From Candidatus Woesearchaeota archaeon (GTDB taxonomy: Archaea > Nanobdellota > Nanobdellia > SCGC-AAA011-G17 > JAGVZF01), in contig JACPNH010000019.1 in assembly GCA_016185565.1 (NCBI GenBank), positions 1-39,467 on the forward strand: a stretch of 39,467 bases of DNA. The letters run 5' to 3'. Of this stretch, positions 1-39,467 are shown one piece after another. The position numbers and the translations under genes are program-made. The notes beneath the pieces are model-generated. The model worked only from the letters and a program-made list of their open reading frames with translations, had not been told where the DNA came from and made no database searches. How positions within the stretch are numbered: the first letter of the stretch is position 1; every line of letters begins with the position of its first letter.

Positions 1-1
1 G

Positions 2-505
2 TATTTTACTAAAGGCCCTAGGAGTTCTGCATTGACCTTTAAAATTAATGGTATAAACATGCACTGTATTAAGGGTCATGAAATATGTACGCTTGCTATA
101 GAAGCTTTAAGATTAGCTAATTCAAGGAATGCTCATACAGCCATAGAGATATTCTTTTTGAATAATGATGAGAAAACAATTGCCGTTGAAGTGCCCTTAT
201 GGCTAGAGCCAAATGAAATAGCATATTTCAAGGATTTATTTAAAAGCGAGCATCCTTTAACTGGGCATATAGATATATTAAGACTTGAAGATAATAAAAT
301 TTGGATTTGGGATTATAAGCCTAATTCATCTCAAGAAATATATGCGGCTACGCAAACCTTCTTTTATGCATATATGCTTAGCAAAAGAACAAATATACCT
401 CTAGGGAATTTTAGATGCGGATATTTTGATAGCAATTGTGCCTATGTTTTTAAACCCGCACAGGCTTCTGTAATAAAAGATAATACCTTAATTGACTACT
501 TATAA
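2..505 (+). CDS. PD-(D/E)XK nuclease-like (RecB/Cas4-type) domain protein, 5'-truncated by window edge
   Basis: Frame is open to base 2; motif GHIDILRL...WIWDYKP resembles the D...(D/E)xK core of the superfamily. Confidence 0.5.
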   Translation, partial: YFTKGPRSSALTFKINGINMHCIKGHEICTLAIEALRLANSRNAHTAIEIFFLNNDEKTIAVEVPLWLEPNEIAYFKDLFKSEHPLTGHIDILRLEDNKIWIWDYKPNSSQEIYAATQTFFYAYMLSKRTNIPLGNFRCGYFDSNCAYVFKPAQASVIKDNTLIDYL

Positions 506-540
506 ATACTTTTAAATATGTTACAAAATTGTTTATTTTT

Positions 541-3006
541 ATGGTAAAACTACAATTTTATCCCATAGATTTTGGTTATGAAACAAATATTAGTGGAAAG
601 GCTATAATACAAATATTTGGTAGAACCTTTGATGGGAAAAGAATATGCGTTTTTGATCATAACTTTTATCCTTATTTTTATTTAATCCCTAAGTCCAATA
701 TAGATGAAATTACTGATAAGATAAAAGAAATAAATATAGTAAACAAAGACGAATCATATTATGTTATAGAATCTGAGGTACAAAGTCTTAAATTTAACAA
801 TAAACAAGTTAAGGCTATAAGGGTAGTTGTTAACCATCCCAGATCAATTAGAGTTATAAAGAGATTTATAGAAGCAAATTTTAATAATATAGATTTTGGT
901 GAATCTGATATCCCGTTTATTAGAAAATATGTTCTAGACCATAAACTTGCTCCATTATCGTTAACAGAAATTGAAGGAAATTTAATAGAGAGGTCTGACT
1001 TGGCTATAGATTTTGGAATAAATATAGATTCTATAAGAAATCTGGATACAGAATTTTTTAATAATCCTAAAATATTGTCTTTTGACATAGAAGCTTATAC
1101 GCAAGAAAAACGTTATCCAATAAAAGAAAGGGATCCTATGATAATGATTGCGTTTTCGGGCAATGACGGTTTTAAGAAAGTTATAACCTGGAAGAAATTT
1201 AAGTCTTTAAATGAATCTATAGAATTTGTAGAAGATGAACAAAGTTTAATTAAAAAATTTCTATCAGTAATAAACGAGTATAAGCCCGATTATTTAGTAG
1301 GGTATTTTTCAGATGGTTTCGATTTTCCTTATATTTATGCCAGAGCTAGAAAATATGAAGTAAAACTAAATTTTAGAAATTCAAAATTAAAATTGGTGAG
1401 AAGAGGAAATTATGGCTCTGCTAAAATCAAAGGTATAGTCCATTTAGATATTTTCAAATTCATAAAATCAATTATGTCTGGTTCTTTGAGGCTGGAAAAT
1501 TATAGCTTGGGCATAGTAGCTTATGAGTTATTAAATGAAAAAAAACTTGATGCTAACATAGAAGATATAGGTATAGTCTGGGATGAAAATCCTAACCAAT
1601 TGGAAAAATTTTGTATGTACAACCTGCAAGATGCAGACTTAACGTTGAAATTATGTGAAAAAATATTGCCAAATCTAAATGAATTAGTTAAGTTAGTTGA
1701 TATACCTATTTATGATGTATGTAGAATGGGTTATAGCCAATTAGTAGACTCTTATTTGGTTAAAAGAGCAAAAGAATACAAAGAAATCTTCCCAAATAAA
1801 CCAGATTATGGTTTAGTATCGGAAAGAAGAACACATACCTATAAGGGGGCATTTGTTATAAATCCAGTACCTAAATTTTATCAGAATATAGCTGTTTTTG
1901 ATTTTCAATCATTATACCCTAGTATAATAGTAACGCATAATATAAGCCCAATTACCTTAGTTAATGAAAATGGACATACTACGCCAGAAATAGAATTAGA
2001 AGATGGAAGAAGAGTCGTTTATCATTTCTCTAAAGAAGAAGGGTTTATACCAGCTGTTATAAGAGACATAATCATAAGGCGACGAAGGGTAAAAGAGCTT
2101 TTAAAAGAGGATTTTTATAATCCAGTTTTAGAAGCTAGGAGCTATGCATTAAAAACTGTGATGAATGCCACTTATGGTTATTTTGGTTTTTTTGGGGCGA
2201 GGTGGTATTCAAAAGAAACTGCAGAGGCAATTACAGCTTATGGAAGAAAATATATCCAAGATGTAATAAAAGAAGCGCAGAGACATAATTTTGACGTTAT
2301 TTATTCTGATACAGATTCTATATTTTTAGATTTAGAGAACAAAACTAAAGAAGACAGTTTAAAATTTTTAGAAGAGGTAAATAGAAAATTACCAGGATTT
2401 ATGGAGCTGGAGCTAGAGAACTTTTATATAAGGGGCATATTTGTTATGAAGAAAAATGAAGCTACTGGTGCTAAGAAAAAATACGCTTTAATCTCTGAAG
2501 ATGGAAGAATTAAAGTTAGGGGTTTTGAAACCATTAGAAGAGATTGGTCATCTATAGCAAGGGAAGTTCAAAGGGAAGTACTTAATTTTTTATTAAAAGA
2601 AAATTCTCCAGAAAAGGCTTTTGATTATGTAAAGAAAGTTATTACTGGTATAAGGAATAAAATAGTAGATAAAGAAAAAATGATTATACAAACTCAATTA
2701 AAGAAGAACATAGAACATTATGATTTGTTAAGTCCGCATGTAACTGTGGCTAAAAAAATGAAAGAAATGGGTTATTATGTTGTTCCTGGTGCTATAATAA
2801 ACTATATTGTAGCTCCTGGAAAGGGCAGGATAATGGACAGGGCAATGCTGCCAAATGAAACAGAAGATTATGATGCGGAATATTACATCAATAATCAAAT
2901 TATTCCAGCAGTAGACAGGATTTTTGATGCACTTGGCTACAATATAGAAGAGCTATTGAAAGGAAAAGAACAAAGCAGCCTAAAAAGTTTTTTTAAAAAT
3001 GAGTAA
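541..3006 (+). CDS. polB: DNA polymerase family B
   Basis: Exo motif FDIEAY, DFQSLYPSII, YSDTDSIF; C-terminal QSSLKSFF PIP-like box; ATG at 541 preferred over 529. Confidence 0.95.
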   Translation: MVKLQFYPIDFGYETNISGKAIIQIFGRTFDGKRICVFDHNFYPYFYLIPKSNIDEITDKIKEINIVNKDESYYVIESEVQSLKFNNKQVKAIRVVVNHPRSIRVIKRFIEANFNNIDFGESDIPFIRKYVLDHKLAPLSLTEIEGNLIERSDLAIDFGINIDSIRNLDTEFFNNPKILSFDIEAYTQEKRYPIKERDPMIMIAFSGNDGFKKVITWKKFKSLNESIEFVEDEQSLIKKFLSVINEYKPDYLVGYFSDGFDFPYIYARARKYEVKLNFRNSKLKLVRRGNYGSAKIKGIVHLDIFKFIKSIMSGSLRLENYSLGIVAYELLNEKKLDANIEDIGIVWDENPNQLEKFCMYNLQDADLTLKLCEKILPNLNELVKLVDIPIYDVCRMGYSQLVDSYLVKRAKEYKEIFPNKPDYGLVSERRTHTYKGAFVINPVPKFYQNIAVFDFQSLYPSIIVTHNISPITLVNENGHTTPEIELEDGRRVVYHFSKEEGFIPAVIRDIIIRRRRVKELLKEDFYNPVLEARSYALKTVMNATYGYFGFFGARWYSKETAEAITAYGRKYIQDVIKEAQRHNFDVIYSDTDSIFLDLENKTKEDSLKFLEEVNRKLPGFMELELENFYIRGIFVMKKNEATGAKKKYALISEDGRIKVRGFETIRRDWSSIAREVQREVLNFLLKENSPEKAFDYVKKVITGIRNKIVDKEKMIIQTQLKKNIEHYDLLSPHVTVAKKMKEMGYYVVPGAIINYIVAPGKGRIMDRAMLPNETEDYDAEYYINNQIIPAVDRIFDALGYNIEELLKGKEQSSLKSFFKNE

Positions 3007-3892
3007 TGAGCAAAATTTTGAAGACTATAAAAAGGCAGGTAAAATAGCTGCTGAGGTTAGAGAGTTTGCAAAAAAAATAGTTAAGGTAGATGGTTCTTTA
3101 TTAGAAGCTACAGAATTAATAGAGCAGCAAATTATAAAACTTGGAGGAAGGCCGGCTTTTCCAATTGACATGTCTTTAAATAATATTGCTGCGCATTATT
3201 CTGCAACAATAAACGATAAAACAGTATTTAAAGAAAATAATTTAGTTAAGGTAGACATAGGAGTGCATATTAATGGAGCGGTGGCAGATACTGCTGTTTC
3301 TATAGATCTTGGAAATAACAGGGAGTTAATTAAGGCTGCTGAACTTGCTTTGTTAGAAGCCCTGAAATTGGTGAAGCCTGGTATAAAAATTCTCGAAATT
3401 GGAGCTGTTATTCAACAGACAATTCAAGATTTTGGGTTTTCTCCTATAAGAAATCTTTCTGGACATGGCTTAGAATTGTATAAGGTACACACTAAACCAA
3501 ATATTCCTAATATAAATAATGGGGATAAAAATATTCTACAAGAGAATCAGATAATTGCAATAGAACCATTTGCTACAAATGGGGCTGGGTTAATTATTAA
3601 TGGAAAGCCAAGTGAAATTTATGAATTAAAAATCAAAAAACCAATTAGAAATCAAAGTGCAAGGAAATTATTGAGTTTTATAGAACAAGAATACAGGACA
3701 TTGCCTTTTAATAAAAGGTGGCTGCTTAATAAATTTAACAATTTAGATGTGAGTTTAGGGCTCTCATTACTAGAAAGAGAGGGTATATTGTATCAGTATT
3801 CTATATTACCTGAGAAAAATGATGGTATAGTTAGTCAGGCTGAACACACGGTAATTGTAAAAGATGATTCCATTATAACAACAAATTTGTAA
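2999..3892 (+). CDS. map: Methionine aminopeptidase, type II
   Basis: [36 protein letters not shown] motifs; overlaps polB stop. Confidence 0.93.
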
Positions 3893-3932
3893 TAAAAACC
3901 TTTATAAACACTTTTTTAGGATAAGTAACAAA

Positions 3933-4280
3933 ATGAGAGACGAAGAATTTTTTGATGAACAGCAAGGGGATATAGAAGGTCAGGAGTTTTTAAGAGTTAG
4001 AACTCCTAGAGGAAAAGAAACCCTTGGTATAGTAGAACAAAGACTCGGGGCATCAAGAATGAACATAAAATGCTTTGATGGAAAGATAAGAATTTGCAGA
4101 ATTCCAGGCAGATTAAAAAGAAAACTATGGGTGAGAGAAGGGGATGTTGTTTTAGTAGAGCCATGGGAACTTGGAGGGGATGAAAAGGGAGACATAATTT
4201 ATAAATACAAAAAAAACCAAGTGCAATGGTTGCAAAATAGAGGCTATATTAAATCAGTAGAAGAATCTGAAGAATTCTAG
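3933..4280 (+). CDS. eif1a: Translation initiation factor aIF1A
   Basis: S1/OB-type sequence [40 protein letters not shown]. Confidence 0.95.
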
Positions 4281-4282
4281 AT

Positions 4283-4825
4283 ATGTATGAGGATCAGTTA
4301 AAAATAAATAAGGATAGAATTCCAATTTTAATTGGAAAAAATGGGTCTGTTAAAAAACAAATAGAGATAAAAACACAAACAAAAATAACAATTGATTCTA
4401 AAGAAGGCGATATTTTTATTAGAGGTAATGAATCATATGAGGTTTATATAGCAAAAATTATTGTTCTGGCCATTTCTCGGGGATTTAATCCTGATATTGC
4501 ATTGATGTTGAAAAATGAAAATACTATTTTAGAGATACTTGATATCAAAGATTATGCAGGGCGGTCTAAAACAAAAATAATTAGGGCTAAGTCAAGAGTG
4601 ATAGGCACTAAGGGCAAATCAAAAAAATTAATAGAGCAATTGACTGATACTGATGTATGTGTTTATGGAAAGACTATATCTATAATTGGCAAAGTAGAAA
4701 ACGCTATTATGGCGAGGAGAGCAGTTGAAATGTTGCTTGGAGGCTCTAAACATGGGAATGTGTACAGCTGGTTAGAAAAACAGCAACATCATCTTAGAGA
4801 GCAAAAACATTTAAACAATTATTAA
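4283..4825 (+). CDS. KH-domain RNA-binding protein (Dim2/Pno1-like)
   Basis: Two KH-like GxxG regions (IGKNGSVKKQIE, IGTKGKSKKLIEQLT); adjacent to aIF1A as in other archaea. Confidence 0.85.
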   Translation: MYEDQLKINKDRIPILIGKNGSVKKQIEIKTQTKITIDSKEGDIFIRGNESYEVYIAKIIVLAISRGFNPDIALMLKNENTILEILDIKDYAGRSKTKIIRAKSRVIGTKGKSKKLIEQLTDTDVCVYGKTISIIGKVENAIMARRAVEMLLGGSKHGNVYSWLEKQQHHLREQKHLNNY

Positions 4826-4833
4826 TACATTTA

Positions 4834-5733
4834 TTAATACATTTCTTCCAGACGCTTAATACGTGAATCTATGGGTGGGTGGGTGGAAAATAAATTGTTA
4901 AAATTGCCGCCTAAGTTTCTTAATGGGTTTTCTATATATAGGTGGGCTGTTGCTTTATTAGCAGTGTCTACCATTTTGTCTTTGTCATTTTTTATTTTTT
5001 TTAATGCATTAGCCAGTCCATGTGGATTTCTGTTCAATAAAGCGCCGTCTGCATCAGCAAGATATTCACGTTGCCTAGAAACAGCAAATTTTATTAGCTG
5101 GGCAATTAAAGGTGCTAAAATTGCTAGAATAGCACCAATAAGTACTGCGATTATTAATATGCCTCCACTACCTCTTTGATGTTTTTGTCTAGGAGACCAC
5201 AAAAAGCTTCTTAACAAAAAATCGCTTAATAAAGCAATTATCCCCACCAATATAGCAATTAGCATCATTAGTCTTACGTCATAGTTTTTTATATGGCTTA
5301 ATTCATGTGCAATAACACCTTCAAGCTCCTCACGGTTCATATTTTTTCTTAATCCGCTGGTGACTGTTACAGATGCGTGCTTATAGTCACGGCCTGTGGC
5401 AAATGCATTCATAGAATTTTCTTGAATAATGTATACTTTTGGTGTTGGAATTCCTGAGGCAATAGCAAGGCCTTCTACTGTGTTGACTAAATAAGGATCG
5501 TCTTTTTTGGTTACTTCTTTAGCATTACTCATGGCTAAAATTAATTTGTCACCAGAATAATAGCCAATAAGAATCATTATTAATGATATAATAAACGCTA
5601 CTAATAATCCAAAAGTTGCGGTAGCAAAGATATAGCCAAGAATATAACCTAGGACCATAATAATAACCAAGAATGAAAATATCAACAAATATGAATTTCT
5701 TTTGTTCTTAGAAACTTGTTCATAGATGTTCAT
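4834..5733 (-). CDS. htpX: HtpX-like M48 membrane metalloprotease
   Basis: HELSHIKNYD zinc motif, N-terminal TM segments, STHPPIDSRI C-terminus. Confidence 0.93.
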   Translation of the reverse strand: MNIYEQVSKNKRNSYLLIFSFLVIIMVLGYILGYIFATATFGLLVAFIISLIMILIGYYSGDKLILAMSNAKEVTKKDDPYLVNTVEGLAIASGIPTPKVYIIQENSMNAFATGRDYKHASVTVTSGLRKNMNREELEGVIAHELSHIKNYDVRLMMLIAILVGIIALLSDFLLRSFLWSPRQKHQRGSGGILIIAVLIGAILAILAPLIAQLIKFAVSRQREYLADADGALLNRNPHGLANALKKIKNDKDKMVDTANKATAHLYIENPLRNLGGNFNNLFSTHPPIDSRIKRLEEMY

Positions 5734-6298
5734 CTTTTTTCTTGTAAAGTTTTTTGTAGCCTATCCAAAGCACGATTAACAGCTCTAAAAATAATATTAT
5801 CACTCTTATGTATTTATTCTGCTCCATCAGGAACCTCATGGTTGCATAAAATAAAGTGGCTATTCCACCATACATAAAGCCAGAGCCTATAAATTCTATT
5901 TTAAATAAGACCCCAAAAACTATTGCTACGATTCCGATTAAGGCGATTATTATAAATGAAAGGTTGCTATGCTTTTTTGTTGCATCTTCGAGATATTTTT
6001 GGCAATAATCGCACTTAGCAAAAATAGGACATTTATCTTTTGTGTAATTGAAAAGAGGCTGGCCTTTTTCATTGTAACAGTTTTTTACTTCTTGTGTTTC
6101 GTATACATAGTTGCAGCTTTCGTTTACTATTTCAGCTAGATATGGTTTTTCATAAGGACGATAAGGGCCGCTAATAGTGTAGTTGCAGTAAACATCATAC
6201 TTTGGAGTTTCGTAAAATGCTTCCATTGAAACTATAACAAGGGCAGTGAAAATAACAGCTATTCCAACTATTATAGCTATTTGTTTTATATCTGCCAT
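5720..6298 (-). CDS. Membrane protein of unknown function
   Basis: Several hydrophobic segments; between lemA and htpX. Confidence 0.7.
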   Translation of the reverse strand: MADIKQIAIIVGIAVIFTALVIVSMEAFYETPKYDVYCNYTISGPYRPYEKPYLAEIVNESCNYVYETQEVKNCYNEKGQPLFNYTKDKCPIFAKCDYCQKYLEDATKKHSNLSFIIIALIGIVAIVFGVLFKIEFIGSGFMYGGIATLFYATMRFLMEQNKYIRVIILFLELLIVLWIGYKKLYKKKDEHL

Positions 6299-6300
6299 TT

Positions 6301-6861
6301 TCAGAATTTTACTTTGACTGGCTTTTTTGCCTCGCTTTCTGCTTCAAAGAATTCATATTGCTCTTTGAAATTGAACATTCCAGCCATAACATTCCCAGGG
6401 AAGCTTTGTCTTGAGTTGTTGTAGCTTAAAACATTTTGGTTATAGAATTGTCTTGAGAATGCTATTTTGTTTTCAGTGGCAGAAAGCTCTTCTTGTAACA
6501 TCTGGAAATTTTCAGTAGCCCTTAATTGAGGATAGTTTTCTGCTACTGCGAATATAGTCTTTAAGGCTCCTGCAAGCGTATTTTCTATTCTTGCCTTTTC
6601 TTTTAAGGAAGTGGCTTTTAACATCGAGGCTCGGGCGTTAGTTATTTCTGTCAAGGTTTCACGCTCATGCTTCATATAGCCCTTTACTGTCTCTACTAGA
6701 TTCGGTATTAAATCATAACGTCTTTTAAGCTGAACATCGATCTGACTCAATGCTTCTGATATTCTGTTTCTTAATACTATAAATCTATTATAGACTGCAA
6801 TAAACCATATTATTAGGATTGCGATAATAGCTATTATAATCCATAATACTATATTTGCCAT
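6301..6861 (-). CDS. lemA: LemA family protein
   Basis: N-terminal TM then YNRFIVLRNRISEALSQIDVQLKRRYDLIPNLVETVKGYMKHE. Confidence 0.93.
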   Translation of the reverse strand: MANIVLWIIIAIIAILIIWFIAVYNRFIVLRNRISEALSQIDVQLKRRYDLIPNLVETVKGYMKHERETLTEITNARASMLKATSLKEKARIENTLAGALKTIFAVAENYPQLRATENFQMLQEELSATENKIAFSRQFYNQNVLSYNNSRQSFPGNVMAGMFNFKEQYEFFEAESEAKKPVKVKF

Positions 6862-6944
6862 GTTTTAAGGCTCTATAACCCAATATTTAAAGCTTTTTGT
6901 TTTTAGCAACAAATTTTATAAAGGCTTGAAATTTAATTGAGAAA

Positions 6945-8549
6945 ATGGCAGAGGAAAAAAAAGAGCCGATAGCAATCGAACTTGCAAAGAAACAGAGAGA
7001 GATATCTATATCAGAATTCTTCACAAAAAACAGGCATCTTCTTGGCTTCGATAACCCTACAAGGGCTTTAATGATGACAGTGAAGGAGTGTGCTGATAAC
7101 GCACTAGACGCAACAACTGAAATGAAAATTCTTCCTGAAGTTATAGTGAAAATAGACCAGTTAGCAGAAGATAGATTTAAAATTACAGTTGAGGATAATG
7201 GTCCTGGAATTGTCAAGAAACAGATACCAAATGTATTTGCAAGATTACTTTATGGAAGTAAGTTTCATACCTATAAGCAACAAAGAGGCCAACAAGGTTT
7301 GGGCGTCTCAGCAGCATTGCTCTATTCACAATTAACCACAGGAAAACCAACTAAAATTACTTCAAAAATAGATCCTAAAAAGCCAGCCCATTACTATGAA
7401 CTTGGAATTAATACCAAAACTAATGAGCCAGAAATATTTGAAGAGAGGGATATAGAATGGGAAAAAGATCATGGGACAAAAATAGAACTTGAAATAGAAG
7501 CAAAATACCAAAAAGGAAAGCAGAGTGTTGATGAATATATTAAGCAGGCAGCAATTTCAAACCCACATGCACATATAATTTACACTACACCAGAAGGAGA
7601 AAAAGTAGAATATATCAGGGCTACTAATGAACTGCCTAAGGAAAGCAAAGAAATAAAGCCTCATCCCCATGGCATAGAGCTGGGAATATTAATAAAGATG
7701 TTGCATGATACAACAGCTAATACAGTACAAGGATTTTTACAAAATGATTTTTCTAGAATAGGGCCTGGAACTGCTAAAGAAATAATAGATGATGCTAGAC
7801 TTTCTATAAATAAGCCAAAGAATTTAGAAAGAGAAGACATAGAAAGGTTGTTTAATACTTTACAAAATGCAAAAGTTATTGCCCCTCCGACAGATTGCTT
7901 AAGTCCGATTGGACAAGAAACTTTAGAAAAAGGATTAAGAAAAGAGATAAATGCTGATTTTTATGTTACTACCACAAGACCCCCTACAGTTTATAGAGGC
8001 TTTCCTTTTCAAATAGAAACAGCAATAGTTTTTGGTGGCGAACTTGAAAAGGAGGCTCAAGTCAGATTGTTAAGATTTGCAAACAGAGTTCCTTTATTGT
8101 ATCAGCAAGGAGCTTGTGCAATTACAGAAGCTGTAATGCAGACAAACTGGAAGTCATATGGATTGCAGCAGTCCGGTGAAAATCTACCAATAGGACCAGC
8201 AGTTATAGTAGTTCATATGGCTTCGGTGTGGGTTCCATTTACGAGCGAGGCTAAAGAAGCCATAGCTCATTATGATGAGATAATAAAGGAAATTAAGCTG
8301 GCATTACAAGAATGCGGAAGAAAACTTGCTTCTTATATAAGACATAATGTAAGGGCTGAGGAGCAGAAAGAAAGAATAAGCTTGTTTGAGAAATATATAC
8401 CGGAGCTTGCACAGTCTTTAAGTGTTTTAAGCGGAGAAAAGAAATTTAGCATAGAAGAAAATCTAAGGAAAATCTTGAAGAAAAACATGTCTATGCTGCT
8501 GGAAGAAAACGGATTGAATGAAAATGACAAAGAAGCAAATAAAAAGTAA
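6945..8549 (+). CDS. top6B: DNA topoisomerase VI subunit B
   Basis: GHKL ATPase motifs (ECADNALDAT, VEDNGPGI, GQQGLGVSAALLYSQ). Confidence 0.95.
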   Translation: MAEEKKEPIAIELAKKQREISISEFFTKNRHLLGFDNPTRALMMTVKECADNALDATTEMKILPEVIVKIDQLAEDRFKITVEDNGPGIVKKQIPNVFARLLYGSKFHTYKQQRGQQGLGVSAALLYSQLTTGKPTKITSKIDPKKPAHYYELGINTKTNEPEIFEERDIEWEKDHGTKIELEIEAKYQKGKQSVDEYIKQAAISNPHAHIIYTTPEGEKVEYIRATNELPKESKEIKPHPHGIELGILIKMLHDTTANTVQGFLQNDFSRIGPGTAKEIIDDARLSINKPKNLEREDIERLFNTLQNAKVIAPPTDCLSPIGQETLEKGLRKEINADFYVTTTRPPTVYRGFPFQIETAIVFGGELEKEAQVRLLRFANRVPLLYQQGACAITEAVMQTNWKSYGLQQSGENLPIGPAVIVVHMASVWVPFTSEAKEAIAHYDEIIKEIKLALQECGRKLASYIRHNVRAEEQKERISLFEKYIPELAQSLSVLSGEKKFSIEENLRKILKKNMSMLLEENGLNENDKEANKK

Positions 8550-9615
8550 GGAGGAATTGGAGTTTTTCGGAAAGAAATTAGTTGATCAGGTTGATAAAGG
8601 AAAAAATCCCGAAATAAAATTTACTCTGAGAAATTTAAGCAATATTGTATTTGACAAAAAATCTGAGACGTTAAAACTTGGAGACAAGACTGGTTCTAGG
8701 TCATTTTTTAATGTTGCACACTCAAAAAAATTCTTGCAAACTGTTGAGGTGGCTAGTATAATAAAAAAAGAGTTGCTTGAATCTGGGAAACACGAACATT
8801 TGAGAGGAATTTTCTATATGAGCAAAAGAACGATTCCAGGAACTAATGTGAACATAGTTGATGATCAAATAGAAAGCGATAAATCCATCGAGGATCTCGA
8901 GGTCATAACAGGATTGTCTAGAGAGCAAATGCATGTATCCGCAAATAAGATGGGGAGCATGATAGGCAATGTAATCCTCGAAGATTCAGGTGATACAATT
9001 GATTGCAGCAAACTTGGCAAGGGAGGATATTCTATACCCTCTATTACTGACGAGCTTGAGTTTAAGAAAATAAAAGCAAAATATGTTCTTTATATGGAAA
9101 AAGCATCTACTTTTGAAAGGCTTGCTGAAGACAAGTTCTGGGACAAAAATGATGCAATAATTATAACTTCACAAGGCCAAACTACTAGAGGCATTAGGAG
9201 ACTATTACAGAGAATTTCTGAAGAAGAAAATCTCCCTATTTATGTTTTAGTAGATAATGATCCTTGGGGGTATTATATCTACTCTGTAATTAAATATGGA
9301 TCAATAGCACTTGCCTTTGCTTCAGAGAGACTTACTATACCTAATGTAAAATTTATAGGAATTTCTTGCGATGATATAATAAAATATGATCTGAAAAGAC
9401 AACTTATTAAGTTTACAGACCAAGACAGGACTAGATTAAAACAGATTACGGATTATGAATGGTTTAGAAATAATAAAGACTGGCAAAGACAATTTAAAAT
9501 GATGAAATATAATGACTCTAAGGTTGAAATTCAGGCATTAAGTTCTAAAGGAATAAGTTTTATTAGTGATATATATTTAGTTAATAAAATAAAAAATAAA
9601 GAATTCTTAGACTAA
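8518..9615 (+). CDS. top6A: DNA topoisomerase VI subunit A
   Basis: Catalytic RGIFYMSKR, Toprim region VLVDNDPWGYYIYSVIKYGS; overlaps top6B. Confidence 0.95.
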   Translation: MKMTKKQIKSKEELEFFGKKLVDQVDKGKNPEIKFTLRNLSNIVFDKKSETLKLGDKTGSRSFFNVAHSKKFLQTVEVASIIKKELLESGKHEHLRGIFYMSKRTIPGTNVNIVDDQIESDKSIEDLEVITGLSREQMHVSANKMGSMIGNVILEDSGDTIDCSKLGKGGYSIPSITDELEFKKIKAKYVLYMEKASTFERLAEDKFWDKNDAIIITSQGQTTRGIRRLLQRISEEENLPIYVLVDNDPWGYYIYSVIKYGSIALAFASERLTIPNVKFIGISCDDIIKYDLKRQLIKFTDQDRTRLKQITDYEWFRNNKDWQRQFKMMKYNDSKVEIQALSSKGISFISDIYLVNKIKNKEFLD

Positions 9616-10767
9616 TTTACTTTCAAATAATAAATTAGTGAAATCATTAGATGGCTTTAGCTTAGTTGAAGAATGATAAATTTGTATCAAAGTTATATTA
9701 TCTTTTATTAGTTGGATATCCTTATTTAAAAATTTAGACAATAGTATCAATTGAGTTATTTCAAATGGCCTCTTCCCCCTTATAATCTCTGATATATTGC
9801 CTTGAGTCGATCCAAGAAACTCAGCCGTTTTTTCTTGTGTCATGCCATTCTCTTTTGAGATACTTTTTATAAAATTGCTTCTGAGATAGATATACACTTT
9901 AGGTTTTCTAACTAAACTTACAAATAACTTCTTTTTTCTTTCACATCTATCGAATATTCCTATTTCCCACATCTTCTTAAAATTACACCAGTTGCATATA
10001 ACTATCTTACCCCCTAATTTGATCTTTGATTCTTCATATCTTGAATTTATACCCTCGAGTTTTAAGCAGCCCATACAGAAATCTCTAAGCCAATTTTCCT
10101 TAATTTTATTATAGGAAAATGATATGCTTGATACGCTCGTTCCTGTATTCTTATTATAATAGGAGATTGTACCTTCAGCAGCAAAATAACCTCTAAGAAA
10201 ACCTCTTCTTAAGTCCTTATCAATCGAAATGTAATTAAGGCTGTTTTTCATTATAGTTTGAAACATCTTTCTCAATATAATCCCATTAATTTGAATTTTT
10301 AGTGTTTCTGATAAGCATCTTTTTATTTTGTATATTCTATCTATTCTATTTATATTTAATATACACATCCATTTTTTCTTTATTGCTTTACGACTTCCGA
10401 ATCTGTAACGAATGTCTAAATCTATGTCTTCTAATGGTATTCTAAATTTAGATATAAAAAAATCTAACATAAATTTACAAATATCTGGATCTATGCTAGT
10501 GTAGCAAATAGCCCATGGGTTGTTTTCACTTGTGACGCCGTCCCCTAGATATAGTCCAATTGCTTCTGCGAATGTTACATCCAACTTTATTGAATTTGGT
10601 AAAGTGACATCTGATAAATGATTGCTTGTCCTGCCTATCAGATTTTTATACTTTATTTTAACTCTATTATTCTTTTGTTTTTCAATAATTAACTTTTTAT
10701 CTTTAAAAGTCTCTTTAGCTATTTTTGTTATATCTATTTCCATTTTCCTAAAGTAAGTATTCCTCAA
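9607..10767 (-). CDS. Stand-alone LAGLIDADG homing-endonuclease-like protein with C-terminal XRE-type HTH
   Basis: Two LAGLIDADG-like motifs AIGLYLGDGV and LRGYFAAEGTI; C-terminal MTQEKTAEFLGSTQGNISEIIRGKRPFEI. Confidence 0.85.
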   Translation of the reverse strand: MRNTYFRKMEIDITKIAKETFKDKKLIIEKQKNNRVKIKYKNLIGRTSNHLSDVTLPNSIKLDVTFAEAIGLYLGDGVTSENNPWAICYTSIDPDICKFMLDFFISKFRIPLEDIDLDIRYRFGSRKAIKKKWMCILNINRIDRIYKIKRCLSETLKIQINGIILRKMFQTIMKNSLNYISIDKDLRRGFLRGYFAAEGTISYYNKNTGTSVSSISFSYNKIKENWLRDFCMGCLKLEGINSRYEESKIKLGGKIVICNWCNFKKMWEIGIFDRCERKKKLFVSLVRKPKVYIYLRSNFIKSISKENGMTQEKTAEFLGSTQGNISEIIRGKRPFEITQLILLSKFLNKDIQLIKDNITLIQIYHSSTKLKPSNDFTNLLFESKLV

Positions 10768-11206
10768 ACTTATATACTCTTAAATTAATCACACTTTTCC
10801 AATCTGCTATTAAATTTTTAAATTTCTGCCTTATGTCTCTAGATATTAATTCTAACTCTTCTGTATTCTTTGCTATGATCACAAGAGTTAAATCATATTC
10901 TCCTAATATTGAGATTAGCTCTATTACATTTTTATGATGTGTTAAGAATGAAATAAATTTATTCAGTTCTTCTTCGCTGATATTCTGGAGTTTTACCTGG
11001 ATATTTGCAACAAGATCATAACCAAGAGTTTTCGGATTTATAAATATGCTGAATTTTACTATGATGCCTTTTTCATATAACTTTTTGATTCTTTTATGCG
11101 TTGAGTCTATTGACAGTTTAAGGGCTTTGGCTATATTAGTTAAGGACTCCCTTGAATTTTTTTGTAATATTTCTAGCAATAACTTATTTTTGTCGTCTAA
11201 TTGCAT
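10748..11206 (-). CDS. Lrp/AsnC family transcriptional regulator
   Basis: LDDKNKLLLEILQKNSRESLTNIAKALKLS wHTH plus RAM-like domain. Confidence 0.9.
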   Translation of the reverse strand: MQLDDKNKLLLEILQKNSRESLTNIAKALKLSIDSTHKRIKKLYEKGIIVKFSIFINPKTLGYDLVANIQVKLQNISEEELNKFISFLTHHKNVIELISILGEYDLTLVIIAKNTEELELISRDIRQKFKNLIADWKSVINLRVYKFEEYLL

Positions 11207-11334
11207 ATATCTTAATAATTAAGACTACTATATAAATCTTTCTTATTTTTTTAAGATAAACTGATAGATAGACTTATTAATATGATCATGCTACTAATAA
11301 GTAATAATACATTAAGATATGGAAGTATATAAAA

Positions 11335-11820
11335 ATGGAAAGTAATCCAAGGTATAGTGAGGAAGACTATAAAATAAGAGTTCTTTCGATGACGGGGTTG
11401 TTGGGAAGAACTATTATGGATGAAGAAATTGCGAAAAATCGTGAATTGCAAAGACAAATTGATGAAAATCGCGGATATCGCATGGAGCTATTTAGAAAAG
11501 GAAAAATAAAAGCTTATAACAGAGAGTTAAGAAGATTTGGTCTTCCTGAGTTTGTTGAAGATAAAAGATATGACTCACCCAGCACATTATTTAAAGGGTT
11601 TGGAGCCCTAGCACTATCTGGTGCAGTGTACTTATTTGGGAGGGATATTTTACCAATAGATAGCAATAATTTGGAACTTTTGGTTGATGTAGCTTTGCCA
11701 ACAGCAATTGGAACTTTTGGACTTTATAGACTATGTATGTGGGTTGTCGATAAAGCACATTACCAAAGGGTTGATGAAATATGTCGGAACCTTCCAAGAC
11801 TGAAATTAAGTTTAAAGTAG
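11335..11820 (+). CDS. Hypothetical protein with two hydrophobic segments
   Basis: 161-aa ORF, no recognised family; overlaps the downstream NadE-like ORF start. Confidence 0.6.
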   Translation: MESNPRYSEEDYKIRVLSMTGLLGRTIMDEEIAKNRELQRQIDENRGYRMELFRKGKIKAYNRELRRFGLPEFVEDKRYDSPSTLFKGFGALALSGAVYLFGRDILPIDSNNLELLVDVALPTAIGTFGLYRLCMWVVDKAHYQRVDEICRNLPRLKLSLK

Positions 11821-12926
11821 CTGTTGTGCAATTTAATATCAATCAATTTAACCCAAGAAGAAATTTAAGGAAAATGGAAGCAAATCAAAATACAAATGTC
11901 CAAAGTACAGCAATAAACCTGTATAGATTTTCAAGCAAGAAAGAGGAAGTTAATTGGGATTCTAGATATCGTGGTAATAAAGAATTTAATCATAGTTTAA
12001 CGGAAATGCTTGTTGATACAATCCCAAAATATATTAAGAAAGTTACATATGACGAGAGAAATCTTAGAGCAGTGGTTCCAGTTTCCGGAGGTTTAGATTC
12101 TAGTGTAGTTGCTGATTTAGTAGCACAGTCGATGTATAGAGCTAGGCACCGTGGATTAGCTGACTCTGCAAGTCTTGTTTTATTGGCATTTCATGGAGTT
12201 AGCGAAGAAGATTTTTAATATAGTAGGAAGTTTTCTACTGATTTGATGAAAAAATTTCCCGGTACTAACATGCGAATTTTCCTTGCAGAAATGGACTTAA
12301 ATCCTTTAATGCAGCAAATTAGTCGTGGTACAAATAGGGTTATAGAAAGAATAAATACTCATATGTGTTATCCTGGAGAACTCGCGACAAGACTAATAAG
12401 TTTGGTAAATTTGGAATTTGCCGACCGGATTGGACATTGCGCTGTAGGCACAACAAACGGAACAGAAATAGTTTTAGGGGAATTTGTTATTGGTGCAGCG
12501 AATGAATGCGAACCAATTGCTGATATATATAAGAGCCAGGTTTTTGATATAGGTGAAATTTTGGGAATTTCTAGATATATTCTTGAGAGAAATCCTATAA
12601 ATTCGACATTTGGCACAGATAAAATCCATACCTATTTTGCCGAAATACCAGATGGTTTAGACGCAAGAGCAGTATATAGTGTTCTTGATCCGGTAGTTCA
12701 TCATTTATTCGATTTGAAATTAGAGCCTTCAGAAGTTGCGAGAAGGCTTGGTCACTCTAAGAGTTTTGTTGATAAAGTTGCAAGACGTATTAGAAATCAG
12801 GACCACAGAAGAAGGATTCCATTCTTTTGTTTAGAAGACAAAATCGAGACTACAAAAAGCTCGATAGAAAGTATCCCACAAGAAGACGTCAGTGCTGAGT
12901 TTAGGAAAATGTACTCATGCCAATAG
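11781..12926 (+). pseudogene. NAD+ synthase (NadE)-like gene interrupted by one in-frame TAA at 12216-12218
   Basis: ORFs 11781-12218 and 12243-12926 are in the same frame with no other stop between; N-part has PVSGGLDSSVVADL (PP-loop), C-part has VGTTNGTEIVLGEF...EPIADIYKSQV. Confidence 0.75.
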
Positions 12927-12937
12927 TTAAATCGTAG

Positions 12938-13510
12938 ATGGAGTTTCACAACATGGAACCAAATATCTGGAAGCAAAAGGCGAATGAAGGTTGCTTAGCA
13001 GTATGCTTGTTATCACTACTAGAATTCAAGAAAGGCATAAAGATAGATAAAGATGAAGAGTATAGTATACTATTTGAGGGCATGAGGTTTGGTCCTCTTG
13101 ACTTCTCTACTGGTCATCTCTTATATCTGGCAAGAAAATTTCCGGACATAGTGTTTGAACAACATATTGAATTCAAAGCTTTTAGAGAAAAACTAGAAAA
13201 ACTGATTATGCCTAACAATTTAAAATTGGTACCGAATAAAATCTATCTTAGGTTCTTGAAAAAATACCTCAACGACGGCCCTGTAATAATTTATATGGAC
13301 CGCTATGATGTTGCTGATCACCATGATATTACTGAAATGTACCATTCCCCCCATTTTGTCATTCTCTTAAATCTAAATGATGAAACTGGAACAGTGCTTG
13401 ATCCGCTAACCGGAACCAAAATAGCAATTAAGGTATCTAAATTAATGAAGTCGATAAACTTTCTCAGAAAAAAATTCTGGATCAGTCCGAAGCTTATCAA
13501 GGTCGTGTAA
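12938..13510 (+). CDS. Peptidase C39-like (papain-fold) protein
   Basis: Possible Cys (NEGCLAVCLLSLL), His (SPHFVILL) and Asp (VLDPLTG) in triad order. Confidence 0.6.
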   Translation: MEFHNMEPNIWKQKANEGCLAVCLLSLLEFKKGIKIDKDEEYSILFEGMRFGPLDFSTGHLLYLARKFPDIVFEQHIEFKAFREKLEKLIMPNNLKLVPNKIYLRFLKKYLNDGPVIIYMDRYDVADHHDITEMYHSPHFVILLNLNDETGTVLDPLTGTKIAIKVSKLMKSINFLRKKFWISPKLIKVV

Positions 13511-13791
13511 TTCTAGGAAAAATTAACTTCGGGAAATAAGGTTTGCGTGTTTAATACAAAATTTGGGAAAATTGGATTATAAAGAAGAAAAGATGTTTAT
13601 TCAGGAAGTAGATACTGCTATTTTAAAAGATACTGAAAAATTATATAAGATTAGAAGTGATTTGAAAAGTAGAGTTTTATACTGAGTTAAATCTTAAAAC
13701 TATCAAATTGAGAATATATTAGCTCCCTTTAACGCAACAATGCATAATATTAGAAACCTTTTTAAAGAATTTTCTATCCAAGTTCAGATAG

Positions 13792-13877
13792 GCCCCGGTA
13801 GCTCAATCTGGTAGAGCTCACGGCTGTTACTACTAGCTGAAACCGTGTGGTTGAGGGTTCAAATCCCTCCTGGGGCG
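13792..13877 (+). tRNA. tRNA-Asn(GTT), one 12-nt intron at 37/38
   Basis: Acceptor GCCCCGG/CTGGGGC, D-arm GCTC/GAGC, anticodon stem CACGG/CCGTG, T-arm GAGGG-TTCAAAT-CCCTC; loop CTGTTA[ctactagctgaa]A. Confidence 0.9.
13830..13841 (+). other. tRNA-Asn intron (12 nt)
   Basis: Removal restores loop CTGTTAA; 4-nt helix has one T-T mismatch. Confidence 0.8.
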
Positions 13878-13932
13878 CATTTTTTCAAAAACTTTATAAA
13901 GATTCTTTAATGGAAATTTTTCGATGGGCTCG

Positions 13933-13976
13933 ATGGTTAAGCTCAGTAGTGGAAGTTTAACGACTGCTAAAGCTCG
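13933..13976 (+). other. tRNA-Ile intron 1 (44 nt), acceptor stem/position 7-8 boundary; exact ends ambiguous
   Basis: GCTCG is duplicated at 13928-13932 and 13972-13976, so six registers give the same product; the register shown has a GGCT/AGCT helix but weak flanking helices. Confidence 0.6.
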
Positions 13977-13984
13977 TAGCTTAG

Positions 13985-14007
13985 ACAAAGTTTAAACTTT
14001 GGAGCAA
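13985..14007 (+). other. tRNA-Ile intron 2 (23 nt), D-loop
   Basis: BHB: GCTT-AG|A ... GAGC-AA|C with intronic palindrome CAAAGTTTAAACTTTG. Confidence 0.82.
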
Positions 14008-14024
14008 CCTGGCTAGAGCACTCG

Positions 14025-14050
14025 TCAGCTTTGCTAAAAAGTTGGGTGAA
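14025..14050 (+). other. tRNA-Ile intron 3 (26 nt), position 30/31
   Basis: BHB: CACT-CG|T ... GGTG-AA|A with intronic hairpin CAGCTTT/AAAGTTG. Confidence 0.85.
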
Positions 14051-14057
14051 ACTGATA

Positions 14058-14127
14058 GGTTGAGCAACTTCTCATTTCCACGGAGGTGAGATATAAGAGC
14101 GATGCTCTTCTGTTGCAAGACTCACAA
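14058..14127 (+). other. tRNA-Ile intron 4 (70 nt), position 37/38
   Basis: Bulges TA|G and AA|A; helix TGA/TCA with one C-C mismatch; anticodon stem CTCGA/TCGAG formed once intron 3 is removed. Confidence 0.8.
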
Positions 14128-14171
14128 ATCGAGAGGTCGCCGGTTCAAATCCGGTCGGGCCCACATTTAAA

Positions 14172-14507
14172 ATGAACTATTTGTTTGTGTGTACATATAA
14201 TGTAAATAGAAGTGTTGTAGCTGCTGAAGCGTTTAAAGAATTGTTAAAGAAACATGGAATAAATGGGCAAGTTAAGCATGCTGGTGTTTCTGAACTTGCA
14301 AAGAACAGAATCTCTAAAGAGCTAATAGAATGGGCTGACAAGATTTTTGTGATGGAAAACTTTCATAAAGATTTTATTTTAAAAATAGCGCCCGAAGCAA
14401 GGAATAAGATAGAAGTTTTAGGTATAGAAGATTTATATGGAGTAAATGACCCTTATTTATTAAAAATATTAAAAGAAAAATTACAAAAGGAATTAAAAGA
14501 TGAATAA
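14172..14507 (+). CDS. Low-molecular-weight phosphotyrosine phosphatase-like protein
   Basis: P-loop VCTYNVNRS (C-x5-R-S) and late DPY acid motif. Confidence 0.8.
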   Translation: MNYLFVCTYNVNRSVVAAEAFKELLKKHGINGQVKHAGVSELAKNRISKELIEWADKIFVMENFHKDFILKIAPEARNKIEVLGIEDLYGVNDPYLLKILKEKLQKELKDE

Positions 14508-14736
14508 TATAGAAGAAATAGCTAAGGAAGTATTGAATGAGCTTGAAATAGAAGGCACAGTTACTTATATGGAGCCAGATACCTTAATGATTAGGTTGGC
14601 TAAACAATATTACACAAACCAAGATTTAATGAATCAATTCCTTAATAAAAGAGCTGATATAATTCGTGCATTAAAACTTGTTAATAGGATAAAATATAGA
14701 ATAACCTTAGACCTAGATTCTTATACTAACGAATAA
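14500..14736 (+). CDS. Hypothetical small protein
   Basis: ORF overlapping previous gene stop. Confidence 0.55.
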   Translation: MNNIEEIAKEVLNELEIEGTVTYMEPDTLMIRLAKQYYTNQDLMNQFLNKRADIIRALKLVNRIKYRITLDLDSYTNE

Positions 14737-15058
14737 TAGAGCCATTTTTTACATCTTGATCTGTTGTTAATAAAGATACAATATTATTTTTACTGTCCTC
14801 AGCTGCTAAAAGCATGCCTTCACTTTTAATGCCCCTAATTGTTGCTGGTTCTAGATTTGTGAAAACTATAATCTTCTTTCCTATTAGGTCTTCCTCGCTA
14901 TAGAAATTTTTTATTCCCGCTACTAAGTTAATAATTTTGTCTCCTAGGTCTACTTTCAGAAGAATGAGTTTATCGGCATTTGGGTGATTATTAACTTCTT
15001 TTATCTCGCCCACTCTTAAATCAATTTTTTTCCAATCATCAAATTTTATTGTTTCCAT
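14726..15058 (-). CDS. tRNA-binding (EMAP/OB-fold) domain protein, MetRS beta/C-terminal domain-like
   Basis: DLRVGEIKEVNNHPNADKLILLKVDLGD...GIKSEGMLLAAED. Confidence 0.88.
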   Translation of the reverse strand: METIKFDDWKKIDLRVGEIKEVNNHPNADKLILLKVDLGDKIINLVAGIKNFYSEEDLIGKKIIVFTNLEPATIRGIKSEGMLLAAEDSKNNIVSLLTTDQDVKNGSIIR

Positions 15059-15446
15059 TTGAAATTGTTTCTATTTCCTTCTTTAACTCAAAATAAAAAT
15101 CATTATAGTCTGTATTTCTATCTGCGCATTCTAAAATGAATTGTTCGAAAAAACTTGCCATTTCATTATTGTTGAGCAATAAAGAACAATAATAGCAGTA
15201 TTTAAACTTTTTTTCTATAGCACTAGATTCTAGTTCATTAATCAATCTTTCTTTTATTTTTTCTAAATTTTTTGCTTTTACATAAGCCTTTACCACAATA
15301 TATGTAGGAGTTCTTCCCTTTTTTTCTTTAAAAAGATCGGCATATTTTTCATATATCTCTTTTCTTTGTTCAAAAAGAAGCATATCTAAATTTACATTAT
15401 CGATGCCTTTCTTACTTAATAGAAGAAATATTTGATTTAGGTCCAT
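15039..15446 (-). CDS. Hypothetical protein
   Basis: Overlaps the tRNA-binding protein; no recognised family. Confidence 0.6.
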   Translation of the reverse strand: MDLNQIFLLLSKKGIDNVNLDMLLFEQRKEIYEKYADLFKEKKGRTPTYIVVKAYVKAKNLEKIKERLINELESSAIEKKFKYCYYCSLLLNNNEMASFFEQFILECADRNTDYNDFYFELKKEIETISNGNNKI

Positions 15447-15491
15447 GATTATAATAAGAAAAATAAAAATATAAAGTTATTTATTTTTAAC

Positions 15492-16055
15492 TTATTTTAC
15501 TGGCGGTAAACCGGCACTGCTTTTTCCTTTTCCTATGTTTTTGATTGCTAAATTTACAGCCTCTTTTGCATTTTTTGCAAAATGTATTCTTACCAATTTT
15601 TTGTCATCTAAATAGTGTTCTGCGTCCATTATTTTTTTAATATTTTTAGTTGTCAGTCCGGTATCTTCAACTACGACTATAGACTTGCCTAACAGATACG
15701 CCGTTAAAGTTTCTATTAGGGTACCAGAACTACCACCAATAATTATTACCGCATCGCAAGAATTAATCATTATTGCAATTCTTCCTTCTTCTGTGAAGCC
15801 AGTGCTAATAATAATGTCCATATATTTACCTATGTAATTGTAGGTTTCTTTTAACTGAGGTATTAGGCTAATATTGATTCCATTATTTTTTTCATTACCT
15901 CTTCTTGCATATTCACCAATACCAGTTGTTCCTCCTGTTACTAGTACATGGCCTTTCCTAGCAATCTCAGCTCCTACTTGTTCTGCAACCTTATAAGATG
16001 ACTTCGGCAAGTTCATTCTCCAAGATCCCATGACACCTATTTGTAATCTTTTCAT
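15492..16055 (-). CDS. LOG/TIGR00725-like Rossmann protein
   Basis: VTGGTTGIGEYARRG and IIIGGSSGTLIETLTAY motifs. Confidence 0.8.
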   Translation of the reverse strand: MKRLQIGVMGSWRMNLPKSSYKVAEQVGAEIARKGHVLVTGGTTGIGEYARRGNEKNNGINISLIPQLKETYNYIGKYMDIIISTGFTEEGRIAIMINSCDAVIIIGGSSGTLIETLTAYLLGKSIVVVEDTGLTTKNIKKIMDAEHYLDDKKLVRIHFAKNAKEAVNLAIKNIGKGKSSAGLPPVK

Positions 16056-17518
16056 TTTATCTTATTAAATAATATGGGCCCCTTCTTTACCATATAGTGT
16101 TCAATTAATCCAAATTTAGCTTCTTTTAATGAAGAACAACTTGTTCCGAGTTGCATATAAATTTTTCCAGAGGTTTCTGGAATAAAAGGGCTCAACAATA
16201 ATGCAATAATTCTAATGCTTTCGAATAATGAATATAGGTGTTTTTCCTGATCTGTTGGATTCATTGCCCAGAGCTTTTCATCATTTATGTGTTTATTACA
16301 AGATTTCACAAAAGTCCAGATCTCGTTCAAAACTTCTGTTAGTTTGAAATCGTTCATGAAATTTTCTATCTTTTTTACGTCTAATTTAGAGATTAGTTTT
16401 TCATCTATTTTATTTTTCTTTATTTTTCCACTGAAATTCTTTTCTGCTATTGTAAGGACTCTGCTTAACAAATTTCCTAGGTCGTTTGCCAATTCATTAT
16501 TTAGACGGTCTTTTAACGCTTCTTCTGAGAAGTTTCCGTCTTCCCCGAATGGAATTTCACGTATTAGGAAATATCTAATGGCATCTACATGGTATTTTTT
16601 TGCTAATTCGAACGGGTCTATAACATTGCCAACACTTTTACTCATTTTTTCTCCCTTTAAATTTATAAAACCATGGTTTAAAACTTTTGGAAGCTTCAAA
16701 TTAATTGACATTATTATAGAGCCCCATATTACGGTATGTTGCCAAAGGATATCTGGCCCGATCAAATGAGCCCCGGGCCAAAATTCTTTAAATTTTTTGT
16801 TAGGGTAATCTATAGTAGTAAGATAATTTATCAGGGCTTCCACCCAGACAAATTGGCTAAAATTTTTATCTAAGGGAAACTCTAACCCCCATACGTCTTT
16901 TCTTGTGATGCTTAAATCCCTTAAGGGTATCTTCAATCTATTGTATATTTCATTTCTCTTTTTTTGTATAAGAATAAATTCAGGATGTTTTTCTATATGT
17001 TTGATTAATTTTGATTGAAACTCACTCATTTTAAAGAAGTACCCATCTTCTTTTTTGATTTCCAATTCTTTTTTATGCACTGGACATTTTCCTTTTATAA
17101 GATCCTTTTCGGTGTAGAAATTTTCACATTCTACACAATACAATCCTTCATATGAACCTTTATAGATAAAACCATTTTCGTTTATTTTATTGATAATTTT
17201 TTTAACAACATCTTCATGTCTTTTTTCAGTGGTCCTGATAAAATCATCATAACTAATATTATAAACCTTACAAAGATTTAGAAAAAATCTCGAAATATAA
17301 TCTACAAATTCTTTTGGAGTTTTGCCTTGTTTTTCAGCTGCTCTTTGTATTTTTAAGCCATGTTCGTCAGTACCAGTAGAAAAATGTACTTTATATCCCC
17401 CTAATCTTTTCCATCTGGCTATTACATCAGCCAAGATTTTTTCATATAAATGCCCCAGATGTGGTGGCCCAGAGACATAATCTATGGCTGTAGATATAAA
17501 AAAAGTATTTTTAGGCAT
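16052..17518 (-). CDS. metG: Methionyl-tRNA synthetase
   Basis: Class I signature PPHLGHLY and KMSKSVGN; Cys cluster CVECENFYTEKDLIKGKCP. Confidence 0.95.
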   Translation of the reverse strand: MPKNTFFISTAIDYVSGPPHLGHLYEKILADVIARWKRLGGYKVHFSTGTDEHGLKIQRAAEKQGKTPKEFVDYISRFFLNLCKVYNISYDDFIRTTEKRHEDVVKKIINKINENGFIYKGSYEGLYCVECENFYTEKDLIKGKCPVHKKELEIKKEDGYFFKMSEFQSKLIKHIEKHPEFILIQKKRNEIYNRLKIPLRDLSITRKDVWGLEFPLDKNFSQFVWVEALINYLTTIDYPNKKFKEFWPGAHLIGPDILWQHTVIWGSIIMSINLKLPKVLNHGFINLKGEKMSKSVGNVIDPFELAKKYHVDAIRYFLIREIPFGEDGNFSEEALKDRLNNELANDLGNLLSRVLTIAEKNFSGKIKKNKIDEKLISKLDVKKIENFMNDFKLTEVLNEIWTFVKSCNKHINDEKLWAMNPTDQEKHLYSLFESIRIIALLLSPFIPETSGKIYMQLGTSCSSLKEAKFGLIEHYMVKKGPILFNKIK

Positions 17519-17562
17519 AGGAAAACATTAAAAAAGATATATTATAAAACTTATCATTTTAG

Positions 17563-17635
17563 GCGCCAATAGTTTAGCCTGGTAGAATCGGAGCTTCCCA
17601 AGCTTCTGGCCCGGGTTCAAATCCCGGTTGGCGCA
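17563..17635 (+). tRNA. tRNA-Gly(CCC), no intron
   Basis: GCGCCAA/TTGGCGC acceptor, anticodon stem GGAGC/GCTTC with loop TTCCCAA, T-arm CCGGG-TTCAAAT-CCCGG. Confidence 0.93.
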
Positions 17636-17636
17636 T

Positions 17637-18680
17637 TTAGCTGCTAATTCTCGTAGACTTGATAAAGATGTTTTTTTCAAAAGATGGTATGGTATACTTT
17701 TTTTTGTACACTTCTAACCTTCTTATAACACCATTTAGTCTAATATAAATATCACCAGATCTTATTCTTGGTTTATAATAGATCTCAAACTCTTCATCAA
17801 GTAAACCTTTTTGTTGTAATTTATTCTTTTCTTCTTCGTTTTTATAGATTTGAGCTTTTACAAGATCTCCAAATACGGAATTTGTTTTTAAAACCTCGGG
17901 TTTTTCTTTAATAAAAGCATTTATTATGTCGCCGTAAGATGTCCTACTAGTTGATATCATCTGATATAAAATGGTAATATTTTCAAATGGAAATAAAACT
18001 TCTACTGTTTCTTTTGGTTTATCAGTACCTATGACTTTACAAGCATCTTCATATAGCAATCTTTCAAATAAACTGACTCTTCTTTCACCCTCAATCAAGA
18101 CCTTTTGCGCATCTACATAGGTTCTGGAGTTGTATTCAGTGACTGCAGAATAATTCCTCCCTAGAACAATAACAATTAATCTAGGGATCTCTTTAGTTAA
18201 GTCTTCGGGTTTAATGATTCCTAAACTTTGCAGTATTCCTTCTTTTCCTATTAGAAAATTTTGTAGATCTTCATTTATTTTTTTCATAATCTCATCTACC
18301 AAGATATACGGTTCATTCTCTATAGTTATTATGCCCTCCCTAGATATTTGCTTTTGATATTGATCTAAAAGAAATTTTAAATAATTATCAAATTCGACAC
18401 CAACTTCCTTATATGAGCTAATCTTCTTCTGAGGTGTTGTTGTTACAATAAATTCTAAATCTTCACTTATTTTTATGCTATCTTTTTTTCTTTCTGGAGG
18501 TCTGTTGGTATCCGAATACGGCAATGTTGAAAACACCCCAGTTTTAAATTCTTCACAGATTCTTCTTTCTATTTGTTTAGATTCGTCTCCCCAACTTAAA
18601 AATCTTAATAAATTTCTTTCAGTAAGCGTATTTAGTTCTGGTGGCAATTCTATCTCTAATTGCGTTAGTAGCTGTGCCAT
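17637..18680 (-). CDS. Hypothetical protein of unknown family
   Basis: 347-aa ORF filling the gap between tRNA-Gly and tRNA-Val. Confidence 0.6.
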   Translation of the reverse strand: MAQLLTQLEIELPPELNTLTERNLLRFLSWGDESKQIERRICEEFKTGVFSTLPYSDTNRPPERKKDSIKISEDLEFIVTTTPQKKISSYKEVGVEFDNYLKFLLDQYQKQISREGIITIENEPYILVDEIMKKINEDLQNFLIGKEGILQSLGIIKPEDLTKEIPRLIVIVLGRNYSAVTEYNSRTYVDAQKVLIEGERRVSLFERLLYEDACKVIGTDKPKETVEVLFPFENITILYQMISTSRTSYGDIINAFIKEKPEVLKTNSVFGDLVKAQIYKNEEEKNKLQQKGLLDEEFEIYYKPRIRSGDIYIRLNGVIRRLEVYKKKYTIPSFEKNIFIKSTRISS

Positions 18681-18723
18681 AATATAATAAGGTTAGAAAA
18701 TATTTTAAAATGATAGGTTTAAA

Positions 18724-18827
18724 TGGGCCCGGGCAGATTCGAACTGCCGACCTCCACCTTGTAAGGGTGGCGTCATTTGCGGGTTTCTTATTTTTAATTA
18801 TTAAACTAACCGCTAGACTACGAGCCC
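18724..18827 (-). tRNA. tRNA-Val(TAC) with a 31-nt D-loop intron
   Basis: Spliced 73 nt: GGGCTCGTAGTCTAGCGGTTATGACGCCACCCTTACAAGGTGGAGGTCGGCAGTTCGAATCTGCCCGGGCCCA. Confidence 0.93.
18777..18807 (-). other. tRNA-Val D-loop intron (31 nt)
   Basis: BHB: GCGG-TT|A-GTTT ... AAAC-CCGC-AA|A. Confidence 0.9.
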
Positions 18828-18881
18828 TTTATATGCTGTAGAAAAAGCAAATTTAGAGGTTTTTAAAGATTTTGATAATTG

Positions 18882-19403
18882 TTATCGTAGTTTTTTAACT
18901 CTTCCAAATGTTCTTATCGTACTTTTTGATTCTAAAGTCCTATTTATTATTTTATTTCTTTTATTTTTATCTAAGAAGTACAAAATAGAAGTGGTTGAAA
19001 TTCTCTTGCTTCGTTTATATTCAGGCTCATCAGATTCCAGTCCTATTGTTCTAATTTCTATTTCATCAGGGACATTATAACATTCTCTAATTGCATCCTC
19101 TAATGTGGCATGTTTAATGCCAAATGGCTGTTGTTGTTGTATCCTTCTAAATAAGTCCTTGAACCTTTCCGTTCCGGGATTTGGTGCAAATGGGGTATAA
19201 CCTAAATAAGTAAGTAAATTAGACTCTATCAATATTGGGTATTTTTCTAAGGTATGGAACAAGGCATTAGTCACAGCGTTATAATTTATAGATTCTATAA
19301 GCTTTCTCTCGCTTATTCTTCTTACATCACTATAATTTGGAAATTTAAATCCATATACAGTTGCTTTCTTTGCAAATATTTCATATGCATCGCTATTTTC
19401 CAT
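18882..19403 (-). CDS. Hypothetical protein
   Basis: 173-aa ORF; no recognised family. Confidence 0.55.
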   Translation of the reverse strand: MENSDAYEIFAKKATVYGFKFPNYSDVRRISERKLIESINYNAVTNALFHTLEKYPILIESNLLTYLGYTPFAPNPGTERFKDLFRRIQQQQPFGIKHATLEDAIRECYNVPDEIEIRTIGLESDEPEYKRSKRISTTSILYFLDKNKRNKIINRTLESKSTIRTFGRVKKLR

Positions 19404-19472
19404 TTTCTTAGTCTAAGATATTATGTTTTTAAAACTATATTTTATAGTATATAAATTTTTCTATTATCAGTC

Positions 19473-20072
19473 TTATCCGAAAATAATTGCTCTGTTGTCT
19501 CTTTTACATTTAGTTTTTACTTGTAAAAAGATTTCTTTCATTAGTTTTTCGTTTATTCTTAATGTTTGTCCTGTTAGTGTGTTATTCCAGAGATATAGAT
19601 TATTGCCGTAGCCATACAAAAGAATGTAATCGGGAATGGTTCTAACACGCAATAAAGGACCCATATTTACTCTTAATAAAACTACTTTATTCTTTTTTAA
19701 CGCCTCTTTGATTTCATCTAAAGAAAAGTCCCTGACTTCTACTAAATTTTTTTTCTTTGCTTCATCAAGGTTCAAATCAGAGAAGAATTTTGTATCATAA
19801 ATTTCTTTTTTTGTAAATAACTTAAATTTATATATTTTTGGAAGCTTGTATTGGGGGTCTTCTACTATGACTTTTGAGGATATTTTATAGCTATTTGTTA
19901 TTATAACAGATCTAAAAATACAGGCTCCTCTAGTAGGCAATAATACAATTTCCCTCCAAATTTTGAATTCATTTTCTCTATTAACTTTGAAGTTTTGATT
20001 AAAATGATTTATAATTAGCATTATCGCAGAAGCAAGTCCCGTAAATTTTGTTGTTTGTTTATAATTTTGCAT
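19473..20072 (-). CDS. C39/DUF3335-like protein lacking catalytic residues
   Basis: KQTTKFTGLASAIMLI resembles KQTTxYTCGPAS... without Cys; EFKIWRE; IPDYILLYGYG in place of PHWxxxxG; WNN in place of xDP. Confidence 0.55.
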   Translation of the reverse strand: MQNYKQTTKFTGLASAIMLIINHFNQNFKVNRENEFKIWREIVLLPTRGACIFRSVIITNSYKISSKVIVEDPQYKLPKIYKFKLFTKKEIYDTKFFSDLNLDEAKKKNLVEVRDFSLDEIKEALKKNKVVLLRVNMGPLLRVRTIPDYILLYGYGNNLYLWNNTLTGQTLRINEKLMKEIFLQVKTKCKRDNRAIIFG

Positions 20073-20106
20073 GTTAATATTGATGATAAAGGAATATACT
20101 TAAATT

Positions 20107-20820
20107 TTATTTTATAAATATTATTATATTTCCACGACCTTTTTTTATTTTTTTTATATTCTCTTCAGATTCAAGTTGTGTAAGTATTAAAGAGACTTTT
20201 GCTTCAGACAGCATTAACTTTTTTCTTAGATCTTTTTGACTTACTCTTTTTTCTTCTTTGATAATGGAATATGCCCTTTCTAGGAATTCGTCTTTTAATT
20301 CTGGTTCTTTTGTTTCTAATTTTTCTAAATTTTTGTTTATTTCTTCGGATTTTTTAATTGTTTTTCTGAAACTAGAAATTAAATATACTACAACAAATAA
20401 AGAAATGACAGAAAGGATGATGAGCAAGACTGAGAAGTTGCCATTCTCTTTTTGATAGTATTCAGCTAGAGGTATATCAAGCTCGGAGATATTTTCATCT
20501 TCTAAGTAAGGAAATAGGATTAGGTCTAGATTGTAATCCCCGTTTGCATCTTCGATAGTTATGTCTTCTTGTGCGAAATGTTCAAGTGCATTATTTTTTA
20601 TGTAAAAAGCTTTTATAATATAATTTCCAGGGGCTAGATTAAAACTATAGCCTGAATCCTTTACTATCATCGATTGCTTTGGGATGGTGTTTATTTCTAC
20701 TATCGTGTTCGAAAGCTTATTAAAGTTAATGTCGTATATATCTCCATGTACTACTGCAGCCATCGTTGCTTTTGAGAAAATTATTATCAATATCAGCAAT
20801 AGATTCAGTTTTTTCAGCAT
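20107..20820 (-). CDS. Membrane protein with extracytoplasmic beta-sandwich-like domain, one TM and cytoplasmic winged helix
   Basis: Signal segment; VHGDIYDINFNKLSNTIVEI...GYSFNLAPGNYIIKA; TM VLLIILSVISLFVVVYLI; C-terminal RVSQKDLRKKLMLSEAKVSLILTQLESEENIKKIKKGRGNIIIF. Confidence 0.75.
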   Translation of the reverse strand: MLKKLNLLLILIIIFSKATMAAVVHGDIYDINFNKLSNTIVEINTIPKQSMIVKDSGYSFNLAPGNYIIKAFYIKNNALEHFAQEDITIEDANGDYNLDLILFPYLEDENISELDIPLAEYYQKENGNFSVLLIILSVISLFVVVYLISSFRKTIKKSEEINKNLEKLETKEPELKDEFLERAYSIIKEEKRVSQKDLRKKLMLSEAKVSLILTQLESEENIKKIKKGRGNIIIFIK

Positions 20821-21044
20821 AAAAATAAACTATAATCATAATTATAAAAACCTTACTATGAAACTGACTAGTAAGTATAAAAAGTTTAAATAATTCCAAA
20901 ATAAAGAAAAAGAGCAATATTTTTCCTATTTTTAAAATTATAAAGTAAAATTACCCTAATTTTTGCGTTGTAAAGCATTGTAAAGCTTTAAAATAAGAAT
21001 GTTGAAAGTATATTTATAAATAAACTCTGCAAACATACTGTAAA

Positions 21045-21152
21045 ATGAATTTAGAAAAATTTATCAAAATAGGCAGAGGGGCTTGGTTTGAAACAATTAA
21101 CGAATTAGATACTTTAATAGAAAAAATAAAAAATACGGAGGAGAGAAGATGA
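21045..21152 (+). CDS. Small ORF (35 aa), ATGA-coupled to downstream gene
   Basis: MNLEKFIKIGRGAWFETINELDTLIEKIKNTEERR; stop overlaps next ATG; contains GGAGG ahead of 21149. Confidence 0.4.
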   Translation: MNLEKFIKIGRGAWFETINELDTLIEKIKNTEERR

Positions 21153-21910
21153 AAAAGTTTATTTCAACATTTATTATTGTGCTTTTTCTTGCTAGTTTAA
21201 TGCCATTAAGTATTTTTGCTGACAGATCAGATGATGCAGCTAGCAATTCTGGTCCTGGAAAATTAATGCTCAGATTTAGCGATGATAATGTAGATAAAAA
21301 TGACGTAGATGAAAAAGAAGAAACTGAAATGAGGATGAAGTTGAGAAAAGAGGTGGTTGAAGACTCTGACTTTAAAGAACGCATATTGAAAGAAGAAGAG
21401 AAATCTAGACTTAGAGAAAATTCCATGAAACATCAGGAGCTTTTTAAGGTTGGCAAGCTAAAAGCAGACGAATTCAGGATAAGACTTGAAACAAATAAAA
21501 CAAAGATAAAAGAATGCAGAGAGAAAGACACAGAAGCATGCAGATTAATAAAAAAAGGATCATTTGAGATTGCCCAAAATTACTTGTTAAACATTATAGA
21601 TGCATTGATTAATCATCTAAAGTTTGTTAAAGAAAAAGTTCAAGGATCCGAAGAATTGTCAGAACAAGATGTTAAAGAGAGCGTTTCTAGAATTGATGCC
21701 TTAATAGGCAAGCTAGAAGATTTGAAAACCAAAGTTAGTCAAGCTACTACAAGAGATCAGATAATAGAGTTAAACTCACAACTAAGACAATTAATGAAGG
21801 ATGTCAAGGCGGATTCAGACCTTAGCATAGAGCATATAAGGCATAAGAGAATCGGGGAGATCTTAGAGAGAGCAGAGCACTTGGAGGCAAAGTTAGCAAG
21901 GATACAATAA
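21149..21910 (+). CDS. Secreted coiled-coil protein, N-terminal part of a probable frameshifted gene
   Basis: Signal peptide MKKFISTFIIVLFLASLMPLSIFA; charged helices; GGAGG upstream of ATG. Confidence 0.7.
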   Translation: MKKFISTFIIVLFLASLMPLSIFADRSDDAASNSGPGKLMLRFSDDNVDKNDVDEKEETEMRMKLRKEVVEDSDFKERILKEEEKSRLRENSMKHQELFKVGKLKADEFRIRLETNKTKIKECREKDTEACRLIKKGSFEIAQNYLLNIIDALINHLKFVKEKVQGSEELSEQDVKESVSRIDALIGKLEDLKTKVSQATTRDQIIELNSQLRQLMKDVKADSDLSIEHIRHKRIGEILERAEHLEAKLARIQ

Positions 21911-21932
21911 TTCTGAGCAAAGGCGTATTTTA

Positions 21933-22625
21933 GTGAGAGAAGCTCATGAACTATTAAAAAGTGCTCATCAGGACTTAAAAGACGCCCATAACGTATTAAA
22001 GCAAATTTTTAGGCTTTTGAAGGGCATTGATAAAAAAATAGATTTTAATAAGGACGAATGCTGGGGCGATAGACCATTGTTCAGGCCAGGAAAAGATCTT
22101 GGTTACTTCATATGGCAAAGTACTTGTAATGACAGAACTTGGGTTATAGCCTGGAGCGGCGATGGTAGACTAGTCAACTTAGGCAATATGACATCAGGCA
22201 ACACCACACAATCAAATGGAACAAATGCAACCTCATTGCATCACATGACCGGAACTATTACAACTGACGGTGAATTTAAGGATGTCGAAGCAAAGAAATT
22301 TGAAAGTAATGACAAAATAAATATAACAGCTAACAACACAATAACATTTGATGCATTTGTTTTAAATCACTTTGATGAGATAAGGTTTAAAACAACAGGA
22401 ACACAAGTTACATTTGACTTGTTTGTGGACGGAGAAAGAAAAACCAGTTTAGTATATATGGGAAAGAATTGGACTAATCCAAGTTCAATTCCATTTACAC
22501 TACAAGGTACAGTATTATTAACAGCTACATGTACGACTGGTCAGTTTTTAGTAAATGGAGTTTGTACTACAATTCCTCCTAGCGGTGGCGGTGGAGATGA
22601 TGACAACAAAGACAAACTCGATTAA
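21933..22625 (+). CDS. C-terminal continuation of the coiled-coil protein in a shifted frame
   Basis: No signal peptide; starts in a helix EAHELLKSAHQDLKDAHNVL; frame open only from 21897, overlapping the upstream ORF end. Confidence 0.55.
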   Translation: MREAHELLKSAHQDLKDAHNVLKQIFRLLKGIDKKIDFNKDECWGDRPLFRPGKDLGYFIWQSTCNDRTWVIAWSGDGRLVNLGNMTSGNTTQSNGTNATSLHHMTGTITTDGEFKDVEAKKFESNDKINITANNTITFDAFVLNHFDEIRFKTTGTQVTFDLFVDGERKTSLVYMGKNWTNPSSIPFTLQGTVLLTATCTTGQFLVNGVCTTIPPSGGGGDDDNKDKLD

Positions 22626-22675
22626 CTTCATATTTTTATTAACGAAAAAGATATAAATACAAGAAATTTACAAGA

Positions 22676-22909
22676 ATGAAGATGAAGAGAGTCGCAATAT
22701 TACTTTTTGTTTTAATAAGTGCAATTTTTATAGCGGGATGTAATGGTCAAAAGGATAAAATTTCTGATAACAATGATGCGTTAATTAAAGATACCAACAC
22801 ACAATCCCAGGAATCGCCACCAGAGCTATTAACAAGTGACATAGACAAAGATTTGGATAACACTGATTTGGATAATCTAAATGTGAATTTGGATACTGAG
22901 GCGATTTAG
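22676..22909 (+). CDS. Small putative lipoprotein
   Basis: Signal with lipobox-like IAGC, then acidic tail. Confidence 0.6.
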   Translation: MKMKRVAILLFVLISAIFIAGCNGQKDKISDNNDALIKDTNTQSQESPPELLTSDIDKDLDNTDLDNLNVNLDTEAI

Positions 22910-23032
22910 ATTTTCTTTAATTTTTTTCTATAATCTATGTAAAGTTTGGTTAGCTTTACTAGAGACTCTTTATTATTTCTGAGTCGCTTATATTCGCCAG
23001 GCAACCACAATTCCTTGTAAATACTTTCTTTT

Positions 23033-23608
23033 TCATTTTGATATTTTTGTTATTTCCTCTAGTACAATAGGCAATTTTTTTATTCCGTCAGAACCGCTGA
23101 AATGTCCTTTATTTTTTTCTATAATTATTTTACTGCCTAAATTTTTCCTTAAAATTTCTGAATCTTCTACATATACAAAATAATCATTGTTAGAAAAAAT
23201 AGAGGTTATGTCTTTTGTATGGAGCAAAACCTTTGTAAAATCTATCTTTCTTTCAATCCAAGGTTTTGCTATTTCAACTTCTTCTCTAGTTTCGTACATC
23301 TTTAATCTAAACCAAGGTGCCACAAGTATTAGCTTTCCAACTTTAATATCACTTTTCAACCCTTGGAGGTATCTTAGGATAGTTTGACAACCAATACTAT
23401 GGCCAACAAAGCTTGTGTTAAAATCAGGATTTTTAACTATATACCTTAGATTTTCTACCCAATTCTCTATTGTAGGATTATCAGTTTCTGGCATAGAAGG
23501 AATATAAACTTCAAATCCTTTATTTACTAGTTCTTCTTTTAACCAAGGAAACCAGCCTTCTTCAGGATTTCCGCCCCACCCATGTATTATGAAGACTTTT
23601 CTTACCAT
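23033..23608 (-). CDS. RBBP9/YdeN-type alpha/beta hydrolase
   Basis: FIIHGWGGNPEEGWFPWL, FVGHSIGCQTILRYL. Confidence 0.88.
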   Translation of the reverse strand: MVRKVFIIHGWGGNPEEGWFPWLKEELVNKGFEVYIPSMPETDNPTIENWVENLRYIVKNPDFNTSFVGHSIGCQTILRYLQGLKSDIKVGKLILVAPWFRLKMYETREEVEIAKPWIERKIDFTKVLLHTKDITSIFSNNDYFVYVEDSEILRKNLGSKIIIEKNKGHFSGSDGIKKLPIVLEEITKISK

Positions 23609-23659
23609 GTTATGGAACTAAAACCAATTGTTTATAAATCTTTATTTTTCTAAAGTTTT

Positions 23660-24568
23660 ATGGAAAAAATAAGACCTTTTAGATATGGTAAAGATACTTC
23701 AATTAATAATTTGGTAAAGCAGTTTGAGAAATTAGGATTTCAAGCAAATAAATTGGCGAATACTGCAAATATTATTGGGTTAATGATTAAGGATAAAGAT
23801 TGTAAGGTATTTTTAGGGGTTGCCGGGGCATTAGTTCCAAGTGGCATGAAGGAAATTTTAATTGACATGCTTAATAATGACTGGATTGATGTTTTGGTTA
23901 TTACTGGTGCTAATCTAACACATGATCTAGTAGAGGACCTTGGGTATAGCCATTTTTTAGGGCATGAGTCTATGAATGATGAGGAATTAAACAAAAAAGG
24001 GCTAGTAAGGATGTACAACATCTTAATGCCAAACAAAGTATATGAAAAATTGGAAGAGTTTTTTAAAAGTAATTGGAATGAAATAAGCAAGCAAAATAAT
24101 GTTAAGGACTTTTTATGGACTTTAGGGAAGTTAAGCCCTGGAAATGGGATATTAAAAACATGTTTCAATAAAAAAATACCAATATTTAGTCCGGCTATTT
24201 CTGATTCTGGCATAGGCTTGATGATGTGGGGTCAATTAAGCCAGGGTAAAAGGGCAGAAATCAAGGCTTTTGAGGATTTAAAAGAGATTTTAGACATTGC
24301 ATGGACTACCAAAAGAACAGGGGTTATTTATTTGGGAGGAGGAACTTCTAAGAATTATATACAGCAGGCAATGCAATTTTCAAAAGAGGCTTATTATGGA
24401 GTGCAAATCACAATGGACAGGCAAGAATTTGGAGGAAGCTCTGGGGCTGAACTTAAAGAAGGCATATCTTGGGGTAAATTAAGCCCGAAGGCAAGGCATA
24501 TTAATCTGGCTTGCGACATCACAATAGCTCTGCCTTTAATATATTGTGCTTTGAAAGAAAGAATTTAG
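23660..24568 (+). CDS. dys: Deoxyhypusine synthase
   Basis: ITGANLTHDLVEDLG, YLGGGTSKNYIQQAM (active-site Lys), GGSSGAELKEGISWGK. Confidence 0.94.
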   Translation: MEKIRPFRYGKDTSINNLVKQFEKLGFQANKLANTANIIGLMIKDKDCKVFLGVAGALVPSGMKEILIDMLNNDWIDVLVITGANLTHDLVEDLGYSHFLGHESMNDEELNKKGLVRMYNILMPNKVYEKLEEFFKSNWNEISKQNNVKDFLWTLGKLSPGNGILKTCFNKKIPIFSPAISDSGIGLMMWGQLSQGKRAEIKAFEDLKEILDIAWTTKRTGVIYLGGGTSKNYIQQAMQFSKEAYYGVQITMDRQEFGGSSGAELKEGISWGKLSPKARHINLACDITIALPLIYCALKERI

Positions 24569-24648
24569 CATTATTTCTTGTCTAGTTCTTACAAATATTT
24601 ATATATTAGTATAACTTAGATTTTATTGGAATTGGAGGTGTGTACTCT

Positions 24649-24747
24649 ATGCCTAGAAGCAATCTTCGCAAAAAACAAAAAAGGGCCAAGAAAAAATCAG
24701 GCAAAAAGAAATCTTATTACGATAAAGAAGAAATGATGGAGTATTAA
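24649..24747 (+). CDS. Small highly basic protein (32 aa)
   Basis: MPRSNLRKKQKRAKKKSGKKKSYYDKEEMMEY preceded by GGAGGTG. Confidence 0.55.
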   Translation: MPRSNLRKKQKRAKKKSGKKKSYYDKEEMMEY

Positions 24748-25493
24748 TTTCTTAAAAATTTAGGCATTATTTTCTTTTCATTTTCAGGATCAAAATTTTT
24801 TATTTCTATATCATTTAATGGCATTACAATTCTAGAAACTAATGAATTTAAGGAATAAGGCAGTCTTATTAGACGTATATGGCCATGACTAACCCAAGGG
24901 TCTATAGGGAATTTCTTTAGATTTTTATTAAGCGAATTTCTTTGGCGCATAGTTAATTTGAAGGCTTTTTTATCTCTTACATGAACATGACAGCCCCTGC
25001 CCGAATATATGATTTTGATATTTTTAAAGTATTTTTGAAGACTATTTTTCATTTTGATGCCGTAATTAAGGCTCATTTTAATACAATATGGACAGAACTT
25101 ATGAAGGCTTTTTTTATGATTAGGGCAATTTATGTTTTCTGGATCTATGTCAAATACCAGTTCTTGGCCAAGACAATTTTTTGTACTTAAAGCATTCTTA
25201 AAATTCATATTCTTTAAGGCTAGATTAGCATCTTTGTATTTATTTCTGTCATAATAAACGTCTTCTGGGGCTAGTTCAATTAATTTCTTTTTTAGTTCTT
25301 TAAAGCTTATGTTAGGCTTTAGAATTAGAAGTTTTTTCATCTTTTTCTTGTCTTTAATAATGTGAGTTTCAGATCCTAGATCAACAACAAAGAATTGAGG
25401 TTTTTCTTTAAACCAAGATATTATTTTTTTTATCGAGAATTCTTGTTCATAGAACTTTTTTCTTTCTGCTAAATTGCTTGGTCTTAATTCCAT
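24744..25493 (-). CDS. priS: DNA primase small subunit (PriS), short form
   Basis: VFDIDP catalytic acids, IYSGRGCHVHV, RLIRLPYSLNSLVSRIV. Confidence 0.88.
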   Translation of the reverse strand: MELRPSNLAERKKFYEQEFSIKKIISWFKEKPQFFVVDLGSETHIIKDKKKMKKLLILKPNISFKELKKKLIELAPEDVYYDRNKYKDANLALKNMNFKNALSTKNCLGQELVFDIDPENINCPNHKKSLHKFCPYCIKMSLNYGIKMKNSLQKYFKNIKIIYSGRGCHVHVRDKKAFKLTMRQRNSLNKNLKKFPIDPWVSHGHIRLIRLPYSLNSLVSRIVMPLNDIEIKNFDPENEKKIMPKFLRN

Positions 25494-25499
25494 TTAGAA

Positions 25500-25727
25500 T
25501 TACTTGGATTTTTTAGTTATTATTGAATTTAAGTGTTCAACCATTTCTTGCATTTGTTTTTTTGACATACCGTGACCAAGGGCACCCTGTTCAAGTGTTT
25601 CAAAAGTTGATGCTCCGCAACCTATGCAATGCAAGTTATATTTCTCCATTATAACTCCAGCTAATTGTGGATATCGACCAACTATCTCTCCCATTGTCAT
25701 GCCCTTATGTATTTTTACGATTGCCAT
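25500..25727 (-). CDS. DUF1858 domain protein
   Basis: MTMGEIVGRYPQLAGVIMEKYNLHCIGCGASTFETLEQGALGHG. Confidence 0.88.
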   Translation of the reverse strand: MAIVKIHKGMTMGEIVGRYPQLAGVIMEKYNLHCIGCGASTFETLEQGALGHGMSKKQMQEMVEHLNSIITKKSK

Positions 25728-25855
25728 GGTTTTATTACATTTATTATGGTTTATAAATTTTTTTATTACGATAAAATGTATAACAAAAAGCTTTAAAAAG
25801 ACTCTATATCTTTTTGTCCTTTATAGCGGAGTGGGGCAGTTAGGAGTGCCCGTCG

Positions 25856-25875
25856 AATCTTAAAAAGATGCGGAA
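25856..25875 (+). other. tRNA-iMet intron 1 (20 nt), position 29/30
   Basis: BHB: CCGT-CG|A ... GCGG-AA|G with intronic hairpin ATCTT/AAGAT. Confidence 0.88.
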
Positions 25876-25883
25876 GGCTCATA

Positions 25884-25904
25884 AGGCATTAACTGCTTAG
25901 AGAG
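25884..25904 (+). other. tRNA-iMet intron 2 (21 nt), position 37/38
   Basis: Bulges TA|A and AG|A; helix CTC/GAG plus one A-A mismatch; removal restores CTCATAA. Confidence 0.8.
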
Positions 25905-25920
25905 ACCCGGAGGTCGTTGG

Positions 25921-25947
25921 AAGTTTTACTTAAGTAAAGCTGACGAA
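25921..25947 (+). other. tRNA-iMet intron 3 (27 nt), T-loop 53/54
   Basis: BHB: CGTT-GG|A ... GACG-AA|T with intronic helix AGTTTTAC/GTAAAGCT. Confidence 0.9.
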
Positions 25948-26024
25948 TTCAAATCCAACCTCCGCTACTTTATTTTACAATATTTATAGGTCTTTTTTTA
26001 ATAAAACTATTAATTTTACTAAAA

Positions 26025-26040
26025 TTAAACTCTAGTTTAA
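26025..26040. repeat. Inverted repeat TTAAACT-CT-AGTTTAA between convergent tRNA genes
   Basis: Perfect 7-bp arms, 2-nt spacer. Confidence 0.5.
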
Positions 26041-26149
26041 GATTTTTTATTAACTACCCATTTAGAGTTTTTATAGAATGAACGGACTTAAACTAATCTA
26101 GAAGCGCCGGAACTGGGATTTGAACCCAGATCTCCGTTAGGAGCCAGCT

Positions 26150-26161
26150 ACCTAGTATTCT
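26150..26161 (-). other. tRNA-Ser intron 2 (12 nt), position 37/38
   Basis: CTGG-AA|A ... CTAG-GT|A; helix CTGG/CTAG pairs 4 of 4 including one G-T. Confidence 0.85.
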
Positions 26162-26168
26162 TTCCAGG

Positions 26169-26189
26169 TTCACCTTTCTTTAAAGAAAA
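26169..26189 (-). other. tRNA-Ser intron 1 (21 nt), position 30/31
   Basis: BHB: CACC-AG|T ... GGTG-AA|C with intronic TTTC/GAAA. Confidence 0.88.
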
Positions 26190-26354
26190 CTGGTGCCATA
26201 CCAGGTTAGGCGATTCCGGCTTGGTATAAAAGGTAAAATTATGATATATAAAGCTGTCGCGCAAGCCGTTAGATGTGAGAAGTAGACGTGAATTTTTGTG
26301 CAAAGTTTGTTTTCAAAAGGTTTATATATTTTTTACTTTATATTAAAACTTCAG

Positions 26355-26588
26355 ATGGAAGATATTTTAGAATGCCCGCAATGTAGATCAAGAGAAATAA
26401 GTTTAATTCCTGATCAAACAGCCAAGTTTATATACAAATGCAACAATTGCAACTATTCTGGGCCCAGGATAATAAAATTGGATAAGCTAGAAGAGCAGAA
26501 GAAAAAATTAATGTCTATGACACTGTCTAAAGGCACAAGAAAAGAGATTGAAGAAGCTCTTAGAAAGAAGAAGGCTGGGATAAAATGA
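26355..26588 (+). CDS. Zinc-ribbon protein
   Basis: CPQC...CNNC pair; ATG at 26355 preferred. Confidence 0.7.
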   Translation: MEDILECPQCRSREISLIPDQTAKFIYKCNNCNYSGPRIIKLDKLEEQKKKLMSMTLSKGTRKEIEEALRKKKAGIK

Positions 26589-26770
26589 TATACTGCCATA
26601 AATGCGGAAGAAGGACTGGCAAGCATGCTAATGTATGCAGTAACTGCGGGTCTTATTTGAGAAAAAGAGGGCATAGCACAAATTATACTTTAGTTATTAT
26701 AAGAGCAATTTTGCTTGTTGCTTTAGTCTTGTTTTTTATTTATTTATTCAATAAATATTTGGGAACTTAA
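26585..26770 (+). CDS. Zinc-ribbon plus C-terminal TM small protein
   Basis: CHKCGRRTGKHANVCSNCG then hydrophobic segment. Confidence 0.7.
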   Translation: MIYCHKCGRRTGKHANVCSNCGSYLRKRGHSTNYTLVIIRAILLVALVLFFIYLFNKYLGT

Positions 26771-26780
26771 TAATTTAGAT

Positions 26781-27092
26781 TCACGATTCTAACATTTCTA
26801 TTTCTATAGAAACACCTTCAGGAATAGGAACCCTCATTACTAAGCGTAAGGCTCTTTCATCTAATCCGAGATCAATCAATCTTTTATGAATACGCATTTC
26901 AAACCTGTCAAAAGAAGCCTTTCCCTCCCCATCAGGACTTTTTCTTGTGGTGATTTTTAATCTTTTAGTAGGCAATGGAATAGGACCATAAATTGTTACA
27001 CCAGTTTTTTCAGCAATCTCTCTAATTGAATTACATATTTGATTTAACTTGTCTACTTCTGTGGAGGCTAAATTGATTCTTGCCTTTTGCAT
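26781..27092 (-). CDS. rps10: Ribosomal protein uS10
   Basis: [29 protein letters not shown]...[22 protein letters not shown]. Confidence 0.95.
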
Positions 27093-27313
27093 GATTGTAA
27101 AAGAAAAATAGTAATTTATAAAGCTTACTAAAAAGCTATGAATTTTCAGCATATTTTTTAATAAAGAGGTGTACTATTTAATTGGAGTTCTTGCATTCGC
27201 AAATTCTTTGAAGAAGCTTATTATCATTTATAAACTATGCAATTCCCTCATTTATGTAATTTTATAGGCTTAAATTCAAAAGATTTATAATTTTAGATAA
27301 ATCTGGTTATTAT

Positions 27314-27724
27314 ATGGCAAGATTCTTTAGAAGAGTGACCATAGTCAGAGTGGAAAAACCATCAAGATTTACGATTAATGAAGAGATACAGTGGTTTTCA
27401 AATAGTCTAGGCCTATTTGGAGAAAGGGATAAGGAAAAATCAAAATTCAGAATATTCCTAGAACTTTTAAAGGCTGCAAAGCTTAAGAAAGGACTGAGTA
27501 CGGAACAATTGTCAGAAAAAACTAATTTAACTAGGGCTACAATAATACATCATCTCAACTTGTTAATGGAGCAGGGATTAGTTATAGAAAAAGATGGGAA
27601 GTATTATCTAAGACTGCAAACCTTAGAGGAATTAGTTGGAGCCTTGCAACAAGACATAAGAGAAATATTTGGCGAGCTTTATAAAATTGCAGAGTCAATA
27701 GACAAGGAACTCGGATTGAAATGA
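27314..27724 (+). CDS. Winged-helix (ArsR-type) transcriptional regulator
   Basis: KKGLSTEQLSEKTNLTRATIIHHLNLLMEQGLVIEKDGKYYL. Confidence 0.8.
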   Translation: MARFFRRVTIVRVEKPSRFTINEEIQWFSNSLGLFGERDKEKSKFRIFLELLKAAKLKKGLSTEQLSEKTNLTRATIIHHLNLLMEQGLVIEKDGKYYLRLQTLEELVGALQQDIREIFGELYKIAESIDKELGLK

Positions 27725-28455
27725 TTATTAGTTTCTTTGAAGAGTTTCCCAATAGTGAAAATTTAGAAAAATTAGAACTTGTTGATTGGGATACTAAACT
27801 ATATTTAGCAAGTAAAAGCCTCAAAGAGTTCCATAGAATAAGAAGAGGGATAAAAAATGAACATGTTAGAGAGCTTATTTATTGGCCCATTTTAAAGCAT
27901 GATTATTATATATCACCATTTTCTAAAAGAAAAAATTTAGAGGCTATTTTTAATGAAATCGGAGATGAAAATGTGAGTGTTCTTTTGGATGCGGAGTGGC
28001 CATTAAAAAAAAGGGTGGCATTAAAAGAAATTTTTAGTTTTTTTGGCAATAGAAGACTAATAAGGAATTTTGTTTTGCAACATAATAATATATACGTGGC
28101 TGAATATTATCATATGGGGGCGTTTATGGACGCTATTTATGGGTTTTTAGGGTTGCATTTTGATCCAAATAAATTTAATAATAGAGCCATCAGAATGGTT
28201 TATCATTCCTTGCATAATTTTGATAAAAACACCATTAATGAGCTGAGAAGATGCGAGGAAAGTTATAAAGATAAATTTTTGGTTGCTTATGGCACTATTG
28301 CTAGAGGAATTTTAAAAAATGAACCCATTCTGCCTCTTTCTAGATTAGAAGAAGATTTAATTATTGCCAAGGAACTAGGAATAAGAGAGGTTGTTATTTA
28401 TAGATTGGGTGGCTTGAATGAGGATTATGCTAGGTTATTAAAACAATATGCATAA
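27721..28455 (+). CDS. Hypothetical protein, translationally coupled to the regulator
   Basis: ATG overlaps the regulator stop (ATGA); no recognised family. Confidence 0.65.
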   Translation: MIISFFEEFPNSENLEKLELVDWDTKLYLASKSLKEFHRIRRGIKNEHVRELIYWPILKHDYYISPFSKRKNLEAIFNEIGDENVSVLLDAEWPLKKRVALKEIFSFFGNRRLIRNFVLQHNNIYVAEYYHMGAFMDAIYGFLGLHFDPNKFNNRAIRMVYHSLHNFDKNTINELRRCEESYKDKFLVAYGTIARGILKNEPILPLSRLEEDLIIAKELGIREVVIYRLGGLNEDYARLLKQYA

Positions 28456-28457
28456 TT

Positions 28458-28652
28458 TTATTTTTCTATTTCTTTTTTTAATCCCTTTTCATAAGCACCT
28501 GTCCATTTAAAGAATGTTGGCTTTCTTTTTAACTTAATCAGGTTTTTCTCGCATTTATTGCTGCAGAAATTCAAGATTTTACCAGATCTCAATACAAGAA
28601 TCTTTCCTGTCCCTCTTGGAATATTGCATTTACAAAAACTACAGATTGCCAT
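28458..28652 (-). CDS. rpl24e: Ribosomal protein eL24
   Basis: CSFCKCNIPRGTGKILVLRSGKILNFCSNKCEKN. Confidence 0.93.
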   Translation of the reverse strand: MAICSFCKCNIPRGTGKILVLRSGKILNFCSNKCEKNLIKLKRKPTFFKWTGAYEKGLKKEIEK

Positions 28653-28653
28653 T

Positions 28654-28932
28654 TTAGCGTTTCTTTTGTGTTAGACGGCGAGCTTCTATTTCTGTTTCTC
28701 TTAGCATTAATATATCGCCTTCCTTTACAGGGCCTTTGCAGTTCCTTCTTATTATTTTACCGGCATCCCTGCCTTCTAGGATTTTTACTCGTACTTGGGT
28801 TACCTCTCCTCTAGCTCCGGTTCTGCCAATGGTTTCTTCTACTCTAGCAGGGAATGCTCTGGTAAATATTGATTTTTCCCTAAATTCTTCACGTTTAATT
28901 TCTTTTACGGGAGCGTGAGAAGATTTTTCCAT
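28654..28932 (-). CDS. rps28e: Ribosomal protein eS28
   Basis: [48 protein letters not shown]. Confidence 0.95.
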
Positions 28933-28934
28933 TT

Positions 28935-29270
28935 TTATTTATTAAGTTCCTTGATAATATCCTTAGAATCTCCCTCCTTTATTATTGCGACTGCAGATGT
29001 TGGAACACTTAAACCAGCGCTTAATCCAAGTTCCTGCCTGCTTGGAACTGGAATTAATGGAATATTTTTTTCCTTGCATAATAAAGGCAGATGCATTATT
29101 ATTTCCTTAGGATTTACATCAGTAGCAACAACTACTAATTTTGCTTGGCCTCTTTCAATAGTTTTAGTGACTTCGTTAATGCCTTTTTTTACTTTGCCAG
29201 TTTTTTTGGCAATTTCAACAGCTTCCAAAGCCCTCTTAGTAGTTTCTTTTGAAACTTCTTTAAACTCCAT
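28935..29270 (-). CDS. rpl7ae: Ribosomal protein eL8/L7Ae
   Basis: [47 protein letters not shown]. Confidence 0.95.
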
Positions 29271-29387
29271 TTTTAACCTCCTTCATAAATTCAATCACAG
29301 GTTTAGATTTTTGTAAAATAGAGCTTTATAAAGGTTTTGGATTGTTAGCGGGAAGATTTTTATATTAATGTTTTTTATTTAATTGAT

Positions 29388-30392
29388 ATGGGAGTTCAAC
29401 TAGGCAATATAATTCCAAAGCACGAAATTAAGATAGAAGCTTTAAATGGAAAGATTGTTGCTATAGATGCTTCTAATATTTTGTATCAGTTTTTAAGTTC
29501 AATAAGACAGCAAGATGGAACTCCATTAAAGGATTCTGAAGAAAATATAACTAGCCATTTGGTCGGCTTGAGCACAAGAATACCAAAATTAATGTCAGAA
29601 GGATTAAGAATTTGCTTTGTTCTTGATGGGAAGAGCCCAGAATTAAAAGGTAAGGAGCAAGAAGATCGCGAGATTAAGAAATTAATGGCTGAAGAAAAAT
29701 TACATCAAGCTAAGGAATTAGAAGATGTTGAGTTAATGCACAAGTACAGTATGCAAACTACAAGGCTTAGTAAAGATATGATTAAGGAAGCAAGGGAATT
29801 AATGGAATATTTTGGATTGCCAGTAATTCAAGCTCCTAGCGAGGCAGAAGCGCAGGCTGCATTTATGACTACAAGAGATGTATATGCCATAGTAAGCCAG
29901 GACTATGATAGTTTGTTATTTGGGGCTGTAAAAGTAGTTAGGAACCTTACTATTTCGCAAAGAAAAAAATTACCTAGTGGAGGAAGTATAGCCATTAAGC
30001 CTGAAATAATTTATTTGGAGGAGGTTCTAGATAGCTTAGGAATAAAACAGGATCAATTAATTGTTATGGGCATTTTAATTGGAACTGACTTCAACAACAA
30101 AGGTGTAAAAGGTATCGGGCCAAAGAATGCATTAAAATTGATTAAACAGCATAAAGATTATGGCAAATTGTTTAAAAGTGTTAATGCAGATTTTGACTGG
30201 AAGGAAATTTATGACATATTTAAAAAAATGCCCGTGCTTAAAGATTACAAGCTTAAATGGGGCCATATTAATGAGGAAAAGATCAAAGAGCTTTTAATAG
30301 ATAAGCATGATTTCAGCAAAGAAAGAGTAGACAAGATATTCGAAACTCTTGGAAGAAAAACAGGGCAGTCTGGATTGGACAGATGGTTTTGA
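29388..30392 (+). CDS. fen1: Flap endonuclease 1
   Basis: MGVQLGNIIP, VAIDASNILYQFL, APSEAEAQAAFM, SQDYDSLLFG; C-terminal PIP-like QSGLDRWF. Confidence 0.96.
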   Translation: MGVQLGNIIPKHEIKIEALNGKIVAIDASNILYQFLSSIRQQDGTPLKDSEENITSHLVGLSTRIPKLMSEGLRICFVLDGKSPELKGKEQEDREIKKLMAEEKLHQAKELEDVELMHKYSMQTTRLSKDMIKEARELMEYFGLPVIQAPSEAEAQAAFMTTRDVYAIVSQDYDSLLFGAVKVVRNLTISQRKKLPSGGSIAIKPEIIYLEEVLDSLGIKQDQLIVMGILIGTDFNNKGVKGIGPKNALKLIKQHKDYGKLFKSVNADFDWKEIYDIFKKMPVLKDYKLKWGHINEEKIKELLIDKHDFSKERVDKIFETLGRKTGQSGLDRWF

Positions 30393-30393
30393 G

Positions 30394-31923
30394 TTAAGTT
30401 CTTGGTGTCAAACTCAGACTTTTTAATAAGACTTGTTCTATTTCATTGTGTAAGGCATTTAATGCAGAATGTTGGGCTTGTAGTTGTGCTCTTAAACCCG
30501 CAATATCCTTATTCTTTAAATTATCTGCGCTTGTGATAGAAATTTCTTTTCCTAAATTTTCTCTTATTTTCCTTGTCAATTCTATCGCCCTCGCGTAATT
30601 TGATGCAAGAACAGCTTTGTTTAATTCATTAACATAATTTATGTCGTCTCTATTAAACTGGGATAATGTAGCATATATTTTAATTCTCTGCGGATTCACA
30701 AGTTTTCTTATGTTATTCAATGTTATTGCAATATTTGACCTTAATCTTTCGATTTCTGATTCTTTATTTTTCAATACTGGATCATTTATATTTTTTGTTA
30801 TATCTTGCAATTCTTTGAAAACTCTTTTTTGGTCGTTAATTTGTTTTTTGGTTTCTATATTGAGTAAGTTAACATCTTGAGATTCTAGTTTTCTTTCTTG
30901 CTCTATTAGTTTTGTTGATGCTGATAAATCAGTAAACAACTGCTGGATTAAACCATTTAACCTTGTTTGAGCTTCTTGGTATCTTTGCTTTAATGTATTA
31001 ATTTGAGAAATGACATTTGGATCTTTGCTTTGGAATTTTAGATTAGTATCATTAAGATCTCTGATTAGAGCTTCTGTCTGAGTAATCATCCTTAATCTGT
31101 TCTGTTCATTTTTTAATAAATCTACTGAGAGTTGATTTTGCTGATTCTGGATATTTTGCATCAGTCTATCCAGTTGCTGCAGTTCACTAGTAATTTTTGT
31201 TAATTTTTCTTGGTCTCTGTGCTGAAACCAAGGTCTTGTTGCCCCGCTAATCACACTTGCAGCCCCACCAACTAAATTGCTTGATGCATTGAATAGTTCA
31301 TCAGGTGTTCTAAGATTGTTTATTCCAACTACACCGCCGCGAAAAAACATTATACGACCGATAATCAAAAAAACAATTATAGCAGTAATGGCTGTTAGTA
31401 TTGTCCATAAACCGAAAAAATTTTTGTCTATTTGTTTGGTGTAATCGCCTAGGCCGATACTTAATGCCCAGTAAGCTATTAAATAAAACAAAGCATATGT
31501 GTAGAAACCGCCAATCTTGTTTTTTCTTAATGCAGTATAAATTGTTCCTATTAGCACAAGTAGTCCAACAAGAAGGCCTAATTTCCCGAGATCTCCTAAA
31601 TAGAAATTGGCTGCTTTTTCTCCCGAATAAAATATCAGCCCCATTATACTTCCAATAACCCATCCGATATTTCTGTTACCAAATTTGTTACCGTAAACTC
31701 CTACTGCAACTATAGATATAGCAATAGCTACTAGGATAGAGTCTATGGCTTGTCCATGTCCAAGGGGCTCTTTAGTGTATAAATTAGGTCCAAAAACACT
31801 ACCTAATGTATCGAAAGCATCTCCTAAAACACCTCGGCCACTAGCTGCAAAAGTAAAACCTGCTATAAAAATTACAAATAAGAAAATATAAATTACTAAA
31901 AGCCCTCTTTTTTTCATTTCCAT
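30394..31923 (-). CDS. Polytopic membrane protein with long C-terminal coiled coil
   Basis: Several N-terminal TMs then about 300 residues of charged Q/L-rich helix. Confidence 0.75.
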   Translation of the reverse strand: MEMKKRGLLVIYIFLFVIFIAGFTFAASGRGVLGDAFDTLGSVFGPNLYTKEPLGHGQAIDSILVAIAISIVAVGVYGNKFGNRNIGWVIGSIMGLIFYSGEKAANFYLGDLGKLGLLVGLLVLIGTIYTALRKNKIGGFYTYALFYLIAYWALSIGLGDYTKQIDKNFFGLWTILTAITAIIVFLIIGRIMFFRGGVVGINNLRTPDELFNASSNLVGGAASVISGATRPWFQHRDQEKLTKITSELQQLDRLMQNIQNQQNQLSVDLLKNEQNRLRMITQTEALIRDLNDTNLKFQSKDPNVISQINTLKQRYQEAQTRLNGLIQQLFTDLSASTKLIEQERKLESQDVNLLNIETKKQINDQKRVFKELQDITKNINDPVLKNKESEIERLRSNIAITLNNIRKLVNPQRIKIYATLSQFNRDDINYVNELNKAVLASNYARAIELTRKIRENLGKEISITSADNLKNKDIAGLRAQLQAQHSALNALHNEIEQVLLKSLSLTPRT

Positions 31924-31998
31924 CGAGTTTAAATTAACATTAGGATGTTTATAAACATTTTGAAAAACTTTATATACGAAGATGCTTATTTTTAATCA

Positions 31999-32637
31999 AT
32001 GCAAAAAAAGAGGACTGGAGCTAATTTTAAGAGTATCGTTAAAGAAGAGAAAATAATTGAAGACCTTGAAAGAGCACAATTGAAAAAACTGGGCAAGGAA
32101 GATAGAAGGCTTAATCGTCTTGAGAAAGAAGAAGAAAAACTTGAAAGATTGACAAAGAAAGAGCTTCAAGAGTTGGAGGAATTAAAGCAGCTGGAAGAGG
32201 AAATTAAAAAAAGCGTGAAGGAAAGCCCCTTGAAAAGAATAACTACAAAAGATATGGCTCGAGGCTTGGTTGGGAGCTTTTTTGGTATAGTTGCTCATTT
32301 TGCATTTGCTAAAGGTGTAGAATTTACAGAACAACCTTCTTTTACTATGGTGAGAGCTACAATTTTATTTATTATATCCATAGGTATAGGGTTTATTTTT
32401 TTGTATGCAACTGGCTATAGAGAAATTAAAGATATGAAGCTCCTATCAATATTGCCCATAAGGTTGATAGTGATTTTCGGAATTTCTATGGTTTCAATCT
32501 TGGCTGTATTGTCTATCTATGGGATAATAAATTCGCATTCAACCTTTCAGGAAATATACAAGCAAGTAGCTGCGATCTCGCCATTAGCTATTATAGGTGC
32601 AGCGACAGCAGATTTGATTGGAAAGAAAAATGACTAG
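31999..32637 (+). CDS. Coiled-coil membrane protein
   Basis: N-terminal KEE/L-rich helix then TM segments. Confidence 0.65.
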   Translation: MQKKRTGANFKSIVKEEKIIEDLERAQLKKLGKEDRRLNRLEKEEEKLERLTKKELQELEELKQLEEEIKKSVKESPLKRITTKDMARGLVGSFFGIVAHFAFAKGVEFTEQPSFTMVRATILFIISIGIGFIFLYATGYREIKDMKLLSILPIRLIVIFGISMVSILAVLSIYGIINSHSTFQEIYKQVAAISPLAIIGAATADLIGKKND

Positions 32638-33016
32638 AGAATTTTTATCCCAGATAATTGTAAAAAGGAAAACTTTTTTAGATGGTTTAGATAAAATGAT
32701 AGAAAATATTATTAAGGTTGCATCAGCGCGTCTTAAGGTAGAAATGTATTATACTAATGCATATGTAATAATCGATGCATTAATCGGTATAGATGAGGAC
32801 CTAGCCGGAGGATATAGAAATTCTAAAAAAGAGCTACAAGAAGAAAAGGCTTGTTTAATAGGATTAAGAGACCAAATAACAAACCTCAGGAGCTATGCGA
32901 AACATAGCGATGTTACAGATCCTGCCTTTTTTAGACTAGTTAATGCTCTGAATGCTAAGTTTAGTGAATTGCTTAAAATAAACTCTAAAGTTAACAATGT
33001 TTTAAGAATAAGATAA
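32618..33016 (+). CDS. Helical hypothetical protein
   Basis: ORF overlapping upstream gene. Confidence 0.55.
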   Translation: MERKMTREFLSQIIVKRKTFLDGLDKMIENIIKVASARLKVEMYYTNAYVIIDALIGIDEDLAGGYRNSKKELQEEKACLIGLRDQITNLRSYAKHSDVTDPAFFRLVNALNAKFSELLKINSKVNNVLRIR

Positions 33017-33062
33017 GTTTTTAAAAAGGTTTATATATTAATTACAATTTAAGTCATAAAAG

Positions 33063-33488
33063 ATGGCCGAACTTATTATAATTCCTGCAATAATCATTGG
33101 TGCGCTGATTGGTTTTTATGAATTAATCTTAATACATAAAGATGAAAATTTTAGGGGAAGTCATTGGTTAACACATGGGTTGCACGCTGCTTTCTTTGCA
33201 GTCATATTTACATTTGCTTCTATGAATGTCGATTTTGTCAAGGAATTACTGCCTTTTCTTGATGCACTTGGCATATTTGGAAGCGCTTTAATGATTAGGC
33301 TTTTAATAGGAGTTTTAGCAGTATTTAAAATTCAAGCAGCCTCTGCAGTTGTGCGGGGCGGGGCTGGAGTGGCTGCTCGAGGATTAAGAGAACATTTTAT
33401 ACATACAGTTATAGTTGCTTCGTTAATAGTTTTAGTGCCTTATATTTATCCTTACATAGAGCCTTTATTTCCAGAATTCTTGAAATAA
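33063..33488 (+). CDS. Membrane protein of unknown function
   Basis: Three or four hydrophobic segments. Confidence 0.65.
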   Translation: MAELIIIPAIIIGALIGFYELILIHKDENFRGSHWLTHGLHAAFFAVIFTFASMNVDFVKELLPFLDALGIFGSALMIRLLIGVLAVFKIQAASAVVRGGAGVAARGLREHFIHTVIVASLIVLVPYIYPYIEPLFPEFLK

Positions 33489-33523
33489 AAAGATTTAATA
33501 TTTGGAGTTATTGATAAAAATTT

Positions 33524-34315
33524 ATGTTAACAGCAAAAGATTTAAAATTAATTCCGAAAAGCTTTGATGTCATAGGAGATATTTTAGTGTTTGCTGATTT
33601 TCCTAAAGAACTTATTAAAAAAGAAAAGAAAATAGGAAGTTATCTCCTTAAAAAATTAAAGAACGTAAAAGTAGTGACTAGAAAAACCAGGCATTTTTCT
33701 GGAGTTTATAGACTGCAAAAATTAAAAATAATGGCTGGTGAAGAGAGAAAAGAAACCTTGCATAAAGAGAATAACTGCATGTTTAAGTTAAATGTCGAAA
33801 CTTGTTATTTTAGCCCCAGACTAGGAAATGAAAGATTAAGAATTGCTAAGCAAGTAAAGAAAAATGAAAAAATTTTGGTTATGTTCAGCGGGGTAAGCGT
33901 ATATTCTATTATCCTTAGCAAGAAATCAAATGCCAGAGAAATTTATGATATAGAGATAAATCCTATTGCTAATAAATATGCAGAAGAGAATTTGGTTTTG
34001 AATAAAGTTAGGAATGTTAAGTTGATAAGAGGAGATGTAAGGAAAATAGTTCCAAAACTAAAAAAAAAGTTTGATAGGATAGTGATGCCATTGCCTAAAG
34101 GCGGAGAAGATTTTTTAGAGTTGGCATTAAATAAAATTAAAAAAAATGGCGTAATACATTTTTATGATTTTTTAAGGGAAGAAGAGATTCCAGAAACTGG
34201 AATAGAAAAAATCAAAAAAATGAAAAGGAAATTTAAAATTTTGAATGTTGTAAAATGTGGGCAGATTGCGCCTGAAAAGTATAGAGTTTGCTTTGATATA
34301 AAAATATTAAATTAA
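33524..34315 (+). CDS. Trm5-family tRNA (guanine-N1-)-methyltransferase-like
   Basis: METCYFSPRLGNERLRIAKQVK-like region NVETCYFSPRLGNERLRIAKQVKKNEKILVMFSGV; YDIEINPIANKYAEENLVLNKV; MPLPKGGEDFLELAL. Confidence 0.9.
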   Translation: MLTAKDLKLIPKSFDVIGDILVFADFPKELIKKEKKIGSYLLKKLKNVKVVTRKTRHFSGVYRLQKLKIMAGEERKETLHKENNCMFKLNVETCYFSPRLGNERLRIAKQVKKNEKILVMFSGVSVYSIILSKKSNAREIYDIEINPIANKYAEENLVLNKVRNVKLIRGDVRKIVPKLKKKFDRIVMPLPKGGEDFLELALNKIKKNGVIHFYDFLREEEIPETGIEKIKKMKRKFKILNVVKCGQIAPEKYRVCFDIKILN

Positions 34316-34329
34316 AAAATTAATTATAC

Positions 34330-35655
34330 TTATAATCCTAAACTAACAAGCTCTTTCTTTTTTATGAATACGGCGCTAGGAGTTTCACCGCCATGCCAGC
34401 TTATTCTAGGTCTAATTTTTACTGGATAAATTCTTTCGGAGTTGTCATCTAGTATTATGGCAGAGCCTTTTAAAGAAGGCAATTCGTTTAAATAGCGCTG
34501 TATATCTGCAACTAAATAACTTTGAGACATTGCATTTAGAGCTTCTATGTCTCTTTTTGCAGTTAATCTATGGCTTATTACAACATCGGTTTGGGTTATT
34601 ACATCTCTATGGATTTCTCCAGGTTGTTGCGTTGCAAGCACTAGTGAAATTCCCGGTTGTCTGCCCTCTCTTAATATTTGCACTAAAGCATCTGTAGCAG
34701 GTGTTTTTTTGTCGCGAGGCAGGAATTCATGACTTTCATCTAATAAAAACCAAACTAAAGGCATCTCTTTTTTATTTTCTTCATTTTCTGAAAATAGAAA
34801 ACTGCTTTTCTCTATATCTTTAAGCTCTTCTATTTTTCTTGCTTTTATTCTGTCACTTAATAATTTTCTTGAGATTATTGAAATTGCTATGCTCTTGATA
34901 TTAGTTGAGCCTGAAATATGAGTGTAGGCACTTAGGTCTAGTATAGAAACTTTCCCAGGCATTATTAAATCATTAATTTCCGTGCCATGTTTATCAAATA
35001 GACCCCAAGATTTAACTGCCTGAAATCTATTCTCTGCCGCATTTTTTGTGTTCTCATCTGGTTTTTTATCTTTTTGTATCTCCTTAATTATTTCATCTAT
35101 GCCATAAGTTTGATCTTGTAACTGTGATAAAGTACGTTCTATTAAAATTCCAATATTGCTAGTAATTTCCAAGTCAAATACGTTGCACCAATCTTCTGCA
35201 TTTAACTCGGAGGTTTTTATAGTAAATGGTATGTCTACAGGTATTCCATATTTTTTGTAATTTTTAAAGTAACCAGACGGAGCGTAGATTGTTACATTAA
35301 ATGTATCTGGTTTAAGATTCCATTCATTTAGCAGATCTTCCTCTCTTTTATTTGGGTATTTCATAGTCCAAAAAATTCCCATTGTGTCAAACATTACAAT
35401 AGATAGTTGTTGGGAAATTTCTTTTGGCAATTTTAACATTTCTTCTGCTAGAACCGAGATTGTCGTGCTTTTTCCCGAACCCCTCTTTCCAGAAACTAAG
35501 ATTACATGAGGTCTTGCAACATCTATCAGAATCCTATTGCTTAAAGAAGTAGTTTGGCCCATTTTTACATAGTGCTTGCCCATGTAAACGAGGCCCTTGT
35601 CACCCAACTTTTTTTTGTCGGATTCGTCTCTGCCGATTATAATATCATTAGTCAT
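34330..35655 (-). CDS. HerA/DUF87-family ATPase
   Basis: Walker A SGKRGSGKSTT, WFLLDESHEFLP, RQPGISLVLATQQPGEIHRDV. Confidence 0.88.
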   Translation of the reverse strand: MTNDIIIGRDESDKKKLGDKGLVYMGKHYVKMGQTTSLSNRILIDVARPHVILVSGKRGSGKSTTISVLAEEMLKLPKEISQQLSIVMFDTMGIFWTMKYPNKREEDLLNEWNLKPDTFNVTIYAPSGYFKNYKKYGIPVDIPFTIKTSELNAEDWCNVFDLEITSNIGILIERTLSQLQDQTYGIDEIIKEIQKDKKPDENTKNAAENRFQAVKSWGLFDKHGTEINDLIMPGKVSILDLSAYTHISGSTNIKSIAISIISRKLLSDRIKARKIEELKDIEKSSFLFSENEENKKEMPLVWFLLDESHEFLPRDKKTPATDALVQILREGRQPGISLVLATQQPGEIHRDVITQTDVVISHRLTAKRDIEALNAMSQSYLVADIQRYLNELPSLKGSAIILDDNSERIYPVKIRPRISWHGGETPSAVFIKKKELVSLGL

Positions 35656-35700
35656 TCAATTAAACCATACTTTTATAAATTTATATCTTTTTCTCTTTTT

Positions 35701-36726
35701 ATGGAAGAGCCTACAACTAATCAAATCCAGGTTAAGAAGAAAATAAAATGGAATAGAGTTGTAATAGTTTCTTTGGTTATCATTGTTTTAATCTTGCTTG
35801 TTCCTATGGATTCTGGAAGTTTCGGTAAAAAAATATTAGATAGCATTACAGGCAATGTGGTTGGAAGCGATATTTTGGCTGTAGTTGATAGCGATAAGAT
35901 TACTAAAAAAGAACTAGACAAGGAATTTAATGCATTAAGCCCGCAGCTGAAGCAATTATACACAAATGAATTGCTATTGAGAGAATTAATAGATGAAAAA
36001 TTGATACTTGCAGAAGCAAAAAAGCAGAATATGGAAGTCGCTGATGAAGAGCTTGATAATGTTTTAAATGCCGCTAAACAAAATTTTCCTCCAGGGGTAA
36101 CATTAGAACAATTAGCAGAAACTCAAGGTTTTACTTTAAATGAATTTAAAGAAAAGATAAGAAATCAGATTTTAGTAAAAAAATTTATGGATAAAAATGT
36201 TATGGTCAGAACTATTGGAGAAAAACAGGCAAAAGAATTCTTTGATTTAAATAAAGACACATTAAAAAATCCAGAAATGGTGAACACGAGCCATATTTTA
36301 GTTGCTACAAAAGAAGAAGCAGACACTATACTAAAAGAGCTAAAGAATGGTGAGAGATTTGAGGATATTGCTAGAGAAAGGTCATTAGATCCGGGTTCTA
36401 AGGATAATGGGGGAAATTTGGGATATTTTCCGAAAGGGACTTTGGTCAAGGAATATGAGGATGTTGCTTTTAGTTTAAACATTAGGCAAATATCAAATCC
36501 TGTAAAAAGTCAATTTGGCTATCATCTAATAAGGATAGAAGCTAAAAAAGAGGCGTCTGAAGCTAAATTTGAAGACATAAAACAGCAAATAATAGAATAT
36601 CTACAAAAACAAGAAGACCAACAAGAGCTTAAAAATTTTAGAGATGCTTTATTCATCCAAGCCTTGGATACAGGAAGAGTTGAAATTTTCTATGAAGAAG
36701 ACAAAAATTTAAGTTCTGAGAAATAA
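35701..36726 (+). CDS. Membrane-anchored parvulin-type peptidyl-prolyl isomerase (SurA/PrsA-like)
   Basis: TM near N-terminus; SurA_N-like helices; NTSHILVATKEEADTILKELKNGERFEDIARERSLDPGSKDNGGNLGYFPKG. Confidence 0.92.
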   Translation: MEEPTTNQIQVKKKIKWNRVVIVSLVIIVLILLVPMDSGSFGKKILDSITGNVVGSDILAVVDSDKITKKELDKEFNALSPQLKQLYTNELLLRELIDEKLILAEAKKQNMEVADEELDNVLNAAKQNFPPGVTLEQLAETQGFTLNEFKEKIRNQILVKKFMDKNVMVRTIGEKQAKEFFDLNKDTLKNPEMVNTSHILVATKEEADTILKELKNGERFEDIARERSLDPGSKDNGGNLGYFPKGTLVKEYEDVAFSLNIRQISNPVKSQFGYHLIRIEAKKEASEAKFEDIKQQIIEYLQKQEDQQELKNFRDALFIQALDTGRVEIFYEEDKNLSSEK

Positions 36727-36776
36727 ATTCATAAAATTTATAAATCTAGTTTTGTTAAGTTATTGCATACTAGGAA

Positions 36777-37616
36777 ATGATGAATCAGCTAAAAACCGTA
36801 TTATTAATGAGCGTATTAAGTGTAATTTTATTAGCTATAGGACTTTTAATTGGCGGAAAAACCGGATTAACAATAGCTTTGGTATTTGCTATTATAATCA
36901 ACTTTTTGACTTATTGGTTTAGTGCAAAGATAGCATTGTTTATTTATGGAGCTAAAGAGGCTGATAAAAAGAAGTATTCAAGATTATATGAATCGGTTAA
37001 GGGAGTAGCTTTTAAATTCGGAATTCCTACACCAAAAGTGTATATTATAAGTAAGGAATATGCAAATGCATTTGCAACTGGGCGAGGACCTAAAAATTCT
37101 TATGTTGCTTTTACAGACGGCATTTTGAAATTGCTTACCGAAGACGAATTAAAAGGAGTTATTGCCCATGAATTAAGCCATATAAAAAATAGAGATGTTT
37201 TAATTGCGACAATAGCTGCCGTAATAGCAAGTGCAATCTCTTATATAGCCACCATTGGAAGATTTGGATTAATTTTTGGAGGCAACAGAGATGAAAATAA
37301 TGGGAATATAATAGGCATGCTTTTATTATTACTTTTAATACCATTTATTGCAATGATTATACAATTGGCAATATCAAGAAATAGGGAATATTTGGCTGAT
37401 GCTACTGGGGCCAGAACATTAAGAGAATCTAAGGGATTAGCTAATGCTTTATTAAAATTAGAAAATGCCGATAAATCTGGATTTCGTGGAAATAGTGCAG
37501 GAGCTTCTTTGTTTATAGTAAACCCATTATCTGGACAAGCGTTTATAAATTTGCTTTCTACACATCCCCCATTAAAATACAGGGTAGAAAAATTGAATTC
37601 TATGAAACTCAATTAA
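36777..37616 (+). CDS. htpX: HtpX-like M48 membrane metalloprotease (second copy)
   Basis: HELSHIKNRD, TMs, STHPPLKYRV. Confidence 0.93.
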   Translation: MMNQLKTVLLMSVLSVILLAIGLLIGGKTGLTIALVFAIIINFLTYWFSAKIALFIYGAKEADKKKYSRLYESVKGVAFKFGIPTPKVYIISKEYANAFATGRGPKNSYVAFTDGILKLLTEDELKGVIAHELSHIKNRDVLIATIAAVIASAISYIATIGRFGLIFGGNRDENNGNIIGMLLLLLLIPFIAMIIQLAISRNREYLADATGARTLRESKGLANALLKLENADKSGFRGNSAGASLFIVNPLSGQAFINLLSTHPPLKYRVEKLNSMKLN

Positions 37617-37645
37617 GGTTATATAAACTCAATAAAGGTAATTGC

Positions 37646-38449
37646 TTAATAAATAGTAATTGACAATTCTTGTAAGTTTTGCAAGTAAAGAGAAGATGTT
37701 AATGTTATAGTGCATTTTATTTCTTTAGGCGAAACTGGCTGAGTTATGTTTACAGAGAACTTGTAAAGAACAAAATTTTTTGGATTTATCCTGCTATTTA
37801 TACCATCTACTTTATCTAAGCCTTCATCAAAATAATCCTTGAATATAGTGCCTAAATAATTGTCATTGTCTGTAACAGCTATTTTTGTTGTGTCTATGCG
37901 ACAATTAAATAAAGATGTTATTGTATCGGATGTTCTTTCTCCTACATTTGTTATGTATGTTTGAACTGAAGATGCTCCCTTGATACGGAATTGGTTAGCA
38001 CTAGTTTGTTCACAGTTTGTATCTGAACAGGTAAATGAAAATAGATCATTGGTTTTGGTTTCTTTTGTTTTGTGGATTATTAGGTTAGGTGGGCAATTTA
38101 ATCCACAGTCTCTTCCGCATTTTGTTTCATAAGTTGTAAGGTTGCATGCATATTCATCAAGCTCACATTTTTTATTTCCACAACAATTTGCCTTTGTTTC
38201 ATACACGCATGTATTAGTAGTAGGGTTAAATGAGTCTATAGTGCATTCATTTACATCATCACAATTCTTAGTGATATTCTTTACTTGGCAAAACTCGGTG
38301 TTTTCACAGTCAGAACAAGCACAGCTCTCTGTTTTGTCACAGATACCATCTCCGCATATGGTTTTTTCTTCGATATTATTGCAAGCGCTTATAAATAAAA
38401 TACCAAAAATTAGCAAAGCTAATGCCCATTTCGCTTTTTTCATTATCAA
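37646..38449 (-). CDS. Cys-rich putative lipoprotein
   Basis: ISACN lipobox-like; CGDGICDKTESCACSDCENTEFC. Confidence 0.75.
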   Translation of the reverse strand: MIMKKAKWALALLIFGILFISACNNIEEKTICGDGICDKTESCACSDCENTEFCQVKNITKNCDDVNECTIDSFNPTTNTCVYETKANCCGNKKCELDEYACNLTTYETKCGRDCGLNCPPNLIIHKTKETKTNDLFSFTCSDTNCEQTSANQFRIKGASSVQTYITNVGERTSDTITSLFNCRIDTTKIAVTDNDNYLGTIFKDYFDEGLDKVDGINSRINPKNFVLYKFSVNITQPVSPKEIKCTITLTSSLYLQNLQELSITIY

Positions 38450-38493
38450 AATGAATAATTCCTGGTATTTAAAATTTTCTTATTTAAAATGAG

Positions 38494-38567
38494 TGAGGAT
38501 GCCAGGATTTGAACCTGGGTCTTCTGGTCCCAAACCAGAAAGGATAGCCAAGCTACCCCACATCCCC
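38494..38567 (-). tRNA. tRNA-Pro(TGG), no intron
   Basis: GGGGATG/CATCCTC acceptor, TCTGG-TTTGGGA-CCAGA anticodon arm, CCAGG-TTCAAAT-CCTGG. Confidence 0.94.
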
Positions 38568-38633
38568 ATTTAGAAAAGATTCGTGATTAAATATTTATAA
38601 AACTTTTCAAAAAAAGAAATAACTGAAAGTTGA

Positions 38634-39374
38634 TTACTTTTTCTTTTCTTCTTTCTTTTCAGGAGCTTTGGCAACAGTCTCTTTACTTTCTTTACCTTTT
38701 TCTTTTGGAGCAACGGCTTCTTTTGTTTCTTTTCCAAGCTCAGTTTCTTGAGCAATAACTTTCTCTTCTTTGACTTCTTCTTTAGCTGCTGCTTCTTTGG
38801 CCATTCTCTCGAGTTCTTTTTGTATCTTCTCTTGGACTTCTTTAAGTTGTTTTTCGAGAATACTTTTCTTTTCCTCTGAAACATCTGTTTTTATATTTTT
38901 TATTAGATCGTCATAAATGCCTTGATCTATATCTTTATTTACTTCAATAGCAGTTTTTCCTTCCACTAAGACCCCAATTGAATGACAGCTTCCTATAACA
39001 TTTTTAACAGCAGATTTCATGCTATTAACATGCATACTATCAAATTTCATTTTGGCAATTTTAATAACATGCTCTATGGCAAGATTTCCAATTTTATCTT
39101 TATTTGGCATGCCGGATCCTTTTTGAGCGTTTATTTCTTTCTTTATTAGTTCTGATACAGGAGGAGTTCCAATCTCTAGTTCAATGTCTTTTGTTTTTGT
39201 GTCTATTATAACTTTAACTGGTAGTTTCATGCCATCAAAGTCAAGAGTTTTCTCATTGATTTTCTTTATTACTGTAGGTATATCTACTCTTAAAGGACCT
39301 AATGCTTGGCTAAGGGAGGCGTTAGGAACTGCTTTTCCGCCCTCAATCATTAAATCAATTTTCTCCTTGCTCAT
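38634..39374 (-). CDS. rpl11: Ribosomal protein uL11 with long charged C-terminal extension
   Basis: IEGGKAVPNASLSQALGPLRVDIPTVIKKIN...GTPPVSELIKKE; K/E/A-rich tail of about 85 aa. Confidence 0.93.
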   Translation of the reverse strand: MSKEKIDLMIEGGKAVPNASLSQALGPLRVDIPTVIKKINEKTLDFDGMKLPVKVIIDTKTKDIELEIGTPPVSELIKKEINAQKGSGMPNKDKIGNLAIEHVIKIAKMKFDSMHVNSMKSAVKNVIGSCHSIGVLVEGKTAIEVNKDIDQGIYDDLIKNIKTDVSEEKKSILEKQLKEVQEKIQKELERMAKEAAAKEEVKEEKVIAQETELGKETKEAVAPKEKGKESKETVAKAPEKKEEKKK

Positions 39375-39467
39375 TACTTTCCTCCGGCTCTGATTCGCGC
39401 CTTATAACCTTTACTGAATCTATCTTAACTGTTATTGGGATTGGAACAGCTGCTTCAAGCAATTCAA
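39355..39467 (-). CDS. spt5: Transcription elongation factor Spt5, C-terminal fragment cut by window edge
   Basis: ELLEAAVPIPITVKIDSVKVIRRESEPEESNEQGEN*; immediately upstream of uL11 as in other archaea. Confidence 0.8.
   Translation of the reverse strand, partial: ELLEAAVPIPITVKIDSVKVIRRESEPEESNEQGEN

Follow-up and report, generated by a model that had tools for sequence, protein, structure and literature searches.

Archaeal tRNA introns of 11–129 nt, their insertion at 29/30 and 30/31, and the presence of several introns in one gene have all been published (PMC4090602). The multi-intron tRNA genes of the Thermoproteales, N. equitans and ARMAN (PMC4090602, PMC4033280) have introns at the same sites as the genes described here (29/30, 30/31 and 37/38), with the same 4-bp central helix, 3-nt bulges and length range, and likewise several per gene. 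The same 30/31 point also divides the split tRNA-Lys(CUU) of N. equitans and Staphylothermus (PMC4090602), whereas here it holds an intron that would be spliced in cis from one continuous gene. Among the splicing endonucleases, alpha4 and alpha2 enzymes have been described as strict for canonical motifs, and alpha-beta enzymes and epsilon2 enzymes with special loops as broad (PMC4090602, PMC6379350, PMC4033280). Woesearchaeota are missing from the lists of multi-intron lineages in PMC4090602 and PMC4033280, and their enzyme, as examined here, looks to be encoded by a single gene. The gene reported below thus belongs to the known class of archaeal multi-intron BHB tRNAs, and what is new is the added lineage.

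The window, by which we mean the whole 39,467-nt stretch of contig JACPNH010000019.1 that was analysed, comes from a 0.80 Mb, 84% complete genome assembly whose S10 protein resembles those of Woesearchaeota most (83% identity with RIFCSPLOWO2_02_FULL_30_14). Positions 26105–26220 of its minus strand contain a tRNA-Ser(GGA) gene with a 116-nt precursor and two introns, one of 21 nt at 30/31 and the other of 12 nt at 37/38, whose removal leaves a perfect 83-nt class II cloverleaf with a long variable arm, the GGA anticodon and G73. The minus strand reads GCCGGAATCGCCTAACCTGGTATGGCACCAG[TTTTCTTTAAAGAAAGGTGAA]CCTGGAA[AGAATACTAGGT]AGCTGGCTCCTAACGGAGATCTGGGTTCAAATCCCAGTTCCGGCG, with the introns in brackets. 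Based on the sequence and the spliced fold, exon 1 (26190–26220) comprises the 5' strand of the acceptor, the D-arm and positions 26–30, ending in CCAG; exon 2 (26162–26168) comprises C31, C32, T33, G34, G35, A36 and A37, with the anticodon (positions 34–36) at 26163–26165; and exon 3 (26105–26149) comprises A38, positions 39–43 (GCTGG), the long variable arm, the T-arm, the 3' strand of the acceptor and G73. The initial annotation had described a class II tRNA that is disguised until both introns are removed, and this description held in its location, strand, identity and insertion sites. The Rfam tRNA model RF00005 spans exactly 26105–26220 on the minus strand (42.1 bits). A default ARAGORN scan of the window missed the locus, and its intron mode misread the unspliced precursor as tRNA-Leu(tag), yet it called the doubly spliced 83-mer tRNA-Ser(gga) and paired every stem. 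RNAfold likewise folded the spliced form into a textbook class II cloverleaf (-35.4 kcal/mol), and an intron-aware scanner run over both strands of the whole window ranked the two-intron Ser(GGA) parse best for the locus and returned zero matches on the reversed window.

Intron 1, TTTTCTTTAAAGAAAGGTGAA (26169–26189, minus strand), is inserted after position 30. According to the helix parse, exon positions 25–28 (CACC) pair with GGTG of the intron to form a 4-bp central helix flanked by the 3-nt bulges AG|T and AA|C, followed by an inner hairpin, TTTCT/AGAAA. With the intron letters shuffled, such a central helix arises by chance with P = 0.0012; when five or more inner-helix pairs are required as well, P falls to 1.5e-5. 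The motif had been called a perfect BHB, which is accurate for the central helix, and the inner helix is good; by the strict hBHBh' definition, however, the outer helix is weak, consisting of one G-C and two G-U pairs (G24-C32, G23-U33 and U22-G34). Intron 2, AGAATACTAGGT (26150–26161, minus strand), lies after position 37, the canonical site, and has exactly the 1+5+4+2 layout attributed to it, A / GAATA / CTAG / GT. Its 4-bp central helix is formed by CTGG (positions 32–35) and CTAG, with one G-U pair, and bulges are present at both junctions (AA|A and GT|A). The inner helix has no pairs, which places the 5' site in a loop, so this intron has the relaxed hBH form and not the strict hBHBh' form. 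Because its central helix alone could arise by chance with P = 0.02 when the intron letters are shuffled, support for intron 2 comes mainly from the cloverleaf and from relatives, among them a near-identical intron, ATAATACTAGGT, at locus L060. To call it minimal was an overstatement: the shortest archaeal tRNA introns have 11 nt (PMC4090602), and in our set of serine tRNAs 12 nt is the length seen most often at 37/38 (14 of 57 introns).

One other multi-intron tRNA gene was found in the window, an unannotated initiator tRNA-Met(CAT) at 25825–25967 on the plus strand. Introns of 20 nt at 29/30 (25856–25875), 21 nt at 37/38 (25884–25904, with one A-A mismatch in the central helix) and 27 nt at 53/54 (25921–25947, with a 9-bp inner helix) were parsed by hand and then checked, and the spliced 75-mer was identified as tRNA-Met(cat). 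ARAGORN and Rfam both missed the unspliced gene, as did the intron-aware scanner owing to the A-A mismatch; other hidden tRNA genes may therefore remain in the window. ARAGORN called the sequence at 13792–13877 (plus strand) tRNA-Ser(act), but a tRNA-Asn(GTT) carrying a 12-nt 37/38 intron, CTACTAGCTGAA, with an imperfect central helix is the better reading, and a tRNA-Val(TAC) with a 31-nt D-loop intron near 20/21, also missed by ARAGORN, lies at 18724–18827 (minus strand). No tRNA-Ile was detected in the window by ARAGORN, by Rfam at E values up to 1 or by the intron-aware scanner. The proposal that intron 3 of a tRNA-Ile shares the 30/31 site consequently found no counterpart here; the nearest candidate is the three-intron initiator tRNA-Met, one of whose introns is at 29/30.

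The pair of introns extends beyond this genome. In several Woesearchaeales families rpsJ is a near neighbour of tRNA-Ser(GGA), and orthologues in other families of the order have the same combination, an upper intron at 30/31 or 29/30 plus one at 37/38, often of 12 nt. Examples are L060 of genome G006 (31 nt at 29/30, together with the 37/38 intron cited above), L046 (59 nt at 29/30 and AAATACCTAGTT at 37/38) and L225 (a 23-nt intron ending in GGTGAA at 30/31 and a 13-nt intron). Other rpsJ-linked orthologues have a single intron or none. Which of the two upper sites is occupied differs between families, and the upper intron is usually preceded by AG| and ends in AA|, as if the site had slid by one base along with the exon sequence. 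At the Ser(GGA)/rpsJ locus two genomes of one genus show opposite states, with both introns in G006 (L060) and neither in G024 (L056), which suggests that the introns were lost or gained jointly when a spliced or foreign copy took the place of the gene. The Ser(GGA) copy near rpsJ in a third genome (L277, G088) is also intronless. Across 109 parsed serine tRNA genes, 34 had both introns, 43 neither, 23 only that at 37/38 and 9 only that at 29/30 or 30/31, a co-occurrence with an odds ratio of 7 (P = 6e-6, kinship among the 109 genes being ignored). A tRNA-Ser(GCT)-like gene, L096 of G002, lacks the anticodon stretch that L080 of G001 has, and is either a broken gene or an assembly fault.

Exon and intron covary in these relatives. 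Exon position 28 changes together with the intron in the 30/31 helix, where the pairs CACC/GGTG, CACA/TGTG, CACT/AGTG, CACT/GGTG, CGCC/GGCG, CGCA/TGCG and CGCT/AGCG occur, along with one imperfect pair. Over distinct combinations, the paired fraction at 30/31 was 0.97, compared with 0.74 ± 0.05 when introns were permuted (0 of 5000 permutations), and that at 37/38 was 0.87 compared with 0.70 ± 0.03 (0 of 5000), the observed pairing being inflated in both tests by the parser's demand for at least three pairs. One mismatch is present in 27 of the 57 helices at 37/38. The exon is almost invariant at 29/30, and no covariation was evident there: 1434 of the 5000 permutations reached the observed value. 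Relaxed architectures are the rule among the parsed serine tRNAs: the outer helix has at most one pair in 38 of 43 introns at 29/30 or 30/31, and the inner helix at most one pair in 46 of 57 introns at 37/38.

Could the insertions be neutral and unspliced, in a decaying gene or pseudogene? The misreading of the locus by gene-finding tools would fit such a view, which is nevertheless highly improbable given that all stems are perfect once spliced, that orthologues retain the introns with compensatory changes, and that no other gene with the Ser(GGA) anticodon is present among the tRNA matches of the host genome. A probable archaeal promoter element, AGCTTTATATA (TATA-like, read by eye), at 26245–26255 on the minus strand, about 25–35 nt upstream of the gene, also speaks against decay; by eye, a candidate element, AGCTTTAAAAA, precedes the initiator tRNA-Met at a similar distance. 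We assign an equally slight chance to boundaries displaced by at least one base from 30/31 or 37/38, or to an unspliced tRNA-Leu(TAG). ARAGORN's intron-mode call on the raw sequence favours the latter, whose anticodon stem would however be weaker and include a G-U pair. Shifting intron 1 disrupts the anticodon stem, and the mature Ser(GGA) sequence is directly visible in the intronless relatives L056, L146 and L157; A38 fits on either side of intron 2, an ambiguity that leaves the product unchanged. Somewhat less remote, but still improbable, is a recent transposition of the 30/31 intron out of a different tRNA in this genome, for which comparison of introns among tRNAs had been recommended. 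Transposition is documented in Thermoproteales (PMC4033280), and 30/31 is also occupied in this genome in Lys(TTT), Arg(CCT) and Leu(TAG). The comparison did not bear it out: by eye the introns of this genome have different inner hairpins that look unrelated, the GGTGA(A/T) with which they end follows from the pairing to CAC in the exon, and the Ser(GGA) site is filled in other families (L225, L224, L230 and L299), which points to descent.

We therefore regard the locus as, very probably, a functional gene for tRNA-Ser(GGA), from whose precursor two BHB-type introns would be lost through the archaeal protein-based pathway. Once the gene is transcribed, the EndA endonuclease would cut inside both bulges of each motif and RtcB would ligate the exons; genes for both proteins are present in the host genome. 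In the assembly (G000:C11), the RtcB reading frame (L322, 1498–4176, minus strand) is 892 aa long, with an apparent intein at its start (MNCLHPDTKI ... HNFIANSIISSNCGM) before the ligase part. Intron 1 is probably removed first and intron 2 after it, because intron 1 interrupts the anticodon stem that serves as the outer helix of intron 2; this helix has one pair in the precursor and five once intron 1 is gone. The motif of intron 1 also ties up C25 of the D-stem, and the D-arm would therefore settle only after that cut. Ordered intron removal in other archaea has been described by the tRNAscan-SE authors (PMC8450103). Folding energy was rejected as proof of the BHB motifs, since the minimum structure of the full precursor in RNAfold is a different, competing fold (-44.1 versus -41.3 kcal/mol with the intron 1 motif enforced), and a chaperone or co-transcriptional folding may thus be needed.

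The cutting enzyme would be an alpha-type EndA encoded by one gene, and its active form is probably a homotetramer. The host genome has one PF01974 gene (L031, 1474–2028, minus strand), encoding 184 aa from the first ATG, in keeping with alpha4-type genes (a single gene of about 180 aa with one PF01974 domain), and no beta gene was found in the host or in nearly all of its relatives. Single EndA genes are general in the order: 41 relatives have one per genome, with rare exceptions. The best solved match of the host protein is the alpha subunit of N. equitans (E = 5.5e-41), followed by the alpha4 enzyme of M. jannaschii (1A79), which like the host enzyme is the product of one short gene and has the catalytic Y-H-K, visible in the alignment. 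The two proteins are equal in length, without gaps, across the region where ARMAN-2 has extra residues, and 31 Woesearchaeales EndA sequences all lack the CSL/ASL loop insertion, which in broad-specificity enzymes has a lysine near the active site. The C-termini of the host and M. jannaschii proteins differ, Tyr in the latter standing opposite Trp181 of the host sequence YEISWKKP; Trp181 aligns with W384 of ARMAN-2, which has been named as bulge-stabilising (PMC12397907), and this column is Trp in 31 of 31 Woesearchaeales sequences. The C-terminal Trp and a host rich in relaxed introns are shared with the alpha-beta EndA of N. equitans (3IEY) and the epsilon2 EndA of ARMAN-2 (4FZ2/9W2K), but unlike these the host EndA has no second gene, fused unit, or ASL or CSL insertion. 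It also differs from the EndA of the nanoarchaeon Nst1, which is reported to be alpha4 and to cleave canonical introns only (PMC4033280), whereas the host alpha-type enzyme faces relaxed, non-canonical ones.

The enzyme would be ordinary if a beta subunit of a broad alpha-beta endonuclease were present and had diverged too far to detect. Subunit composition is unreadable from sequence, and the closest solved relative is itself the alpha subunit of an alpha-beta enzyme; we nonetheless consider this explanation unlikely, if a good deal less so than those dismissed above. Two EndA genes were found only in G105, G118, G183 and G198 among 149 genomes of the phylum. In G118, which at 0.5 Mb on one contig resembles N. 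equitans in size and content, the same search recovered the second, weaker gene at E = 4.9e-16, so that a beta subunit of the N. equitans type would be visible. No second gene was found in the Woesearchaeales assemblies G003, G006, G009 and G025, which comprise one or two contigs, and the number stayed at one in G003, G006 and G009 with E values up to 10; when a further endonuclease domain was sought in the host genome, G001 and G008 with the same E limit, just weak fragments in long reading frames came up. One EndA gene coexists with relaxed introns in the well-assembled genomes G006 (two contigs; L060), G009 (one contig; L292), G063 (100% complete; L225) and G047 (100% complete; L221, L246).

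On these gene counts and intron structures, Woesearchaeales look like an exception to the rule that alpha4 enzymes are confined to strict motifs. We rate at about an even chance the more specific reading that a loop-less, single-gene alpha EndA with the C-terminal Trp of the broad enzymes removes both kinds of relaxed intron from one precursor, breaking the rule that ties such activity to alpha-beta or epsilon2 enzymes and a CSL or ASL. A partial literature search found no paper on an alpha-only DPANN EndA with relaxed introns, and earlier notice is possible, for instance in work on endonuclease types (Fujishima 2011, Kaneta 2018). The mismatch between enzyme and substrate is a real lead, as yet unproven. 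Since routine tools miss or misname such genes, tRNA counts of uncultured archaea come out lower. If the reading of the enzyme is true, it would challenge the published co-evolution model, in which a new endonuclease type or loop let introns spread, and would point to the Arg/Trp bulge clamp as an alternative determinant.
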